Assembly: GCF_000517625.1 (NCBI RefSeq) | Contig: NZ_CP007055.1 | Location: 1,240,001-1,304,000, forward strand | DNA from: Halostagnicola larsenii XH-48 | Lineage (GTDB): Archaea > Halobacteriota > Halobacteria > Halobacteriales > Natrialbaceae | Length of the DNA: 64,000 nucleotides | Direction: 5' to 3' | In this document: positions 1 through 64,000 of the stretch, in pieces | Numbering within the stretch: position 1 is the stretch's first letter | Layout of the letters: each line of letters opens with the position of its first letter | Notes under the pieces: model-generated | The model's database searches: none | What the model was told of the DNA's origin: nothing | Seen by the model: the letters and a program-made list of their open reading frames with translations, nothing else | Translations under genes and position numbers: made by a program

Positions 1-170
1 ACGACGATATGTTAGACGAGATGATGAGTCTGCTCGAGACCCACGACGACAAGTGGGAGGAATCCTCGTCGGGCGACCACCGCTACAGCGTCGAACTGCC
101 GGACGGATCGACCGAAGAGGTGCAGACGAAAGACGACGTGCGGGCGATTCTCTTCAAGAACTACCGCTGA
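1..170 (+). CDS. 3' end of an unknown acidic protein (partial)
   Basis: An open frame enters from the left edge and stops with TGA at 168-170. The visible 55 residues contain MLDEMMSLLETHDDKW followed by a beta-rich stretch ending AILFKNYR. The composition is acidic, as expected for a haloarchaeal cytosolic protein. An in-frame ATG lies at 9, but the frame is open upstream of it, so the true start is probably outside the window. I do not recognise the family and assign no function. It is followed after about 100 bases by the separate promoter of the Lrp-type regulator. Confidence 0.6.
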   Translation, partial: DDMLDEMMSLLETHDDKWEESSSGDHRYSVELPDGSTEEVQTKDDVRAILFKNYR

Positions 171-242
171 CTGTCCTCGGTTGGGCCAGTCGCATCCATG
201 TCGTCCCCCTCTGTGTGTGAACGACCGGCACGAGTCCGGAAG

Positions 243-250
243 AAATTTAC
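243..250 (+). promoter_or_regulatory. TATA box of the Lrp-type regulator gene
   Basis: AATTTACT lies about 27 bases before the ATG at 273. That spacing puts transcription initiation at or next to the start codon (leaderless mRNA). It supports 273 as the start rather than the in-frame ATG at 198, which lies upstream of this box. Confidence 0.55.
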
Positions 251-272
251 TCGCGCTCGCGCATCCGTCCGT

Positions 273-758
273 ATGAGCGAACGCGAGGTTCTCGAGTTGC
301 TCCGTGAGAACGCGCGGTACACCACTGCGGATATCGCGCGAATGACCGACCTCGAGGAGTCGGCGGTCGAGGCGACGATCGAATCGCTCGAGGAGGCGGG
401 CGTGATTCGCGGCTACCAGCCCGTCGTCGACTGGGACGAACTCGAGGACGAACGGGTCCGCGCGGAAGTCGAGTTGAACGTCATGCTCGACCGGGAGACG
501 GGCTACGGCGACATCGCGGAACGCCTCGCACGATTCCCGCAGGTGACGGCCCTGCGACTGGTCAGCGGCGACTACGACTTCGACATGGAAGTCGAGGGCG
601 ACTCGATCCGCGAGGTATCCCAGTTCATCAGCGAAAAGGTCGCGCCCGTCCCCGAGATCACCCAGACGGTCACCCACTACGTGATGACCTCCTACAAGGA
701 AAACGGGATCGAACTCGGCGACGGCGACGACGACGACAGGCTGTCAGTGTCCCCATGA
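273..758 (+). CDS. Lrp/AsnC-family transcriptional regulator
   Basis: This 161-residue protein has an N-terminal winged helix-turn-helix (about residues 3-55, LLRENARYTTADIARMTDLE) and a C-terminal RAM/ACT-type effector domain (about 65-140, with RLVSGDYDFDMEVEG), the usual Lrp order. The family binds amino acids or related metabolites and controls metabolic operons as oligomers. Its last codons overlap the aminotransferase start (ATGA at 755-758), so the two are translationally coupled. I infer that it controls this aminotransferase and perhaps itself. An acidic tail (GDGDDDD) is a halophilic feature. The ATG at 273 is chosen over 198 because a TATA-like box sits between them. Confidence 0.9.
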   Translation: MSEREVLELLRENARYTTADIARMTDLEESAVEATIESLEEAGVIRGYQPVVDWDELEDERVRAEVELNVMLDRETGYGDIAERLARFPQVTALRLVSGDYDFDMEVEGDSIREVSQFISEKVAPVPEITQTVTHYVMTSYKENGIELGDGDDDDRLSVSP

Positions 759-1936
759 CGATCGACCTATCCGAACGCGTCGAGTCGGTCGGCCCCTCGG
801 GGATCCGCCGCTTTTTCGAGATCGCCGAGGAGCGCGACGACGTCATCTCGCTCGGCGTCGGCGAACCGGACTTTTCGACCCCGTGGGCCGCCCGGGACGC
901 AGCGATCGCCTCCCTCGAGCAGGGAAAGACCTCCTACACCGCAAACCGCGGGAAGCGCGAGCTTCGCGAATCCATCTCGGAATACGTCGGCGACCGCTTC
1001 GACCTCGAGTACGGCGCCGACGAAGAGATACTCGTCACGGCGGGGGCCAGCGAGGCCGTCGATCTGGCGTTTCGGGCCATCGTCGACCCCGGCGATACGG
1101 TCGCGATCGCCCAGCCGTCGTACATCTCCTACGAACCCGGCGTGATCTTCGCCGGCGGCGAGGTGCTCCCGGTGCCGACCCGCGAGGAAGACGACTTCCG
1201 GCTCACCGTTTCCCAACTCGAGCAGGCCGGGGCGGCCGACGCGGACGTGCTCGTCATCTGCTATCCCAACAACCCAACCGGGGCGATCATGACGCGCGAC
1301 GACCTCGAGCCGGTCGCGGCCTTCGCACGGGAACACGACCTGACGGTGCTGGCCGACGAGATCTATGCGGAGTTGACCTACGACGAAGACCACACCTCGA
1401 TCGCCACTCTCGAGGGGATGCGCGAGCGAACTATCGTCTTCAACGGGTTCTCGAAGGCCCACGCGATGACGGGGCTTCGATTGGGCTACGCGCTCGGCCC
1501 GGCCGAGACGATCGGTGCGATGAATCGGATCCACCAGTACACGATGCTTTCGGCGCCGACGACGCCCCAGTACGCCGCCCTCGAGGCGCTCGACACCTGC
1601 GCGGACGACGTGCAGGAGATGGTCGAGCAGTACGACCGACGGCGACGATTCGTCCTCTCGCGCTTTCGCGAGATCGGCATGCCCTGTTTCGAGGCCAAAG
1701 GTGCGTTCTACGTCTTCCCCGAGGTACCGTCGGGCTGGAGTTCGGAAGAGTTCGCCGAGACGCTGCTCGAGGAACAGGGCGTCGCGGCCGTCCCGGGCGA
1801 CGTGTTCGGCGACGGCGCTTCGGGCCACCTCCGGGTGTCGTACGCGACGGGACTCGAGGACCTCAAGGAGGCGCTGAACCGAATCGAGGCGTTCCTCGAG
1901 GAACACGAGCCGATTGCGAGCAGCGCTGATTCGTAG
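755..1936 (+). CDS. PLP-dependent aminotransferase, class I/II (aspartate aminotransferase fold)
   Basis: The 393-residue protein matches fold-type I aminotransferases throughout. It shows LGVGEPDFSTP near the N terminus, NNPTGA at 172-177, DEIYAEL, and the Schiff-base lysine at 234 in FSKAHAMTGLRLGY. It transfers an amino group between an amino acid and a 2-oxo acid with pyridoxal phosphate in the cytosol. Substrate cannot be read from sequence alone; aspartate or aromatic amino acids are typical for this subgroup. It overlaps the upstream Lrp-type gene by four bases, which suggests amino-acid-responsive control. Confidence 0.93.
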   Translation: MTIDLSERVESVGPSGIRRFFEIAEERDDVISLGVGEPDFSTPWAARDAAIASLEQGKTSYTANRGKRELRESISEYVGDRFDLEYGADEEILVTAGASEAVDLAFRAIVDPGDTVAIAQPSYISYEPGVIFAGGEVLPVPTREEDDFRLTVSQLEQAGAADADVLVICYPNNPTGAIMTRDDLEPVAAFAREHDLTVLADEIYAELTYDEDHTSIATLEGMRERTIVFNGFSKAHAMTGLRLGYALGPAETIGAMNRIHQYTMLSAPTTPQYAALEALDTCADDVQEMVEQYDRRRRFVLSRFREIGMPCFEAKGAFYVFPEVPSGWSSEEFAETLLEEQGVAAVPGDVFGDGASGHLRVSYATGLEDLKEALNRIEAFLEEHEPIASSADS

Positions 1937-1987
1937 CAAACCTGGCGAGTCGCCACGTTATTGCGCGTTCGATCCGTTCGCGAGAGT

Positions 1988-3214
1988 ATGGTCGAGTATC
2001 GTCCCCTGCCGGACGAAGGGATGCGGACCTTTTTCGAGTACACGAACTACGCGTTCGCCCCGCAAACGGGACCGGTAGCGTACGATCCGGACGAGCACGA
2101 GACGCCGCGATTGCGCCTCGGATCGCCGCGTGGCCTCTACGAGGACGGCGACCGCGACGCGGAACCGCGCGTCGTCTGTCGGCAGTACTGGCTCGAGGCG
2201 ACCGTCCGCGGCGACTCCCACCCAGTTGCTGGACTTGCATCGGTCGCGTCGCCGCCGGAATCGCGTCGAAAGGGCATGGTCCGGACGCTGCTTGAGCGCT
2301 CGCTCGAGGAGTACCGCGACCGGGATCGGATTCTATCGGTTCTCTGGCCGTTTCAGTACGAGTTCTATCGGAAGTACGGCTGGGAGACAGCCAACAACCG
2401 CGTGCGCTATGCGTGTCCCCCGGACGCGCTCGCGTTCGCGACTGCGGCGGTCGACGACCCGGAGTTCGTCGCCGTCAGTTCCGACTCGTACGACGTACTC
2501 GATGACGTATACCAGCGACACGCGAGCGAGTACGCCCTCTCGATCGAACGTACCGAGGCGTGGTGGCGACACCGCGTGCTCTCGAACGACGGTCCGGATC
2601 CGTTCGTCTACGTCCTCGAGCGAAACGGCTCACCCGCCGGATACCTCGTGTACACCATCGACGGTGAGGAGCAAGGCTCTCGAACGATGTCCGTGCAGGA
2701 ACTCGCTGCCGACGAACACGACGACTATCTCTCCCTGCTCTCGTTCTGTCACACGCACGATTCGCAAGTCGATACCGTCGAACTCCCCGGACCGACCGAT
2801 TCGTCGCTGCTCGATCTGACGCCGAACCCGGAGGCGGTCGAGTGTACCGTCGAAACCGGTCCGATGGTCCGGATCGTCGACGTCGAATCGGCGCTTTCGG
2901 CGGTCGCGTATCCGGGTGCGGGCGCGTCCGAACGACCCTGTCGACTGACGCTCTCCGTCACGGACCCGCTCGTCGAGTGGAACGACGGGACCTTCGCTCT
3001 CGAGGTATCGGGCGGAGCGGCGACCTGCGAACGAACTGCCGGCGAGGCGAATGTCGAACTCGACATTGGCGCGCTCTCGCAATTGCTGGTCGGAAGCCGT
3101 TCGGCAGCCGACCTCGAGCGGGTCGGGCGACTCCAAACGGAATCTGCGAGCGAACTCGAGGTACTCGAGTCGCTCTTTCCCGAAACCGAAGTCTATCTCC
3201 GAGAGCACTTCTGA
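1988..3214 (+). CDS. Eis-like GNAT N-acetyltransferase with SCP2-type C-terminal domain
   Basis: This 408-residue protein has the Eis layout. An N-terminal GNAT domain carries the acetyl-CoA loop (SRRKGMVRTLLERSLEEYRD) and FYRKYGWE. A second divergent GNAT-like region follows (about 160-290), and a sterol-carrier-like tail runs from about 300 (LTVTDPLVEWNDGTFALEV type pattern). Family members acetylate amines on small molecules or proteins; the substrate here is unknown. The ATG at 1988 is used instead of an earlier in-frame codon at 1961, because homologues start at the MVEYRPL-type sequence. It is separated from the aminotransferase by only 51 bases, so co-transcription is possible. Confidence 0.85.
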   Translation: MVEYRPLPDEGMRTFFEYTNYAFAPQTGPVAYDPDEHETPRLRLGSPRGLYEDGDRDAEPRVVCRQYWLEATVRGDSHPVAGLASVASPPESRRKGMVRTLLERSLEEYRDRDRILSVLWPFQYEFYRKYGWETANNRVRYACPPDALAFATAAVDDPEFVAVSSDSYDVLDDVYQRHASEYALSIERTEAWWRHRVLSNDGPDPFVYVLERNGSPAGYLVYTIDGEEQGSRTMSVQELAADEHDDYLSLLSFCHTHDSQVDTVELPGPTDSSLLDLTPNPEAVECTVETGPMVRIVDVESALSAVAYPGAGASERPCRLTLSVTDPLVEWNDGTFALEVSGGAATCERTAGEANVELDIGALSQLLVGSRSAADLERVGRLQTESASELEVLESLFPETEVYLREHF

Positions 3215-3350
3215 GCCGGCTTCGAAACGATGTGCGGTATCGGAGTCGCTCGAGCGGTACTGGTCGAATTCGTGGAGAAAAACGATCCCGTGCTCGAGTC
3301 GAGCCGTTTGGCCTGAACCCGCCGCGAACGGCTACCGGGATAGAACCGGG

Positions 3351-4382
3351 TCAGTCGTCTGACTCGTAGTGGTCTCCGGCTGACGAGGGCATCTGGGTCT
3401 TTCCGACGAAGACGAGCACGACGAGTACGATCACGTAGGGGAGCACTCCGATCAATCTCGAGGGAATGGGGATGTCGGAGGTCTGCTGAATTCCGAGCTG
3501 GAGCGTCTCGAGACCGCCAAACAGAAACGAGGCGAGGAAGGCGCCGATCGGATTGTAGTTGCCGATCAGGTACGCGGTGAGGCCGATGAATCCGCGTCCG
3601 TTCACCATCGTTTCGCCTCCACCGACGAATGTACCGGCATTGAGGGCCAACGCAGCGCCGCCGATCCCACAGTACACGCCGGAGAGAACGGTTCCAACGT
3701 ACCGAACCAGCTGAACGTCGACGCCCGCCGTATCGAGCGCTTTCGGGTCTTCGCCGCTCGCCTCGATCCACAGCCCGAACCTCGTTCGGTTGAGAACGTA
3801 CCACGTGAGCGGGCCCGCGGCGACGAGCAACATGACGGGTGGCGCCATCACGAATATGTCTCCGAAAACGGGGAGATCTGCGAGACCTGGAATCGCCCAC
3901 TCGTCGAACCCGTCGACGCTGGGACTGTTCACCTGACCCCAGACGATGGTGCTCGCGAACGGGGCGAATCCGAGCGCAATCAGCCAGATCGCGAGTCCCG
4001 CGATCACCTGATCGGCCTTGAATTCGATACAGGCGATCGCGAACAGGAGAGCGACCACCGCGCTGGCGACGATCGCGAACCCGAACGCCAGCCAGACGTT
4101 TGCGCCGATCGGCGTCAGCGACAGCGCGTACATGCTCGCGACCGCGCTGAACGCGCCGACAATGAGCAGTCCCTCGAGGCCGATGTTGATGATGCCCGCC
4201 TTTTCGGAGAATATCCCGCCCAGTGCGGCGAATCCGATAGGGACCGTAAGCCGTAATGCCATCGATATCGACGACGCGTCCACTGGACCGAACAGCCAGA
4301 GACAGGCCACGGCCACGACGGCCAAGACAACCGCGGTGTACAGCATCTTCTCCCTGGAAATCGAGTCGGTCGAGACGTTCAC
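3351..4382 (-). CDS. ABC transporter permease, nucleoside (BMP-type) system
   Basis: The 343-residue membrane protein has about eight hydrophobic helices and the branched-chain permease (BPD_transp_2) signature around KAGIINIGLEGLLIVGAF and the GLTAYLIGNYNPIGA loop. In BMP-type systems (for example NupP/NupQ and YufPQ) two such permeases form the channel for nucleosides. Its start overlaps the end of the other permease gene by four bases (ATGA), so both come from one message. It is the last gene of the operon. Confidence 0.92.
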   Translation of the reverse strand: MNVSTDSISREKMLYTAVVLAVVAVACLWLFGPVDASSISMALRLTVPIGFAALGGIFSEKAGIINIGLEGLLIVGAFSAVASMYALSLTPIGANVWLAFGFAIVASAVVALLFAIACIEFKADQVIAGLAIWLIALGFAPFASTIVWGQVNSPSVDGFDEWAIPGLADLPVFGDIFVMAPPVMLLVAAGPLTWYVLNRTRFGLWIEASGEDPKALDTAGVDVQLVRYVGTVLSGVYCGIGGAALALNAGTFVGGGETMVNGRGFIGLTAYLIGNYNPIGAFLASFLFGGLETLQLGIQQTSDIPIPSRLIGVLPYVIVLVVLVFVGKTQMPSSAGDHYESDD

Positions 4383-5569
4383 GCTTGCTCACCTCCGCTG
4401 GTCGCAGGGGTGTCGGAGCCGAACCCCGACCGTTTGCCGATCAGGCGGAAGAACTCGGGCATCGCGATAAAGAGGATGATCAGGCCCTGAATGACCTCGA
4501 CGAGTTCGGTCGGCACGCCGAGCGAGAAATTGATCGCGAGGCTCCCGCTTTTGAGCGCCCCGAACAGCAGCGACGTCGGAATGATGCCGATCGGGTTGTT
4601 TCCGGCGAGGATAGAGACGGCGATGCCGTCGAAACCGAACGACGGAATACCGGACTGCCAGCGGTACTGAACCATCATGACGTATATCGCGCCGGCGACG
4701 CCGCCGAGCGCACCCGAGAGAGTCATACTCGTCACGATGTTTCTCTCAGCGTTGACCCCGCTGTATTCGGCTGCAGCCTCCTGCAGGCCGCTCGTACGTA
4801 GTTCATAGCCCAACACGGTCTGCGTGTACAGGAGCGTGATCCCGATCGCGACCAGGAGTCCGCCGCCGAGGGCAAACAGCGAAAAGCGCGAGCTGTCGAT
4901 GGACGTCGGGAACTGTGCAACTGCTGGAATCGTCTCGGTCAGGACCGAGTCGGACGAGAGGTCACCGACGTGGTTGTTGACGAGATAGAACGCGATGGCG
5001 GTTGCGATGAAGTTGAGCATGATCGTCGTGATCACCTCGTGTGCGTCCGCGTAGGCTTTCATCACGCCGGGAATCATACCCCAGAACCCGCCGACTACCG
5101 CGCCAGCGGCGATTCCGGACGGAATCACGATAATCGTTCCGATGGCGTTGTTAGGAACGAACTGACTGATCCAGAGAACGGTCAGGGCAGTCGCCAACCC
5201 ACCGAGCACCATCTGTCCCTGGGTCCCGATGTTGAACAACCCGGCCCGGAACGCCACGGCGACCGAGAGGCCGGTAAACAACAGCAGCGTCGTCTCCTGT
5301 AAGGTCTGTCCGAGGCTGACCGGAGAGCCGAACGCGCCCTGCAACATCGTCAAATACACCTCGATCGGATTGTAACAGCCGTATCCGACCCCCGGAACGA
5401 AGACGACGGGACTGTCACAGGTGGCGACGAATCCGGAGACGAAGATCAACACTGCGCCGAGTACGAGCGCGAAAATCAGCGACGCGACACTGATGATGAG
5501 GCGCTCGAGCGGCGACGCGTCGACGAGTCGATCGAGAGTACCGGCGAGCCGACTTCGAAGCCCGCTCAT
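4379..5569 (-). CDS. ABC transporter permease, nucleoside (BMP-type) system
   Basis: This 396-residue inner-membrane permease pairs with the product of 3351-4382. It shows the conserved FRAGLFNIGTQGQMVLGGL motif and FGFDGIAVSILAGNNPIGI, typical of the RbsC/BmpC permease family. A long N-terminal segment (residues 1-60) holds one helix, followed by a periplasmic-side loop with cysteines (ATCDSPVVFVPGVGYGCYN). The gene overlaps both neighbours by four bases, which is strong evidence for an operon. Confidence 0.92.
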   Translation of the reverse strand: MSGLRSRLAGTLDRLVDASPLERLIISVASLIFALVLGAVLIFVSGFVATCDSPVVFVPGVGYGCYNPIEVYLTMLQGAFGSPVSLGQTLQETTLLLFTGLSVAVAFRAGLFNIGTQGQMVLGGLATALTVLWISQFVPNNAIGTIIVIPSGIAAGAVVGGFWGMIPGVMKAYADAHEVITTIMLNFIATAIAFYLVNNHVGDLSSDSVLTETIPAVAQFPTSIDSSRFSLFALGGGLLVAIGITLLYTQTVLGYELRTSGLQEAAAEYSGVNAERNIVTSMTLSGALGGVAGAIYVMMVQYRWQSGIPSFGFDGIAVSILAGNNPIGIIPTSLLFGALKSGSLAINFSLGVPTELVEVIQGLIILFIAMPEFFRLIGKRSGFGSDTPATSGGEQA

Positions 5570-7167
5570 GCGGACTCTCGCCCCCGAATGCGTGCACTCT
5601 CGGCGGAAATACCGTCGGGTCTTTCACCGGCCATCAGGAGGCCGAGTTCCTCTTCGCTGACCGCATCGGGGTCGACGATCGCCACGATCTCGCCGTCGTG
5701 CATTACTGCGAGGCGATCCGAGAGCTGTCTCACTTCGTCGAGTTTTGAGGACACCAGCAAGATCGCCGTACCGTCCGCCCGAAGGTCCAGCAGTCGGTCG
5801 TGGATGAACTCGATGCTACCGATGTCGACGCCGCGAGTCGGTTGGGAGGCGACCACCAGCGAGGGGTCGCGTTCGAACTCGCGGCCGACGATGAACTTCT
5901 GCTGATTGCCGCCCGAGAACGAGTGTGCGTCCGCGCTGGCATCTGGCGGTCGGACGTCGTATTCGTCGATCACGTCGTCGACGTACTCCTCGGTGCTGTC
6001 CCAATCGATTCGAAACCCGTTCGAAAATTCGGGCAGGCGTTGACAGCCGAGCAGTCCGTTTCGCCTGAGGTCGTAGTCCATGACGAGACTGCGCTTTTGT
6101 CTGTCCTCAGCGACGTAGGCCATCCCCATCCCGATGCGATCGCTGCGCGAGGCAGTTGTAATCTGCGAGCCGTCGAACGTGATCGTTCCGATCGAGGGCT
6201 GGTGCAGTCCGGTGATCGCCTCGATAAGTTCGGACTGTCCGTTTCCGTCGACCCCAGCAACGCCGAACACTTCGCCTTCGTGGACGGCGAAGTCGACGTC
6301 CGAAACCGCCGGGACACCGCGGTCGTCCTCGACGCTCACTCCTTCGACCTCGAGAATCGGATCGCCGCGTTCGGCGTCGGGTTTCTCGAGGTCGAGCAGC
6401 ACGTCCCGGCCGACCATCATTCGCGCGAGTTCTTCCTCAGAGGTGTCGTCTGCCGGAACCGTACCCACGAGTTTCCCGTCGCGCAACACGCTGATGTCGT
6501 CGGCCGCTTCCAGCGCCTCGCCGAGTTTGTGTGTGATGAAAATGATCGTCTTTCCCTCCGCGATCAACTCCGCGAAGATGTCGAACAATCCCTCGACCTC
6601 CTGTGGTGTCAACACCGCGGTCGGTTCGTCGAGTATCAAAACATCGGCGCCACGGTAGAGTGCCTTGAGGATCTCGACGCGCTGTTGTTCGCCGATGCTG
6701 ATCTCGTCGATCTGTGCGGTCGGGTCGAGGTCGAAGCCGTACCGCTCCGCGAGGGAAGCCGTCTCCTCGATCGCCTGTGATCGATCGGTTGCGAATCCGC
6801 CCCACTTCGTGGGTTCGTTTCCCAGCACGACGTTCTCGGCGACGGTCATCGTATCCACGAGCATGAAATGCTGGTGAATCATGCCGATACCGGCGTCCAT
6901 CGCGTCGCTGGGCCCGTCGAACTCGTGGCGGACGCCGTCGATGCGTACGGTTCCTTTGGTCGGTTCGTACAATCCGTACAGCACGTTCATCAACGTCGTC
7001 TTCCCGGCTCCGTTCTCGCCGACGAGGGCGTGGACCGTACCCTGCTCGACGGCGAAATCGACATCGTCGTTCGCGACGACTCCCGGGAACCGCTTCGTGA
7101 TCCCGTCCAAGTGGACGGCGGCCGCGCCAGGTCCCGCTCCGTCGGCCGACTCGTCGTCAGCAGACAT
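5566..7167 (-). CDS. ABC transporter ATP-binding protein, two fused nucleotide-binding domains (nucleoside import)
   Basis: The 533-residue cytosolic protein carries two ABC cassettes in tandem. The first has a canonical Walker A (GENGAGKTT), ISIGEQQRVEI signature and DEPTAVLT. The second has a degenerate Walker A (GVDGNGQSELI, no lysine) and FSGGNQQKFIVGRE. This asymmetric pair is normal for the RbsA/NupO-type importers of sugars and nucleosides, so the missing lysine is not damage. It energises the two permeases encoded downstream and overlaps the next gene by four bases. Confidence 0.94.
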   Translation of the reverse strand: MSADDESADGAGPGAAAVHLDGITKRFPGVVANDDVDFAVEQGTVHALVGENGAGKTTLMNVLYGLYEPTKGTVRIDGVRHEFDGPSDAMDAGIGMIHQHFMLVDTMTVAENVVLGNEPTKWGGFATDRSQAIEETASLAERYGFDLDPTAQIDEISIGEQQRVEILKALYRGADVLILDEPTAVLTPQEVEGLFDIFAELIAEGKTIIFITHKLGEALEAADDISVLRDGKLVGTVPADDTSEEELARMMVGRDVLLDLEKPDAERGDPILEVEGVSVEDDRGVPAVSDVDFAVHEGEVFGVAGVDGNGQSELIEAITGLHQPSIGTITFDGSQITTASRSDRIGMGMAYVAEDRQKRSLVMDYDLRRNGLLGCQRLPEFSNGFRIDWDSTEEYVDDVIDEYDVRPPDASADAHSFSGGNQQKFIVGREFERDPSLVVASQPTRGVDIGSIEFIHDRLLDLRADGTAILLVSSKLDEVRQLSDRLAVMHDGEIVAIVDPDAVSEEELGLLMAGERPDGISAESARIRGRESA

Positions 7168-7172
7168 GGTAT

Positions 7173-8231
7173 CTAGGAATCGTCAGTAGTGGTCGGAACG
7201 TCTATCTCGCCGTCGATAATCTGCTGACGGGACTCCTCAATCGAGGAGGTGATGTCTCCAGGTAGTTCGCCCTCGAAGTCCTGTCCAATTACCGCATCGA
7301 CGCCGTCTTCCTCGAGACCCAGATCGTTCGTCTCCCCGCCCGAAAAGTCGTCTTCGACGACCGACTGGATGGATTCGTAGACGGCGTTATCGACGTATTT
7401 GACCATGCTAGCGACGATCACGTCACTGAAATCTTCCGAGCTGACCGACTGGTCGTCGTCGACACCGATCGCGAACCTGCCGTTCGATTGAGCCGATTCG
7501 AAGACACCGCCGCCCGTGTTGCCCGAGGAGTGGTAGACGACATCCGCGCCATCGCTGTACATCCCGTTCGCGATTTCTTGGCCCGTAGCGGGATCGGTGA
7601 AACTTCCTGCGTAGGCGTCCCGGACATCGATGCCCTCGTCGACGTGCTCCGCACCCGCTCTATACCCAGCTTCGAAGCGTTTGATGAGCGACGTTTCCCG
7701 ACCGCCGACGAAGCCGATAATCGATTCGCCGGGATTCGACTCGCCGCCAGCGTGTGCGTACTCGGTTTCGGTCAACAGGCCCGCAAGCTGACCGACGAGG
7801 AACGAACCCTCGTGTTCGCGGAAGACATAATTGATGACGTTATCGGCGTCGACCATCGAATCGACGATCATGAATTGCTGGTCGCTGAACTCCGCAGCGT
7901 TCTGTTCCAGATCGGTTTGGTGATCGTAGCCGATACAACAGACGAGATCGATATCGTCCTGGCGGGCGAACTGCCGTTGCATCTCGTTCATGTCGGAGAC
8001 CTCCTCGGGTTCGGCATCCTCGTAGTCGATGCCGAACTCCGAGACTGCCCGCTCGACACCGGCATTTGCCATGTCGTTAAACGATTCGTCACCCAGTCCC
8101 CCAGTCGAGTAGACGATTCCAACAGTGATATCGGCCTCGCTCGAGCCGTCGTCTCCGTTGTTGACGAGACAACCGGCTAGCCCGGCGGTCGCTCCTGCTC
8201 CAACTGACGTAAGGAATGTGCGTCGTCGCAT
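7173..8231 (-). CDS. BMP-family substrate-binding lipoprotein (nucleoside binding)
   Basis: The 352-residue protein begins MRRRTFLTSVGAGATAG followed by LAGC, a twin-arginine signal with a lipobox, so it is exported folded and lipid-anchored outside the membrane. The mature part follows the Bmp/PnrA/Med family: STGGLGDESFNDMANAGVERA, IGYDHQTDLEQNA, FVGGRETSLIKRFEAGYRAG, and VVYHSSGNTGGGVF. These proteins capture nucleosides for the ABC importer. It is the first gene of the four-gene operon, five bases before the ATPase gene. Confidence 0.93.
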   Translation of the reverse strand: MRRRTFLTSVGAGATAGLAGCLVNNGDDGSSEADITVGIVYSTGGLGDESFNDMANAGVERAVSEFGIDYEDAEPEEVSDMNEMQRQFARQDDIDLVCCIGYDHQTDLEQNAAEFSDQQFMIVDSMVDADNVINYVFREHEGSFLVGQLAGLLTETEYAHAGGESNPGESIIGFVGGRETSLIKRFEAGYRAGAEHVDEGIDVRDAYAGSFTDPATGQEIANGMYSDGADVVYHSSGNTGGGVFESAQSNGRFAIGVDDDQSVSSEDFSDVIVASMVKYVDNAVYESIQSVVEDDFSGGETNDLGLEEDGVDAVIGQDFEGELPGDITSSIEESRQQIIDGEIDVPTTTDDS

Positions 8232-8257
8232 ACTGAATACGGATTAAACGGAATCAT

Positions 8258-8264
8258 CTTATAG
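8258..8264 (-). promoter_or_regulatory. TATA-like box of the nucleoside transporter operon
   Basis: On the minus strand the sequence reads CTATAAG, about 30 bases before the ATG of the lipoprotein gene at 8231. This fits a leaderless or very short-leader transcript. A second weaker A/T patch (GTTTAATCC on the minus strand) lies closer and is less well spaced. The remainder of 8265-8507 is A/T-enriched and holds no gene I can support. Confidence 0.45.
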
Positions 8265-8507
8265 TTTCTGGACCGACTGTTGTTCATCTGAACCCGTATT
8301 ATCGGTTACAGTTGACGTATCCCAATCGCTTCGGAGATAGCGTCTAAAAATTACCACCATTAAATATTATGATTGTGCAATTTCAGTGCGAGTTTTCGCC
8401 CCAACGGTCGGTTAGCGTCACTCGAGACGACGTTTCCATTCGGATCCGAACTCCACCGGTACGGAGTCCGCGCTGGGTAGGTTCAGAGATGGGTCGCTTG
8501 TCGATGC

Positions 8508-9488
8508 CTAGGCGGAGTAGTGTGGATCGCCGTGGCGATACATATCGAGCATCATCCGCTCGAATCGGTCGCCGTCGACCGACTCGACCACGCGCGTTCG
8601 AGGGACGCCATCGGTCACACCGAGTTCGTCGACGAGACTGTATCCCCGCGTGAGCCCATCGCGGTCGTCGACTTCGACGTAGTAGGTGGCCGCTTCTTCG
8701 ATGAGATCCGGCTCGAGCAGCGTCGCAAGGGTCATCGAATCCGGCTGGGTCGTGACGTCCGCCCCCAGGGAATCGTCTTCTGATTGTGCGTTAAACTCCC
8801 GGACGGCGTCCGTGATCGTCAGATAGAACTCCGCCAGCTCGGTGTCCATCGTTTCGACCGCCTCGAACACGTCGGCTTCGAACAACGAGTCCCGAACCGT
8901 GACTCCCCAGTCGACGAGGGTCGTCTCGAAAGCATCCATCACCGCGCGGGCGGCGTCCGGATCGACCCAGAAGTTGTACTCCGCGGCCGGCGTGATGTTC
9001 CCCAGAGTGTTGACGGCTCCACCCATGATCCAGATGTCCTCGAGCAGTTCCGGCAGATCAGGTTCGCGCTGGAGAGCCAGTGCGAGGTTCGTCAGCGGCG
9101 CGATACAGGCCAGCGTCAGCTCGCCGGGGTTTTCTCGAGCCTTTCGAACGATGTAATCGACCGCGTGCTCGTCGGCGGACTCGATGCCAGTCTCCGGAAA
9201 GAGCTCGCCGCCGAGACCACCCTCGCCGTGGACGTACTCAGCGAAGTCGTACTCCTTGAGCAGCGGCGAGCGAGCGCCCTCGTAGACCGATACGTCGTCG
9301 GCGACCCCGGCGAGGTCGAGCGTGTATTTGGCGTTTTCGACCTGGTACTCGAAGGGGACGTTTCCGGTACAGATCGTGACGCCCTCGAGCGAGACGCGGT
9401 CTGAGAGCGCCGCGAGCAGTATCGCTTGCGTGTCGTCGCCGGCAGTATCCGTATCCAGAATCAGCCGTCGAGGTTCTGTCGAACTCAT
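8508..9488 (-). CDS. Nucleoside hydrolase (inosine-uridine preferring hydrolase family)
   Basis: This 326-residue protein has the family calcium-binding N terminus LILDTDTAGDDTQAILLAAL, with the aspartates in the same spacing as DTDPGxDD. It also shows the LTLACIAPLTNLALALQREP and IMGGAV blocks and an asparagine/histidine-containing tail. It cleaves the N-glycosidic bond of nucleosides to ribose and free base in the cytosol. It is transcribed toward the nucleoside ABC importer 276 bases downstream, so it very likely processes what that system brings in. The freed base could feed hpt elsewhere in the window. Confidence 0.92.
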   Translation of the reverse strand: MSSTEPRRLILDTDTAGDDTQAILLAALSDRVSLEGVTICTGNVPFEYQVENAKYTLDLAGVADDVSVYEGARSPLLKEYDFAEYVHGEGGLGGELFPETGIESADEHAVDYIVRKARENPGELTLACIAPLTNLALALQREPDLPELLEDIWIMGGAVNTLGNITPAAEYNFWVDPDAARAVMDAFETTLVDWGVTVRDSLFEADVFEAVETMDTELAEFYLTITDAVREFNAQSEDDSLGADVTTQPDSMTLATLLEPDLIEEAATYYVEVDDRDGLTRGYSLVDELGVTDGVPRTRVVESVDGDRFERMMLDMYRHGDPHYSA

Positions 9489-9623
9489 ACGAAACCAGTT
9501 GCAAGTGCGGATACAAATATGGTTCCTTCAGTCGTCACGATCGAAATCTCATGCATGAATCGCTCTATTTTCGTTCGAGCAGCGTGACGAAACGCCTTCT
9601 ACTGAACGAACGTTTCGAAACGC

Positions 9624-10790
9624 TCACACGACGTTTCGCTCGGTTCTGTCTTCGTCCCGATCGAACCGGTCACTCGAGAGCGCCGACCCGTCCACGAGCG
9701 ATATCGCCCCGTCGAACACCAGTTCGGCGACGAGTTCGCCCGTCGCAGGCGCGTGTTGAAAGCCGTGCCCGGAGAATCCGCCAGCCGTGATGAAGCCGGG
9801 ACTCGTCTCCTCGACGATCGCGTGATTGTCCGGCGTAACGGCGTAGAGACCGGCCCAGCCGCGTTTGACTCGCGTGTCCGGCCCGAAACGCGTCGTCCAC
9901 CTCGAGACGGTCTCGAGGGCGGCCGCAGTCCACTCGAAATCCGCCGACTTCCCGTACGTGTCGGGATCCGCTCGCGGATCGTCGCGATCGCTGTCAGCCG
10001 GGCAGTTCCCTCCGACGAGTGCGTCCCCATCGCGTTCAGGCCGGAAGTACGTCCCTGACTCGAGGTCGACCGTCAGCGGATCGCCCTCCGGAACCGGCTC
10101 CTCGGGCGCGACGATCGCTACCTGTCGTCGCGTCGGAACGATCGGCAACTCGATGCCGGCTATCGACGCGACGCGACCCGCCCAGGGACCGGCCGCGTTG
10201 ACGACGAAATCAGCCTCGAGTCGGTCGGTAGCGGTTTCGACGCCGACGATCCGATCTCCGTCCGTGCTCTCGAGGACGTCGATAACGGGTTCGTTCGTGC
10301 GAATCTCGACGCCCGCATCCGCACACGCCGTCGCGTACCCACCCAGCGCGAGGTGAGGATCCACGAAGCCGTCTGTCGGCGAATAGCTCCCCGCTGTGAA
10401 CTGCTCGGTCCGAACGCCGGAGCAATACCGACCGATCTCCCCCGCCTCGAGAAGTTCGCTGGGGACGCCCCGCTCGCGTTGCAGACGAACGGTTTCCTCG
10501 AGCGCCTGTACCGTCTCCTCGTTCCGTCCGAGAAAGAGATACCCAGTTCGCCGATACTCGATATCGACTCCGAACCGCTCTTCGAACGATTCCCAGACGG
10601 GAATGCTCTCGAGCGAGAGGTCGATGTTGACGGGTGTCGAGAACTGCGCCCGAATGCCGCCCACGCTCCGCTCGGTGCTTCCGCTGCCGATCGATCCCTG
10701 CTCGCAAACGACGACATCACCACCGCGCGAAGCGAGCGCGTACGCACTCGAGAGCCCGACGATTCCGCCGCCGATGACGGCGATTTTCAT
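9624..10790 (-). CDS. FAD-dependent oxidoreductase, DAO family (amino-acid or sarcosine oxidase-like)
   Basis: The 388-residue protein starts with a dinucleotide-binding fold (MKIAVIGGGIVGLSSAYALASRG). It continues with the DAO-type pattern SVGGIRAQFSTPVN, GGYATACADAGVEI, VVNAAGPWAG and the C-terminal GLYAVTPDNHAIVEE and FSGHGFQHAPATG. Members oxidise amines or amino acids to imines with FAD. The ATG at 10790 places the Rossmann motif at the N terminus, better than the upstream codon at 10805. It is divergent from the ornithine-cyclodeaminase-like gene, a pairing that suggests amino-acid catabolism; the substrate is not known. Confidence 0.88.
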   Translation of the reverse strand: MKIAVIGGGIVGLSSAYALASRGGDVVVCEQGSIGSGSTERSVGGIRAQFSTPVNIDLSLESIPVWESFEERFGVDIEYRRTGYLFLGRNEETVQALEETVRLQRERGVPSELLEAGEIGRYCSGVRTEQFTAGSYSPTDGFVDPHLALGGYATACADAGVEIRTNEPVIDVLESTDGDRIVGVETATDRLEADFVVNAAGPWAGRVASIAGIELPIVPTRRQVAIVAPEEPVPEGDPLTVDLESGTYFRPERDGDALVGGNCPADSDRDDPRADPDTYGKSADFEWTAAALETVSRWTTRFGPDTRVKRGWAGLYAVTPDNHAIVEETSPGFITAGGFSGHGFQHAPATGELVAELVFDGAISLVDGSALSSDRFDRDEDRTERNVV

Positions 10791-10935
10791 ACGATACCAA
10801 TCCACACAGTATCCGATAAGGATTCGGGAAACTCGAACGGTGAATAGCCCGCTACCGCGTTATCTATCAGCAGTCTGGTTCGAGTGTGTCACCTGTCTGA
10901 CGTACACTGAAGTAGGAGTCGGCCGTAGTTCCGAT

Positions 10936-11916
10936 ATGGTCCGTATCTTCTCTCATTCGGATGTCGCCGCCCTCCTCGATCTCGAGGACGTGCTGGCGGT
11001 CGTCGCCACGGCGTTCGAAAAGCAATATCGGGGCACTGTTGAACGGCCGGACCGCCCACACTATCCCATTGGAACCGACCTCGATACCGGTACGCCCGAC
11101 GAGTCCACCGGGACGGCACTCTGCATGCCGGCGTACATACACGGCTCACCCTACGCCGTCACGAAGCTCGCCACAGTTTGTCCCGGAAACGCCGACCGCG
11201 ATCGGTCGACGGTCAACGCACAGATTTCGCTCGTCGACGCCGAAACCGGCCGCCCCGCTGCCTACCTCGAGGCGACGCGAATTACGAACGTTCGAACGGG
11301 CTGTATCGGCGGCCTCGCCGCGAGTCAACTCGCCGACGAAGACCCAATCGATCTCGGCGTGATCGGCGCCGGAACCCAGGCCCGCTGGCAAACTCGAGCG
11401 ATCGACGCCACCACGGACCTTCAGTCGGTCCGGATCTACGCCCCCAGCGACTCGAAGGTCCGGTGTGCAACCGCGCTCGAGGACGAACTCGACGTTTCCG
11501 CGAAAGCCGTCTCGAGTCCGCGAGCGGCCGTCGAAGGGGCGAACGTCGTCGTCACCGCGACCACGAGCACGGAACCCGTCTTCCCCGGCGACGCACTGGC
11601 ACCGGGAGCGATCGTCATCGCGGTCGGTGCGTACGCGCCCGAGATGCGCGAACTCGACGCGGAAACGATCGCTCGAGCGGACCGACTCTTTGCCGATGTC
11701 CCCGACGAGGCGGCCGAAACCGGTGACCTCTCCGAGCATTCAGACCGCGAGGTCGTCGAGTTCGGTGCCGTCCTTGCTGGCGATTGCGGTCGCGAGAGCG
11801 AAGACGAACGGCTCGTCTTCTCGAGCGTCGGGTCGGCCGTTCTGGATGCAGCGACAGCAGAATACGTCTACGAACGTGGCGTCGACGAAGGCGTCGGAGC
11901 GGTCGTATCGCTGTGA
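10936..11916 (+). CDS. Ornithine cyclodeaminase / mu-crystallin / alanine dehydrogenase family protein
   Basis: This 326-residue protein has a NAD(P)-binding core (IDLGVIGAGTQARWQTRAI) and the family segments KLATVCPGN, LVDAETGRPAAYLEATRIT, RTGCIGGLAA and VGAYAPEMREL. Family enzymes deaminate ornithine, act as imine reductases, or act as archaeal alanine dehydrogenases, so the exact reaction is open. The long open frame extends upstream to 10396 antisense to the FAD gene, but the ATG at 10936 fits the family start. It shares a divergent promoter region (10791-10935) with the FAD oxidase, and an imine-producing oxidase next to an imine-reductase-like enzyme is a sensible pair. Confidence 0.88.
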   Translation: MVRIFSHSDVAALLDLEDVLAVVATAFEKQYRGTVERPDRPHYPIGTDLDTGTPDESTGTALCMPAYIHGSPYAVTKLATVCPGNADRDRSTVNAQISLVDAETGRPAAYLEATRITNVRTGCIGGLAASQLADEDPIDLGVIGAGTQARWQTRAIDATTDLQSVRIYAPSDSKVRCATALEDELDVSAKAVSSPRAAVEGANVVVTATTSTEPVFPGDALAPGAIVIAVGAYAPEMRELDAETIARADRLFADVPDEAAETGDLSEHSDREVVEFGAVLAGDCGRESEDERLVFSSVGSAVLDAATAEYVYERGVDEGVGAVVSL

Positions 11917-12162
11917 GAGTTCTCGAGGTTCCCCACCGTAGCGGCGCTCGGAACGCGGGCCGTTCGCGGCCGGAATCAGTCTCTGGACGCGGTGTGAATC
12001 GGCTAGCTGAACCGGGTCGATCCGGCCACGAGACTCAAATAGCGCCTTTACGAAACTGTAGTAGGCGTATACAGCTAATGAATAACCTGCTATTGGGGAG
12101 GGTGTCGACCGACAGATCGTCGAATACCAGCAGGTCAGACGAGGGCTCGCCGGTGATCGATA

Positions 12163-14022
12163 ATGGCGAGTAAATCGATTCCTCCCATCGATCGCGTCAC
12201 GGACGCGTTCTTCGCGCTCGACTCGGGCTACCGGTTCACGTACATCAACGAACGGGCCCAGGCGCTTCTCAAACGCTCCCGTGGCGAGCTGATCGGCCGC
12301 GTCATGTGGGACGAACTGCCGCGGACGATCGAGACCCAGTTCCCGGACGGATTCTATCGGGCGATGGACGAACAGATTCCCGTCTCCTTCGAGGTCTATC
12401 ACACGCGTCTGGAAACGTGGTTCGAAGCCCGCGCGTACCCCTCCGAGGACGGGCTCTCCGTGTTCATGCGAGATATCACCGAACGGAAAGATCGGGAAAC
12501 CAAACTCGCGCAGAACGCCGCCGTCGTCGAGTCGATTCGGGATGGGGTCGTCGTCCTCGACAACGGGAACCGGATCGTCGCGGTCAACGAAGCGATCGAA
12601 GCCAACTTCGGCATCGGCCGTTCGGAGTTGCTCGGCGAACACGTCGAATCGCTCCCCCAGTTAGCCTCGATCGACGACGAGCACAGCCTCGAGATCGGTC
12701 AGGCCATCGACGACGTCTCCGTCGGTGCCGCCGAATTCCGCGAACTCGAGATCCCATTTACCGATCGCCACGGGAACGAGCGCATCACCGAACTTCGATT
12801 GGTCCCGATCGAGGACGACCGAGCGAACATCGCGGGTATCATCCGCGACGTGACCAAACAGCGGACGCACGAGCAGATAATCGAGTCGCTGCACGAACTC
12901 ACCCGCTGGCTGTTCCAGTCCGAAGACCCCGACGAGATCTGTTCGATCGCGGTCCACGCCGGCAGCGACCTCCTCGAGTTGCCGATCAGCGGCGTCTGGT
13001 TACTCGACGATACGCAGGGCTATCTGGATCCGGTCGCTGGAACGGCCAAGGCCCACGACGAATTCGGCGGTCTCCCGCGATTTCGGCCAGGAGAGGGGCT
13101 CGTCTGGGATGTCTACGAATCCGGCGAATCGGAGTATTACGAGGACCTGACCGAAGTCGAGGACCTGTACAACCCGTCGACGCCGATTCGGTCGGAGATC
13201 ATTGCCCCCATCGGCACCCACGGCGTGCTCATGACCGGCTCGTTCGAACCGAACCGGTTCGACGAGACCGACGTCGATCTCGTTTCGACGCTCGTCGAGA
13301 ACGCAAACGTCGCGCTCGACCGCGCCGAACAGGACCAACTCCTCCGCAAGCGGACGGATCAACTCGAGCAGCAGACCCAACGGCTCGAAGCCGTTGCGAA
13401 CGTGCTGTCGAATGATCTCAAAGAGCAGATCCAGACGATTTCGGATGCGCTCGAGATCGACGATGAAGCAACTGACGACTCGATTTCGGTTTCGGACGAA
13501 TCGGTCGAAACGACGCTCGTCCGGACCGAACGGCTGGTCGACGACGTTCGAGAGTTCGCCCGCAACTCCCGGAGCGTCCGGACCCGTTCCCCCATCGATT
13601 TCGGGACGGCCATCGAGACAGCCGTCGCGCGATCCGAGCTCGACGGAACGGCACTCGAGGTCGAGACCGTCGCGACGCTCAGAGCTGACGAAGATCGGTT
13701 CGTTCGGCTTCTCGAGATCGTCTTCGACGACGTAGCAGCCCGCTGTACGGGCGAGACGACCGTCAAGATCGGAACGATCGACAAAGAGGAGGGGGGCCGT
13801 GGGTTTTTCATCGCCGACGACGCCGAGACCGGCTCGAGCGGTCCGCACGATCGATTATCCGATCCGACCGGTTCGGACGATCTAGCGCTGCCCGGACTGG
13901 GGCTGGTGCTGGCTCGCGTGATCGCAGAAGCACACGACTGGACCGTCGAAACCACCGAGAGCGGAGACGGAACGCGGATCGAGTTCCACGATATCACGAC
14001 TCTTGACGTAATCAAAGCGTAG
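12163..14022 (+). CDS. PAS-PAS-GAF sensor protein with a degenerate histidine-kinase core
   Basis: The 619-residue soluble protein has PAS 1 (about 8-110, ending FMRDITERKD), PAS 2 (about 115-235, ending IAGIIRDVTKQR), GAF (about 250-385) and a short coiled coil, then a kinase-like region (about 400-615). In the usual HisKA motif (SHDLRNPL) the phospho-accepting histidine is replaced: SNDLKEQ has Asn417. The ATP-lid N box reads LLEIVFDDVAAR, with Asp523 where Asn is expected, and the glycine-rich DxGxGI loop is absent, although GLGLVLARVIAEAH remains. It therefore probably senses signals (PAS/GAF ligands) without autophosphorylating. No response-regulator gene is adjacent. There is no membrane segment. 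Confidence 0.85.
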   Translation: MASKSIPPIDRVTDAFFALDSGYRFTYINERAQALLKRSRGELIGRVMWDELPRTIETQFPDGFYRAMDEQIPVSFEVYHTRLETWFEARAYPSEDGLSVFMRDITERKDRETKLAQNAAVVESIRDGVVVLDNGNRIVAVNEAIEANFGIGRSELLGEHVESLPQLASIDDEHSLEIGQAIDDVSVGAAEFRELEIPFTDRHGNERITELRLVPIEDDRANIAGIIRDVTKQRTHEQIIESLHELTRWLFQSEDPDEICSIAVHAGSDLLELPISGVWLLDDTQGYLDPVAGTAKAHDEFGGLPRFRPGEGLVWDVYESGESEYYEDLTEVEDLYNPSTPIRSEIIAPIGTHGVLMTGSFEPNRFDETDVDLVSTLVENANVALDRAEQDQLLRKRTDQLEQQTQRLEAVANVLSNDLKEQIQTISDALEIDDEATDDSISVSDESVETTLVRTERLVDDVREFARNSRSVRTRSPIDFGTAIETAVARSELDGTALEVETVATLRADEDRFVRLLEIVFDDVAARCTGETTVKIGTIDKEEGGRGFFIADDAETGSSGPHDRLSDPTGSDDLALPGLGLVLARVIAEAHDWTVETTESGDGTRIEFHDITTLDVIKA

Positions 14023-14056
14023 CACGGACTCGAAATTTTGACGCCGATTCTGCCAG

Positions 14057-16276
14057 TTACTCGAGCTCTCGTTCGATCGTGGAGCGGAGCTTTCGAACCC
14101 TCGTCGCGTCGACCTCGAGCGTCCGCTCGTCGGTTTCGATCCTGACGACCCCTTCGTCGGTTGGGGTTCCGATCGACACGATCGGCGTTTCGTCGGGGAA
14201 CGCGTCGCGAACGCTTTCAGGATCTGTTGTCTGGACCAATGCGCGACCCGGTTGTTCGTGAAAGAGCGCACCCGACGGATCGTCGCTCGAGATCTCCACC
14301 TCGAGTCCGACGTCCTGTGACGCCATCTCGGCGAGTGCTACCGCGAGTCCGCCGTGGCTCACGTCGTGGACGGCGCGGGTCGCGTCGTCGTCGGCGACGG
14401 CCGCAAGCGCTTCGATGAACGACTCCGGCGATTCGGGGAGCGTCGGGAACCGGTCGCTTCCCGAGGACTGGGCGAGATACTCGGAGCCGCCGAGGCGGTA
14501 CGAATCCGAATCCATCGCGAGGTCGCCAACGAGCAACACTTCTCCCTCGGGAGCGGCCTCGAGCGGCGGCGCGTCGTAGCCGGCTTTCGTGCCGACGACC
14601 GCCAGCGTCGGTGTCGGCGGAATCGGGCCGGCGACCGAATCGTTGTACAGCGAGACGTTCCCGCCCACGACGGGAATCGAAAGGGTCGAACACATCTCTG
14701 CGAGGCCGTCGACGATCCGTTTGAAGCCGCCGTACACTTCTGGCTTCTCCGGGTTTCCGCCGTTGAGACAGTCGACCGCAGCCAGCGGCGTTGCGCCCTT
14801 GGCCGCGAGATTCGTCGCGTTCTCGAGGGCGATCGCCTTCGCCCCCTCGAGCGGGGCCGCGGCGGTCCAGTTCGGCGCAGCGCCCGATGAGATCGCGAGC
14901 CCAGTTTCACACTCTCTGATGGCCATCACCGCCGCGTCGTCGCCCGGCGGGACGCTCGTCCGAACGCCGACCTCGTGGTCGTACTGCTCGTAAACCCACC
15001 GTTTCGACGCCGTGCTCGGACTCGAGACGACCGCTTCGAACGCCGTCTCGAGGTCGACCGATGGACGGTCGACCGACGGTCGTGGGGGCGCTTCGACGGG
15101 GAGGTCGTTCATCGGCGCGCCGTCCCCGAGGAAGGAGGCGTCCACGTCGACGACGGTGTCTCCGGAGAAATTACAGACGTAGTTCCCGTCGGTGACCTCG
15201 CCGATCACCGAACAGCCGAGGTCGAATCGCTCGGCGATTTCGGTCACGCGGTCGACGTTCTCCGGTTCGACCTCGTAACACATTCGTTCCTGAGATTCGG
15301 CGAGGAGGATCTCGAGTGCGTTCATGTTCGGCTCGCGCTGGTGCACCCGCTCGAGGTCGATCCGCGCGCCGAGGCCACCCTTGGCGACGAGTTCGCTCGA
15401 TGCGCCGCCGAGACCGGCGGCACCTAAATCCCGCGCTGATTCGATCAGATTCTCCTCGACGAGGACTTCGTTGGCCTCGATGAGCAGCTTTTCGGCGTAC
15501 GGATCGCCCACCTGAACGGCGGGTCTGTCCTCGGTCTCTGCGTCCTCAGCTAGATCCTCGCTCGCGAAACTCGCGCCGCCGAGGCCGTCCCGGCCGGTCG
15601 CGTTCCCGACGAGGACGAGTTTGTTACCCGGCTGCTGGGCCTCCGCGGTGACGAGGCGGTCCTCGGTGAGCAGGCCGACGCAGGCGACGTTGACCAGCGG
15701 GTTCCCCTCGTACTCTGGGTGAAAATCGACGCTGCCGGCGACGGTGGGGACGCCGATGCAGTTACCGTAGTGGCTGATTCCCTCGACCACGCCGTCGAAC
15801 AGATATTGGGAGTGTTCGCGGTCGAACTCGCCGAAGTAAAGCGAGTCGGCGAGCGCGATCGGGTACGCACCCATCGAGAGCGTATCGCGGACGATTCCGC
15901 CGACGCCGGTCGCCGCGCCGTCGAACGGATCGACGTAGGAGGGGTGGTTGTGACTCTCGATTCCCATCGTAATGTAAGTCGAGTCGCCGGCGTCTTTGCC
16001 CTCGCTTTCACCTTCGCTCTCGCCCCCACGTTCGGTTCTATCGTCGCTGTTCGTCCCCGCATCGCCGTGTGACGGCAGCTCGACGACCGCCGCGTCGTCT
16101 CCGGGACCGACGACGACCTGTTCGCCCTCGCTCTCGAACGCGGACAGCAACGGTCTCGAGGACCGATACGCACAGTGTTCACTCCAGAGGTTCTCGAACA
16201 GCGCCGCCTCGGCCGGCGTGGGATCGCGACCCAGTTCCTCGACGACGAGTTCGCGGTCCGAATCGGCAAGACTCAT
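14057..16276 (-). CDS. purL: Phosphoribosylformylglycinamidine synthase subunit PurL
   Basis: This 739-residue ATP-dependent enzyme converts formylglycinamide ribotide to the amidine in purine biosynthesis, working with PurS and PurQ. Clear small-PurL features are the start with [58 protein letters not shown] near the end, and duplicated AIR-synthase-type halves. An acidic linker of about 30 residues (residues 77-105, rich in D, E, G, S) interrupts the region before the SHNHPS motif; haloarchaeal proteins often carry such loops. purS and purQ are not adjacent. It converges with the sensor gene, with only 34 bases between them. Confidence 0.96.
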
Positions 16277-16454
16277 TCATCCCCATGTTGAAAGCGACCC
16301 GGTAAATGGATTTCCATATCCACGTTCGTGTATATCAATCGCGTCCGTTCGTGACTGCGTGCCGAACGACGAGCAACTGCGAGCGGATCAACGATCGTCT
16401 CAGCCGCGACGGCGTACCGAGGTGCTTTTGATCAGTCGGTCTAAAGGTCAACCC

Positions 16455-17141
16455 GTGCTGTCGGTCGAACTTCACACCCACTCGTCGCTGTCGTACGACG
16501 GTCGAGACCCGGTCGACCTCATCCTCGAGCAGGCCGCCGCCGTCGACCTCGATGCGATCGCGATCACGGACCACGACGAACTCGACGCGAGCCTCGAGGC
16601 CGCCCGCCGAGCGCCGGAATACGACCTGGTCGGCATTCCAGGTATCGAAATCTCGAGCAAAGCGGGCCACGTCCTCGGGCTCGGCGTCGAGGAAGCCGTC
16701 CCGCCCGGACTCTCTTACGGCGAGACGCTCGAGGCGATTCGATCTCAGGGTGGAATCGCGGTCGTCCCCCACCCGTTTCAGGAATCGCGCCACGGAGTAA
16801 TGGCGCGAATCACGCGCGAGGAACTCGCCGAAGCCGACGCGATCGAGGTCTACAACTCGCGGTTGCTGACGGGCCGCGCCAATCGACAGGCCGAACGGTT
16901 CGCCGACGACCACGACCTGCCGATGACCGCGGGGAGCGACGCCCACATCAGCGAGATGGTCGGGCAGGCGGTGACGCGCGTGGACACCGATCAGCGGTCG
17001 GTCGAGTCGATCCTCGAGGCGATCGGCGAGGGGAAGACCTCCGTCGAGGGCAAGCGGACCCCCTGGCACATCAGCTTTCGCCAGGCCGCGGGCGGCGTCA
17101 CGCGTCGCGTGCGGAAAGGCATCGGTACACTCTTTCAATGA
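16455..17141 (+). CDS. PHP-domain metal-dependent phosphoesterase
   Basis: The 228-residue protein contains the four PHP motifs: HTHSSLSYDG, ITDHDEL, VVPHPF and a C-terminal GSDAH. These histidines and aspartates bind the metals of the YciV/PolX-type phosphoesterase domain. It is probably a cytosolic nucleotide or phosphate-ester hydrolase; the substrate is unknown. I use the GTG at 16455, which starts just before LSVELHTHS; the frame is open upstream but that part looks like non-coding sequence. The stop overlaps the next start (ATGA, 17138-17141), so it is coupled to the asparagine-synthase-like gene. Confidence 0.85.
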   Translation: MLSVELHTHSSLSYDGRDPVDLILEQAAAVDLDAIAITDHDELDASLEAARRAPEYDLVGIPGIEISSKAGHVLGLGVEEAVPPGLSYGETLEAIRSQGGIAVVPHPFQESRHGVMARITREELAEADAIEVYNSRLLTGRANRQAERFADDHDLPMTAGSDAHISEMVGQAVTRVDTDQRSVESILEAIGEGKTSVEGKRTPWHISFRQAAGGVTRRVRKGIGTLFQ

Positions 17142-18271
17142 CGATCCGCGGAACCGACCCCGCGACCGTGCGAGCCGCCATCGAGGATCGAGACCCGCTT
17201 CCCGGAACCGCAGGATTCGCCGGCGCGATCGACGACCGCCTCGTCCGGGACGTGCTCGGACGCGTTCCGCTCTTCATCGAGGGAGCGCCGAACTCGCTCG
17301 AGGCCGGCGAGCCAGAACCGGATCGACCCACGCGGTGGGCGTTCGATCCGACCGAACTCCGTTCTCCCGAACTCGTTCCGGCCGGTTCCGTCAGCACGTC
17401 GCCTGATGGCCGGGAAACGGAACGCGTCTGGGAGCTTCCCGATCCGACCCCAGCGGACGATCACGACACCGCTCTCGAGGCCCTCTCGAGGGGGATCCAG
17501 AACGCGGTCTCGACCATGGAAACCGACAACGCGGCCGTCGCGTTCTCGGGCGGCGTCGATTCCGCGCTGGTCGCGGAACTGCTCGATGCCCCGCTGTACG
17601 TGGTCGGCTTTCCGGACAGCCACGACGTCGAAGCAGCCCGGACGGCAGCGGCGGCGATGGATCGGGACCTCACCGTCGTCGAACTCGAGCCGGCCGATCT
17701 CGAGCGCGCCGTCCCCAAAGTCGCTCGCGCGACCGGACGGACGAACGCGATGGACGTCCAGATCGCGCTCGGGCTGTATCTCGTCGCCGAGCGGGTCGCC
17801 GAAGACGGGTTCGACAGGCTCGCGGTCGGGCAAGGCGCCGACGAACTGTTCGGCGGCTACGAAAAGGTCGTCCGTCTCGATCACCGCGTTGCGGCCGAAA
17901 CGGTTCGCGGAGCCGTGCGCGAAAGCATCGCGACGCTCCCGGCCCAGTTACCCCGCGACGTATGCGCGATCACCGCCGCGGGAGTCGATCCCGTCGCCCC
18001 ACTGCTGCACGACGACGTCGTCGACGCGGCACTTGGACTCCCGGAGGGGCTCCTCGCCGACGACCAGATGCGAAAGAAGGGATTCAGGACCGTTGCCGCC
18101 GACTACGTCCCGCGAGAAATCGCCTACCGGGACAAAAAGGCCGTCCAGTACGGCAGTCTGATCGCCCGAGAACTCGACCGACTCGCGAGACAGGCCGGCT
18201 ACAAACGTCGCATGGACGACCACGTCACGAAGTATATCGAATCGCTGCTCGAGGAGAGCACACTCGAGTAG
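17138..18271 (+). CDS. Asparagine synthase-type amidotransferase domain protein (no glutaminase domain)
   Basis: This 377-residue protein has a PP-loop ATP pyrophosphatase motif, AVAFSGGVDSALVAEL (Ser137-Ser142 loop), and LAVGQGADELFGGYEKV, plus DDQMRKKGFRTVAADYVP as in the C-terminal domain of AsnB. The N-terminal glutamine-hydrolysing domain with its Cys2 is missing; residues 1-120 are unlike it. Such proteins activate a carboxylate by adenylation and accept ammonia or another amine, so its product need not be asparagine. The four-base overlap with the PHP gene implies a joint pathway that I cannot name. Confidence 0.85.
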   Translation: MTIRGTDPATVRAAIEDRDPLPGTAGFAGAIDDRLVRDVLGRVPLFIEGAPNSLEAGEPEPDRPTRWAFDPTELRSPELVPAGSVSTSPDGRETERVWELPDPTPADDHDTALEALSRGIQNAVSTMETDNAAVAFSGGVDSALVAELLDAPLYVVGFPDSHDVEAARTAAAAMDRDLTVVELEPADLERAVPKVARATGRTNAMDVQIALGLYLVAERVAEDGFDRLAVGQGADELFGGYEKVVRLDHRVAAETVRGAVRESIATLPAQLPRDVCAITAAGVDPVAPLLHDDVVDAALGLPEGLLADDQMRKKGFRTVAADYVPREIAYRDKKAVQYGSLIARELDRLARQAGYKRRMDDHVTKYIESLLEESTLE

Positions 18272-18312
18272 GCCGGTACAAGCGGATCAAAAGCGGGCTA
18301 CTCGTCGACTGC

Positions 18313-19410
18313 TTACTCGTCCGTTTCGGTTGGTACCGCGCTCGCGGTCTGTTCGCCGCGGAAGTCGGATACTTTGCGCCGGTTTATCTCGCCGATCCGA
18401 TCCGCGGCGGCACCGACGAGCTCGTCGATCTGTTCGTAAACGTCGCTGTCTTCGTCTTTTGCGACGGCTCCTTCTCCTCCGTCTGCACCGAAATCGGGGT
18501 GCATCGGGATCCGGTTGAGGATCGGGATGTCGAAGTCGTCGACGATTTTGTCGACTCCCTTACCCTGATCGCCGAACAGTTCGTGTTCGTCGTCGCAACT
18601 CGGACAGATGAACGAACTCATGTTCTCGACGACGCCGACGATCGGCGTGTCGTGTTTCTGGAACATGTTGATTCCTTTCCGCGTGTCCTCGAGTGCCATC
18701 TCCTGTGGCGTCGTGACGACGATCGCTCCGTTGACCGGCATCGACTGCAACAGGTTCAGCGAGGCGTCGCCGGTCCCCGGCGGCAGGTCGACGATGAGGT
18801 AATCGAGACGGCCCCACTCGACGCCCTCGAGGAACTTCATCATGAACTTGTTGACCATCGGTCCGCGGAGAATCGCCGGGTCGTCCTCGTCTTCCATCAT
18901 GAATCCCATGCTCATGACGCGAACGCCGTCCGAACGGGGCGGCACAAGGTCCTCGTTCGGCATTACGCCCGGTTCGCTCTCGACCGGTAAAATCCGCGGA
19001 ACGTTCGGGCCGTGAATGTCCGCGTCGAGCAGGCCGACCATCGCGCCGCGGGCCTCGAGTCCAGCGGCGATGTTGGCCGCGACCGTCGTCTTGCCGACGC
19101 CGCCTTTCCCCGAGGAAACGGCGATCACGTTTCGAACATCCGGTAAGACTTCGTCGTCGAACCCCATCGCGCCGCTGACCTGACCCTGCAGGTTCGCCTC
19201 GAGTCCCTCTTCGGCCAGGACTTCCCGAATCTCGTTGCCGATATCCATCTCCGCCGGGGCGTACGGCGCGTTAAAAGCGAGCGAGATGTTCGCGGTTCCG
19301 TCCTCGATCGAGAGGTCGTTGACGAGACCGAGCGAAACGATCCCCTCGCCGATCATCGGATCCTCGATACCCTCGAGTTTGATCTTGAGTTCGTGTTCTG
19401 TAATACTCAT
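18313..19410 (-). CDS. mrp: Mrp/ApbC-type P-loop ATPase (iron-sulfur cluster carrier)
   Basis: The 365-residue protein has an N-terminal MIP18/DUF59 domain (about 1-85). An NBP35/ApbC ATPase follows, with a deviant Walker A (VSSGKGGVGKTTVAANIA), DADIHGPNVPRIL, LIVDLPPGTGD and the cluster-binding CPSC in FICPSCDDEHELFG. The family loads Fe-S clusters onto apo-proteins in the cytosol. The ATG at 19408-19410 is preferred over an upstream codon at 19521, whose extra 37 residues look random. A possible client is the four-cluster ferredoxin subunit encoded nearby, but that is inference. Confidence 0.93.
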   Translation of the reverse strand: MSITEHELKIKLEGIEDPMIGEGIVSLGLVNDLSIEDGTANISLAFNAPYAPAEMDIGNEIREVLAEEGLEANLQGQVSGAMGFDDEVLPDVRNVIAVSSGKGGVGKTTVAANIAAGLEARGAMVGLLDADIHGPNVPRILPVESEPGVMPNEDLVPPRSDGVRVMSMGFMMEDEDDPAILRGPMVNKFMMKFLEGVEWGRLDYLIVDLPPGTGDASLNLLQSMPVNGAIVVTTPQEMALEDTRKGINMFQKHDTPIVGVVENMSSFICPSCDDEHELFGDQGKGVDKIVDDFDIPILNRIPMHPDFGADGGEGAVAKDEDSDVYEQIDELVGAAADRIGEINRRKVSDFRGEQTASAVPTETDE

Positions 19411-19570
19411 GGTATCTTTCGGTGTTGTGCGAATTGAGGGCATCGAGCGGGATACGTGTACTGGTTCGGGGTGATTCAATAGGGTGACTCGAGCACGCAG
19501 GCTCCGCGCGAATCGAGTCAAACGAGCGCTAAAAGCAAAACGATCGAAACGAAAAACGGTTCGGCGTTTC

Positions 19571-19876
19571 TTACGGACCGGGCGCGCCGATCGGTTCGGG
19601 CAGGCCGCCGTAGAAGAGCACGCCGATGATCATCGTGAGGACGAACATCCCGCCCCACATCATAGTGGTGATGCCGACGAGGTAGGACACGCCGAGCAGT
19701 TGGGACTTGATGTTGCGCGGTTCGCCGACGAACCAGGCGATGAGCATCACGTAGATGGGAACCAGAATGAGAGCGAAGATAACCCAGGTCCCCTCGTTGA
19801 CGAACCCGGTGAATCCGCCGGTTCCATCGTAGCCGTGATAGAGCAGGGTCGAAAGCGCCGTCGAAGCTAGACTCAT
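19571..19876 (-). CDS. Small membrane subunit of the NrfD-type redox complex
   Basis: The 101-residue protein has two predicted membrane helices (about WVIFALILVPIYVMLIAWFV, and the region VSYLVGITTMMWGGMFVLTMIIG). I do not recognise a named family. The ATG lies four bases inside the NrfD-like gene and is preceded by a strong ribosome site (19881-19889), so it is co-translated with it. By position it is most likely a third, membrane-anchoring subunit of the complex. Confidence 0.75.
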   Translation of the reverse strand: MSLASTALSTLLYHGYDGTGGFTGFVNEGTWVIFALILVPIYVMLIAWFVGEPRNIKSQLLGVSYLVGITTMMWGGMFVLTMIIGVLFYGGLPEPIGAPGP

Positions 19877-21231
19877 GCTTTCACCTCCTGCTCGGTGGCC
19901 GCAGTTGGTTCGTCGTGTTCGTGGTCCTCATTGAGATGTTCGATCGCGTGTAGTTCCACGACTGGAACCATCTTCGACAGCGAGAGGAAGAACAACACGA
20001 CCATGCCGATGGTGCCGACCAGCGAGAGCCACTCGATGACACTCGGGAAGTACTCGCCCGGCGTCGCCGCGTAGATGTGGAAGGTCGGGTGCAAGAATCC
20101 CTCGACGACGAACAGCAGTTTCTCGAGGAACGTTCCGGTCAGCACTGCGAGGCCGGCGACGATGGCCCGCGGCTTGCTAAACAGCGACGGGCGAATCGCC
20201 TGTGCGAAGATGTACGCAAGCGTCGCCGAGACAAGCCCCATCGAAACCAGATAGACCGGGTGGCCGATTTTGGCATCGGTCGCGGCCGAGTTGACGGATG
20301 GGCCGAGGAACGAGCCGTTGACCACCTGCTGGACCTGCAGCCACAGGAACAGCAGACAGAAGAAGCCGAGCCACAGGAGCAGTCCGCGGAAGATGTCGTC
20401 GGTGAAGATGTGCTCCCAGTCGTACGCGCGACGGAAGGCGTACGCGATGAGGATGACGCCGCTGATCGCCGAGGTCAGTGCGATGGTAAGGAACTGTGGC
20501 CCCTGAACCGCGCCGGTCCAGGCGGGCATCGCCGGAAGCACCGAGAACAGCCACGGGATAACGCCACCGTGAAGCAAGAGTGGTGCCATGATGATGACCG
20601 CCAGTGCGAGCCACCAGACCATCTGTTCGATGACCTCGTCTTCTTTCTCCGTGTAGCCGAGCGTCATCATCTTGTACACCGGTTCGAGGTAATCAGGTAA
20701 CTGATCGCGGAGTCGGTGAATGTCGTATCGAAGCGTCAATCCGAGGTAGGTCGCCGTCATCACGAAGTAGGCCGTGATGACAGTCACGTCCCACACGAGC
20801 GGCGAGTTGTTGACCGTGATGTGGAAGTGACCGAGGACGCTCGTGACCATCCGGTCCGGACGACCCATGTGAACCAGAATGTAGAATCCCGCGGCCGAGA
20901 GGCCGGCGAGGGTCAGCATTTCTGCGAGGCGGGCGACCGGCAGATACCGGTCCATACCGAGGAGTCGAACGGCGGCCGAGAGGATGATCCCGCCGTGTGC
21001 GATCCCGACCCACCAGATGAACGCGCCGATGTACAGTCCCCAGGTGGAGCCGCCACCGGAGCCCCAGTCGCCGAGGCCGGTGACGATCAGTCCCTGCTGG
21101 AGCTGATACGCCCACGCGACGAGAAAGGCACCGAGCGCGAGCGCTGAGACGCCGTACAGGACGACGTACTTCCTCGTGAACGTATTGATCGGTCGAAGGA
21201 TGTCCTCTTCTGAGGGCGTCTTGGTGCTCAT
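19873..21231 (-). CDS. NrfD/PsrC-like polytopic membrane subunit (quinone-interacting)
   Basis: This 452-residue protein has about ten hydrophobic helices. It shows NrfD-family features such as GLYIGAFIWWVGIAHGGIIL, an early AEMLTLAGLSAAGFYILVHMGRPDR and PLVWDVTVITAYF. NrfD/PsrC/HybB-type subunits exchange electrons with the membrane quinone pool through a ferredoxin subunit on the surface. It overlaps the ferredoxin gene by four bases upstream and the small membrane gene by four bases downstream. No molybdopterin catalytic subunit is encoded beside it, which is unusual for a classical Psr/Dms complex. Confidence 0.88.
   Translation of the reverse strand: MSTKTPSEEDILRPINTFTRKYVVLYGVSALALGAFLVAWAYQLQQGLIVTGLGDWGSGGGSTWGLYIGAFIWWVGIAHGGIILSAAVRLLGMDRYLPVARLAEMLTLAGLSAAGFYILVHMGRPDRMVTSVLGHFHITVNNSPLVWDVTVITAYFVMTATYLGLTLRYDIHRLRDQLPDYLEPVYKMMTLGYTEKEDEVIEQMVWWLALAVIIMAPLLLHGGVIPWLFSVLPAMPAWTGAVQGPQFLTIALTSAISGVILIAYAFRRAYDWEHIFTDDIFRGLLLWLGFFCLLFLWLQVQQVVNGSFLGPSVNSAATDAKIGHPVYLVSMGLVSATLAYIFAQAIRPSLFSKPRAIVAGLAVLTGTFLEKLLFVVEGFLHPTFHIYAATPGEYFPSVIEWLSLVGTIGMVVLFFLSLSKMVPVVELHAIEHLNEDHEHDEPTAATEQEVKA
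19881..19889 (-). promoter_or_regulatory. Shine-Dalgarno site for the small membrane subunit
   Basis: On the minus strand AGGAGGTGA lies seven bases after its GGAGG core from the ATG at 19876, inside the end of the NrfD-like coding region. It is unusually strong for this window and supports internal initiation within the three-gene message. Confidence 0.7.
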
Positions 21232-22853
21232 AGGGACACCCCAAAGTCACCGACGGTCCCCTCGTCAAGGACGTCCTTGCGGTTGTCGACGAGTTCGATC
21301 TCAGAGCCGTCAGCACGTTCAACACTTATATCGCTGTACGCGACAGGTGTCTCAGTCTGGTGGGCATTTGGACCGGGTTCGTTCCCGAAGTAGACGACGT
21401 TCGGGTTGGTCCCGATGTCCTCGAGCAGTTTGAAGTTCGAAGACGGCGAACCGGCGTAGTCTTCGAGCGCTCCCTGCGCGTCGTCTTCGTTGCCTCCCTC
21501 GAACTCCTCGTCCTCGCCGGGTTCGCTGGCGAGTTCGAGTTCGACGAGGACTTCCTGACTGTCGAGATCGAGGCCGTGCTCTTCGAGCACGTCAAAGACT
21601 TCGATGATCGACTCTTCGTACTGAACGGAATCAGCGTCGTCCTCACCGAAGTTTTCGGTGACGATTTCCGCTGCTTTCATGACGGTAAGCAGTTCTTCGG
21701 TGAGGTCTTCGGAGGCCTCGAGAACCGACTGAAGGTCAGAATCTGCTCCAGAGAGTGCATCCTCGAGATCCGAGGTCGATGGGAGACTGCTGTCGATCTC
21801 GACGAGAGCGCGACCTCTGGCTGCATTGTCGATATATCGCTGTGGGTCACTGGTCTCGCGTTTCATGTCGCCGAATTGGATCGCATCGGGCGGACAGGCG
21901 TCCTCGCAGGCCGACGTTCCGACCTTCTCCTCGCCGCTGAAGCCATCCTGGCGGGAGGGGCACATAGTACACTTGCTCATTACGCCACGGGGGGCGCGAC
22001 TGTCGACCCAGCGACCTCGGTCGTCATGCATGTGATCGCCGTCCATCTCCGAGTGATCGTCTGCGATCGCCTCTGCAGAAACGTCCGGTTCGTCCCATTG
22101 GAAGTAGTTGACGCCGTACGGACAGGCAACCTGACAGTACCGGCAGCCGATACAGACGTCGTAGTCGGTCAGAACCAGTCCGTCTCTGTCCCGCGTGTGG
22201 CGAGCGGTCGTCGGACAGACTTTCTCACACGGGGCGTCGGTACAGTGTTGGCACGGTCGGACGAGCCGGTTTCGGCTGCTGTCCGGACCGCCGTCCTCGT
22301 ACTCGAGGACGTACATCCAGTTGACTCCCTGATCGAGGTTGTTTTCCTCCGTACAGGCCTCGACACAGGAGAGACACCCGTCACAGCGCTCCAGATCGAT
22401 CGTCATCCCCCACTGGACGTCGCCCTGTTCGGTGGTTTCCGTTCCGCCTGCTTCGGCCGCGCTGACGCTCGGTTCGTCGCCGCCTTGCATGGAACCCCAC
22501 GCACCGATACCGATGGCGGCGCCGGCCCCCATCTTCTTCATAACGCCTCGGCGGCTGTCTTCGCCGTCGCCGCCGAGTCCTTTCAGCATCTCGGCGAAGC
22601 CGCCGGCGTTCTTTTTGGCCTCCTCGAAGGCTGCTTCCGTCGGCCGGTCGTCCTGGCCGAACTCTTCCATCATGTCCTCGTGGTACTTCTCGTGGAAGTC
22701 GGCCTCCGAGAGTTCGCCCTTGGTGACCCGCATCGCGTCCTGGGCCATTTTCATACCGAGGTCCGTGTCGTACTCGGTATCGTCGAGCATATCTTCGAGG
22801 TCGTTCTCCCATTCCTGTCCGAGCGGGTGGAACGACTCGTCGTCTGCGCTCAT
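21228..22853 (-). CDS. 16-cysteine 4Fe-4S ferredoxin subunit with internal twin-arginine segment and acidic insertion
   Basis: The 541-residue protein has sixteen cysteines in the DmsB/NrfC/HybA pattern: 157-160-163-167, 201-204-209-213, 234-237-240-244 and 295-298-316-320, enough for four [4Fe-4S] clusters. Before them is an acidic 100-residue extension, then RRGVMKKMGAGAAIGIG at 101-117, which resembles a twin-arginine segment but is internal. After the last cluster, about 120 acidic, helical residues (341-465) split the usual junction to the conserved tail FKLLEDIGTNPNVVYFG. It passes electrons between a redox partner and the NrfD-like subunit. First gene of the operon, with its own Shine-Dalgarno site. 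Confidence 0.88.
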   Translation of the reverse strand: MSADDESFHPLGQEWENDLEDMLDDTEYDTDLGMKMAQDAMRVTKGELSEADFHEKYHEDMMEEFGQDDRPTEAAFEEAKKNAGGFAEMLKGLGGDGEDSRRGVMKKMGAGAAIGIGAWGSMQGGDEPSVSAAEAGGTETTEQGDVQWGMTIDLERCDGCLSCVEACTEENNLDQGVNWMYVLEYEDGGPDSSRNRLVRPCQHCTDAPCEKVCPTTARHTRDRDGLVLTDYDVCIGCRYCQVACPYGVNYFQWDEPDVSAEAIADDHSEMDGDHMHDDRGRWVDSRAPRGVMSKCTMCPSRQDGFSGEEKVGTSACEDACPPDAIQFGDMKRETSDPQRYIDNAARGRALVEIDSSLPSTSDLEDALSGADSDLQSVLEASEDLTEELLTVMKAAEIVTENFGEDDADSVQYEESIIEVFDVLEEHGLDLDSQEVLVELELASEPGEDEEFEGGNEDDAQGALEDYAGSPSSNFKLLEDIGTNPNVVYFGNEPGPNAHQTETPVAYSDISVERADGSEIELVDNRKDVLDEGTVGDFGVSL

Positions 22854-22863
22854 CGGATTAGAA

Positions 22864-22870
22864 CACCTCC
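22864..22870 (-). promoter_or_regulatory. Shine-Dalgarno site of the ferredoxin subunit gene
   Basis: On the minus strand GGAGGTG is ten bases before the ATG at 22853. This operon therefore has a leadered message, unlike most genes in the window. Confidence 0.65.
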
Positions 22871-22890
22871 GGTGTGGCTGTTGAATTCAC

Positions 22891-22915
22891 GTGCGTTAAA
22901 CATGTTTGCACGCAA
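22891..22915. promoter_or_regulatory. Palindromic candidate operator before the redox operon
   Basis: AAACATGTTT at 22898-22907 is a perfect palindrome and overlaps a TTTAAC TATA-like patch on the minus strand. It is bracketed by CGTGC (22890-22894) and GCACG (22908-22912), a second, slightly off-centre dyad. The site is upstream of the ferredoxin gene and just beyond the 3' end of the HTH regulator gene, whose product is a plausible binder. The rest of 22854-23110 is A/T-rich and has no gene. Confidence 0.5.
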
Positions 22916-23110
22916 TCATATTTGGTCATTTGTGGAACCTCTACACCGTCTTCACCACTAGATCTGTTTCAAGTGTCGAGCCGATTTCCAGCGCTCGAGA
23001 ATTGGTGCGAATATATTCGTGTATTTATAAGCTACTCCGGGACGTTCGTCGGTAATTGATTATTGCACGATTGATAACAATTGCGCATGCTGCGCCGCTC
23101 CAACGGGAAA

Positions 23111-23785
23111 TTAACTCGGAGCGATCGACTCCCGCGTATTCGTACTCTCTTCGACGCGCGATAGATCATCGACGAACCGTTTGACGACCGTCTCTTCTGC
23201 TCGATGAAGCGTCTCACTGCAGGTCGATTTTGCGATGTCCAGATGACCGGCAAGTTCGGTCAACGAACACCGGCGCGGCGTGTCGTAGTACCCTTCTTCG
23301 ACGGCTGCAACCACGACCTCGAGCTGGCGTTCGGATAACAGTTGGCGGTCGCGCGACTCCTCTCGAACCGTTTCGATCCGGTACTGGATGCCGAATTGCT
23401 CGAGTTGATTCGCGAGTCCCGCGAGTCGTTGGCGCGTTCCCGTCACGTCGATCGTCGCCATCCCGTTTTGTATATCGACCGGCAATTCGATCGGCATTCC
23501 CGAGTCGCGCGACGAAAACAAAAGCAACGGACTCGTCGTTTCGAAGTGAATCGTCGCGTCGTTCTCGCCGCGGTCGATCGTCGAGAGTTCCGTGATCTGT
23601 TCGTGTTCGCTCATCGACTCTACGACACCGGCCACGTCGGGTCCGGTGACCTCCACGAGTGCGAATCCGGAGCTCGAGCCGGGAACGGCCGCGAGGACGC
23701 GAAACGTCGAATCGGGGTGTGCGGTCGACACCTGCTGGATCCATACCTGCTCCGGCAGCGTAATTGCGAGTGTTGCCTGTGCCAT
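23111..23785 (-). CDS. Bacterioopsin-activator-type HTH-10 transcriptional regulator
   Basis: This 224-residue protein has an N-terminal effector-like domain (about 1-150) and a C-terminal HTH-10 helix-turn-helix: LSERQLEVVVAAVEEGYYDT, then PRRCSLTELAGHLDIAKST, SETLHRAEETVVKRFVDDL. This is the archetypal haloarchaeal Bat-type DNA-binding domain, which often controls respiration genes in response to oxygen or redox state. The ATG at 23785 is chosen because the extra 13 residues upstream look like promoter DNA. It is encoded directly upstream of, and in the same direction as, the NrfD-type operon, with a palindromic site between them. Control of that operon is inferred. Confidence 0.9.
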   Translation of the reverse strand: MAQATLAITLPEQVWIQQVSTAHPDSTFRVLAAVPGSSSGFALVEVTGPDVAGVVESMSEHEQITELSTIDRGENDATIHFETTSPLLLFSSRDSGMPIELPVDIQNGMATIDVTGTRQRLAGLANQLEQFGIQYRIETVREESRDRQLLSERQLEVVVAAVEEGYYDTPRRCSLTELAGHLDIAKSTCSETLHRAEETVVKRFVDDLSRVEESTNTRESIAPS

Positions 23786-24022
23786 GATACCCGTTCTCTT
23801 GTAGGTCAGGACTCCGCCTACCAATATGTTCCTCCCGTTGCAACCAACTGGGAATGATCGAAAGGGCGACCGCAGACGCCCGTTTCCAGCACCCTCGGGT
23901 TTGGGGCGGCCGGGTCAGGCTCACCGAGGGCAGCCATGATTTGCACTCTACTGAAAAAGCGCGGAGCGATTGCGAAATCACCCCTATCACTATTAATCAA
24001 TGGGACTACATTATTCACAGAC

Positions 24023-24424
24023 ATGCGAGTCCAGTCTCGAGTTCGAACAATCGAACTACTGGTAGCGGTCGCACCTATCGTGACGATCATCGCCATTTTC
24101 GGTAGTCCGCCTGAGCTACTCTCTAAAATAGGAGAGACACCGCTTGGATCGGCGGCTATCGGCGGTTCGATTTGGGCTTTCCCGCCAGTACTAAGCGCCT
24201 TTGCCCTCTGTCGCGTGTACGTCACTGAACGGAGTATCAGCTCTGTGGTTATCGGCGGGCTGGGTGTTGTGACGCTCGGTCTTTTCCTGCTCAATGTTCG
24301 GACCGTGATCGTCACACCGGACATAACGTCGCCCGAGACAGGGATGTTCGTTGGTCCACTAATTGCTCTGTTCACCGGGTGTTTGCTGGGTGCAGCAATA
24401 CTGATTGGGGAAGCTATAAACTGA
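24023..24424 (+). CDS. Hypothetical four-helix membrane protein
   Basis: The 133-residue product begins MRVQSRVRTIELLVAVAP and has four hydrophobic segments (about 9-30, 45-70, 75-98 and 108-130). The ATG at 24023 sits about 28 bases after a CTATTAATC TATA-like box, giving a leaderless start. Base composition is lower in GC than the neighbouring genes. I recognise no family. The 211-residue frame on the opposite strand is a shadow. Confidence 0.6.
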   Translation: MRVQSRVRTIELLVAVAPIVTIIAIFGSPPELLSKIGETPLGSAAIGGSIWAFPPVLSAFALCRVYVTERSISSVVIGGLGVVTLGLFLLNVRTVIVTPDITSPETGMFVGPLIALFTGCLLGAAILIGEAIN

Positions 24425-24515
24425 GTATCTGAGAGTGTCATACACTCCCTCACAAGGCTTCATTTCGATCTCATCGAACAGAAATAGTTGCTCAGTATAC
24501 ATCCGTGCTATCCGT

Positions 24516-24674
24516 TTACGCTTCGACCCAAAACCAGAGGACACCGATCGAAGCATATACAATGCCGAAACCGGCGAAAATCAGATCATCATTCATAATA
24601 CCGAATACAGTCTGTGTACTTCCCAACCCGACCATCGCAGCCCCAATGAGACGCTGTACACGTTCTCGTTCCAT
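24516..24674 (-). CDS. Small two-helix membrane protein (52 residues)
   Basis: This short gene starts MERERVQRLIGAAMVGLGST and ends VLWFWVEA before TAA. Two hydrophobic segments (about 9-26 and 31-50) form a helical hairpin of the kind common among haloarchaeal small proteins. On the minus strand a GTATATC TATA-like box is about 26 bases upstream of the ATG, supporting a leaderless transcript. Two near-identical direct repeats lie just beyond that box (24713-24751). Function unknown. The overlapping plus-strand frame is less credible, with charged low-complexity sequence. Confidence 0.65.
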   Translation of the reverse strand: MERERVQRLIGAAMVGLGSTQTVFGIMNDDLIFAGFGIVYASIGVLWFWVEA

Positions 24675-24712
24675 TCGTTTTGAGGAATATACTGCAGATA
24701 TACATATTTCTA

Positions 24713-24751
24713 CTGTACTGAGCGATGCGTGCTTCGCCTGTACTAAGCGAT
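24713..24751. repeat. Direct repeats upstream of the small membrane protein gene
   Basis: CTGTACTGAGCGAT (24713-24726) and CTGTACTAAGCGAT (24738-24751) match at 13 of 14 positions and are 25 bases apart, about two and a half helical turns. They lie directly upstream of the minus-strand TATA-like box of the 52-residue gene, where an activator would bind. The rest of 24752-24900 has no supported gene. Confidence 0.45.
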
Positions 24752-24906
24752 TGGTTGATCGGGTATACCACTGTTCTATGACGGCCTAAAATACGTGACA
24801 GAACCCACCCAAGAATCCGAGGGTTCGGCGATGAATACTGAAGAAGGACAGCTACGAGAGACATACCAGTTTCACACAGAACAGCCGTTATCGGCGAGAT
24901 CGGGTT

Positions 24907-24924
24907 CGGTAACCACCGTTACCG
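24907..24924. promoter_or_regulatory. Inverted repeat in the promoter of the cobalamin adenosyltransferase gene
   Basis: CGGTAAC-CACC-GTTACCG is a perfect seven-base dyad with a four-base centre. It ends next to a GTTATGCG TATA-like patch that is about 27 bases before the ATG at 24953. This position suits a repressor or a BRE-competing regulator. Confidence 0.5.
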
Positions 24925-24952
24925 TTATGCGAGGGGGTCCTGAAGCCATCAC

Positions 24953-25486
24953 ATGGATATCTACACCGGCCGGGGAGACGACGGGCAGACCGACCTTCGA
25001 ACGATGGACAGGGTGTCGAAGGCGAGCCACCGCATCGAGGCCTACGGCACGGTCGACGAACTGAACGCCGTCATCGGAACGACTCGGCCCACCGAGTACG
25101 ACGACCTCGAGGCGAGACTCCGCGAGATTCAAAACCATCTCCACATCGTCCAGGCCGATTTCGCGAATCCCGACCCCGACGAGGACGACCCGAAAATCGA
25201 GGCCGAACACGTCGAGCGACTCGAGTCCTGGATCGACGAGTACGACGACGAACTCGAAGCTCTGACTTCGTTCATCCTCCCGAGCGGCGGCGACCTCGGG
25301 AGCAGCCTTCACTACGCGCGGACGATCTGTCGCCGGGCGGAGCGACGTGCCGTCGCGCTCGCCGGTGAAGAAGAGGTAAACGAGACCGCCGTCACGTACC
25401 TCAATCGCCTCTCCGACGCGCTCTTCGTCTTCGGCCGCGTCGCCAATGCTCGAGATGGGATTCCCGAAGAGAGCCCCACCTACTGA
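24953..25486 (+). CDS. pduO: PduO-type cob(I)alamin adenosyltransferase
   Basis: The 177-residue protein starts [23 protein letters not shown] and contains [16 protein letters not shown] and [28 protein letters not shown], the ATP- and corrinoid-binding signatures of the PduO/MMAB family. It transfers the adenosyl group of ATP to cob(I)alamin or a corrinoid precursor, making coenzyme B12. The ATG is about 27 bases after a TATA-like patch flanked by an inverted repeat. It is a stand-alone gene here; no other cobalamin gene is in the window. Confidence 0.94.
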
Positions 25487-25621
25487 GGACCCGCTGTCGC
25501 GCTCGGAGAGGACTGAGTCGACAGGAACGCTCTCGAGAACGATAGCATAGAGCGATCGAGGACTGTCCGGTCTGTCGGTCGTATCGAAACGCTTACTCCC
25601 GACAGGCCGGTGGAATCCTAT

Positions 25622-25900
25622 ATGAGCGACGACGCCGTTACGCCCGAGGACGTTCGCCACGTCGCGTCGCTGGCCCGGGTGGATCTCGAGGACGACGAGA
25701 TCGACCAGTTCACCGGCCAGTTCGCGGACATCCTCGAGTACTTCGAGACCCTAGACGAGGTTCCGTCGGTCGACCAGGACGCCGAACTCACGAACGTCAT
25801 GGAACCGGACGAGGTTCGCGAGTCACTCGACAGCGAGTCGGCACTCGAGAACGCACCGGAAACCGAAGACGGCTACTTCAAAGGGCCGAACGTCTCCTGA
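25622..25900 (+). CDS. gatC: Asp/Glu-tRNA amidotransferase subunit C
   Basis: The 92-residue protein has the GatC pattern VTPEDVRHVASLARVDLEDDEIDQFTGQ, ILEYFETLDEVPSVD and a C-terminal YFKGPNVS. It stabilises the GatA-GatB amidotransferase that converts misacylated Glu-tRNA(Gln) or Asp-tRNA(Asn) to the amide form. The ATG at 25622 gives the family start; an in-frame codon at 25610 lies in the promoter region. gatA follows after two bases. Confidence 0.95.
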   Translation: MSDDAVTPEDVRHVASLARVDLEDDEIDQFTGQFADILEYFETLDEVPSVDQDAELTNVMEPDEVRESLDSESALENAPETEDGYFKGPNVS

Positions 25901-25902
25901 TC

Positions 25903-27195
25903 ATGTCCGAGAATATCTTCATCACCGAGGAGACCCTCGAGGGCGACGAGGAGGGACCGCTCGCTGACAAAACCGTCGCCGTCAAGGACAACATTTCGAC
26001 CGAGGGCGTCCGGACCACCTGCGGGTCGAAGATGTTAGCGGAGTACGTCCCGCCCTACGACGCGACGGTCGTCTCCCGGCTCAAAGACGCCGGCGCGACC
26101 ATCGTCGGCAAGACGAACATGGACGAGTTCGGGATGGGAACGACGACCGAAACGTCCTTTTTCGGCTCCACGGACAACCCCGTCGCGCCCGGCCACGTTC
26201 CCGGCGGATCGTCGGGCGGATCCGCCGCGGCGGTCGCCGCCGGCGAAGCCGACCTCGCGCTCGGGTCCGATACCGGCGGCTCGATCCGCTGTCCGGCCGC
26301 TTTCTGCGGCGTCGTCGGCATCAAGCCGACCTACGGGCTGGTCTCGCGATACGGGCTGGTCGCCTACGGCAACAGCTTAGAGCAGATCGGCCCCTTCGGC
26401 TCGAGCGTCGAGGACGCCGCCTCGCTGCTCGACGTCATCGCCGGTCCGGACGACCGGGATGCGACGACTCGAGAATCACCGAATACCGACGGTGCTGCGG
26501 CCAGTTCCTACGCCGCAGCGGCCGACGGAGACGTCGACGGCCTGACCATCGGCGTTCCCACGGAACTACTCGAGGGCGCGGACGAGGGTGTCGTCGAAAC
26601 GTTCTGGGACGCCATCGACGACCTCGAGGAAGAGGGTGCGACGTACGAGGAAGTCAGTCTGCCGTCGGTCGAGCACGCCGTCGAAGCCTACTACGTGATC
26701 GCGATGTCGGAAGCGTCCTCGAACCTCGCGCGGTTCGACGGCGTTCGGTACGGCCACGCCGCCGGCGAGAAAGGCGAGAACGACAACTGGAACGAGGCGT
26801 TCTCGAAAGCGCGAAAGGAAGGCTTCGGCGACGAGGTCAAACGACGAATCCTACTCGGAACGTACGCGCTTTCGGCGGGCTATCACGACAAGTACTACAA
26901 GAAGGCACAGGACGCCAGAGCGTGGGTCAAACAGGACTTCGACGAGGCGCTTTCGAACGCCGACGTGCTCGCCTCGCCGACGATGCCCGTGCCGCCGTTC
27001 GAACTCGGCGAGAGTCTCGAGGACCCGCTGACGATGTACCTCGCCGACGCCAACACGGTGCCGGTCAACCTCGCAAATCTGCCCGCGATTTCGGTACCTG
27101 CGGGCGAGACCGATGGACTTCCGGTCGGGATCCAGCTCGTGGGACCAGCCTTCGGCGAGCGCGAGATTATTCGCGCCGGCAGCGCGCTCGAGTAA
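25903..27195 (+). CDS. gatA: Asp/Glu-tRNA amidotransferase subunit A (amidase)
   Basis: This 430-residue amidase releases ammonia from glutamine for transamidation of Glu-tRNA(Gln) or Asp-tRNA(Asn). The amidase triad is visible: Lys28 in VAVKDNIS, then the serine-rich block VPGGSSGGSAAAVAAG and GSDTGGSIRCPAAFCG. It ends soon after PVGIQLVGPAFGEREIIRAG. The length is slightly shorter than bacterial GatA (about 480), as usual for haloarchaea. gatC is immediately upstream; gatB is not in the window. Confidence 0.96.
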   Translation: MSENIFITEETLEGDEEGPLADKTVAVKDNISTEGVRTTCGSKMLAEYVPPYDATVVSRLKDAGATIVGKTNMDEFGMGTTTETSFFGSTDNPVAPGHVPGGSSGGSAAAVAAGEADLALGSDTGGSIRCPAAFCGVVGIKPTYGLVSRYGLVAYGNSLEQIGPFGSSVEDAASLLDVIAGPDDRDATTRESPNTDGAAASSYAAAADGDVDGLTIGVPTELLEGADEGVVETFWDAIDDLEEEGATYEEVSLPSVEHAVEAYYVIAMSEASSNLARFDGVRYGHAAGEKGENDNWNEAFSKARKEGFGDEVKRRILLGTYALSAGYHDKYYKKAQDARAWVKQDFDEALSNADVLASPTMPVPPFELGESLEDPLTMYLADANTVPVNLANLPAISVPAGETDGLPVGIQLVGPAFGEREIIRAGSALE

Positions 27196-27287
27196 GAAGC
27201 GTCCACAGCACGATCAAAGACCGAATTGCGGTTTCTGGTATCGATGACTTTCCTCGCGCCGACGGTACGATACTCGAACGATACCGC

Positions 27288-27626
27288 CTACTCGAGCAGA
27301 TTCTCCTCGACCCGACAGCCACAGGGATACGCATTGTGGTGGGTCGGAACCAGTTGAACCACTGCGGTAACCGGCAGTCCACAGTTCGGGCACTCGGGCT
27401 GGGAAGACGGGGGCTCGTCGGTCACCCAGACCCCCTGCTTCGTCACGACGAGCGAGACGCCGCGCACCTCGAGGCGAACCTCGACCGCGTCACCGCCCGT
27501 GTCGAGCAGTCGTGCGAGCGCTTCGGGATCGAACTCCCTGCCGAGTTGGTAGGCGTCTCGAGGAACGCCCTGTTTCTCGAGGGTTCGGACGATGTCCACG
27601 ACCAGACTGTCAGCCGTCGCCGTCAT
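27288..27626 (-). CDS. HalOD1-like domain fused to a small zinc ribbon
   Basis: The 112-residue protein has an N-terminal region (about 5-75: IVRTLEKQGVPRDAYQLGREFDPEALARLLDTG, then VEVRLEVRGVSLVVTKQGVWV, quoted in parts) that resembles the haloarchaeal HalOD1 output domain. It ends with a cysteine pair cluster, CPNCG and CGC, likely to bind zinc. HalOD1 domains are of unknown biochemical role and are often found alone or at the end of sensor proteins. It converges with gatA, 92 bases away. The HalOD1 assignment is from pattern similarity only. Confidence 0.6.
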   Translation of the reverse strand: MTATADSLVVDIVRTLEKQGVPRDAYQLGREFDPEALARLLDTGGDAVEVRLEVRGVSLVVTKQGVWVTDEPPSSQPECPNCGLPVTAVVQLVPTHHNAYPCGCRVEENLLE

Positions 27627-27734
27627 CGCTCGCGGTCACCCTCGAGTGCGCGTGCCGTTCTCGGCGGTGCGGTCGCTGGCGGTGTGTGAGCGGAGAGCGG
27701 CGGTAGTCGACTTCGATTCGTCTGTCGGACGGGA

Positions 27735-27742
27735 TGTTTAAG
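27735..27742 (+). promoter_or_regulatory. TATA box of the structured RNA candidate
   Basis: TGTTTAAG is a good haloarchaeal TATA-like element, 25-28 bases before about 27764. It stands in an otherwise GC-rich segment. It would start transcription a few bases before the first helix of the folded segment. Confidence 0.5.
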
Positions 27743-27763
27743 CCCGCGGAGAAGATATCCAAT

Positions 27764-27900
27764 CATGGCAACCAAGCCGCATCGGTTTGGAAGCCACGTC
27801 TCGGGTGTCTTGAGCACCCGGGGCATTTCAATACGAAACGCCCCCGTGTCGCGGAGTGTGTGGCTTCCATTCGACCCAATGCCCTGTAGTGTCATATAAC
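27764..27900 (+). ncRNA. Candidate structured non-coding RNA with a branched fold
   Basis: The segment can fold into a closed multi-helix structure. The outer helix is 10 perfect pairs, TGGAAGCCAC (27788-27797) with GTGGCTTCCA (27860-27869), extended by GCATCGG (27779-27785) with CCAATGC (27876-27882) with one mismatch. Inside are hairpin CGGGTG/CACCCG (27802-27820, 7-base loop) and hairpin GGGCATTTC/GAAACGCCC (27821-27843) with one A-C mismatch and a five-base loop. A weaker hairpin GTAGT/ACTAC (27886-27903) follows, possibly a terminator. It does not match tRNA, 5S, SRP or RNase P RNA as I know them. A 44-codon frame starting at 27765 spans it, but its peptide looks unlike a real protein. 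Family unknown. Confidence 0.55.
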
Positions 27901-27934
27901 TACTGTTTCAGGACAGGAATAATGTGTGCTCGAG

Positions 27935-28183
27935 ATGAGTAGGGATATCTCCAAGAACGTGAACCACCAACAGGTATTTGCTCAATCAGTTTATGAATAT
28001 AACATGAAAGAACGTCGTGGGTGGTCGTTCTTCTATGCCGTTTTGCTGGATCTCCTCGTGTTTTCTGCGGATCTCGCCATCAATGGAAACACGTTCCACA
28101 AAGCCTCGTGGTGGGTTGTGACACTCACGTTGGGCGGGTTACTCGTCTGGTCGCTTCTGACCGATGAGAGAACGAGTACGTGA
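27935..28183 (+). CDS. Hypothetical two-helix membrane protein (DUF-type, 82 residues)
   Basis: The product begins MSRDISKNVNHQQVFAQSVY with a polar N-terminal 35 residues, then two hydrophobic helices (about 36-55 and 60-78). No signal motif or family is recognised. A GTG nine bases upstream (27926) is in frame and could also start it. It lies 52 bases after the RNA candidate and in the same direction. GC content is lower than in the housekeeping genes, similar to the next small gene. Confidence 0.55.
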   Translation: MSRDISKNVNHQQVFAQSVYEYNMKERRGWSFFYAVLLDLLVFSADLAINGNTFHKASWWVVTLTLGGLLVWSLLTDERTST

Positions 28184-28224
28184 GAGACACCTGTATGCGG
28201 CTGGCTCTATTGAAATCCGATTCT

Positions 28225-28341
28225 TCAGATGTATTCTAGCGTGAAACACACGCACACGACAGATGCGAACAGAGCAACACCGTAAGTACTCACAGCCCCG
28301 AATCCCCCGAAAGTTATTCCTTGACAGATACCTGTCACCAT
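28225..28341 (-). CDS. Possible 38-residue membrane peptide
   Basis: A short frame reads MVTGICQGITFGGFGAVSTY, then a hydrophobic stretch and ends FTLEYI before TGA. One membrane helix is likely. It is divergent from and overlaps the promoter of the gene at 28345, so both cannot be freely expressed. The glycine-rich hydrophobic composition is typical of haloarchaeal small membrane peptides, but length is too short to be sure. Confidence 0.25.
   Translation of the reverse strand: MVTGICQGITFGGFGAVSTYGVALFASVVCVCFTLEYI
28322..28337. promoter_or_regulatory. Inverted repeat between TATA box and start codon
   Basis: TGACAG-ATAC-CTGTCA is a perfect six-base dyad. It lies between a GTTATTCC TATA-like patch and the ATG at 28345, a position where a bound repressor would block initiation. 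Confidence 0.45.
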
Positions 28342-28344
28342 CGT

Positions 28345-28737
28345 ATGAAAACAGTTCAGTCAAGCCAAACGGGGCGATTAATCTTCTTTGTATCGCTTGC
28401 TACAATGGCTTTCCTCAGTGCAATACGTCTCATTCAGTATGACGCAGTTCCGTGGGAATTGGTCGCAGTATTTGCTATCGGAACTGCTCTACTCGTTGGA
28501 CCTGTTGCATGGACCGCCCGTAACCAACTTCCTGAGAAGCGCCGTGAGAATCTTGTTTATATCGCAGGTGCCATCGCACTACTCTGTGCCCCAGTCATAC
28601 TTGGCCTTGGACTTATCTTTGATAACCTGACGCTTTTTATGGATGCTGGTGCACTTGGCAGTATCGTGGGTTTTGCAGTCGCATTACTTGTCGAGCGGCT
28701 AATCGTACCTAAGCGGCTTCATGGGTTCGCTCAATAG
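28345..28737 (+). CDS. Hypothetical four-helix membrane protein (130 residues)
   Basis: The product starts MKTVQSSQTGRLIFFVSLAT and has four hydrophobic segments (about 10-30, 38-58, 70-92 and 96-120). No family is recognised. The ATG at 28345 is preferred to 28321, because a TATA-like patch and an inverted repeat lie immediately upstream. Codon use is A/T-richer than in neighbouring housekeeping genes, which may reflect recent acquisition. Confidence 0.6.
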   Translation: MKTVQSSQTGRLIFFVSLATMAFLSAIRLIQYDAVPWELVAVFAIGTALLVGPVAWTARNQLPEKRRENLVYIAGAIALLCAPVILGLGLIFDNLTLFMDAGALGSIVGFAVALLVERLIVPKRLHGFAQ

Positions 28738-28792
28738 ACATTCTGTACTTACCCGTCCCTCTCAAACTTTGGTAGCCGCTGATGATTTCAAC

Positions 28793-28879
28793 AGAGCCAT
28801 ACGGCTCTACTGGTTTACCTAAATCGAGGCGCTAATGCCCCTTCCTCAGCGAGCGTCATCAGAACGCTTGCGTTCTGAT
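28793..28879. repeat. Pair of palindromes in a gene-free gap, possible mobile-element remnant
   Basis: AGAGCC-ATAC-GGCTCT (28793-28808) is a perfect hairpin, and ATCAGAACGC-TT-GCGTTCTGAT (28858-28879) is a perfect ten-base dyad around TT. Between them is TAAATCGAGGCGCTAATGCC, which reads like an end of an IS200/IS605-type element or a palindrome-associated mini-element. That match is from memory. The gap 28738-28991 has no supported gene. Confidence 0.4.
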
Positions 28880-28991
28880 TGGCAGTCAGAGGGTGAACAT
28901 TGGAAAGACGTCGCAGTGTGAACTATTCGTCTCGAGAAAACGACGCGGCTACCAGGTATCGATAGTCGCCGGTTCTGGAGAAAAAGCTCTC

Positions 28992-29342
28992 TCAGTCCTG
29001 GTACGCGAGGTTCATGATCCACTGCGAGAAGGCGTCACTGTTGGGGTCGACCTCCTCTTCGCCGATGAACGGCGAGAGCATGTCGCCGGCCATCAGGAGT
29101 CGGAAGTCCAGATCTCGAGCGGTCGGCGTGACGTAGTAGGTGTTGTGTCCGTTGTACACCGTATCTTCGCGGTCGACGAGTTCCTTTTCGACGAGCGATT
29201 CGACGATCCGACTTCCCTTCCGCGAGGAGACGTCCAGTTCCTTCCAGAAGTCGCTCTGGTGGATCCCGCCCGTCTCACGGACGAGTTCGAGGCCCGCCCG
29301 TTCGTCCGCGGAGAGTTCGGCTTCGGCGGTCGAGACGCTCAT
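28992..29342 (-). CDS. Winged helix-turn-helix transcriptional regulator
   Basis: The 116-residue protein has a MarR/Lrp-like winged helix (LSADERAGLELVRETGGIHQ, SDFWKELDVSSRKGSRIVES), with a wing at EKELVDREDTVYNGHNTYYV, then a short tail (MAGDMLSPFIGEEEVDPNSD). It probably binds DNA in the cytosol; the target is unknown. The ATG at 29342 has a GAGGTG Shine-Dalgarno six bases before it. A GTG at 29351 would overlap that site. Confidence 0.78.
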   Translation of the reverse strand: MSVSTAEAELSADERAGLELVRETGGIHQSDFWKELDVSSRKGSRIVESLVEKELVDREDTVYNGHNTYYVTPTARDLDFRLLMAGDMLSPFIGEEEVDPNSDAFSQWIMNLAYQD

Positions 29343-29417
29343 CGATCCCACCTCACGAGCGTGCTCGCGGCTACAGACGGATGTGCGCGCATATCACATA
29401 GACGGAGGGCAAGGCGC

Positions 29418-30227
29418 TTAAATGTGGCCTTCGCGGTCGCCATCGATGCTACCGGTTTCGCGATTACCTTCGAGACCCGCGTCCACGGCCCCGTCCTCGA
29501 GGGTCACCTCCTCGTAGGGCGTTCGACACGGTGGGCCGTCCGCGAATCGGTAGCTCGACGACTCGCCGAGGGCAATGATCGAGGACGACCGCGTTCCGAA
29601 CCCGTCACGGTGGATGCAGACGCCGTACTCGTGATCGCCCAGCACGTCGCCAGCGCGCTCGAGCCACTCGTCGACGGGTTCGTCGGATCCCACCGCGAGT
29701 TCCTCGCGAACCGCTCGGGCGTTGGCCGCCTGCGCTCGAGCCGGCTCCGGGCGAGTCGACGGAATGTCGACGACCTCGTTGACGGCGATGTTGACCACGA
29801 CGTGGACGCCGGGATCGAACTCGTAGCGCTCGAGTCGGCCGTCCCACGTGTAACAGAAGGCCCGTTCCGCATCGGCGACGGTGAGGTTGAACCCGTCGTA
29901 CTCGTGGGTGTCGGTCGTCGCTTCGATCAGCCGTGCCGCTTCGGTGGCCGATTCGGCCTCGAGAACGTCCCCGACGAGCAGTCCGCGAGACCGATCACCG
30001 GCCAGTTCCGCGTCGATCCAGCGGTTCGTAATACCGGCGAAGACGCCGTGCTCGTTGTACCCGATCCATGTCCCGCCGGCTTCGGTATCCCGCGGAGCGA
30101 TCACCAACGGCTCCTCGTCGTAGACGCCGGGCGGCGACGACGGCCGCTCGAGGGCTTCGTCCCTGTTGGCCGCGACGGCGACGGGCGTATCGTCGAACGC
30201 CCGCCAGGCGAGAGTCAGCGTACACAC
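29418..30227 (-). CDS. NRDE/TANGO2-family protein
   Basis: The 269-residue protein starts MCTLTLAWRAF and carries the name-giving AANRDE motif (residues 20-25), then WIGYNEHGVFAGITNR and NLTVADAERAFCYTW. The fold is Ntn-hydrolase-like with Cys2 as candidate nucleophile. Function remains debated; the animal homologue has been linked to lipid and haem handling. It lies just downstream of the regulator's promoter side and is not clearly in an operon. Confidence 0.88.
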   Translation of the reverse strand: MCTLTLAWRAFDDTPVAVAANRDEALERPSSPPGVYDEEPLVIAPRDTEAGGTWIGYNEHGVFAGITNRWIDAELAGDRSRGLLVGDVLEAESATEAARLIEATTDTHEYDGFNLTVADAERAFCYTWDGRLERYEFDPGVHVVVNIAVNEVVDIPSTRPEPARAQAANARAVREELAVGSDEPVDEWLERAGDVLGDHEYGVCIHRDGFGTRSSSIIALGESSSYRFADGPPCRTPYEEVTLEDGAVDAGLEGNRETGSIDGDREGHI

Positions 30228-30316
30228 GGTTGAACGTAGGGCCGTTTACCCCCTATATGTTCGCCTCGCTCGCGGTGCTGGCTTCGGTTTCACCACATCG
30301 GATAGGACGTTCCCAG

Positions 30317-31903
30317 TTACTCGAGGGACGCCGCGTCCGTGCCCTCCTCCCGGAGGAACTCACGAACGTCCTCTCGGTCCACGGTTCCCGATGCCGTTCG
30401 CGGGAGCGAATCGGTAACGCCGATCGTTTTCGGCTGCTTGAACCCTGCTAATCGGCCGCCACAGAACTCGAGCAGGTCGTCCGTTGACACCGCGGTCGGT
30501 TCGTTCGGAACGACGAGCACACCGACGCGCTCGCCCCATTCGGGGTCCGACAGGCCGACGACCGCGGTTTCCTCGACCTGCGGATGGGCCTGAAGAACGT
30601 CCGCGACCTCGCCGGGGTCGACGTTCTCACCTCCGGTCACGATGCGGTCGCTCCGTCGGTTCAGTACCCAGAGTCGGCCGTCCCGGTCGCGGTATCCGAT
30701 ATCGCCCGTATGGAGTCCGTCAGCTCCGAACGCGGCGTTGGTGTGTGTCTCCTCGAGATAGCCGGGCGTCACCGTCGGCCCGGAAACGACGATTTCACCG
30801 GGTTCGCCGGGTGCGTCGGGGTCACCAGCTTCGTCGACGATCGTTACGTCCGTCACGGCGAGGGGCTGTCCGACGGTTCCCTCGTGCGAGCGCGTCTGCT
30901 CCGGCGTCGCCGTCGAAATCTGGGACGCCGCCTCGGTCATTCCGTAGGTCGGATAGGCGGGAACGCCGGCGTCTCGCGCCCGCTCGAGCAATTCGTTCGA
31001 TGCTGGCGCACCGCCGAGTAGGACGAACCGGAGCGAATCGGGCTCACTCCAGCCCGCCTCGAGCATGCGCGCGAGCATCGTCGGGACGAGCGAGATGCCG
31101 GTAATATCGTACCCGTCGACGACTCGAGCGGTTGCGTCGGGATCGAATTCGCGCTGGATAACGAGCGGTGTTCCGTAGAGCGCCGACCGAAGAACGGGCG
31201 CGAGCCCACCCATATGATACATCGGGAGACAGCAGAGCCAGCGGTCCGAGGGCAGCACGCCGAGCCGAAACGCCGACGCGGTCGCGCTCGCGACGAGGTT
31301 CCCCACCGTCAGTCGAACCCCCTTCGGCTCGCCGGAGGTTCCGGAGGTAAACAGGAGCAAAAACGGGTCGTCGCGCTCGAGCGAAACCGGGTCGGGAGCC
31401 GTCGCCTCGCCCTCGATCCCGCGAAAAAGCGGTCGAACTGGCTCAGGCGTCGAGTCGGTCGGGTCGTCGACGGAGAAAATCGGTCGATCCGTGCTCGAGA
31501 CCGCCTGCGTTTCCGTCTCTCGTTCGCAGATCACCGCCTCGGGTGCCGTCCGCTCGAGCTTGGATGCCAGCTCCGATGGCGTTTCGCGAACGTTCAACGG
31601 AACGAGGACGCGGCCGGTTCGCATCGCGGCGAAGACGAGGCTCGCGAACGCGGGACGGGTCTCCATCAGCACGGCGACGCGGTCCGGCGACGCGCTGGCG
31701 TTGGATCTGGGAGTATCGCGGCGTTGTGTACCGAGTGCCGACTCGAGCGCGCTCGCGACGCGGTCGACGCGGCGATCGAACTCGCGGTAGCTCCAGCGCT
31801 CGTCGCTGTCGGCGTCAGCGTCAATTACGGCAGTTTTCTCGGGAGACGTTTCTCGGCGATGAGTCAGCAGATCCCTCGTCGGCCAGTCGGCGGGCGAACG
31901 CAT
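30317..31903 (-). CDS. menE: o-Succinylbenzoate-CoA ligase
   Basis: The 528-residue protein is an adenylate-forming acyl-CoA synthetase: [15 protein letters not shown] (P-loop), [50 protein letters not shown] and the catalytic region near [20 protein letters not shown]. It activates o-succinylbenzoate with CoA for menaquinone synthesis. I start it at ATG 31901-31903, which overlaps the menC stop (TAATG). The open frame runs further upstream antisense, but only this start is coupled. Placement next to menC and menA supports MenE over a general acyl-CoA ligase. Confidence 0.9.
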
Positions 31904-32946
31904 TAGCCAGACCAGAGGCCCGAAACCCCAAGACCCTTCGCCTGCGGGACGACCGCCGACCCGTTCTCGAAGAGCACCGGATCGCGGGCCAGATCCTCGG
32001 CGAGCAACTCGCCCGTCGCGAGCCCGCAGGCCGGAAGGTCCGGAACCGACGCGGCGAGGTGAACGGCACCCGTCCGGGCGACGACGGCGTCGATCGTCGT
32101 CGTCACGATGGGCGTGATCTCGAGTTGCTGCACCCAGGCGGTGATCTGCTGTGCCACGTCGAGACCCCCGAGCGCCATCGGCTTCAGGACGATCGCGTCG
32201 GCCGCGCCGGCCTCGCAGATCGCGTCGACGCCGTGCTCGAGCAACCCCTCGTCGAGCGCGATATCGATGCCCCCACCGCGCAACGCCGCGTGTCCGGAGA
32301 GCGCGCCCGCGGGAAGCGGTTGCTCGAGAATCGAAACGCCGTGATCGGCGAATCCTTCGATCGCCGATTCGGCTTCTTCGATCGTCCACGAACCGTTCGC
32401 ATCGGTTCGAAGTTCGACATCCGAACCGACCGCGTCTCGAGCGCGTCGAACGCGTTCGATGTCAGCTTCGACCGAACGAACGCCGACTTTGAGTTTACAG
32501 CAGTCGAACCCGCGGGAAACGGCCGCTTCGACCGCATCGGCGGTCTCCGCCGCCGTTCCGTCGCCGATCGTCGTGTTGACCGGGACTCGACCGACGAGCG
32601 CGTCGTCGCTGAGGTACTGGTACAGCGGCGTCGCCTCGCGAGCGGACCGGAGATCCGCGACAGCGAGCGTCAGGCCGTGGCGGGCCGCCACGCAGTCGTC
32701 GACGGTCTCGATCGCCTCGCTCAGCCCCTCCTCGGAGATCGTCGCTCTCGCCCGCTCGAGCCCGTGTTCACATGCCTCGAGCGACTCCGTCCATCCCGGC
32801 AGCGGGGTCGCTTCGCCGTAGCCGACCGCGTCGCCGTCGGTCAGTTTCACGAGGAAACCCTGTCGCTCGTCGATCCGCCCGTGAGCGGTCTCGAGCGTCG
32901 ACTCGAGCGGGAGCGAAAAGCCCCGGAACGAGAGGGTCGGCGTCAT
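31903..32946 (-). CDS. menC: o-Succinylbenzoate synthase
   Basis: This 347-residue enolase-superfamily enzyme dehydrates SHCHC to o-succinylbenzoate. Visible features are the capping domain start (FRGFSLPLESTLETAHG), CCKLKVGVR with the KxK-type lysine, RTDANGSW (metal aspartate), ILEQPLP (metal glutamate) and IALDEGL. It overlaps menA by four bases upstream and menE by one base downstream, so these three form one message. Confidence 0.92.
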   Translation of the reverse strand: MTPTLSFRGFSLPLESTLETAHGRIDERQGFLVKLTDGDAVGYGEATPLPGWTESLEACEHGLERARATISEEGLSEAIETVDDCVAARHGLTLAVADLRSAREATPLYQYLSDDALVGRVPVNTTIGDGTAAETADAVEAAVSRGFDCCKLKVGVRSVEADIERVRRARDAVGSDVELRTDANGSWTIEEAESAIEGFADHGVSILEQPLPAGALSGHAALRGGGIDIALDEGLLEHGVDAICEAGAADAIVLKPMALGGLDVAQQITAWVQQLEITPIVTTTIDAVVARTGAVHLAASVPDLPACGLATGELLAEDLARDPVLFENGSAVVPQAKGLGVSGLWSG

Positions 32947-33881
32947 CCGAGCACCAGCCCCGCCGCGAAGAGGATCGAGAAGATCGTGAGCAGTTTCCCC
33001 GTGTTCTCGAGCGCTGGGTTGAGCGCGTTCCCGTCGGTTCGGGTGAGCATCGTTCGCGTAATCATCGCGGCGTAGGGAATCGTCAACAGCGGCAGCAAGA
33101 CCGCCGGTCCGAAATCCGCCGCGAGCCAGAACCAGATCGGAATCGCGAAGGCGACGGCCAGCAGCGCGACGAATTCGACGCGACTCCAGCCGTAGCCGAG
33201 CCGAACCGCGAGGGTGTACTTGCCCGTCTCGCGGTCGGTCTCTCGATCCCGGACGTTGTTCACCACGAGGATCGCCGTCGAAAGGCAGGCGACGGGCAAA
33301 CTCGCGACGAACGCGGCCGTCGTAACCGTTTCATCGGGTATCGAGGTCGTCAACGGAGCTGCGAGATGCTTGGCCGCCTGCACGTAGAAGGTCCCCATCA
33401 CGGCGACAACGCCGAAGAAGACGAAGACGAACAGTTCCCCGAGTCCGTGGTAGCCAAGCGGGTAGGGGCCGCCCGTGTACGCCCACCCGCAGAAGACGCT
33501 CACGAGACCGATTACGAGGATCGGAAGCCCGCCGACGTACACCAGATACGTCCCGACGAGAATCGCGAGCGCGAACGTGACGACCGTCGCGAGTTTGACC
33601 TGATCGGGCTCGATGAGCCCCGACTGAGTCACTCGAGTAAATCCCTCGCGATCGTCGGTATCCGCCCCCTTCTTGGCGTCGTAGTAATCGTTCGCGAAGT
33701 TCGTCCCCACCTGGATCAGCGCCGCCCCCACGAACGCCATCAGCGCCGGAAGTGGTTCGAACACGCCCGCCTCGAGCGCGAGGCCGACGCCCACGATCAC
33801 CGGCGCCGCGGCCGCTGGCAACGTCTGGGGCCGTGCGGCCATCACCCAGGCTTTCGTCCGCGAAACCGCTGCCGTACTCAT
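32943..33881 (-). CDS. menA: 1,4-Dihydroxy-2-naphthoate polyprenyltransferase
   Basis: The 312-residue UbiA-family membrane protein has about nine helices and both aspartate-rich motifs: FANDYYDAKKGADTDDREG and NNVRDRETDRETGK. It attaches the isoprenoid chain to DHNA on the cytosolic face of the membrane, giving demethylmenaquinone. The start reads MSTAAVSRTKAWVMAARPQT, typical of MenA. It overlaps menC by four bases. Confidence 0.94.
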   Translation of the reverse strand: MSTAAVSRTKAWVMAARPQTLPAAAAPVIVGVGLALEAGVFEPLPALMAFVGAALIQVGTNFANDYYDAKKGADTDDREGFTRVTQSGLIEPDQVKLATVVTFALAILVGTYLVYVGGLPILVIGLVSVFCGWAYTGGPYPLGYHGLGELFVFVFFGVVAVMGTFYVQAAKHLAAPLTTSIPDETVTTAAFVASLPVACLSTAILVVNNVRDRETDRETGKYTLAVRLGYGWSRVEFVALLAVAFAIPIWFWLAADFGPAVLLPLLTIPYAAMITRTMLTRTDGNALNPALENTGKLLTIFSILFAAGLVLG

Positions 33882-34003
33882 TACTCGAGTGTCCCACTTC
33901 AGGGAGTGTCAACGTTGGCATTGCGGTCGAACGTTCGAGCCGGTTCTCGAGCGGTTCTGACCGTTCTCGATCTCGCAATATTGCTCGCCCGTTCCCGAAA
34001 ACC

Positions 34004-34891
34004 CTAGTACTGCCAGGGGAACTCAGAAAAGTCCGGCTCTCGCCCCTCGACGAACGCGTCGCGTCCCTCCCTGGCTTCGTCGGTCATGTAGCCGAGTCGG
34101 GTCGCTTCGCCGGCGAAGACCTGCTGGCCGACCAGCCCGTCGTCGGCCATATTGAAGCCGTACTTGAGCATCCGCATCGCCGTCGGGCTCTTTGCGTTGA
34201 TGCGTTCGCCCCACTCGAGGGCCGTCTCCTCTAGCTCCTCGTGTGGAACGACTTCGTTGACCATCCCCATGTCTTCTGCCTCTTCGGCGGAGTAGGTCTT
34301 TCCGAGGAAGAAGACCTCGCGGGCCTTCTTCTGGCCGATCTGTTTCGCGAGGTAGGCCGAACCGAACCCGGCGTCGTAGCTCGCCACGTCGGGATCGGTC
34401 TGCAGGAACTTCGCGTGGTCCTCGCTGGCGAGCGTGAGATCGCAGACGACGTGTAGCGAGTGGCCGCCGCCGACCGCCCAGCCGGGGACCACGCAGACCA
34501 CGACCTTCGGAACGTGCCGGATGAGTCGCTGCACCTCGAGAATGTGCAGGCGACCCTGCTCCGAGGCGCGCTCTTCGTCGCCCTCGTACTGGTAGCCGTC
34601 CTCGCCCCGGATCGTCTGATCCCCGCCCGAACAGAACGCCCAGCCGCCGTCCTCGGGGGAGGGTCCGTTCCCGGTCAACAGAATACAGCCGACGTCTGTC
34701 TGCCGTTTGGCGTGTTGAAGCGCGTCGTAGAGTTCGTCGACGGTTCCCGGTCGAAACGCGTTGCGGACCGCGGGGCGGTCGAACGCGATCCGGACGGTTC
34801 CCGAGTCGACCGCTCGATGGTAGGTGAGATCGCGAAAGTCGAATTCGTCGATCGATTCCCACCGCTCGGGGTCGAAGTGTTCTGAAACCAT
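34004..34891 (-). CDS. menB: 1,4-Dihydroxy-2-naphthoyl-CoA synthase
   Basis: The 295-residue crotonase-fold protein contains VRIAFDRPAVRNAFRP, FCSGGDQTIRG, VVCVVPGWAVGGGHSLHVVC and FDAGFGSAYLAKQIG-like sequence (here SYDAGFGSAYLAKQIGQKKA), all diagnostic for MenB. It closes the naphthoate ring from o-succinylbenzoyl-CoA. The ATG at 34891 is chosen; the upstream extension to 35128 crosses a different small gene region and is not coding. menA follows after about 120 bases. Confidence 0.95.
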   Translation of the reverse strand: MVSEHFDPERWESIDEFDFRDLTYHRAVDSGTVRIAFDRPAVRNAFRPGTVDELYDALQHAKRQTDVGCILLTGNGPSPEDGGWAFCSGGDQTIRGEDGYQYEGDEERASEQGRLHILEVQRLIRHVPKVVVCVVPGWAVGGGHSLHVVCDLTLASEDHAKFLQTDPDVASYDAGFGSAYLAKQIGQKKAREVFFLGKTYSAEEAEDMGMVNEVVPHEELEETALEWGERINAKSPTAMRMLKYGFNMADDGLVGQQVFAGEATRLGYMTDEAREGRDAFVEGREPDFSEFPWQY

Positions 34892-34947
34892 GTCCGAGAG
34901 TGGGGACCTTGCGGTGAAATAGGTTCGGCTCGCCCGATAGGAGGAAA

Positions 34948-35178
34948 CTATCTCCCCATCCGATGGAGGAGAGTGAAAACCGTCACGCCGACGAGCACGG
35001 CGGCACCAGCGATCAGTCCACCGAGAACGGCCTGTATGGCTGTTGATTCCACAACGTGCGGAACCACAATATTTGCAGTTAGTCCGCCGATCCCAGCAGA
35101 AACGCCGCAAATCAGCGCCATAACCCACCTGCCCTGTTCGTCCCAGGTTCCAGTAATCGCCGTTCTAAGTGAGGTCAT
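34948..35178 (-). CDS. Small two-helix membrane protein inside the men cluster (76 residues)
   Basis: The product starts MTSLRTAITGTWDEQGRWVM and has two hydrophobic segments (about 18-42 and 48-70). It sits between menD and menB in the same direction. I do not recognise a family. Its lower GC and its own A/T-rich upstream (35179-35220, with ATACATATATTT) suggest a separate promoter, so it may simply be an insertion rather than a Men enzyme. Confidence 0.65.
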   Translation of the reverse strand: MTSLRTAITGTWDEQGRWVMALICGVSAGIGGLTANIVVPHVVESTAIQAVLGGLIAGAAVLVGVTVFTLLHRMGR

Positions 35179-35371
35179 GTCACATAATGTTTCACCATAT
35201 ACATATATTTACACAGTACCGAGCGCGGCGTACACTAGTACTCGAGAGGAATCGTTCGTTCGCGATTGAACAAAATCTGTTACTGACGAAACGAGGGGAG
35301 CACACCGAAGATGAGGCCCGAGTACTCGCCAGGAACCGGTTATACCCTGGTTATCTGTACGCCCGTGCTGG

Positions 35372-37174
35372 CTACAGACTCTCTCGAACCCGCTCTGCGA
35401 GCGCTTCGCGCCGTCGGTGACTCGCCTCGGCGTCGAACTCGACGTGCAGTATCTGCGTGCCCTCGCTTCGGACCGACTCGCGGTATCGCCCCGCGAACGC
35501 CGCGGGGTCGACGGTCTCGAACTCGAGATCGTAGAACTCCCCGAGCGAGGTAAAGTCGAGACCGTGGGGCGTCTTGAACTGGTCGGTGAAGGGCGGATCG
35601 AACGCCTCGATCGGGAGCATGTGGAAGATGCCGCCGCCGTCGTTGTCGAGGACGACGATCGTCGCATCCACGTCGCAGCGCTCGATCGCGAGCAGTCCGT
35701 TCGAGTCGTGATAGAACGCGAGGTCACCGGTCACGAGCACCAGCGGGTCCTCGGTCGCGCTGCCCGCCCCGAGCGCCGTGCTGGTGATGCCGTCGATCCC
35801 GCTCGCGCCGCGGTTCGCGAGCACCGTCAGCGCCGCCGCCCGCGGCCGCCCGAATCGATCCGCGTCCCGGATCGGCATGCTGTTCGAGACGAAAATCGAC
35901 GCCGGGTCCGGCGCGTCGGAAAAGACCGTCGAGAGGATCGAGCCCTCGAGCGGTTCAGGCTTCTCACTCTCCCCATCCACCGATCCTCCGTGGATTCGCC
36001 AGTGTGCCCGCTCTGCGGCCGCGAATCGTTCGGGCCACGTTTCGGCGGTCGTTTCTCGTCCGGAGTTATCCGCGAGTTCCTCGAGCACGCCCTCGAAGAC
36101 CGCCGTCGGCTCCGCGCCGATCAAATCGGTCGCGGTGAACGTGGCTTCGCGCCATTCGGAGGCAGGGTCCACGACGAACTGCCGAGCTGAACTGTCAGCC
36201 AGGTACTGCCGCAGCGGCTTGGACGTGGGCGACGCGCCGACCCGGAGGACGATGTCCGGTGCCGGCAGTTCCGTCACGTACGTATCGTAGCCGCCGTAGA
36301 CTGGCGGCAGGTCGGACGACTTCTCGAGATGCGACCCGAACCGAAGCCCCGAAAGCGGATCCGCGAGCACGGGGGCGTCGACCGCCCGCGCGAGTCGCGC
36401 GACCGTCTCCGGGTGGACACCGCGAGAATCGTCACTCGAGTAGCTCACTGGATCCGCCGGACCGGCGACGAGCAGCGGCCGCCGAGCCGTCTCGAGTTCC
36501 TGTGCGATCGTCCGACAGTCCTTGGGTGAAGGTGACATTCGCCCCTGGGTCGTCCGGACGTACGGCCCGTCTCGGCCGCTTCCGGCCGGCGTCTCCGTGA
36601 AGGACTCCGGAACTGCTCCCGAGACCTCGGTCGGCTCGAGGGGCTTTTGGAACGGACAGTTGAGGTGCACCGGCCCCGCCAGCGTTCCGTTCGCCTTCGC
36701 GAGCGCTCGAGACGCCGTCGTTCGAACCGAACGCGCGCGTCGCTGCTCGGCTCTCGGTTCGGGAAGTTCCGCGTACCACCGAACCGCGTCGCCGTAGAGT
36801 TTAACCTGATCGACGGTCTGGTTCGCCCCGCTATCGCGCAGTTCCGGCGGTCGATCCGCCGTCAGAACGAGCAGCGGTACTCTGGCTTGATTCGCCTCGA
36901 TAACTGCCGGGTGGAAGTTCGCGGCCGCGGTTCCGGAGGTGCAGACGAGCGCTGTCGGTTCGCCGGTTCGTCGGCTCCGCCCGAGCGCGAAAAACGCCGC
37001 CGAGCGCTCGTCTAGGTGTGAGAAAACCTCGACATCGGGATGCGCGGCGAAGGCGACCGTAAGCGGCGTCGAACGGCTTCCGGGGGCGATACAGACGGCC
37101 TCGAGTCCGCCGTCGGCTAACTCCTCGACGAGAATGCGGGCCCAGAGCGTCGCCTCGTTCGGTGGGCCCGTCAT
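35372..37174 (-). CDS. menD: SEPHCHC synthase
   Basis: This 600-residue thiamine-diphosphate enzyme condenses isochorismate and 2-oxoglutarate in menaquinone synthesis. It starts MTGPPNEATLWARILVEELA and has CIAPGSRSTPL, LGRSRRTGEPTALVCTSGTA, NRGASGIDGITSTALG and the ThDP-binding LVTGDLAFYHDSNGL with VVLDNDGGGIF. The ATG at 37174 overlaps the menF stop (ATGA). The gap 35179-35371 before the next small gene holds its promoter and no further gene I can support. Confidence 0.95.
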   Translation of the reverse strand: MTGPPNEATLWARILVEELADGGLEAVCIAPGSRSTPLTVAFAAHPDVEVFSHLDERSAAFFALGRSRRTGEPTALVCTSGTAAANFHPAVIEANQARVPLLVLTADRPPELRDSGANQTVDQVKLYGDAVRWYAELPEPRAEQRRARSVRTTASRALAKANGTLAGPVHLNCPFQKPLEPTEVSGAVPESFTETPAGSGRDGPYVRTTQGRMSPSPKDCRTIAQELETARRPLLVAGPADPVSYSSDDSRGVHPETVARLARAVDAPVLADPLSGLRFGSHLEKSSDLPPVYGGYDTYVTELPAPDIVLRVGASPTSKPLRQYLADSSARQFVVDPASEWREATFTATDLIGAEPTAVFEGVLEELADNSGRETTAETWPERFAAAERAHWRIHGGSVDGESEKPEPLEGSILSTVFSDAPDPASIFVSNSMPIRDADRFGRPRAAALTVLANRGASGIDGITSTALGAGSATEDPLVLVTGDLAFYHDSNGLLAIERCDVDATIVVLDNDGGGIFHMLPIEAFDPPFTDQFKTPHGLDFTSLGEFYDLEFETVDPAAFAGRYRESVRSEGTQILHVEFDAEASHRRREALAERVRESL

Positions 37175-38508
37175 TGGAGTTCGTCGAGGATCGGCCGGAA
37201 CTTTAGCTGTACTTCCTCCCACTCGTCGGCCGGGTCGCTGTCCGCGACGATTCCGTTGCCCGCAAAGAGCGTCACCGAGCGATCGTCGGCGATCGCGGAA
37301 CGAATTCCGACGGCGAACTCCCCGTCGCCGTTCCCGTCGAACCAACCGATCGGCGCGGCGTACCAGCCGCGGTCAAAGGACTCCGTCGATCGAATCGTCT
37401 CCCAGGCCGTCGACGGGGGCACTCCACCGACGGCCGGCGTCGGGTGAAGCGCCTCGACGATCTCGAGGACGTGACAGTCTCGCTCGAGCGTCGCCGTGAT
37501 CGGCGTTCGGAGGTGCTGTATCGTCGCCAGCCGTCGAATCGTCCGTTCTGACGCCGTCACCGACTCGGCCAGCGGGTCGAGCTGTTCGCGAATCGCCTCG
37601 GCGACGAGGCCGTGCTCGCGGCCGACCTTCTCGCTGTCCCGCAGCGTCGCGGCGAATTCGTCGTCCGATTCGGGGTCGTCGCCCCGCGGAACCGAGCCGG
37701 CGAGCGCCTCCGTTTCGACCGTCCGTCCGCGTTTTGCGACGAGTCGTTCCGGCGGCGTGCCGAAAAAGGTCCCGCCCGTCTCGTGGGCGAACGAAAACCG
37801 GTAGCAGTTCGGGTACGTGCGCCGCAGTCGCTCGAGGGTTGCCGGAACGTCCACCGCTCCGTCGAGGGTCGCCGAAAGCGATTGCGCGAGGACGACCTTG
37901 GTGAGTTCACCCTGTTCGATGCGCTCGAGCGCGGTTTCGACCTGCTCGGTCCACTCCGCCGGCGTGGTCGAACGCGTCGTGGTATCCACGCCGGGACTAT
38001 TTCCACTCGGGCGCATCGCGGGGAGTTCCTCGAGGCGCGCGTGGGCCTGCTCGAGGCGCTCGGTCACGTCGTCCTCGCTCGCAGCGGTCGCCGTGAGCCA
38101 GACGCCGTCGTCGCTTCGCGTGACCTGAACGGCGGGGATGACGAACGACGCTGCGTCGAATCCATCCCACGACCCGGCCGGCTCGTGGCCGTCATGAAAG
38201 GAGACGCCCCCAAATGCTCGCGGTCGAGCAATCTCCGGTCCGTCGTACTCGAGGCGATCGAACGCCCGTCCCGCGTCGGCTCGAAGGTCGTCGAATCTGT
38301 TCGGACCGCTCGCTCGAAACCGTTTTGCAACGCCGGTTCCTGCGACTTCGAGTCCGTCGGGAGCTGCCCACTGAAGGCGCGGCTCGCGTTCTGCGTCGAC
38401 TATGGCCCCGAACGAGACCTCCTCGAGTTCACGGCTCGCGCTGTGATACTCGGGGGCGTCTCGCTCGAGCGTTCCTGTCACCTCCCATCCACCCGACGGT
38501 CGCTCCAT
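37171..38508 (-). CDS. menF: Isochorismate synthase
   Basis: The 445-residue chorismate-binding enzyme shows KVVLAQSLSATLDG, FLGTPPERLV-like sequence (FFGTPPERLVAKRGRTVETE), EALAGSVPRG, KVGREHGLVAEAI and LHPTPAVGGVPPSTAWE, then AVGIRSAIADDRSVTLFAGNGIV, quoted in parts. It converts chorismate to isochorismate, the first committed step. It is the first gene of the men cluster and overlaps menD by four bases. Confidence 0.94.
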   Translation of the reverse strand: MERPSGGWEVTGTLERDAPEYHSASRELEEVSFGAIVDAEREPRLQWAAPDGLEVAGTGVAKRFRASGPNRFDDLRADAGRAFDRLEYDGPEIARPRAFGGVSFHDGHEPAGSWDGFDAASFVIPAVQVTRSDDGVWLTATAASEDDVTERLEQAHARLEELPAMRPSGNSPGVDTTTRSTTPAEWTEQVETALERIEQGELTKVVLAQSLSATLDGAVDVPATLERLRRTYPNCYRFSFAHETGGTFFGTPPERLVAKRGRTVETEALAGSVPRGDDPESDDEFAATLRDSEKVGREHGLVAEAIREQLDPLAESVTASERTIRRLATIQHLRTPITATLERDCHVLEIVEALHPTPAVGGVPPSTAWETIRSTESFDRGWYAAPIGWFDGNGDGEFAVGIRSAIADDRSVTLFAGNGIVADSDPADEWEEVQLKFRPILDELQ

Positions 38509-38540
38509 CGATCAACCATCGGGACCGGCGCGCCTTCAGC

Positions 38541-39131
38541 CTAACTATATCGTTCCTCACGCCACGGATTCGCCGTTTCCGAGTATCCACGGCGCTCCCA
38601 GTAGCCGAGTTCGGGTTCGGTCAGGAACTCGATGCCGTCGACCCACTTCGCTCCCTTGTAGGCGTATCGATGCGGAGTGACGACCCGAAGCGGGCCGCCG
38701 TGGTCCCGGGGCAAGGGCTCGCCGTCGAGCTCCCAGGTGAATAAGACTTCTTCGCGCATGCACGCGTCGAGCGGCAAGTCGGTCGTATAGTCGTCCAGCG
38801 CGGAGAACATGACGTGGATCGCGTCGTCTGCGACGCCGGCGCGTTCGGCGAGCTCGAGAAACGGGACGCCGGTGAACTCCCGGTCGAACGTACTCCAGCC
38901 GGTCACGCAATGGAAATCCTGTCGCTGGGTTTCGGCGGGAAGCTCCTGAAACTCCGCCCACGAGAAGGACAGTTCGTCCTCGACGGCACCGGTAACGCGA
39001 AATTCCCACGTTTCCGGGTCGAATGGCGGCGTTCCGCTCTTCGAGAGGACCGGAAACTCGCTGGTTTCGCGCTGGCCCGGCGGGAGTCGGTCGTCCCCAA
39101 ACTCTCGATAGCAGTCGGTGACGTCTTTCAT
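38541..39131 (-). CDS. Molybdopterin-dependent oxidoreductase, sulfite-oxidase fold (YedY-like, no signal peptide)
   Basis: The 196-residue protein matches the Oxidored_molyb domain: WEFRVTGAVEDELSFSWAEF, FHCVTGWSTFDREFTGVPF with the molybdenum-ligating cysteine, and GGPLRVVTPHRYAYKGAKWV and GYWERRGYS at the end. There is no Tat signal, so it is cytosolic, unlike MsrP/YedY. The acceptor is unknown. It lies 33 bases upstream of menF in the same direction but belongs to no evident pathway with it. Confidence 0.9.
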   Translation of the reverse strand: MKDVTDCYREFGDDRLPPGQRETSEFPVLSKSGTPPFDPETWEFRVTGAVEDELSFSWAEFQELPAETQRQDFHCVTGWSTFDREFTGVPFLELAERAGVADDAIHVMFSALDDYTTDLPLDACMREEVLFTWELDGEPLPRDHGGPLRVVTPHRYAYKGAKWVDGIEFLTEPELGYWERRGYSETANPWREERYS

Positions 39132-39380
39132 GTGTGATCGTACGTATCCGGACGGGTAGCTCTACCGCTCGAGTTCGGCTTCCCACGCGAGTAGATCGTA
39201 TCACTTGTGAGTATTCGGACGTTCCCCGACCGTCCACGGAATCACGGGGAGAAATGTGACATTCAACAGACGCCGTCGACCTCGAGAACGATTCGAAACA
39301 ATTCTCCCGTCGGTCAATGTGGAGGTTCCAGTCGCAACCCTCGTCACGAATTAGTACGGTCTCATAGAGCGTGTTGTTGC

Positions 39381-39680
39381 ATGGCTTCGAAACAAGAACT
39401 GGGATCGCAAGGCGTTTCCGGAGAACAAGCACAGGACGTCGGTAAACAGGCCCTCGGACCAGCGCTGCTGGCGTCGGTAGCGTCGGTCGGACTGTCGTGG
39501 TATTATTTCTTCGTTCGCGGCGACCGCGAGCGTGGACTTTTCGTCGGCCTTTGGCCCCCGACGATCCTCGCGTTCGCGAGTTACTTCAATCAGCGCCGCA
39601 TGCACGAGCAACTCGAGATGATTACCCAGCCTGGGTCGACCATCAAGAACACCATCGATTCGATGATGGGCAACAAGTAG
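39381..39680 (+). CDS. Hypothetical membrane protein (99 residues)
   Basis: The product starts MASKQELGSQGVSGEQAQDV, then has two hydrophobic segments (about 26-45 and 50-68) and a polar tail with NTIDSMMGNK. The ATG at 39381 is about 28 bases after a GAATTAGTAC TATA-like patch, supporting a leaderless start. The 249-base gap upstream (39132-39380) holds that promoter and the divergent promoter of the Mo enzyme. No family recognised. Confidence 0.75.
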   Translation: MASKQELGSQGVSGEQAQDVGKQALGPALLASVASVGLSWYYFFVRGDRERGLFVGLWPPTILAFASYFNQRRMHEQLEMITQPGSTIKNTIDSMMGNK

Positions 39681-39803
39681 TCCAACGCGACGACCAATCA
39701 CACCCAACACGGGCGATTTCTGGCGGGTTGTTGCCGTCTCGCGTTCCCAAGCGTGCACAATCCCCGTCAAATCTAAATACCCCCTTGCCGAAACGCGAGT
39801 CAG

Positions 39804-40025
39804 ATGCCGAAAGTAGAGATCACCATCCCAGAACACCTCGAGATGCAAATCGCGCAAATGGTTGAACGCGGTGAGTTCGTCAACCGAGAGGAAGCGGTCG
39901 AAGACCTCCTCTCGACAGGAATCAAGGCCTACAAAACGAGCGGACCGATGGACGAAGACGAGACCGCAGGCGGCGGCCTCGAAGACGACGGAATGATGGG
40001 CCACGACGACGAGTACGTTTTCTGA
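39804..40025 (+). CDS. Ribbon-helix-helix (CopG-like) DNA-binding protein
   Basis: The 73-residue protein has a classic RHH start, MPKVEITIPEHLEMQIAQMV, followed by ERGEFVNREEAVEDLLSTGI, then a glycine- and acid-rich tail. RHH proteins bind DNA as dimers through the N-terminal strand. Its target is unknown and no toxin gene is adjacent. It is divergent in arrangement from the Mo-enzyme side and convergent with the small gene at 40046. Confidence 0.82.
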   Translation: MPKVEITIPEHLEMQIAQMVERGEFVNREEAVEDLLSTGIKAYKTSGPMDEDETAGGGLEDDGMMGHDDEYVF

Positions 40026-40045
40026 CTCGGATTCGAAATCGTCTT

Positions 40046-40225
40046 TCAGAGCGCCAGCAGTGGCACGCCGTACCCGACGGCCAGTCCAACCGCCAACACG
40101 AGCGCGCCGATTCCGGCGTTCCTGATCGGGAACTCGCTCATCGGTGCAGTCGTCCGTTCGGCCTCGAGATCGTGGCCGACATCGGCTCCCGAATCGTCGG
40201 CTGTGGATTCGTGGTCGTCTGCCAT
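40046..40225 (-). CDS. Small single-helix membrane protein (59 residues)
   Basis: A short gene reads MADDHESTADDSGADVGHDL, a polar acidic head, then one hydrophobic helix (about 38-58) ending GVPLLAL before TGA. The acidic head and C-terminal anchor resemble a small haloarchaeal conserved protein family. It converges with the RHH gene and is divergent from hisF, whose promoter lies in 40226-40332. Function unknown. Confidence 0.75.
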   Translation of the reverse strand: MADDHESTADDSGADVGHDLEAERTTAPMSEFPIRNAGIGALVLAVGLAVGYGVPLLAL

Positions 40226-40332
40226 ATCGAGCGTTTTCGGTTTCGGTTACTTAAGCCCTCCTACGTGCGCGGCGGGTTCAGTTCGGTTTCGTGGTCGAAA
40301 CCATCAAACGCCGGTCGCTCCAACACCAGCAC

Positions 40333-41145
40333 ATGCTCACGAAACGAATTATTCCCTGTATCGACGTCGACCTCGACGAGGACGGCAACCCGGCCGTCTA
40401 CACCGGTGTCCACTTCGAGGACCTGAAATACACCGGTGACCCCGTCGAGATGGCCAAAGCCTACAACGAGTCCGGCGCCGACGAGTTCGTCTTCCTCGAC
40501 ATCACCGCCTCCGCTGAGGGCCGCGAGACGATGCTCGACGTCGTGTCCCGAGTCGCAGACGAGGTGTTCATCCCGCTGACCGTCGGCGGCGGAATCCGAA
40601 CGACCGAGGACATCAAGGAGACGCTTCGCGCCGGGGCCGATAAGGTCTCGATCACTACGGGCGCGCTCGAGCGGCCCGAACTGGTCAACGAGGGCGCTCG
40701 CGCGTTCGGCAGCCAGTGTATCGTGATCAGCGTCGACGCACAGCGTCGGTACGACGAGGCCGGCGAGAACTACGTCGAAATCGACGGCGAATCGTGCTGG
40801 TTCGAGTGTACGAAAAAGGGCGGCCGCGAAGGAACCGGCGTCGACGTCGTCGAGTGGGCTCGCGAGGTCGAATCTCGAGGCGCGGGCGAGTTGTTCGTGA
40901 ACTCGATCGACAGGGACGGGACGAAAGACGGCTACGATATTCCGCTGACCTCGGCCGTCTGCGAGGCCGTCGATACCCCCGTGATCGCCTCCTCGGGCTG
41001 TGGCGGCCCCGAACACATGCACGAAGTATTCACGGAAGCCGATGCCGATGCCGGGCTCGCGGCCTCTATCTTCCATTTCGACGAGTACTCCGTCGGGGAT
41101 GTCAAAGACTACCTCGACGAGCGGGACGTTCCGGTTCGGCAGTAA
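40333..41145 (+). CDS. hisF: Imidazole glycerol phosphate synthase subunit HisF
   Basis: The 270-residue beta/alpha barrel forms imidazole glycerol phosphate from PRFAR and ammonia supplied by HisH. It starts [20 protein letters not shown] and shows [62 protein letters not shown] and [11 protein letters not shown], the usual HisF order. The ATG at 40333 is the family start; the frame runs 42 bases further upstream. It is not next to other his genes, as is common in haloarchaea. Confidence 0.96.
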
Positions 41146-41328
41146 CCTCCCAGCGCGTTTTCGGGACGCCGGTTTCGTCGTCCCGACGCGCAGCATCGGC
41201 GCGGTAGACAGCCGGATTACGTCTCGAGGCCGACCCACGGTGCGATCTCGAGTCGGATCCGCGAAACGTTCTCGAGTCGCAGCCGCAATACAATATCCTT
41301 ATGCTCGCGCGCTCGACCGCTACTAGCA

Positions 41329-42177
41329 GTGACTTGGCGGTGTGCGTGGTGTGGCAAACCGCACGACTCCGACGATCCGCCCTGTGAGCGGTGCGGATAC
41401 AATTCGTTCAATCGTGCAGACGACGCCGGCGGTGATGCCGATCAGGGCGGAACGTCACCGACCTACGTCTGGGCCTGTACGAACTGCGGCCGCGAGCACA
41501 CGCGCAACTCACCGCCCTGCGCTCGCTGTGGCAATCACACCCTCGAGAAGACCGAACAGACGTTCGACGAGGCCGATAGCGACCTCGAGGTCGCGAGCTG
41601 GCTCGAGGTCGCAAAGCCGTACTCGCCGTTCATCGCCGTCTTCGTCCTCATCGTTGCCCTGTTCGCCACCGGCATCGTTCCGGCGTCGGTGCTGCCCGGC
41701 ATCGGAACCGACGTTCCGGGAGAGGCTACCGAAGCCAACGGAATCGATCTCGATGAGACGGCGCTGCTGGTACACGACCGACTCACCGACGAGCGGCAAG
41801 CGGCTACCGAAACGGAGACCAGCGACGGGACCGGGGTCGGTGCGCCCCTCGAGTACGACGAGGGGCTCGAGGAGTTCGCGACGGCCGAAAATCAGCGTCT
41901 CGTCGTCAGCGCGTACACCGACGATGACGGCGGCGACCGGACGGACCCGTCGGCGTTCGACCTCCCGTGTGAGAGTGCTCCACAGGGAATCCAGGTTCTC
42001 GCTCAGGACTCGATCGACGCGTACGATACCGAAGCGGCGCTCGCCGACGACCTTGCAACCAATCTCCTCGAATCGCTCGACTCGCAGGAAGTCGGCCAGG
42101 GCGATCACGACGCGGAAGGGATCGATATCCACGTCGGGCCAGACGGATCGATACTCGTGGTGTACGTCGTCTGTTAA
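41329..42177 (+). CDS. Double zinc-ribbon, membrane-anchored protein with an outer CAP-like domain
   Basis: The 282-residue protein begins with two tandem zinc ribbons: CAWCGKPHDSDDPPCERCG and CTNCGREHTRNSPPCARCG, both CxxC-x10-CxxC. A membrane helix follows (about 100-120), then an acidic domain outside the membrane. The segment LVHDRLTDERQ and PLEYDEGLEEFATAENQRLV resembles the start of a CAP/SCP domain, but the later CAP motifs are not evident and the protein ends early at VYVVC. Start codon is GTG, about 30 bases after a TATA-like patch. A membrane-bound sensor or scaffold is a guess. Confidence 0.72.
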   Translation: MTWRCAWCGKPHDSDDPPCERCGYNSFNRADDAGGDADQGGTSPTYVWACTNCGREHTRNSPPCARCGNHTLEKTEQTFDEADSDLEVASWLEVAKPYSPFIAVFVLIVALFATGIVPASVLPGIGTDVPGEATEANGIDLDETALLVHDRLTDERQAATETETSDGTGVGAPLEYDEGLEEFATAENQRLVVSAYTDDDGGDRTDPSAFDLPCESAPQGIQVLAQDSIDAYDTEAALADDLATNLLESLDSQEVGQGDHDAEGIDIHVGPDGSILVVYVVC

Positions 42178-42325
42178 TTTGGGACGGTCGAGAGCTGACA
42201 GGCTCCGAATTGGCGATCCGTTCGGAATCCGCCGCTTCGATGCGTCGCTACGCTACGAACACACAAACGAGACCGAGTCGCTCTCGAGGCGTGGGCTCTC
42301 GGCTCGGAGAACTATCGAATCAGAA

Positions 42326-42610
42326 TCAGACGGCCGCTTCGAACGCGTTCCGGAACGACACCGTCTTCTCGCGGACGTTGCTTGCACCCTCCTCGAGCGC
42401 GTCGACCGGGTCGACGCCCGATTCGGTTTTGATCGTCAGAATCGGGTCGGTCTGTCCCCCCGATTGCTCTGGGTTCACGTCGTAGGTCGCCGCTGCGATG
42501 TTCTCCTGCTCGAGGAGCGTTCCTTTGAGCACGTTCATGAACGTGTGATCCTCCCCGCCGATCTCGATCGAAAGTTCGCTCTCCGTGCGTTCGGTGACCC
42601 GCAGTTCCAT
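42326..42610 (-). CDS. rpoL: DNA-directed RNA polymerase subunit L (Rpo11)
   Basis: The 94-residue protein has the archaeal Rpo11 sequence [47 protein letters not shown] and EGASNVREK (in parts). It pairs with subunit D in the RNA polymerase assembly platform. It stands alone here. The gap 42178-42325 holds nothing beyond its 3' end. Confidence 0.95.
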
Positions 42611-42732
42611 ACGATTTCATCCGAGCGTCACGTGCTTGTACCTTTCGAAGACACCGCTCGGCCAGTCTACCGACCACTCATGTGGGCATCGGGAAGATAA
42701 ACCCTATACCACTTCGCTCACAGGACAGTGAT

Positions 42733-44571
42733 ATGGATCCGATCGGGGTCGTGTTGGGCGTCGTTCTCGTGGCGACGTTCGTTGGTTCAGTTGTGACTGT
42801 TAAACACATTCAAAACCCCGACCGGGCGTGGGAAGACGTGCTTCGATCCCGATTCGTGTTCGGCGTTCCGTGGGGAACCATCATCGTTCTCGCGTTCGTC
42901 TTCGCGGTCTACCTCTTCGTACAGGACGGGATCTCCGATTTTTCGGACCCGGTGTCGATCCCGTATCGAGCCTGGTCGTACTACTATCCGCTCGGAATGC
43001 TCTCGGCTTCGTTTACGCACGCGAGTGCGGGCCACCTCCTCAGTAACCTCTTCGGAGCCGCGGTCGTCGCCCCCATCGCCGAATACGCGTGGGGACACTA
43101 TCCGAAGAGAGGTGACGGGAACCGCTCGAGAACGCTGTGGACGACCCCCTGGATTCGAGCCGTCGTGATCTTCCCGCTGGCTGTGATCGCCGTCGGGCTG
43201 GTCACGAGCCTGTTCGCACTCGGGCCGGTGATCGGGTTCTCCGGCATCGTTTTCGCGTTCGCCGGGTTCGCGATCGTGCGGTATCCGATCTCCACGGTTC
43301 TGGCGATTCTCGGCGGACAAACCGTGCTCCTGACGACCTACGAGGCGCTGTTGACGCCGATCGGGCTGTATGTTCCACGAGCGAGTCCAGCCACCGCCCC
43401 CTCGTGGGCGAACATCGCGATTCAGGGCCACGCACTCGGGTTCTTCGTCGGCTTCGTCCTCGGTGCGATACTTCTAAGGCGACGCCAGTACCGCCCAGAT
43501 CCGCTTCGCCTGTGGATTGCGATCCTGTTTTTCGCCTTCGAGCAAGGGCTCTGGCAGATCTACTGGTACGGCGACCAGAACTCCTTTTACCTGTTTCAGG
43601 GACCCGGAATCGCCATCGTCACAGGACTGGCCCTTATCGTCACCCTCGCAATTACCGCCTCCGATCGGCCGATTGTCCCCGCATCTATTCGACAGCGACT
43701 CGCCCGGTCCCCGGCTGACAGCCGCGATATCCGCGTGCGAGAGCGAACCGACCGCATCCTCGAGCTCGCCGGCTCGAGTCGATCGACGACGCGGGATGCG
43801 ATAGAACGAGTCAAAACAATCGCTCGAGGAGCCACGCCGGATGAGTCGGGACCGTTCGCCACACTCACCGAGCGTCAAGCCGCGTTCATCGTGATCGTGG
43901 CCGTCATCGCGCTCATTACCGGGCCGGCGATCCCGACCAACCTGTTCGTCATCTCCGGCGAAACCGGGTCGGCGGACGCGTCGATCTCGGTCGCCGATTA
44001 CACGATCGAGTACGTCGAGGGCTCGGAAAACGAAATCGTCGGCGTCATCGACGTCGGCGCGTTCGGGCAGGACACCAGCGTCGAATCGAGCGGGGTCATC
44101 GTCTCGAGCGAAAAACGACACCTCTGGCAGGAGTCCGTCACGGCCCAGCAACTCGAGTTCACCGGGGAAGAAACGGTTTCGGTCGGCGGTCCCGGCTGGC
44201 GCGAGACCGTTCACGTCGAACGACAGGGCTGGAAACCAACGGGTAACGATCCTGTCTACCAGATCTGGTTCTCCGAGGAGGGCGGGGAGGAGCAACTGGC
44301 GTATACCTCCGAGTCCTCACAGGCAGACGTTCGAGTCAACGATCGCACCATTACGATCGACACGGAAGGAGAAGCGTTCGTCCTCGAAGTCGAACGAACC
44401 GGCAGCAACGGCGATACCGTCGAAGCGTCGACAGTTGACGTTCCTGAGTCGGACGAAACCGCTCGAGCCGACGGGATCGAGTTCGTCCGCGAAGACGGAG
44501 CGATTTACGCAGACATGGACGGGACGGTGGTACAGGTCGCGAGCGAGGAGACCTACGATCGACTCCGATAA
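42733..44571 (+). CDS. Rhomboid-family intramembrane serine protease with a C-terminal outer domain
   Basis: The 612-residue protein has a rhomboid core: FTHASAGHLLSNLFGA, GFSGIVFAFAGF with nucleophile Ser170, and GHALGFFVGFVLGAIL with catalytic His233. More helices follow, then a cytosolic-type linker, another helix (about 375-400) and a beta-rich tail of about 200 residues outside the membrane (VADYTIEYVEGSENEIVGVI onward). Rhomboids cleave membrane proteins within the bilayer. The long tail is not part of the core family and may select substrates. The ATG at 42733 starts with the first helix. Confidence 0.87.
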   Translation: MDPIGVVLGVVLVATFVGSVVTVKHIQNPDRAWEDVLRSRFVFGVPWGTIIVLAFVFAVYLFVQDGISDFSDPVSIPYRAWSYYYPLGMLSASFTHASAGHLLSNLFGAAVVAPIAEYAWGHYPKRGDGNRSRTLWTTPWIRAVVIFPLAVIAVGLVTSLFALGPVIGFSGIVFAFAGFAIVRYPISTVLAILGGQTVLLTTYEALLTPIGLYVPRASPATAPSWANIAIQGHALGFFVGFVLGAILLRRRQYRPDPLRLWIAILFFAFEQGLWQIYWYGDQNSFYLFQGPGIAIVTGLALIVTLAITASDRPIVPASIRQRLARSPADSRDIRVRERTDRILELAGSSRSTTRDAIERVKTIARGATPDESGPFATLTERQAAFIVIVAVIALITGPAIPTNLFVISGETGSADASISVADYTIEYVEGSENEIVGVIDVGAFGQDTSVESSGVIVSSEKRHLWQESVTAQQLEFTGEETVSVGGPGWRETVHVERQGWKPTGNDPVYQIWFSEEGGEEQLAYTSESSQADVRVNDRTITIDTEGEAFVLEVERTGSNGDTVEASTVDVPESDETARADGIEFVREDGAIYADMDGTVVQVASEETYDRLR

Positions 44572-44646
44572 CGCCGCTCGATTACGGATTCAGCTCGGCT
44601 AACTGGCACGCGAGGGACCTTCCTCGCGAGTTCGCTCTTGGCAACG

Positions 44647-45330
44647 TCACGACTCCGCGTTCGAGTCCCACTCTATTCGGAACACCTCCGCTTCGAGCGT
44701 GCGCGTTTCGTCCGTGTGAAACTCGAGTCGGTTCGCGAGCGAGAACGTGGCGCGGAACGCGTGGGTGACCGTTCCGCCGGCGTCGTTCGCGTAGGACTCG
44801 ACGAATTCCTGACTTCCCTCGTTGTGAATCGTATAGGAGGTGGCGGCGATCGCTCTGGTCGTCTCGAGGAAGTCCCGATCGGCGTGGCGGTTTCCCCGCT
44901 GTGCGCCGAATGGAGGGTTCGAGAGTACCGTCGCGTCGTCGATTGACAGCGGCGGTCTGGTGACGTCGCCGCGAATCCACTCGATCGGCGACCAACCCGA
45001 CGGACCCTCGCCAGGGGCGGAATCGACAGCGCCATCGAAAATGACGGCTCGGGCGTTCTCTCGAGCGAGCGTCAGGGCGTCCTCGTCCACGTCGATTCCG
45101 ACGACCCGCTCGGCGTCACAGAGAGCGGCTCCGATCGCGAGCATTCCGGTCCCCGTCCCCAGATCGACGACGGTTTCGCCGGCCAGATCGCCCTGCAACG
45201 CGGCGAACTGACAGACGTGTGCAGCGACTTCCGCCGGGGTAAGATACTGCTCGAGATCGGCAGACGGCGTTCGAAAGTCGTCGACGCCTTCCAGCCGACG
45301 GGCGAGCGTTCGTCGCTGTGGCACGCACAT
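44647..45330 (-). CDS. METTL5-family SAM-dependent methyltransferase
   Basis: The 227-residue protein has motif I VVDLGTGTGMLAIGAAL, motif II GIDVDEDALTLARENA and motif IV TVLSNPPFGAQRGNRHAD, the NPPF signature of N6-adenine and related amino-methylases. The start MCVPQRRTLARRLEGVDDFR and the YLTPAEVAAHVCQFA segment match archaeal METTL5-like enzymes, which act on rRNA. The ATG at 45330 is used rather than 45369. The substrate here is inferred from family. Confidence 0.87.
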   Translation of the reverse strand: MCVPQRRTLARRLEGVDDFRTPSADLEQYLTPAEVAAHVCQFAALQGDLAGETVVDLGTGTGMLAIGAALCDAERVVGIDVDEDALTLARENARAVIFDGAVDSAPGEGPSGWSPIEWIRGDVTRPPLSIDDATVLSNPPFGAQRGNRHADRDFLETTRAIAATSYTIHNEGSQEFVESYANDAGGTVTHAFRATFSLANRLEFHTDETRTLEAEVFRIEWDSNAES

Positions 45331-45521
45331 TGAACGGGCAGACGCCGGCCGCACACAAAAGATTTCCAAATTGGCGGAAGCCTATCGTGACACGCTCGAG
45401 GACGTGTTCGATACGCAGACGAGTGAGGATGTAATGTTCGAGTGCCCGCATCGAGCGAAACCGCCGTTCGATCGATCGACGGCTGAGATAAAGTTAAGAA
45501 CGTGCCGTCACAGGAACCAGT

Positions 45522-45713
45522 ATGGAGGAGTGTCCCCGGTGTTCGTCCCCGCTCGAGCGCCTGTCGCTCGCCGACGTGACGACGGTGGCGTGCAGCCAGT
45601 GTGGGTACGCCGACGTTCCGGTCGAACACGAGCGCGAGTTTCCGGAGATCGAATCCTGGCGGGACGCGCTCAATCGGTTTTACGACGCAGCGGAGACTGC
45701 CGACGAGGAGTAG
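45522..45713 (+). CDS. Small zinc-ribbon protein
   Basis: The 63-residue protein reads MEECPRCSSPLERLSLADVT, then CSQCGYADVPVEHEREF, so it has a CxxC-x16-CxxC zinc ribbon like TFIIB-type fingers, plus a short helical tail. The start is about 26 bases after an AAGTTAAGAA TATA-like box (leaderless). A role in transcription or translation is typical for such ribbons but not shown here. Confidence 0.8.
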   Translation: MEECPRCSSPLERLSLADVTTVACSQCGYADVPVEHEREFPEIESWRDALNRFYDAAETADEE

Positions 45714-45767
45714 TCAGTCGCAGTTTCGTGACCGAGCGGGCTCCGGCGAAAATTGGGGGTCGGGTCG

Positions 45768-46799
45768 TTACTCGCTGGCCGCGGCCGCTTCCGCCTCTTC
45801 GTCGTCGTGGTCGTGTTCGACGTCCTCGTCCGATCGGGCTGCGACGAGGCCACCGCGGGCGACGCTGTAGAGCGGTTCGTTCGCGTGGGTCACGCCGCTG
45901 ATCGAGAACGGAATGTTCGCGTCCTCGAGATGGTCGCGGAACAGATCCTCGAAGCCGCTCGGGCTCGAGGTCCCGCCGGTCACGACGACCGGCACGTCGA
46001 GACCTTCCTCGACGTCTTCCTCGTCGACTTCGCTGACGATGTTTTCGATGACGTAATCGAGGAGGTTCTCGTAGTAAATCGAGAGCGCGCCTTCGACGCC
46101 GCCGACGTCGGTCGTAAAGTCGAGTTCGAAGTCGTCCTCTTTGATCGAGGTGACCTTGTCGACCGGCGTGCCGGTCGCTCGAGCGGCCTGTTCGTCGACC
46201 CAGTCGCCGCCGCGGGCGACGGAGAACTTCATCACGGGGACCGCGTAGTAGGCCAGACAGACGTTCGTCATCCCTGCACCGAAGGAGATACCGAGACCGG
46301 TGAAGTTGTTGTCCGCGAGTTCGGAGTAGATGACGGACATCCCCTCGTTGATCGGTTCGGCGTCGTATCCCATGTCGTTTAGGAACGACTCGATCGTCTT
46401 CTGGTGATACAGCGTCGAGAGATCGTCGTCGATCGGATCCGCGGGGGTCGAGAAGTAGAGTTTCTCGTCCGGATACGTCGGCTCGCCGACGACCTGTTCG
46501 ATGATGAGTTTCATCATCGGGATGGCCGATTTCTCGTCGTTCGAGAGGATCCCGTGTTTCATCGGCCGCCGCGTCTCTTTGTTGAAAATGTTCGCGAAAT
46601 TCAGCGCGTCGTCGCCAACGACGTACACTTTGTCGTCCTTGCGAATGTGGAGGACTTCGCTTCGCGAGAGCATCTGCTCGGCCATATCCGAGTACTCGAT
46701 CTCTACGAAGGAGTTTCGCTGCTGTACGAATACCGTATCGTCGCCATCCTGTTGGGCTGACAGGATGTTCATTGTCCCAACGTCTAGGCCTTTGGCCAT
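45768..46799 (-). CDS. Actin-like ATPase of the salactin/volactin type
   Basis: The 343-residue protein has the actin fold motifs: phosphate 1 at the N terminus ([19 protein letters not shown]), phosphate 2 ([18 protein letters not shown]) and the adenosine motif ([15 protein letters not shown]). It resembles the haloarchaeal actin homologues characterised as salactin in Halobacterium and volactin in Haloferax, which form dynamic filaments linked to cell shape or division. The C terminus is acidic and low-complexity. A strong TATA box precedes it. The function statement is from family knowledge. Confidence 0.88.
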
Positions 46800-46821
46800 A
46801 GTTTTGGAAGGCCGCTGACGA

Positions 46822-46829
46822 CTTATAAA
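46822..46829 (-). promoter_or_regulatory. TATA box of the actin-like gene
   Basis: On the minus strand TTTATAAG is centred 26 bases before the ATG at 46799, the textbook haloarchaeal distance for a leaderless transcript. It is one of the best promoter matches in the window and shows that the gene need not depend on the upstream membrane-protein gene. Confidence 0.7.
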
Positions 46830-46895
46830 TCTATGTGAGGTTTTTTCGTTCGATATCGTTCGAGGTGAACGCTATTCGTTCTGCCAGTAACGGCC

Positions 46896-47816
46896 TTACT
46901 TCCGGCCGAAAAGCGATCGGACTCGGTGTGCGGCCGACCGCAACGATGAGGCCACGGTATCGAGCGCTCCATTCGAATCGTTCGTCGCCATCTCTTCGGC
47001 CCGTTTCTGTTCTCTGAGTTCCTTGAGCTTCGCCGTTTGATCCTCCACGGACGAACTCGAGGTCGTCGTCTTCGTCTCGCCGCCTTTGAGGCCCTTGAGT
47101 CCGGCCACCTGCGAGTCGACGCCGGACGACCGGGTCGTCGTTGCCGTGTCGCCGATTTCGACGTTGTCGAACTCGTGGCTGCTAAAGTTTAGTTTCGTGT
47201 TGTCGCCCTTTTCGACGCCACCCCACGAGAGTTCGACGTCTTCCATCGCGTCGTCGATGTCCTGTTGAATCTCTTCGTCAGTGTAGGATTCGGATCCCGC
47301 CTGTTCGTCGCCGTCTCGAGTCTCGGTAACGCCGGCCGACTGGGCGAGCTCGAGGTAGTGTGCGATCAGTGCGCCACCCGTCGACGCGATGAGTCCCGCG
47401 ATACCGACCGCATAGATCGCGACGACTTCGACAGTGTAATTCTGTCCGTGGCCGTTCCAGTCTGATGGATACGCGTAAAAGAACCCGAGAACGGCTCCGA
47501 ACGTCACTGCTGCGCCCATGAGAGACGTATAGAGCATCCGTCGGTTCGAGGGCAACAAGACGACGATTCCCAGCATCATCGCCGGAAGCGATAGCATTCC
47601 GAACCCGTAGGCCGGTTCAGTCCACGTCACGTACGCTGCCGACCGGGGTTCGTGAGTGCTTGCCCAAATAAAAAGCACCAGCGCGGTTACTGCGAGTCCG
47701 ATACCACCGAAGAACAGGCCGAACCCAACGTAGACGTCGTTTCGACCCGACGGCTCGCCGATGTACTGGCGATAGAGGTCGAATAGGTATCCGTCCGAAT
47801 CGCCTCGTGCTACCAT
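46896..47816 (-). CDS. Hypothetical membrane protein with a cytosolic C-terminal region, upstream of the actin-like gene
   Basis: The 306-residue protein has about five helices in its first 170 residues (for example YVGFGLFFGGIGLAVTALVL) and then a polar, acidic cytosolic region with coiled-coil potential (QTAKLKELREQKRAEEMATN). Residues near the end include VASSLRSAAHRVRSLFGRK, a basic tail that could bind lipid or nucleic acid. It lies directly upstream of the actin-like gene in the same direction with a 96-base gap. I infer a possible membrane partner of the filament protein, but no family function is known to me. ATG 47816 follows a stop-free extension that looks like promoter sequence. 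Confidence 0.72.
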   Translation of the reverse strand: MVARGDSDGYLFDLYRQYIGEPSGRNDVYVGFGLFFGGIGLAVTALVLFIWASTHEPRSAAYVTWTEPAYGFGMLSLPAMMLGIVVLLPSNRRMLYTSLMGAAVTFGAVLGFFYAYPSDWNGHGQNYTVEVVAIYAVGIAGLIASTGGALIAHYLELAQSAGVTETRDGDEQAGSESYTDEEIQQDIDDAMEDVELSWGGVEKGDNTKLNFSSHEFDNVEIGDTATTTRSSGVDSQVAGLKGLKGGETKTTTSSSSVEDQTAKLKELREQKRAEEMATNDSNGALDTVASSLRSAAHRVRSLFGRK

Positions 47817-48035
47817 TGACACCCCATTTAGACTGCAGTACCATGACTTTTCGGACCACGAGAACGTGCCGGCTGCCAACAAATGGTCTCGCCTCGTCGA
47901 CGGACCCCGGGTCTCATTTCGTCGCCGGATCGGGTACGGAAATCCCGTGTGTCTGAGCTACGTGGCGAACGGGCCGATTCCACGACGAGGCCCGAAAGCG
48001 CCGCCGTTTTACGTGCGCCGACGAATGAAACTGTA

Positions 48036-49085
48036 ATGAGCCAGCAGTCGGAGTACAGCGAGGGAGACCTCCGGAACACAGGAATGAGCCTCAAACACGA
48101 CCGGGAGTGGGACTACGAACTCGAGCGGATCGTCGACGAAATCGACGACCGCGACGCCGCGAAGGTCGGCCTCCAGTTCCCCGAAGGCCTCAAACGCCGC
48201 GGGCCGAAGGTCGCGGACGACTTGCGAGAACGCGTGCGCGACGACGTGACGATCATGCTCTCGGGCCAGCCCTGTTACGGAGCCTGCGACCTCGATACGT
48301 ACCTGATGAAACGCACCGACGTCTTCGTCCACTTCGGTCACTCGCCGATGAAGGACACGGACAAGGTGATCTACGTGCCCCTGTTCTCGAACGTCGACGT
48401 GACGCCGATCATGGAAGAAGCCCTCGAGACGCTCGCAGACCCCGACGACGACCCCGAGGTTGGCCTCGTGACGACGGCCCAGCACATGAATCTCTACGAG
48501 GAGATGAGAGAGTTCCTTGAGGAACGCGGCTACGACGTCGACAGCCGTCGCGGCGACGAACGACTGACCCACGAGGGGCAGGTGCTCGGATGCAATTACG
48601 CCAGTGCGGACGTTCCCGCCAACCAGATCCTCTACGTCGGCGGCGGCAAGTTCCATCCGCTCGGGCTGGCGATGGAACACCCCGACAAACACGTCGTCAT
48701 CGCCGACCCGGTCAACAACGTCGTCACCGTCGCGGACACGGAGAAGTTCATGAAACAGCGCTACGGTGCGATCCACCGCGCGATGGACGCCGAGAAGTGG
48801 GGCGTCATCTTCTGTACCAAGATCGGACAGGGTCGCTGGGAGCAGGCCCAAGACATCCTCGACGAAAACGACGACGCCTACCTCATCACGATGGACGAGG
48901 TGACGCCGGATCGACTCCGGAACTTCGACATGGACGCGTTCGTCAACACCGGTTGCCCGCGGATCACGACCGACGACGGCCCGCAGTTCCACAAGCCGAT
49001 GCTCACCCCCGGCGAGTACGAGATCGCCGTCGGTCACGAACCGCTCGACAGCCTCGAGTTCGATACGTTCCACGGCACCTGGTAG
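48036..49085 (+). CDS. dph2: 2-(3-amino-3-carboxypropyl)histidine synthase (diphthamide synthesis)
   Basis: The 349-residue radical-type Fe-S enzyme transfers the aminocarboxypropyl group of SAM to the target histidine of elongation factor 2. Its three conserved cysteine sites are in SGQPCYGACDLD, VLGCNYASAD and VNTGCPRITTDD. The KVGLQFPEGLKRRGPK block is also typical. ATG 48036 matches the family start. The frame is open further upstream without coding character. Confidence 0.94.
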   Translation: MSQQSEYSEGDLRNTGMSLKHDREWDYELERIVDEIDDRDAAKVGLQFPEGLKRRGPKVADDLRERVRDDVTIMLSGQPCYGACDLDTYLMKRTDVFVHFGHSPMKDTDKVIYVPLFSNVDVTPIMEEALETLADPDDDPEVGLVTTAQHMNLYEEMREFLEERGYDVDSRRGDERLTHEGQVLGCNYASADVPANQILYVGGGKFHPLGLAMEHPDKHVVIADPVNNVVTVADTEKFMKQRYGAIHRAMDAEKWGVIFCTKIGQGRWEQAQDILDENDDAYLITMDEVTPDRLRNFDMDAFVNTGCPRITTDDGPQFHKPMLTPGEYEIAVGHEPLDSLEFDTFHGTW

Positions 49086-49145
49086 GCGTTTCACACCGGG
49101 GTATCGTCCAGAAACTATTTACTGCGTTTCTTGCTCGGTACTGGT

Positions 49146-49670
49146 ATGTCCTCCAGGTTGACATCGAGCTATCTCGAGCCCGATCCGCTCCTTGGAATGC
49201 TTACACAGTCGAGAGATCCGACCCTTCCGATTGAATCTCTGATTCTCGCGATCCCGATCGAAATCGCGATATCGGTGGGTATCGGCGCGCTCGTCCTCGC
49301 AATCGCGCCACAGACATCCCAACGCACTGTCGATCGAATTTGGACCGATCCCGGTACGTCTTTCCTCTATGGGTTACTCGTGTACGTCCTCACGATTATT
49401 AGCGTGATTGCCCTCGTAATCACGGTCATCGGTCTGTTAGTGGTTATCCCCGGGATCTTCGTCTTCGTAATTGTCGTAATAGTGGGAAACGTTTTGGCGG
49501 TGATCGCCGTCGGAACCGCCTTCGCCGGCGAATCCAATTACTGGTTGGGGTTGGTGATCGGGGCGGTCGTCGTCGCCTTACTTTCGACGGTTCCGGTGCT
49601 CGGCGAGATACTACGGTTCATCATTACAACGACCGGACTCGGAGCGTTCGCGCTCGGTTTCTCGAAATAG
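49146..49670 (+). CDS. Hypothetical membrane protein (174 residues)
   Basis: The product starts MSSRLTSSYLEPDPLLGMLT and has a pattern of four or five hydrophobic helices, including a long run with VIALVITVIGLLVVIPGIFV, and glycine-rich ends. Haloarchaeal proteins of this form are described only as membrane proteins. ATG 49146 is used, though an ATG 15 bases earlier is also possible. Confidence 0.72.
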   Translation: MSSRLTSSYLEPDPLLGMLTQSRDPTLPIESLILAIPIEIAISVGIGALVLAIAPQTSQRTVDRIWTDPGTSFLYGLLVYVLTIISVIALVITVIGLLVVIPGIFVFVIVVIVGNVLAVIAVGTAFAGESNYWLGLVIGAVVVALLSTVPVLGEILRFIITTTGLGAFALGFSK

Positions 49671-49817
49671 GACTGACCCGTTCAAGCTATTATTGCAGAT
49701 AGGGAATACAAGGCGTGACGCTACGTGATTTCTAACCGATAATTCGGAATATGCCCCATGTCGACGGGCGAAGCGTTCTGCTCCCGTGACTGTCCGCTTT
49801 CACAGCCCTAAGAGGTT

Positions 49818-49848
49818 TGGGAACGCGCTTAATGAGGTAGCGTTCCCA
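49818..49848. promoter_or_regulatory. Inverted repeat flanking the TATA box of the tandem winged-helix gene
   Basis: TGGGAACGC (49818-49826) and GCGTTCCCA (49840-49848) are perfect reverse complements. Between them lies CTTAATGAG, a TATA-like patch about 26 bases before the ATG at 49858. A protein bound to this dyad would cover the promoter, so self-repression by the adjacent regulator is plausible. Confidence 0.6.
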
Positions 49849-49857
49849 GAGCCAGTA

Positions 49858-50571
49858 ATGACGAACTATGCGTACGGTCAGACGAGTAAACGTGCAACTG
49901 GCGAGGAGAAACGGCTGAATGCTACACTCAAGGCCCTTGCCAGTCCCGTTCGACGGCGTCTCGTTGCGATCGTATTCGACGCCCCGCAGTCGACGCAGAC
50001 GGCGTCGGAACTCGCGGAACGACTCGAGACGGCCGACAGAACACTGCAAGTCGGATCGCTCGAGTCGCTTCTCGTCGACCTGCACCATCGTCATCTTCCG
50101 ATGCTCTCGGATGCCGGATTGATCGCGTACGATTCCGAGACCAAACGCGCGACGGCAGCCATCGAGACGTCTACCCTCGAGGAAGGAACCCTTGACGCGT
50201 TCGAAGTGGAATTCACGAACGGGTTCGAGTTTCCGGACCGGAGCGCCGAAGAGACGGATGCACTGTTCAAGGCGCTCGCCGATCCGCGTCGTCGATGTAT
50301 CCTCGAGACGCTCTCCGACCGATCTCACGCCGTCACGGTCGAATCGATCGCAATCGAGTTGACTAGCCAATCAGACGCTGGAACCGACCGATCTATCGCA
50401 CCGGGAGACTGGCGACACGTCGTGGGGGCTATCACGCACGCGGATCTACCGCTTCTGGAGGACGCCGGGCTAATCGAGTACGATCCCGACGCGAATCGGG
50501 TCCGCTCGCGGCTCGGATCGGACCGAGACAGCGAGACTGCGGCGATCGTCGAGCTTTCGGCCTCCTGTTGA
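49858..50571 (+). CDS. Tandem winged-helix regulator (two DUF7344-like ArsR-type domains)
   Basis: The 237-residue protein carries two similar winged helices. The first (about 18-98) has TLKALASPVRRRLVAIVFDA and HLPMLSDAGLIAYDSETKRA; the second (about 137-225) has LFKALADPRRRCILETLSDR and DLPLLEDAGLIEYDPDANRV. The pattern matches haloarchaeal ArsR-like domains usually found singly, so this is a duplication. It likely binds a dyad as one chain, which fits the inverted repeat at its promoter. The start is leaderless. Confidence 0.83.
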   Translation: MTNYAYGQTSKRATGEEKRLNATLKALASPVRRRLVAIVFDAPQSTQTASELAERLETADRTLQVGSLESLLVDLHHRHLPMLSDAGLIAYDSETKRATAAIETSTLEEGTLDAFEVEFTNGFEFPDRSAEETDALFKALADPRRRCILETLSDRSHAVTVESIAIELTSQSDAGTDRSIAPGDWRHVVGAITHADLPLLEDAGLIEYDPDANRVRSRLGSDRDSETAAIVELSASC

Positions 50572-50711
50572 CGACCGGAAAACACCTTGCTGAAATCTGG
50601 AGGCCCTTCCGGGTGGGTAGTCCATCGTCATCGCAACGCTCGATGCGGGCGGATCTCATCGTTTGAAGGGAAACGATAACACTTACCCGCCCGCTCCGAG
50701 CACTTACACGT

Positions 50712-51542
50712 ATGATAACGAGCGACTGGGGCGAGTGGCTTGTTCGCGCGATCGAGGACGCCGACCCGGACGGCGTCGCCGTCTGGTATTTCGGCTGTAA
50801 CGGCTTCGCGCTGAAAGGCAGCGAGGGAACGACCGTTTTCATCGACCCCTATCTCGGAACGGGCAGCCCACCGCGAACGATTCGAATGATTCCGGTTCCC
50901 TTCGATCCGACCGACGTAACCAACGCCGATGCCGTGCTCGCGACCCACGAGCACACGGATCACGTCGACGGCCCGAGTCAGGCACCGATCCTCGAGACCA
51001 CCGGCGCGACGATGTACGGACCCGACGACAGCCTCGCCGTCACTCGAGAGGAAGGCTGGACCGACGAGTGGGACGTCACCGACGACCAGTTCGAGGAGGT
51101 ATCCGAGGGAGATACTCTCGAAATCGGCGAGTTTACCGTCCACGTCGAACCCGCGAGCGATGTCGATGCGACACATCCCGTCAGCTACGTCATCGAGCAC
51201 GAGGCGGGAACGTTCTTCCACGGCGGCGATTCGAAACCCGCCGAGGAGTTCGAGCGAATCGGCACCGAGTACGATGTCGACCTGGGCGTGCTCGCCTTTG
51301 GAACCGTCGGGAACGTCCCCGACAAGGAGACCGGCGAGCCGAAACGAACCCGCTGGTACAACGACGAGAATCAGATCATCGAAGCGGCGAACACGCTCCA
51401 GCTAGAGACGCTCTGTCCGAGCCACTGGGACATGTGGAAGGGGCTCACCGCCGATCCGAAAGCGCTCTATCACCACACGAATAGTTTTGAGTACCCGACA
51501 ACTCTCGAGATCATCGAAATCGGGGACCGCGTCGACCTCTGA
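50712..51542 (+). CDS. MBL-fold metal-dependent hydrolase (UlaG-like)
   Basis: The 276-residue protein has the metallo-beta-lactamase motif THEHTDHVDGP, FFHGGDSKPAEE (metal aspartate) and a C-terminal CPSHWDMWKGL histidine. The short N terminus WYFGCNGFALKG and IDPYLGTGSP resemble L-ascorbate-6-phosphate lactonase UlaG-type enzymes. Cytosolic hydrolase of a phosphoester or lactone, substrate unknown. It is a single gene with a TATA-like patch about 20-30 bases upstream. Confidence 0.86.
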   Translation: MITSDWGEWLVRAIEDADPDGVAVWYFGCNGFALKGSEGTTVFIDPYLGTGSPPRTIRMIPVPFDPTDVTNADAVLATHEHTDHVDGPSQAPILETTGATMYGPDDSLAVTREEGWTDEWDVTDDQFEEVSEGDTLEIGEFTVHVEPASDVDATHPVSYVIEHEAGTFFHGGDSKPAEEFERIGTEYDVDLGVLAFGTVGNVPDKETGEPKRTRWYNDENQIIEAANTLQLETLCPSHWDMWKGLTADPKALYHHTNSFEYPTTLEIIEIGDRVDL

Positions 51543-51651
51543 AAAATCGGCTGCCCGGTCTCTCGAATCCGATCAATGGGCCACTTCTGGCAGTATGGGT
51601 GTTCTTCCCGCCTCTAGCGTCTTCAATCGCTGATTCCCAAACTGCCGTGCA

Positions 51652-51658
51652 TTTTATA
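51652..51658 (+). promoter_or_regulatory. TATA box of the acidic coiled-coil gene
   Basis: TTTATAG is centred about 28 bases before the ATG at 51684, in an A/T-rich patch (51650-51680). It predicts a leaderless transcript. Confidence 0.6.
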
Positions 51659-51683
51659 GTAATGGTAAGTTAATATTGCTCTC

Positions 51684-53474
51684 ATGAGTTCAGCCGCCGA
51701 CACAGATCAGGTAATCGAAGCGAGTTCTGACGGGGTGACTGTCCGGAAACTATTTGCCGCCGACGAGTTCCCGGTTCCTGCGATTCGATTCGAAATCGAC
51801 TCGAGCCGCGACGAAGCGGTTACCGTCACCGTTTCTGAGGACATCCCCGAATCCTTCCCGATGGACGGCGTCGGATTCCACCCGAACTACTACAGCGAAA
51901 ACTGGACCGCGTTTCAGGACCACCACGTCGAATTCACTCGGACGCTCTCCCCCGAGGAAACGCTCGTCACCGTTTACGGGATCCGAATCGGCGACGACTC
52001 CGAAGCGGCGCAGTTTCTGACCGATTCGGTCACAGTCGAGGTCGAAGATCCCGATGCCCAAGACGAAGACGCTTCAGCCGACGAGGGCGGAGCGCAGGGA
52101 GAGTCGGCGGGGGCGGATTCGGCTGCACGCGACGAAGTCGACGACACGATGATCGACGAGATCATCACCGACGACCGAAACCAGGTCGTCAAAGACATGA
52201 TCGCCGGCGAGTCCGACTCGGTTCCCGGCCTCGAGTCGGATGCCGCGGCTGAAGCTTCGTCCGAAGACGAATCGCTCGCGGACGAGGAAGACGTCGACGA
52301 CGCCGACGAACTCGGCATCGAGGGTGACGGAGAATCTCAGGACGACGGAGACCTCGAGGACGGTGAACAAGCCGATTCCTCTGGAGTCGATCTCGACTTC
52401 GAAGAAGACGAGATTCCGCCGGCGAAAGCGGACGAGTCCGCGTCGGTCGACGATGCCGAACCCGAACTCGAGACCGATTCCGAGGAACGAACGGACAGCT
52501 CCGAGACGCCCGATATCGACGACACGCCACCAGCGGCGGCCGACGACCACGAATCCGATGACGAGGTCGACGCCGGAGCGGTCACTGCAGCGGCGGCCGA
52601 CGAGGCGAGCGACGGCGACGACCGATCGCTCAGCGCCCAACTCGCTGACGAGATTCGCACCGGCTCTGTCAGCGAGCAGGACCTCGAGGTGCTCCGTGCC
52701 GAACTCGATATCGAGATGAACGGGCCGGATCTCGCACGGGTCGACCACCTCCAGTCCCGGGTCGAAGAAGTCGCCGCGTATTCGGGAGCGATCGAAGAGT
52801 TCCTCGACGAATACGGCACCGGCGAACAGATCATCGAGCAGTTCCGCTCCGAACTCGAGAGCGTCGAATCCGAACTCGACTCGATCGATACGCGGGTCGA
52901 CGTTGCCGAGTCCGAACTCGAGGAGGTCGTCGCGGACGTCGATCACGTCGAATCGGAGACGGCGCTGTTCGGCGAAGAGTTACACTCGGCGACGGATCGA
53001 CTCGACGAGGTCGCCGACGACGTCGAGGGTATCGACACCAGATTCGAAGAACTGGAATCCGAAATCGGTGCCGCCCACACCGTCGTAGAGGATCTCGAGG
53101 GCCAGGTCGAAACCAACGAGTCCGATATCGGCGATCTCGAGACGGATGTCGAAGGTGTCGTCGACGATGTCAGGGCCGTCGAGGAGACGGTCGAAGCGGC
53201 CGAAGAAACCGTCGAGGGCGTCGAGGCGACCGTCGATGCTGTCGAAGAAACTGTCACAGATGTCGAGAACACCGTCACGGATGTCGAACAATCCGTTGAA
53301 GACGTCGAAGGGACGATCTCGACGGTCGAAACGTCCGTTGACGAGGTCGAATCGACAGTTACGGAAGTCGAGCAAACCGTCGCGGATGTCGAGACGGAAG
53401 TCGAAACGCTCTCCGAGGAAGTCACCGAACTGAACGACTGGCGCGACCAGCTCGGGTCGATGTTCTCGAACTAA
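51684..53474 (+). CDS. Acidic protein with a long heptad-repeat coiled coil
   Basis: The 596-residue protein has three parts. Residues 1-120 form a beta-rich globular domain (FPVPAIRFEIDSSRDEAVTV and so on). Residues 125-320 are low-complexity and extremely acidic. Residues 330-590 are helical with strong coiled-coil pattern, ending in twelve consecutive heptads of the form VExxVxx from about 499 to 582. No membrane segment. I do not recognise the family; similar long coiled coils serve as spacers in filament or surface-attached proteins. The HisG-like gene follows after 56 bases in the same direction. Confidence 0.75.
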   Translation: MSSAADTDQVIEASSDGVTVRKLFAADEFPVPAIRFEIDSSRDEAVTVTVSEDIPESFPMDGVGFHPNYYSENWTAFQDHHVEFTRTLSPEETLVTVYGIRIGDDSEAAQFLTDSVTVEVEDPDAQDEDASADEGGAQGESAGADSAARDEVDDTMIDEIITDDRNQVVKDMIAGESDSVPGLESDAAAEASSEDESLADEEDVDDADELGIEGDGESQDDGDLEDGEQADSSGVDLDFEEDEIPPAKADESASVDDAEPELETDSEERTDSSETPDIDDTPPAAADDHESDDEVDAGAVTAAAADEASDGDDRSLSAQLADEIRTGSVSEQDLEVLRAELDIEMNGPDLARVDHLQSRVEEVAAYSGAIEEFLDEYGTGEQIIEQFRSELESVESELDSIDTRVDVAESELEEVVADVDHVESETALFGEELHSATDRLDEVADDVEGIDTRFEELESEIGAAHTVVEDLEGQVETNESDIGDLETDVEGVVDDVRAVEETVEAAEETVEGVEATVDAVEETVTDVENTVTDVEQSVEDVEGTISTVETSVDEVESTVTEVEQTVADVETEVETLSEEVTELNDWRDQLGSMFSN

Positions 53475-53530
53475 CCCGCGAGCGAGACAAAACGCAACTC
53501 GTTTACTTCTCGGTTGCAGTTTTTCGGTCA

Positions 53531-54454
53531 ATGGGCGAGACGATCCCGATCGCGATTCCTCGAAAAGGACGGCCACTCGAGTCGGTTCTCGACCGGCTGG
53601 CGAACCGACTGGGAATCGGCGACCTCGCGGACGACATCAGTTCGACGCTCCGACACGAGAAGGCGCTCACGAAAGGATCGCTCTCGAGCGATCACGACGT
53701 CTACCATCGTCTCGCAACGTACAGCACCGTTGAGAACCCGACCGAGCCGGAGTACACGCTGTTTCGGGACGACCGGGCCGGGAAACCGCGGCGAATCGTC
53801 TTCGATAGCGTCACGATTCCGCTCGAGGGTGTCGAGAGCGTTCCCGACGGTACGTCGATACAACTCGTGGGGCGAGAAGAACCGTTTCGCGCCCTGCGAA
53901 CCCACGAGTTCGCGCTCGGATTCGATAGCGCCGACCTCGTCCTCGAGGAAGTCGTCGAACTGCGGCCGGAGCCCTTACAGCGAATCGCGGACGTCAACGC
54001 CCGCATCGACCCGACGGACACCGACGTACGGGTGGTTACCGGTCTCGGCGATACGGTCTATCACACCTTGATGGCGACGCCGGACGCGACGCCGCCGTCC
54101 GAATCGGTTGACCGGGAGTTCCTCGAGAAGTACGCTGGGCCATTGTGTATCGTCCCGCGGTACGAACGACTCGTTCAGGCGGTTCTCGGGACGGACATTC
54201 TCGATGGGATCGACTTCGTGTACCCGGATTCGACGGTCGAAGAAGAGGCGGCCATCGCGGACACGGGGGCTGGCGTCTATCTCACCGTGACCGGTTCGAC
54301 CGCTCGAGAACACGGCCTCTTGCTCGGCGAGCAACTGTTCCCGAGCGAAACGGTCCTGATGGAAAACACCGCGGAAACGGACGCGACCGTCGACGCAGTT
54401 CGTTCGCTGCTGGCCGACGGAGAGACGGAAACCGAACTCGCGATCGGCCGATAA
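53531..54454 (+). CDS. Divergent HisG-like protein (ATP phosphoribosyltransferase fold)
   Basis: The 307-residue protein begins IPIAIPRKGRPLESVLDRLA, which aligns with the HisG start (IALPNKGR). Near the end, YLTVTGSTAREHGLLLGEQL and VLMENTAETD align with the HisG phosphate-binding and C-terminal pattern (GxTLRxNGL ... IAN). The middle (about 75-150) carries long inserts, and the usual DGAIVG-type region is unrecognisable. It may be a HisG-derived enzyme with another role, since the genuine enzyme is usually closer to consensus. It follows the coiled-coil gene and may be co-transcribed. Confidence 0.6.
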   Translation: MGETIPIAIPRKGRPLESVLDRLANRLGIGDLADDISSTLRHEKALTKGSLSSDHDVYHRLATYSTVENPTEPEYTLFRDDRAGKPRRIVFDSVTIPLEGVESVPDGTSIQLVGREEPFRALRTHEFALGFDSADLVLEEVVELRPEPLQRIADVNARIDPTDTDVRVVTGLGDTVYHTLMATPDATPPSESVDREFLEKYAGPLCIVPRYERLVQAVLGTDILDGIDFVYPDSTVEEEAAIADTGAGVYLTVTGSTAREHGLLLGEQLFPSETVLMENTAETDATVDAVRSLLADGETETELAIGR

Positions 54455-54513
54455 CGGACCGCCGACTCGCTACCCGGTTTCGATCCGGACGGAGTTGCCT
54501 CCTACTCGTCGAA

Positions 54514-55098
54514 CTACTCTGTGACCAACTGGCGTTCTTCCTCGTCGCGAATTACCGTGACCTCGCCGTCGCGGACGACGATATCGAGCAACGACGAGAC
54601 GTCGTACTCGCTGTCGACCATCGCGTCGCCGCCGTCGACTTTTCGCATCGCAACGACGATATCGACGATGGTCGCGCCGATCGACTCGAGCGCCTCGGTG
54701 ATCGCTCGAAGCGTCCCGCCGGTACTGAGCATATCGTCGAGCAGGAGCACGTTGTCGCCCTCGTCGACGTCGTTGATGTACATCTCGCTTTTCGAGTACC
54801 CGGTCTCCTGCGTGAGCGAGACTTCGCCCTCGAGTCCGTACTCGCGTTTTCGGATGACGACGAGCGGAATATCCGTCGTCAGCGAAACCGCGGTCGAAAT
54901 GTGAATCCCCATCGCGGCGGGAGTCACGATCTTGTCGACGTTCTCGAGGTCCGCAGCACGGACGATCCGAGTGACGACTTCGCGCAGCAGGCTCGGCTCG
55001 AGCACCGGGACGCAGTTGCTGATCGGGTGGACGAGGTACTCGTAGTCGTCTTTCTCGATGATCGGCGCGTCGTGGACCGACCGCTCCAGTTGTTCCAT
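54514..55098 (-). CDS. hpt: Purine phosphoribosyltransferase, haloarchaeal Hpt type (hypoxanthine/adenine)
   Basis: The 194-residue enzyme starts [20 protein letters not shown] and has the PRPP loop [20 protein letters not shown] and [18 protein letters not shown]. It salvages a purine base with PRPP to the nucleotide; in archaea this group is APRT-like, so base choice (hypoxanthine, guanine or adenine) is not certain. ATG 55098 is about 25 bases after a TTTTAT box on the minus strand (leaderless). It is divergent from the purine/pyrimidine permease, so uptake and salvage share a control region. Confidence 0.9.
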
Positions 55099-55120
55099 GC
55101 CGGTACTTCTTGTGGCGCGA

Positions 55121-55126
55121 ATAAAA
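55121..55126 (-). promoter_or_regulatory. TATA-like box of hpt
   Basis: Minus strand TTTTAT, about 25 bases before the ATG at 55098. It supports the start chosen for hpt. Confidence 0.5.
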
Positions 55127-55164
55127 GCTATTGATCGATGTGTGGTCCGGATGTTTCTGAGTGG

Positions 55165-55200
55165 CGTCGTTTCAGACATCCTTGGGCGTCGTCGTTTCAG
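55165..55200. repeat. Direct repeats in the hpt/permease divergent region
   Basis: CGTCGTTTCAG occurs at 55165-55175 and again at 55190-55200, exactly 25 bases apart. Both lie between the divergent promoters of hpt and the NCS2 permease. They may bind a shared purine-responsive regulator; no such protein is encoded next to them. Confidence 0.45.
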
Positions 55201-55237
55201 GCGTTCCGAAGCCGCGTTGTTTCTCGAGAAGACAAGG

Positions 55238-55244
55238 TATAAAT
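55238..55244 (+). promoter_or_regulatory. TATA box of the NCS2 permease gene
   Basis: TATAAAT centred about 35 bases before the ATG at 55276. The in-frame ATG at 55243 lies inside this box and is therefore not the start. Confidence 0.55.
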
Positions 55245-55275
55245 GGGAAATTCGAGAGGTGAGAGACAACGCTTC

Positions 55276-56658
55276 ATGTCAGGACAGGGAGACAGCGAAA
55301 TAGATCTCGCGTACGAACTCGACGAAAAGCCGCCGGTATCGGAGGCGATCCCGCTCGGCATTCAACACGTTCTGGTGATGATCGTTCCGTCGACCGCGGT
55401 CGCGTTCCTCGTTGCCGGCGAGGTCGGGTTGGGGGCCGCCGATACGGGGTATCTCGTCCAGATGGTCCTTCTGTTCTCCGGGCTCGCGACGATCGTTCAG
55501 GCGTACACGATCGGACCGGTCGGGGCCAAACTCCCGATCGTCATGGGCACGAGCTTTACGTTTCTGGGGGCGGCGAGCGCCATCGGAAGCCAACAGGGAT
55601 TGGCGGCCGTCTTCGGTGCGGTACTGGTCACCGGAATCGTCGTCGAGGGGCTCATCGGCTGGCAGTTCGGACGCATCGAGTCGTTTTTCCCGCCGCTGGT
55701 AACGGGTCTGATCGTGATCATCATCGGATTGTACCTCATTCCGACGGGGATGGAGTACGCCGGGGGCGGCGATCCGGCCGCGACGAGTTTCGGTTCCGTA
55801 CAGAACCTCGGACTCGCGGCGCTCGTGTTGCTTATCGCGGTGTTGTTCAACCTCTTTCTCGACGGCGTGGCGCGAATACTGAGCGTCTTCATCGGAATCG
55901 TCGTCGGCTACGCGGTCGCGATAGCGTTCGGCGTCGTCGACTTCAGTCCGATCGCCAACGCGTCGCTGGTCGAGGTTCCGATGCCGGGCGAATTCGGGTA
56001 CGCGTTTGACCCTGTCGCGATCGTCACGTTCGCGTTTCTCTTTCTCGTCTCCGCGATGGAAACGGTCGGGGATATGTCCGGCATCACCGCCGCCGAGGGT
56101 CGAAACCCCGACCAGGAGGAGTTTCGCGGCGGCATCTTCGCAGACGGACTCATGAGTTCGATCGGTGCAGTTTTCGGTTCGTTTCCGGTGACATCGTTCT
56201 CGCAGAACGTCGGTATCGTCAATTTCACGGGTATCATGAGCAGACATGTCGTCGGGGTGAGCGGTATCTTCCTGACGATCATGGGACTGAGCCCGATCGC
56301 CGGAGCCGTCGTGACGACGATTCCGGAACCCGTGTTCGGCGGTGCCGTCCTCGTGATGGTCGGCATGGTCGCCGCAAGCGGAATGCGCTTGCTGTTTTTG
56401 AACGTGGAGATGAACCGGCGGAACATGGTCATCATCTCGACGTCGCTCGGCCTCGGTCTCGGCGTCGCGGTCGTCCCCGAAGCGCTCCAGGGACTGCCGA
56501 GAGCGGCACGAACGTTCTTCGGTGAAGCGGTCATCATGACAGGCCTATCCGCACTCCTTTTGAATACGTTCGTCCCGGGCGACTCGAGCCCGCTGTTCGA
56601 CGATCCGGCCGAGCCAGCCGATCGGGCCGACGAATCAGCCGCGGTCAGCGACGACTGA
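55276..56658 (+). CDS. NCS2-family purine/pyrimidine permease (xanthine/uracil type)
   Basis: The 460-residue membrane protein has about twelve to fourteen helices. Family marks are [38 protein letters not shown] (the conserved glutamate region, here [14 protein letters not shown]) and [19 protein letters not shown]. It imports a nucleobase such as uracil, xanthine or hypoxanthine with protons or sodium. The C-terminal acidic tail is cytosolic. It is divergent from hpt, which would use the imported base. Confidence 0.92.
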
Positions 56659-56730
56659 ACGGACGGAGTATCACAGAGCGTCCGGCTCACGGTCGCCAAT
56701 AATTAAGCGACCCGCCGAGAACGACTACTC

Positions 56731-57111
56731 GTGAAACGAATCATCAGCACGGACGATGCACCGGCCGCTGTCGGCGCGTACAGTCAGGCGACAACGAACG
56801 GCGACCTCGTCTTTACCGCCGGACAGATTCCGCTGACCGCGTCCGGCGAGTTACTCGCCGACGAACCGATCGCGGCACAGACCGAACAGAGCCTCACCAA
56901 CGTCGAGCAGGTGTTAGCTGAGGAAGGCCTCGAGATGAGCGACGTTCTCAAAGTCACCGTCTACCTCGACGATATCGAGGCGTTCGACGAGATGAACGAT
57001 ACCTACGCGGCGTTCTTCGACGACGAGCCGCCGGCCCGGAGCGCGGTCGAAGTCGCCAATCTGCCGAAAGGGGTCGGGATCGAGATCGAAGCGATCGCGA
57101 CCGCGAACTGA
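56731..57111 (+). CDS. RidA family protein (reactive enamine/imine deaminase)
   Basis: The 126-residue protein shows AAVGAYSQATTNGDLVFTAG, VLKVTVYLDDIEAFDEMNDT, and PPARSAVEVANLPKGVGIEI with the active-site arginine. RidA hydrolyses 2-aminoacrylate and similar imines, protecting PLP enzymes. The start is GTG, about 28 bases after an AATTAAG box. It could be useful given the aminotransferase and imine-forming enzymes in the window. Confidence 0.92.
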   Translation: MKRIISTDDAPAAVGAYSQATTNGDLVFTAGQIPLTASGELLADEPIAAQTEQSLTNVEQVLAEEGLEMSDVLKVTVYLDDIEAFDEMNDTYAAFFDDEPPARSAVEVANLPKGVGIEIEAIATAN

Positions 57112-57117
57112 GCCAGG

Positions 57118-58446
57118 TTACGGACGGGCGTCGTCCGTGGATTCTCGATACGCCTCGAGATCGAGGGCGATTTCGGACGCTTCCTCGCGGATCGATCGGG
57201 CGTCGAGCGAGCGAACCTCGCCGTCGTCGACGAGGACGGTTCCGTCGACCATGGTGAACTCGACGTCGTCGCCGTGGGCCCCGAAGACGAGATGAGAGAT
57301 CGGATCGTGCAGCGGCGTCGCCCGCGCTTTGTCGGTGTCGATGCCGATGACGTCCGCGCGCCACCCGGAACGAAGCTTTCCGAGGCGATCGAAGCCGGCC
57401 GCCTTCGCGCCGTTGACCGTGGCCATCTCGAAGATTTCTTCGGCGGGTATAGCGACCGGGTCCAGTCGATCGACCTTCTGTAACAGGCTCGCCTGTCGCA
57501 TCTCCGTGAACGGGTCGAGCGTGTTGTTACACGGCGGGCCGTCGTTTCCGAGCGCGACCGGAATTCCGCGCTCGAGATACTCCATAATCGGTGCGACGCC
57601 GCTTGCGAGTTTCATGTTCGAGGAGGGACAGTAGGTGACGTGCGTGCCCGTCTCGGCGAGGATCTCCCGCTCGCGTTCGTCCGTCCAGACGCAGTGGGCC
57701 AACACGACGTCCTCGCCGGTGAGTCCGACCTCGTCCAACCACTCGATGTTTCGCATGCCGGTGTCCGATTCGACGGTGTCGATCTCGCCTCGATTCTCGC
57801 TCGCGTGGGTGTGGATCCGAACGCCGTCGTAGGCGTCGGCGAGTTCTCTGGCACCGCGGAGACACGCCTCGGTACACGAGACGGCAAACCGCGGCGTGAC
57901 CGCGTATCGGATCCGGTCGTCGAACGAGCCGTGGTACTCCCGGATCAGTTCCTCGGATTCCGCGAGCGCGTCGTCGGTCTCCTCGAGAAGTCCCTCCGGA
58001 GAGCGCTGATCCATCATCACCTTTCCGAGCACTCCGCGGATTCCGCTCTCACCGGCGGCTTCGAACGCCCTGTCGGCGTGGTTGACCGAGAGGTGGTCGA
58101 TACAGGTCGTCGTCCCGCTCTGGAGCATCTCGAGGTAGCCGAGTTTCGCCGCGACTTCCATCTCGTCGCCCGATAGCGACGCCTCCATCGGAAGCACGTA
58201 CTCGAACAGCCACTCGAGGAGTTCCGAATCGTCGGCGATCCCGCGGCCGAGGCTCTGGACCGAGTGGATGTGACCGCCGACGAGCCCCGGAGCCAGGAGA
58301 TCGAACTCGTGTTCCTCGAGATCCGGATACCGATCGCGAATCTCGGATCGCTCGCCGACCGCGGCGATTTCCGACCCCTCGACGACGAGTGCGCCGTCCT
58401 CGAGGACGGTCCTCGAGTCGGCGATAACCGTTCCGGAAAGTAGCAT
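57118..58446 (-). CDS. Amidohydrolase of the MtaD/SAH deaminase group
   Basis: The 442-residue metal-dependent hydrolase has GGHIHSVQSLGRG (HxH), RIHTHASEN, VVLAHCVWTDE and GNDGPPCNNTLDPF, the four metal-ligand blocks of the TRZ/ATZ amidohydrolases. The closest function is deamination of 5'-deoxyadenosine, methylthioadenosine or S-adenosylhomocysteine; the exact substrate is not settled. It converges with ridA, 6 bases away. Confidence 0.88.
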   Translation of the reverse strand: MLLSGTVIADSRTVLEDGALVVEGSEIAAVGERSEIRDRYPDLEEHEFDLLAPGLVGGHIHSVQSLGRGIADDSELLEWLFEYVLPMEASLSGDEMEVAAKLGYLEMLQSGTTTCIDHLSVNHADRAFEAAGESGIRGVLGKVMMDQRSPEGLLEETDDALAESEELIREYHGSFDDRIRYAVTPRFAVSCTEACLRGARELADAYDGVRIHTHASENRGEIDTVESDTGMRNIEWLDEVGLTGEDVVLAHCVWTDEREREILAETGTHVTYCPSSNMKLASGVAPIMEYLERGIPVALGNDGPPCNNTLDPFTEMRQASLLQKVDRLDPVAIPAEEIFEMATVNGAKAAGFDRLGKLRSGWRADVIGIDTDKARATPLHDPISHLVFGAHGDDVEFTMVDGTVLVDDGEVRSLDARSIREEASEIALDLEAYRESTDDARP

Positions 58447-60083
58447 CTACCCGCAGAATTCGGTTCCAGGGTCAAAACGATTTGTTCTGTGCGCACGAGT
58501 TCGAGACGGAGGTGACGGCGACCGGCACAAGGCCGATTCTTCGATATAGCGAGATACGATTTATCTGTTCGATCTCGGCCAGAGAATAGTGTATGAAAAA
58601 CAATAGTTTTCTGTGGAGAGATTATAGCCAACGGAAATAGTTCTGGGAGCGGGTGACCCAGCTGTGTCTATAATGGGGCAACAGGGAACTGTTTCCATCG
58701 TCCAATGGGTCATCGGCTGGCGACAAGACGCCACCCAACCGATCCAGAGCCCACAGAGTGCTTCGCCACAGAGCGTCTACAGTACTCGTGTTCACTCACA
58801 CGATAACCACGGGTGGCTGAGAACCAGTATCGAATTACTCCCCACGATTTCTCGAGCGGGCGACCTCGAGTACAGCTGACGCCATCCTTTCGCTCTCGGT
58901 ACTAGCTGACGATGCGACAGACGACCGTCGTCGAGCGCACTGAGTGGTGTGGGACGGTCGCAGAGGGCCGTGCGAGCGCGAGGAGATTGACCGATATCAT
59001 CGTTCGTAAGCCAGGCAACCGATCTCCTCAGCGTCGTGAGCCGATCCAGCAACCCTGTCGACGCTCGAGCACCGTTCTCTCCGCTCGAGATCCCATCAAC
59101 CGCCACACGGAGAACCAGCCGAATTGGACAGCACCGCCGCCGCAGCGACGCTCGAGGTGGCTGCGAGAGATGCAGACAATGGAATCGAGAGCCACGACCA
59201 GAAGCGAGCGCCTGCTGTCGGCGAGTGGGCGTACGCGCTGGCCGACCAGCGCAGCGGACCACCGTAGCGCATCCAGTTCGAGACCCAACCGGTATGGTCA
59301 TCTCGAGGGCGCTTCCGCTCGAGCGAGCTCGAATTATCGACCCTACGACGGCGTAGGCGCTATCGAGAACGTGTCGACTCCCCCTGGGCTGGAACACCGT
59401 TCACGGAACTGAGCGGGTCGTGAGAGCGTTTCGATAGCCCATTGCAGGAAGACTTCCGAGCGGTAAGTTGGAGTTGTAGGGCGTCTTTAGGAGCGAAACG
59501 TGCCGGATTCGTCGATCTCGACGTACACTGCAGATCGGTTTCGTCGCTCGAGACGCCACTTCTCGAGCAACGATCGTCGTAGTTGGGACTACCCGTCCCT
59601 CGGATCTCTCGAAAGTAATAGCCAAAATTCGCCAACCGAACCGCTGCTCGACGGATCGATTGGAGCCCCATCGGGAAGAAAATTTGTGGCTGCCACGATT
59701 TGCGATTGGCCGAATTCGTAGAACTAATTGAGCGACAAAACCGGATTTCAGACGTGTTTACTTCTCATCCATTCAATTGAAATAATGCGGTCGGATATCC
59801 TATAAGAAAATCGGTATGATCTATGTGTCGATCCAGATCCTCGGCAATTAAGGAGAAGATCGCGATCGAACGGAGAATACATATCCTGACTCGTGGGCCA
59901 CAGATAGAGTATGATCTCGAACTATAGGCCCATATTTGGTGTGCTGAAGGGAAGGCAATTCGAGATAAAATCCCTGATATCGGACCTTCAGTACTGTAAT
60001 ACCGCTAAATTCGGCATTTCGGAAAGTGCACCGAAAGGCGTGCACCGTGCACAAAACGTCTCGGTCTCTGGAGGTGTCGGGGC
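58447..60083. other. 1.6-kb region without a supported gene, likely element boundary
   Basis: I find no convincing gene here. Frames at 58664-58879, 58912-59412 and the minus-strand frame 58792-59397 are open but rich in Arg/Ser/Pro, and look like chance frames in GC-rich sequence or decayed genes. From about 59700 to 60010 the sequence becomes clearly A/T-rich (for example CAATTGAAATAATGCGG), unlike the flanking housekeeping region. No tRNA or repeated attachment site was found. The replication-type operon begins at 60084, so an integrated element boundary is likely in here. Confidence 0.45.
60017..60052. promoter_or_regulatory. Clustered dyads upstream of the replication-module operon
   Basis: TTTCGG (60017-60022) and CCGAAA (60031-60036) form a six-base dyad. 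GTGCAC, a perfect palindrome, occurs three times: 60026-60031, 60040-60045 and 60047-60052. A CTAAAT TATA-like patch is at about 60005-60010. The cluster ends about 30 bases before the GTG start at 60084, a typical place for a phage-type operator. Confidence 0.5.
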
Positions 60084-60572
60084 GTGAGTATCCAAGAGTC
60101 GATATGTTCCAAACGCGGTGGGGAGAACGCAGCCTCCGAAGTCATCCAGGCGATCCCGGAGATCGAGCACGTCGGTGACGACGTCGACGTCCATATAGAC
60201 GCCCGAGCGCTGGCGGCGATCGAGGCCGACGACCTGCTCCAGATAGCAGACTCGCTATCGATCATCGAGAGCGGCACCGATCTCGAGATCAAGTCGGCGA
60301 TGGTCGTCTACGGCGAGAGCCAGACCCGCGGGCGCTACTACCTCCGGGAGGGACAGCACGAGTACCTACTTGGGCAGGATGCGGTCTACCTCTTCGCCGT
60401 CTGTGAGCCCAATCCCAGCCGGTCAATCATCGCGATGAAGATGGTCCCGGCGGCGGAGGTCGACGAGCTGGTGTCGTCCTGGATCGAAGCCGGCGATCGG
60501 CCCGACTACGCCCAAATCGCGTGGAGTCGGATCTTCGATCCCGAGGAGATCGAACGAGGTGGTCGGCGATGA
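60084..60572 (+). CDS. Hypothetical protein, first gene of the replication-module operon
   Basis: The 162-residue protein starts with GTG (MSIQESICSKRGGENAASEV) and contains IPEIEHVGDDVDVHIDARAL and GRYYLREGQHEYLLGQDAVYLFA. It is soluble, acidic, and mixed alpha/beta. I recognise no family. Its stop overlaps the next start (ATGA, 60569-60572), the first of several such overlaps, typical of viral or plasmid operons. Confidence 0.65.
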   Translation: MSIQESICSKRGGENAASEVIQAIPEIEHVGDDVDVHIDARALAAIEADDLLQIADSLSIIESGTDLEIKSAMVVYGESQTRGRYYLREGQHEYLLGQDAVYLFAVCEPNPSRSIIAMKMVPAAEVDELVSSWIEAGDRPDYAQIAWSRIFDPEEIERGGRR

Positions 60573-60718
60573 GCGCCCAGACCGATCACTCGAACCCGAT
60601 CTGCGGAGCGCTCGGCTGTCACGAGACCGCCGACGTCGTCATTCGCCACCCCAAGCACGGGAAGCGGACGGTCTGTGACAACTGCACCGGCGGCCACGTG
60701 GTGATCCGCCATGTCTGA
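60569..60718 (+). CDS. Small zinc-binding protein (49 residues)
   Basis: The product reads MSAQTDHSNPICGALGCHET, then VCDNCTGGHVVIRHV. The Cys and His spacing (CxxxxC, CxxC, H) suggests one zinc knuckle. It overlaps the previous gene by four bases and the following gene by eight. Function unknown; small zinc fingers are frequent in haloviruses and proviruses. Confidence 0.7.
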   Translation: MSAQTDHSNPICGALGCHETADVVIRHPKHGKRTVCDNCTGGHVVIRHV

Positions 60719-60866
60719 AACGGACACCGCATCGGACGCGATGGCGATCTCGCAGCGAGCACTCGGCCGCTGTCTCGAGATCGACGACGGGCTCGCCACT
60801 ATCGGTCGCGAGTTCGGTTCCATCGATCAACGCCTCGAGGACCTGGAGCGTGATCTCGATGAGTGA
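60711..60866 (+). CDS. Small acidic protein (51 residues)
   Basis: The product reads MSETDTASDAMAISQRALGR and ends IDQRLEDLERDLDE, an acidic helical peptide with coiled-coil character. The overlap of its start with the previous gene and of its stop with the next start (60859) supports it as a real gene. No family recognised. Confidence 0.6.
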   Translation: MSETDTASDAMAISQRALGRCLEIDDGLATIGREFGSIDQRLEDLERDLDE

Positions 60867-61335
60867 CGGTCCAGAGGTCACTGCGGAGGAAGCCCTCCAG
60901 GTCGCACAGCGAGCGATGCACCGATGCACCGACCTCGAGGACGACGTCGAGGACCTCACCCAGGATAAACTCGAGCTGCAGGATCGACTCACTGCACTGG
61001 AGCTTCGATACCAGGAGATCGACGAAGACCAATCGTACGACGATCTCGGTCGCGATGGTCGCGTCGGTCGCGTTCGCGAGCACGCCTTCCAACGAGCCGT
61101 CGACGGCCACGGCCGGGCCTCCCTCGATTACAATGACATCATGTGGAGCGTATTCGACGGCGAGCCCAGCGCGGACTACTGCTACAAGCTGATGCGACTC
61201 GCTGCGAGCGCCCCAGGATTCGAGTACGTCGATCCCGCCGGGAAAGGCAAGCAACTGACCGTCGACGCAGCGGAGGCTCGAACTGGAGCTTCGTTTTCGT
61301 CCGCGAAGAAAACGGATTCGGAGGGGTTGGTCTAA
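60859..61335 (+). CDS. Hypothetical protein with N-terminal coiled coil (158 residues)
   Basis: The protein begins MSDGPEVTAEEALQVAQRAM and has a coiled coil (about 20-60, with DLEDDVEDLTQDKLELQDRL). A globular part follows (YNDIMWSVFDGEPSADYCYK, LMRLAASAPGFEYVDPAGK). Its last codons encode FSSAKKT and carry one arm of a perfect 21-bp inverted repeat (61293-61313). It may act with the downstream MCM protein, as operon neighbours, but no family is known to me. Confidence 0.65.
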   Translation: MSDGPEVTAEEALQVAQRAMHRCTDLEDDVEDLTQDKLELQDRLTALELRYQEIDEDQSYDDLGRDGRVGRVREHAFQRAVDGHGRASLDYNDIMWSVFDGEPSADYCYKLMRLAASAPGFEYVDPAGKGKQLTVDAAEARTGASFSSAKKTDSEGLV

Positions 61336-61509
61336 GAATGACTTCCTTCCAACGAGGTATCCCACCTCCGTTTCACTCAGTGTAACTGTAGTTGTAGTGT
61401 AGTGTGTAAACAACTGTCGACTACCGTGGGGTCTACCGAATCCGACGCCGTCCGACGCCGTCTGTGGCGTCGGGATCCGTCCAATTCGGTTTTCTTCGCG
61501 GACGAAAAC
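61293..61509. repeat. 21-bp perfect inverted repeat flanking a tandem-repeat segment before mcm
   Basis: The 21 bases at 61293-61313 (starting GTTTTCGTCCGCG) recur in perfect inverted form at 61489-61509 (ending CGCGGACGAAAAC). The 175-base interior includes TCCGACGCCG twice in tandem (61441-61460), GACGCC/GGCGTC hairpin potential next to it, and a TGTAGTTGTAGTGTAGTGTG stretch. The left arm is inside the end of the preceding gene. The layout resembles an origin or a regulatory hairpin pair, next to a replicative helicase gene. Confidence 0.55.
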
Positions 61510-61523
61510 GCGCCGTCACGAAA

Positions 61524-63620
61524 ATGCCACAAACTCAATCCGACGACAAATCGAAACCTCTCGCCGATCGCCTTGGAGACTTCCTCCGACGGTACTACAG
61601 CGAGGAGATCAAGGAACTCGCACAGCACTATCCAAAAGAGAGCCGATCCCTCGAGGTCGACTACGATGACGTCTACACGTTCGATCCGACGATCGCCGAT
61701 GACGTCCTCTCGCAACCGGAGCAACTGCAACGCTACCTCGAGGAGGCGCTTCGCGTGTACGACCTCCCGATCGACATCTCACTCGGGCAGGCCCACGTAC
61801 GCGTCCATAACCTCCCGCCGGAGTACACGTACTATCCAGGCGAGTTCTCGCCCTCGAAACACCTCGGATCCTACCGAGGCATCCGTGGGGAGGTGACGAA
61901 AGCGACCGACGTCTATCCGAAAGTCGAAGAGGCGGCGTTCGAGTGCAAACTCTGCGGAACGCTCAACCGAATCCCCCAATCAGACTCGGACTTCCAGGAA
62001 CCGCACGAGTGCCAGGGCTGTGAACGACAGGGGCCGTTCCGGGTCAACTTCGACCAGTCGGAGTTCGTCGACGCACAAAAACTCCGCATCAAGGTCCCGC
62101 CGGAGCTCGCCGACGGCGCCGGCCAGAAAATCGATGCGTTCGTCGAGGACGACATCTGTGGCGAGGCGACGATCGGCGATCGCGTCGTCGTCTCCGGGAC
62201 GATCCACTTCAACCAGGAGACCTCGGGGAACAAGAAGAAAGCCAAGTTCGATCCCTACCTCGAGGGCGAACACATCTCGATAGAGGAGACTGACCAACAG
62301 GATCTCGACGTCTCCGCCGAAGAGCGCTCCCGGATCGAGGACCTCGCCAATGGCGCAGAAGGCCCGCCGCTCGAGGTCGCTGCAGAAAGTCTCTCGACGA
62401 AGGTGTTCGGCTACGACACCGAAAAGATGGCGCTGATCCTCGCGATGGTCTCGGGCGATCGAGTCGAGTACGCTGACGGTGACTCGGATCGGTCCAACAT
62501 CCACGTCCTCCTGATCGGCGACCCGGGAACAGCGAAGTCGAAGCTGATCGCCCGCGCCCAGGACCTCGGCTGGCGTACCGTCGGTGTCACGAGCCGCCGG
62601 GCAACTGGCCCGGGCCTCACGGTCGCAGCTGAACAGGACGATTTCGGCGATGGTGACTGGACGCTCAAGGCCGGCGCGTTCGTCAAGGCCAACGGCGGCA
62701 CGGTTTGCGTCGACGAGCTCGACGACATGAAGCCCGACGTCCGGGCGTCGATGCTCGAGCCGATGAGCAACCAGAAGATCAACGCCTCACTGGCGGGGGA
62801 AACGGCTACCTTCCAGACCGAGGCCGCAGTGATCGCCGCCGGCAACCCCCGGGACGGCCGCTTCGATCCCTACGAACCCATCCCGGATCAGTTCGACTTC
62901 CGGTCGGACCTCCTCTCACGGTTCGACCTCATCTTCACCGTCCAGGACGTTCCCGACCAGGACGACGATCGGGAGATCGCCGACCACGTTCTGGACTCTC
63001 GCGACGCCGCAAAGCGAGATGAGCAAGGCCTCGAGGTCAACGACGAGATCGAGCCGCCAGTCGACCCTGAGATCTTCCGGAAGTGGATCGCCGTCGCGAA
63101 ACAACAACCAGCGCCACCGTTCGCATCGGATAGCGTTAAGGAGACGCTCCGGAGTAGCTTCCTCGAACTGCGTCGCCTCTACGACGTGAAGGACAACTCC
63201 CCGGTTCCGGTTACCTTCCGGAAGCTCGAGGACGTCGTCCGCGTCGCCGAGGCCATCGCGAAGTTCGAGCTCTCGGAGGTCATCACGGAACGTCACGCAC
63301 GCATCTGCACCGAGATCGTGGGTTCGTCGATGGAGGATATCGGCAAGAACGAGGACGGGGAGTTCGACGCCGACGTCGTAGAGTCGGGATCGTCTAAGAG
63401 TCAGAAGGATCGAATGCGGGTGATTCGGGACTTCATCTGTGATGCCCAGGATGAAGCTGAAGACAGTATGGTCGCGATCGATTCCGTGACTTCCTCACTC
63501 GAAGACAGCCACGACTACGATCCCCACCGTGTCGAGTCCGACATCACGAAGATGATGAACAAGCACGGCACGGCGATCGAGCCCCAGACTGGCTACGTTC
63601 GGTTCATCGGGGGTCGGTAA
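61524..63620 (+). CDS. mcm: MCM-family replicative DNA helicase (element-borne)
   Basis: The 698-residue protein has the MCM layout: N-terminal domain with zinc finger Cys141-Cys144 and Cys163-Cys166, an OB-like region, then the AAA+ core. The core has Walker A GDPGTAKSK (332-340), Walker B VCVDELDD (394-401), a sensor block IAAGNPRDGRFD and the arginine finger at Arg466 (LLSRFDLIF). A winged-helix tail ends with TGYVRFIGGR. It unwinds DNA ahead of the fork. Neighbouring small overlapping genes, with no orc1/cdc6 or GINS nearby, suggest an integrated virus or plasmid copy rather than the chromosomal mcm. ATG 61524 is used; the open frame extends 60 bases upstream into the inverted repeat. Confidence 0.92.
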   Translation: MPQTQSDDKSKPLADRLGDFLRRYYSEEIKELAQHYPKESRSLEVDYDDVYTFDPTIADDVLSQPEQLQRYLEEALRVYDLPIDISLGQAHVRVHNLPPEYTYYPGEFSPSKHLGSYRGIRGEVTKATDVYPKVEEAAFECKLCGTLNRIPQSDSDFQEPHECQGCERQGPFRVNFDQSEFVDAQKLRIKVPPELADGAGQKIDAFVEDDICGEATIGDRVVVSGTIHFNQETSGNKKKAKFDPYLEGEHISIEETDQQDLDVSAEERSRIEDLANGAEGPPLEVAAESLSTKVFGYDTEKMALILAMVSGDRVEYADGDSDRSNIHVLLIGDPGTAKSKLIARAQDLGWRTVGVTSRRATGPGLTVAAEQDDFGDGDWTLKAGAFVKANGGTVCVDELDDMKPDVRASMLEPMSNQKINASLAGETATFQTEAAVIAAGNPRDGRFDPYEPIPDQFDFRSDLLSRFDLIFTVQDVPDQDDDREIADHVLDSRDAAKRDEQGLEVNDEIEPPVDPEIFRKWIAVAKQQPAPPFASDSVKETLRSSFLELRRLYDVKDNSPVPVTFRKLEDVVRVAEAIAKFELSEVITERHARICTEIVGSSMEDIGKNEDGEFDADVVESGSSKSQKDRMRVIRDFICDAQDEAEDSMVAIDSVTSSLEDSHDYDPHRVESDITKMMNKHGTAIEPQTGYVRFIGGR

Positions 63621-63622
63621 CG

Positions 63623-64000
63623 ATGGCTGCTGAAACGCACCAGGCCAGAGCAGAACGCCGCAAAGAGTCAAAGGCCATCTACGAAGAGGTCATTCGAGTC
63701 GTCGACTACCAGAGCGGGCACATCCAGCCACCGCTCGCGAGCAAGCCCTCGGTACTCGGCATTCTCTCTCGCGGGCGCTACGGACTCGATAAGATCAGTC
63801 GAGCGATCGTAGCGGCTCGTTCGAACGGTGACCTATTCGTGGTCACCGACCCCACCGGCCGGCAACGGATTGGAATCAACGATCGCGAGATACTCCGCGA
63901 GAAGATCGCACAACATCTCTCGAGGACCGACGACCCGCGAAAGGACGTGATCGGGCTGGCGAACGACCGCATCCAGAAGCTACGAGAGGCTGATTCCAAT
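63623..64000 (+). CDS. Hypothetical protein downstream of mcm (cut by window edge)
   Basis: The frame opens with ATG two bases after the mcm stop and continues off the window, giving 126 visible residues. It starts MAAETHQARAERRKESKAIY and includes VVDYQSGHIQPPLASKPSVL and GILSRGRYGLDKISRAIVAA. The basic, helical N terminus and the segment DLFVVTDPTGRQRIGINDRE could fit a DNA-binding protein. No family recognised. Close spacing to mcm shows that they belong to one operon. Confidence 0.6.
   Translation, partial: MAAETHQARAERRKESKAIYEEVIRVVDYQSGHIQPPLASKPSVLGILSRGRYGLDKISRAIVAARSNGDLFVVTDPTGRQRIGINDREILREKIAQHLSRTDDPRKDVIGLANDRIQKLREADSN

Follow-up and report, generated by a model that had tools for sequence, protein, structure and literature searches.

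The folded segment at positions 27764 to 27871 of the window (the whole stretch of 64,000 nucleotides that was analysed) is best read as the 5' leader of a minus-strand mRNA, which carries a short ORF and, coupled to it, a gene for a HalOD1-like zinc-ribbon protein. From sequence comparison, we put the probability of this reading at about 60%. That the folded leader lies on the minus strand is close to certain on the same evidence, and its role as a leader is well supported. A two-state translational switch at the leader is graded as likely, the comparisons tilting slightly in its favour. The leader family is apparently undescribed; it is haloarchaeal and occurs on chromosomes, on plasmids and in at least one halovirus. 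No description of it was found in the literature searched, which consisted mostly of papers available without subscription. Many haloarchaeal mRNAs are leaderless, and we know of almost no natural riboswitch-like leaders in haloarchaea. The features of the window copy are as follows.

27893..27899, minus strand: predicted TATA box of the leader mRNA, TTATATG within the conserved CARTAGnTATA, placed by its spacing to P1
27764..27871, minus strand: structured 5' leader with a three-way junction, reaching to the start codon (R3 score, z of −4.35, covariation)
27860..27869, minus strand: 5' arm of helix P1 (covariation, G-U asymmetry)
27835..27844 with 27820..27829, minus strand: arms of hairpin P3, which spans 27820..27844 (covariation)
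27803..27819, minus strand: hairpin P2, with a hypervariable 7-nt loop at 27808-27814 (stem pairing)
27788..27797, minus strand: 3' arm of helix P1, the shared strand that would alternatively pair with the bases before the AUG (covariation, permutations)
27767..27795, minus strand: alternative pre-AUG hairpin, bulged, pairing GGC/GCC (27793-27795/27767-27769) and AACC/GGTT (27784-27787/27770-27773)
27623..27766, minus strand: short ORF of 47 codons, MIGYLLRGLKHPVRQTNRSR..., with its start codon at 27766-27764 and its stop overlapping the next start (ATGA)
27730..27746, minus strand: possible hairpin in the short ORF, dyad CGGG/CCCG, earlier taken as a plus-strand TATA-like promoter (arms covary among copies)
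27288..27626, minus strand: HalOD1-like protein of 112 aa with a C-terminal zinc ribbon (Pfam, relatives beside the copies)

The first-pass annotation had described this segment as a strongly folded, free-standing plus-strand RNA with its own promoter. The inverted repeats are indeed present in the sequence where it placed them (27788-27797 with 27860-27869, and hairpins at 27803-27819 and 27820-27844). The strong fold was reproduced as well: the 169 nt on the plus strand gave −62.3 kcal/mol with a z of −3.6, a value reached by none of 200 shuffles. The minus-strand leader (27873-27762) had a minimum free energy of −49.1 and a z of −4.35, and again none of 200 shuffles was as good. The strands were told apart by their wobble pairs. 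Among 110 copies, P1 contained 66 plus-strand A-C mismatches, which are G-U pairs on the minus strand, against 2 plus-strand G-U pairs; in P3 the corresponding numbers were 56 and 28. The single A-C mismatch reported earlier for the second hairpin is thus seen on the plus strand, and on the folded minus strand it is a G-U wobble. The covariance model R3, built on the minus strand, scored the window at 79 bits (E 1.6e-20) on that strand and at 22.5 bits on the plus strand.

A free-standing small RNA of the plus strand would find support in its strong fold and in a TATA-like sequence located exactly 28 nt before a conserved ATG. Nevertheless, the G-U asymmetry, the model scores and the minus-strand frame running through the supposed promoter speak against it, and we regard it as very improbable. 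All 33 testable copies keep the frame of the minus-strand ORF in which the proposed promoter, TGTTTAAG, lies. The proposed 3' end, a small hairpin with a T-rich tail, overlaps a likely minus-strand promoter motif (TATA at 27895-27898). The conserved plus-strand ATG sits in a CATG, that is, in the start codon of the minus strand; such a palindromic CATG can disguise a leader as an RNA gene on the wrong strand. A 44-codon plus-strand ORF across the same bases was not conserved, as its frame and stops vary among the copies, and a plus-strand peptide or small protein gene was ruled out on this ground. The earlier suggestion of a cis-acting element was correct, but the element serves the HalOD1-like gene on the other strand rather than the next gene. 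The neighbour on the far side from the HalOD1-like gene is randomly oriented (59 plus and 54 minus), which ruled out a leader of the next plus-strand gene. The element is also no tRNA (a tRNA search of the segment found none) and no family of Rfam 15 exceeded its gathering cut-off on it; it may be new as had been proposed, only not free-standing.

In 106 of 119 copies, exactly 26 nt separate the TATA motif from the end of P1, although the length of the leader and the spacing of the P1 arms vary. This fixed spacing fits a minus-strand promoter with transcription starting at P1, and in the window we infer a start near 27870. Meanwhile, the stop codon of the short ORF overlaps the start of the HalOD1-like or zinc-ribbon gene by ATGA or GTGA in all 33 testable copies, which come mainly from one genus and are therefore not fully independent. 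The two starts lie at widely varying distances, yet every distance equals 2 mod 3. The minus-strand assignment rests on the G-U asymmetry of P1 and P3, the R3 scores, this TATA spacing and the conserved coupled ORF.

The dyad at 27730..27746 had also been considered as an operator around a TATA box. Since its arms change together among the copies and the frame is conserved, this reading was replaced by that of a hairpin in the coding region. Folding of the single window sequence gave a z of only −1.0, and some distant families have a weak hairpin or none. Many Halostagnicola copies (L037, L038, L043, L049, L051, L053, L054 and L059-L061) share a second conserved sequence, GCTCGAGAACACCACTATCGCTGGCAAC...CTCCCCAACCGATTCGCTC, at about +260 to +400 relative to the element and upstream of its promoter. 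When up to 2 mismatches were allowed, it was counted 11 times in this genome. At 27926-28737 the window carries two small membrane-protein ORFs. The syntenic copies L049 and L060 differ in sequence at this place, so that the ORFs may be an insertion.

Compensatory changes in homologous regions, which had been named as the check for the fold, were present. An alignment of 22 minus-strand sequences from Natrialbaceae and other families was used for this. In it, 89.8% of the cells of the leader helices were paired, and sliding the partner strand lowered this value to 28-48%. Changes on both sides were seen in 11 of 24 pairs against 4.1 in shuffles, with none of 500 shuffles reaching this number in a control that ignores relatedness; doubly changed cells numbered 19 against 5.2 under the same control. 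P1 had both-sided changes in 4 of 9 pairs with 95.5% of its cells paired, and P3 in 4 of 7 pairs. The P2 stem is nearly invariant, being 100% paired with two pairs changed on both sides. RNAalifold, applied to the first, plus-strand alignment, had recovered little beyond the 5' hairpin and P2; a misalignment of P3 was part of the reason. These compensatory changes support the fold of the leader at the level of sequence.

The loop of P2 shows 89 distinct sequences in 125 copies. It differs even between the syntenic copies of sister species, and for this reason it is probably unconstrained; some loop words recur across species. A role of the loop as a seed recognising a target in its own transcript was rejected, as the longest complement averaged 4.60 nt against 4.68 nt for swapped copies.

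The 3' strand of P1 has a second possible partner, the bases immediately before the AUG. This pairing was examined in 27 diverse leaders, including those of the halovirus BJ1, Humcor1 and a Deep Lake virus. The pre-AUG strand fitted its own upstream strand with a mean score of 11.70, against 8.13 (sd 0.50) when strands were swapped, and none of 1000 permutations reached this value. The pairing persisted when the common AAGCC type was left out (11.61 against 7.68; 0 of 1000 permutations). Alignment A3 is uninformative on this helix, because its pre-AUG bases are nearly invariant. As the same upstream strand also pairs with the 5' arm, P1 and the alternative helix overlap, by 3-8 nt in every row except that of the window. 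There the alternative hairpin is weak and bulged; it was seen by inspection and missed by the automatic search. When P1 was blocked in folding, the pairing of the AUG rose in 9 of 21 leaders, fell in 6 and did not change in 6; by the same folding energies it rose from 0.17 to 0.99 in the window leader. Such energies support switching in part.

We therefore propose, conditionally, that the leader RNA would adopt two mutually exclusive states. In the first, its 5' end would close the three-way junction through P1 and leave the pre-AUG bases free, so that the short ORF and, by coupling, the zinc-ribbon gene would be translated. In the second, the 3' strand of P1 would pair with the pre-AUG bases and initiation would be hindered. 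The balance would be set by whatever stabilises or opens the junction: a ligand, an effect of salt or a protein, for which the zinc-ribbon product is one candidate. Both the switching and the assignment of the on state are inferred. A synthetic RNA switch that masks the start codon does function in Haloferax volcanii (PMC8241225).

The leader may instead be autoregulatory, as in ribosomal-protein leaders: the zinc-ribbon protein, or another RNA-binding protein, would bind the junction and repress its own mRNA. In its favour, the constant neighbour of the element in Natrialbaceae is a zinc ribbon, whether or not a HalOD1-like part accompanies it. On the other hand, 30 of 120 Natrialbaceae copies and the first genes of three viral operons lack the ribbon. 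We rate this explanation as rather unlikely; the protein binding it invokes could also drive the switch. The remaining 90 of these 120 copies have a zinc-ribbon gene downstream, and a matching ribbon stands beside 14 of the 15 elements of this genome. Relatives of the HalOD1-like gene were found beside 90 of 125 copies, always on the minus strand. At L061 and L071 the RNA is well conserved and no zinc-ribbon gene was detectable nearby. Conversely, two relatives of the HalOD1-like/ribbon gene (G000:C1:406857-407117 and G000:C2:379975-380169) had no leader detected beside them; one of them matches only residues 28-112 and the other only the HalOD1-like part.

The protein of the window is called HalOD1-like because the Pfam family HalOD1 (PF18545) scored it at 16.2 bits (E 0.012), below the gathering cut-off of 26.3, and its plasmid relatives, with 31-49% identity, are largely annotated as HalOD1. 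Its fold prediction from one sequence had a pLDDT of 62, so the structure was too poor for a search. Stand-alone HalOD1 proteins are short, multicopy proteins of haloarchaea, with up to 49 per genome, and occur in haloviruses, according to Galperin et al. 2018 (PMC5847659). The protein studied here differs from those in the HalOD1 passages of that paper by its C-terminal zinc ribbon, coupled short ORF and RNA leader, as well as in its Pfam score. Multicopy HalOD1 proteins as such were already known; the literature searched had no description of this leader, of the short ORF coupled to it or of the association with a ribbon.

The first ORFs that follow the leader outside Natrialbaceae are short and often show ATGA-type coupling; after them come SWIM proteins (Pfam PF04434), other cysteine-rich proteins and, in one locus, an integrase-like gene (PF02899). 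Two of the downstream proteins belong to the viral families phrog_17897 and phrog_14797. At L200 and L205, in two different families, a similar protein on the scale of 290 residues lies downstream. It is reminiscent of a type IV CRISPR Cas7-like protein, but it had no match in PADLOC and, for L200, on which Pfam was run, none in Pfam.

In the halovirus BJ1 (NC_008695) the model found the leader before a SWIM operon (E 2.2e-4). By eye, the same arrangement is also seen in Humcor1 and in the Deep Lake virus, below the reach of the model, and their AUG is the annotated start of the first gene. These viral operons argue against the zinc ribbon as the sole partner of the leader. No leader was found in HRTV-5, an HF1-like virus in which one of the downstream proteins has a relative, and scans of viral contigs with two exact core patterns gave no match. 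The annotated valine start of BJ1 ORF7 falls inside the leader (L224, 3547-3600); its true start is likely to be the in-frame ATG at 3598, which directly follows the hairpin.

Since the element heads diverse operons, several of them of viral or plasmid type, it might instead act on transcription, as a put-like RNA that modifies RNA polymerase or termination and has spread with plasmids and viruses. The conserved alternative helix, however, lies against the start codon and not at a terminator. Many of the units are also short (leader, short ORF and one gene), and we consider such a role improbable.

The DNA search of this genome gave 10 full-length copies with 81-100% identity and 3 partial ones, and the covariance model found 15. 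Three of four sampled congeners had 11-13 matches each. With R3, at E <= 1e-4 and with up to 10 candidates scored per genome, matches were obtained in 109 of 391 sampled haloarchaeal genomes and in 47 of 86 genera. Named hosts of the core include Natrialba, Natrinema, Halopiger, Halovivax, Natronorubrum and Halostagnicola, and megaplasmids of Natrinema and Halomontanus carry the element with no annotated feature under the match. With R2, an earlier model, genome G206 from another haloarchaeal family (loci L194, L208 and L213-L222) gave 18 diverged matches at E <= 0.05. Several of its copies precede a 45-residue Cys/His-rich microprotein, behind which lies a cysteine-rich protein some 180 residues long.

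A compact element that is dispersed and multicopy may also suggest a non-autonomous, MITE-like mobile repeat, with the inverted repeat as a feature of the DNA. In pairwise comparison the copies are homologous over a span that begins at about −430 and reaches +192, counted from 27735, and that includes the minus-strand gene at 27288-27626. This homology, however, ends at the stop codon of a gene and at a promoter and not at terminal repeats. Moreover, many copies are syntenic between species, and the constraint falls on RNA pairing and reading frame, so that we give a mobile repeat hardly any credence. For the leader itself, the strand, fold, covariation, coupling and multicopy state are borne out by comparison of the copies.

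The leader resembles translational riboswitches in its structured 5' region, its conserved junction and the strand that the closing helix would share with a predicted start-codon hairpin. It differs from them in having no known ligand, another fold and no Rfam match, and in standing before multicopy operons of small zinc proteins and in a virus. Downstream-peptide RNA (RF01704) is a cyanobacterial structured leader before short ORFs, in hosts and viruses; the present leader is haloarchaeal, with another sequence and no match in Rfam. The S15 leader of Halobacteria (PMC7247131) is likewise a structured haloarchaeal leader, but it precedes rpsO, while no ribosomal protein gene was seen downstream in the loci examined here. 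An archaeal precedent for riboswitches is the fluoride riboswitch of Thermococcus kodakarensis, according to PMC8241225 the only natural one in archaea to have been determined experimentally. It is conceivable, though we hold this only tentatively, that the leaders form a natural haloarchaeal riboswitch class common to hosts, plasmids and haloviruses, in which a three-strand start-codon switch, together with a conserved hairpin in the coding region, would place many small zinc-protein operons under one signal. A leader family with 10-18 copies in some genomes, and with a member in one virus or more, would suggest that an uncharacterised family of multicopy genes answers to a shared regulatory signal.

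Follow-up and report, generated by a model that had tools for sequence, protein, structure and literature searches.

What is the function of a HisG-like protein encoded in a haloarchaeal genome which also carries a canonical hisG? The gene lies in a 64,000 nucleotide stretch of the 4.13 Mb genome of Halostagnicola larsenii XH-48; this stretch is referred to here as the window. The initial annotation, made from the DNA letters, suggested that the product could be a repurposed phosphoribosyltransferase or a regulatory paralogue. The open reading frame listing and its translation give an ATG start and 307 codons on the forward strand, with the following features.

53531..54454, + strand: HisG-fold protein of a haloarchaeal family, 307 amino acids
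53558..53581, + strand: codons for PRKGRPLE, residues 10-17, the counterpart of the HisG N-terminal P-x-KGR
53870..53956, + strand: codons for GREEPFRALRTHEFALGFDSADLVLEEVV, residues 114-142, a highly conserved block among orthologues
54278..54307, + strand: codons for YLTVTGSTAR, residues 250-259, the phosphate loop retained, with Tyr250 in place of the Asp that leads it in HisG

Predicted fold and family

The N terminus (AIPRKGR) and the C-terminal phosphate-binding loop (YLTVTGSTAR) that the initial annotation had likened to HisG are both present. HisG (PF01634) was the sole Pfam match at E up to 1, covering residues 179-293 and scoring 17.3 bits against a curated cut-off of 25.5. The sole NCBIfam match at E up to 1 was hisG (TIGR00070) with 12.2 bits against a cut-off of 75.75, so that neither of these two curated libraries gave a match over its cut-off. 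When 34 orthologues were searched, 28 matched Pfam HisG at E up to 1 and 16 matched NCBIfam hisG; any other family was matched by at most seven. An HMM built from 37 mostly haloarchaeal HisG rows, with E calculated for one sequence and filters off, matched 79 of 121 orthologue rows at E<1e-3 and none of the 121 reversed or the 121 shuffled copies.

The AlphaFold model of the protein has a pLDDT of 87.1 and a pTM of 0.80. All 50 Foldseek matches listed were HisG, with E from 4.8e-9 to 8.4e-7, and the best 34 rows from VIA-align were all HisG or ATP phosphoribosyltransferase (Z 12.9-15.4), the next row having a Z of 9.9. The type II periplasmic-binding-protein fold (OpuBC, ProX, EgtU and others) also has two lobes and its rows, with Z 9.3-9.9, were under every HisG row among the matches listed. 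The structure prediction and comparison proposed in the initial annotation thus gave a strong match to HisG, and not the lack of one that it had named as grounds for abandoning its reading. The model aligns to residues -1 to 212 of the long-form enzyme 2vd3 (target length 289), at which point its own length ends, and therefore nothing in the HisG-like protein corresponds to the C-terminal histidine-binding domain. Extra elements in the model, namely helices (∼30-48 and 57-64), a strand (74-78) and a loop (∼140-165), agree with the inserts anticipated in the middle of the protein. The order of the predicted secondary structure elements appears to fit the HisG core. The assignment of the fold to HisG is very likely right.

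Profile comparison gave a weaker signal. The orthologue profile compared with haloarchaeal HisG using hhalign gave a probability of 5.6 in local mode and 25 in global mode, and adding five solved HisG sequences left the local result unchanged. Given this weak match, the equivalence of residues in the middle of the protein rests on the order of elements rather than on a residue-level structural alignment. The protein by itself had no match among the sequences of solved structures at E up to 1, and the orthologue profile had five, none of them HisG. The best of these was Staufen at E 0.21, and the segment PEYTLLRDDRxGKPRR does resemble a double-stranded-RNA-binding hairpin; as the score is at chance level this reading was dropped.

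The protein thus shares with the HisG catalytic core (PF01634, TIGR00070) the fold of both lobes, the N-terminal P-x-KGR and the TG(S/T)T phosphate loop. It differs in scoring below the curated cut-offs, in having Tyr for the Asp of the PRPP loop and in the addition of helices and a strand at ∼30-87 and of the later loop. Compared with long-form HisG it is without the C-terminal regulatory domain. The short-form HisG of the HisZG complex is likewise a core without the histidine-binding domain; however, the HisG-like protein differs from it in the PRPP-loop change from Asp to Tyr and in coexisting with a canonical HisG of 284 amino acids which is long-form-like.

Active-site residues

Conservation was examined in 111 orthologue sequences, which are not all independent, several species being entered from two sources. 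Residues R11, K12, R14, R87, R88, R115, D135, E238, E239, G255 and T257 are invariant in all 111, as is G13, and T254 is found in 108; the TG-x-T phosphate loop is therefore kept. The leading Asp of the HisG PRPP loop is replaced by Tyr250 in 111/111 and also in nine further distinct orthologue copies. The hhalign alignment pairs Tyr250 with the Asp of the 2vd3 motif DLSSTG. The equivalent residue is D156 in the canonical HisG of the same genome and it is invariant in the 37 HisG rows compared, one sequence being counted twice. Two other acidic residues invariant in these rows, D52 and D152, correspond by element-wise matching to Pro118 and Gly246 in the HisG-like protein.

The Asp of the PRPP loop in HisG contacts the ribose. 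The likeliest reading is that the pocket still accepts a phosphorylated ligand and that the classical ribose contact has been lost. That all orthologues read have Tyr at this position argues against conventional ATP phosphoribosyltransferase chemistry.

It may still be asked whether the protein functions as an ATP phosphoribosyltransferase whose PRPP site has been rebuilt, redundant in most haloarchaea and, in a genus designated g45, the sole enzyme of this kind. The predicted HisG fold would agree with this, as would the invariant arginines. In PMC9734150, Arg56 together with Arg32 of P. arcticus HisG was proposed to stabilise the leaving pyrophosphate, and according to PMC10795190, Arg73 contacts the γ-phosphate of ATP. 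Matched by the order of elements, R14, R88 and R115 could be the counterparts of Arg32, Arg56 and Arg73. Against this stands Tyr250, and the remaining evidence comes from the distribution of canonical hisG.

Canonical hisG and the genus g45

The initial annotation placed the gene away from the his genes and suggested checking the rest of the genome for a canonical hisG. It is correct that no his gene adjoins the HisG-like gene, although one is present in the same window, 12.4 kb upstream.

40291..41145, + strand: hisF, the nearest histidine gene found

A canonical hisG was found elsewhere in the genome with an E of 1.6e-51 (G000:C1:2621606-2622064, locus L001). The strong structural match together with this canonical hisG means that the description of the gene as derived from HisG, and not needed as this organism's own histidine enzyme, stands. 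This is the part of the original proposal that survives; between a repurposed transferase and a regulatory paralogue the sequence leaves the choice undecided.

HisG scored above the cut-off in 112 of 116 genomes of the class, so a second ATP phosphoribosyltransferase would be redundant nearly everywhere, which counts against the protein being a working copy of that enzyme. The exceptions were three g45 genomes and G034, whose assembly consists of 120 contigs. In the ten of the 116 sampled genomes without a match to the HisG-like gene, canonical hisG was always present (E 1e-50 to 1e-52).

In genus g45 canonical hisG was absent from 6/6 genomes when searched using both the HMM and a protein query. 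These genomes are 91-99% complete and one is a single contig. HisE, HisI and two strong HisA/HisF matches were found in all six, the histidine genes searched being HisG, HisE, HisI and HisA/HisF. The HisG-like gene is present in all six g45 genomes, and no other HisG relative was found in them. If g45 makes histidine, then the first step would most obviously fall to the HisG-like protein. The initial annotation had reasoned that a histidine prototroph with no other hisG would make this gene the true enzyme; its own genome does contain another, whereas g45 comes close to the case described. However, the g45 copies show no return to HisG residues. In the five distinct copies, from five of the six genomes, the Tyr is kept, and in four of the five Asn replaces the Ser of the phosphate loop. 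The lack of canonical hisG in g45 is the main unexplained result and it keeps the possibility of a working ATP phosphoribosyltransferase alive, though with the Tyr retained even here we regard it as unlikely.

In g45 (e.g. locus L177 of genome G042) the HisG-like gene adjoins a gene for GTP cyclohydrolase III in 5/5 distinct loci read, and in L178 it is flanked on the opposite side by BtpA. The search of the other HisG-like loci gave no GTP cyclohydrolase III, and hence no pathway is read from it.

The protein might alternatively be a non-catalytic partner regulating canonical HisG or another PRPP enzyme. A HisG fold with an altered active site would suit such a role, and there is a precedent in HisZ, a histidyl-tRNA synthetase paralogue described in PMC10795190 as regulating short HisG. 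The two genes are nevertheless not tied to each other: g45 retains the HisG-like gene in the absence of canonical HisG, and the ten sampled genomes without the HisG-like gene retain canonical HisG. The canonical HisG of the H. larsenii genome furthermore aligns along its entire length to long-form 2vd3, and it should therefore have a regulatory domain of its own. A regulatory partner thus seems very unlikely.

Genomic context, distribution and proposed role

The features upstream of the HisG-like gene are as follows.

50712..51542, + strand: UlaG-like hydrolase of metallo-beta-lactamase fold, the usual neighbour one gene further upstream
51684..53474, + strand: acidic coiled-coil protein whose N-terminal beta domain is conserved, the usual upstream neighbour
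53489..53505, + strand: promoter-like block AAAACGCAACTCGTTTA, conserved, containing a TATA-like GTTTA that begins 30 bases ahead of the ATG

As had been noted, the HisG-like gene immediately follows the acidic coiled-coil gene. The coiled-coil protein has an N-terminal beta domain of ∼120 amino acids, with no Pfam match shown over it, followed by an acidic linker; the model of this domain is of low confidence (pLDDT 69). Among the best 80 of 187 loci, a sample biased towards near relatives and synteny, 79 carry the hydrolase upstream on the same strand, 74 the coiled-coil gene (within 1.1 kb) and 73 both. Where the coiled-coil gene is missing, in six loci, the hydrolase adjoins the HisG-like gene. 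These counts would favour the HisG-like protein sharing one pathway with the hydrolase and the coiled-coil protein. However, amongst 20 tested genomes (of 41) with no match to the HisG-like gene, the hydrolase was present in 18 and the coiled-coil N-terminal domain in 16, to be compared with 15 and 13, respectively, of 15 genomes which have the gene. The HisG-like gene is also located away from its usual neighbours in g45 and in G050, and has a promoter-like block of its own. A shared pathway is therefore judged improbable. The association with the coiled-coil gene is one of position and can be broken, and because the neighbours are kept without the HisG-like gene, the coiled-coil gene can be missing and the HisG-like gene can be relocated, the neighbours are a weak guide to function.

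Several further observations were made on the surroundings of the gene. A UlaG-like metallo-hydrolase match was present in 33 of 35 haloarchaeal genomes tested. The gene in G050 is beside serA and a TrmB-type regulator. Outer open reading frames recurring in 50 to 57 loci, named from representatives, belong to dph2 and to DUF5805 plus a tyrosine recombinase; those matching DUF5805 and the tyrosine recombinase occur in 50 and 52 of the best 80 loci, for example downstream of the HisG-like gene in L086 (7167-8634) and L090 (7495-8932). In the window, an archaeal hypoxanthine/guanine phosphoribosyltransferase and a xanthine permease lie beside the HisG-like gene in divergent orientation (54514-56658), and this pair was seen in five Halostagnicola-type loci (L002, L003, L004, L032 and L033) among the loci compared.

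In many Natrialbaceae loci the promoter-like block, GAAACGCAACTCGTTTA, spans -42 to -26, the exact 17-mer being found in 33 of 176 loci with one copy each. GTTT starts at -29 to -31 in 76/80 loci and in 0/80 for a control window inside the gene. Judged by known haloarchaeal promoters, this would fit the TATA box of a leaderless transcript and suggests that the gene forms an independent transcription unit. The inverted repeat AAACG-N5-CGTTT within 53489-53505 overlaps the TATA-like element and is a possible operator. When the H. larsenii genome was searched with the pattern RAAACGCAACNCGTTTA, the sole site at 0 or 1 mismatch was the one belonging to the HisG-like gene, so a shared regulon was rejected; within 3 mismatches there were 43 sites against 14 for a reversed-pattern control.

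Of the 391 Halobacteria genomes sampled, 350 have an orthologue of the HisG-like gene. A phylum-wide profile search using a 34-row alignment gave a full-length match in 72/81 genomes of the class and in 0/311 others. Weak partial matches were seen in 40 of the 311 genomes outside the class, with a best E of 1.2e-4 and many of them falling on profile positions 228-289; they are presumed to represent ordinary HisG. The closest named relative among the matches listed is from Halostagnicola sp. A56, at 90% identity. The dN/dS of the gene was 0.105, 0.119 and 0.152 for three pairs (NG86), which indicates purifying selection and, with the wide distribution, a real gene. In five genomes (G020, G076, G032, G052 and G080) the identity to the H. 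larsenii copy was 81, 77, 78, 72 and 68%, respectively, for the HisG-like protein and 87, 83, 79, 80 and 73% for canonical HisG. These values indicate that the HisG-like protein is evolving somewhat faster than canonical HisG, yet under clear constraint.

A mobile or viral origin was considered and rejected. Phage records gave no match to the protein at E up to 0.01, a single plasmid record matched (a 987-kb Natrinema replicon) and the best viral structure matches, to giant-virus histidine-enzyme proteins, had a TM of 0.38 of the query. On the plasmid record the gene at the position of the coiled-coil gene is labelled as an AAA family ATPase.

The best reading of these results, to which we give a probability of roughly 0.6, is that this is a haloarchaeal protein derived from the catalytic core of HisG and having a different role. 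The core would have been duplicated long ago to give a haloarchaeal protein with a new job. The cleft between the two lobes may still bind a phosphorylated ligand, such as a nucleotide or a phosphoribosyl compound, which would be held through the TG(S/T)T loop and the set of invariant arginines. The protein would then either sense this ligand or act on it in a reaction other than the ATP phosphoribosylation of histidine synthesis; since conservation is high we lean slightly towards a new enzyme. It is possible, though rather doubtful, that the protein represents another class of enzyme with the HisG fold, its PRPP site rebuilt, which nearly all haloarchaea have kept beside the classical enzyme. 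It would then either catalyse the first step of histidine synthesis unaided in g45, or transfer a phosphoribosyl or nucleotidyl group in some as yet undescribed pathway.

A search of the literature on HisG paralogues, HisG structures and conserved haloarchaeal genes found nothing on this gene among the titles and openings of abstracts listed, and a term search of the main text of PMC8305020 did not find the word HisG. With the gene being present in about nine out of ten of the haloarchaea sampled, it belongs to that part of their core which is still unexplained. The protein is probably a clear case of a well-studied phosphoribosyltransferase fold taking on a new role, and genus g45, which has no canonical hisG yet keeps later steps of the pathway, makes the question of a role in histidine synthesis directly testable.
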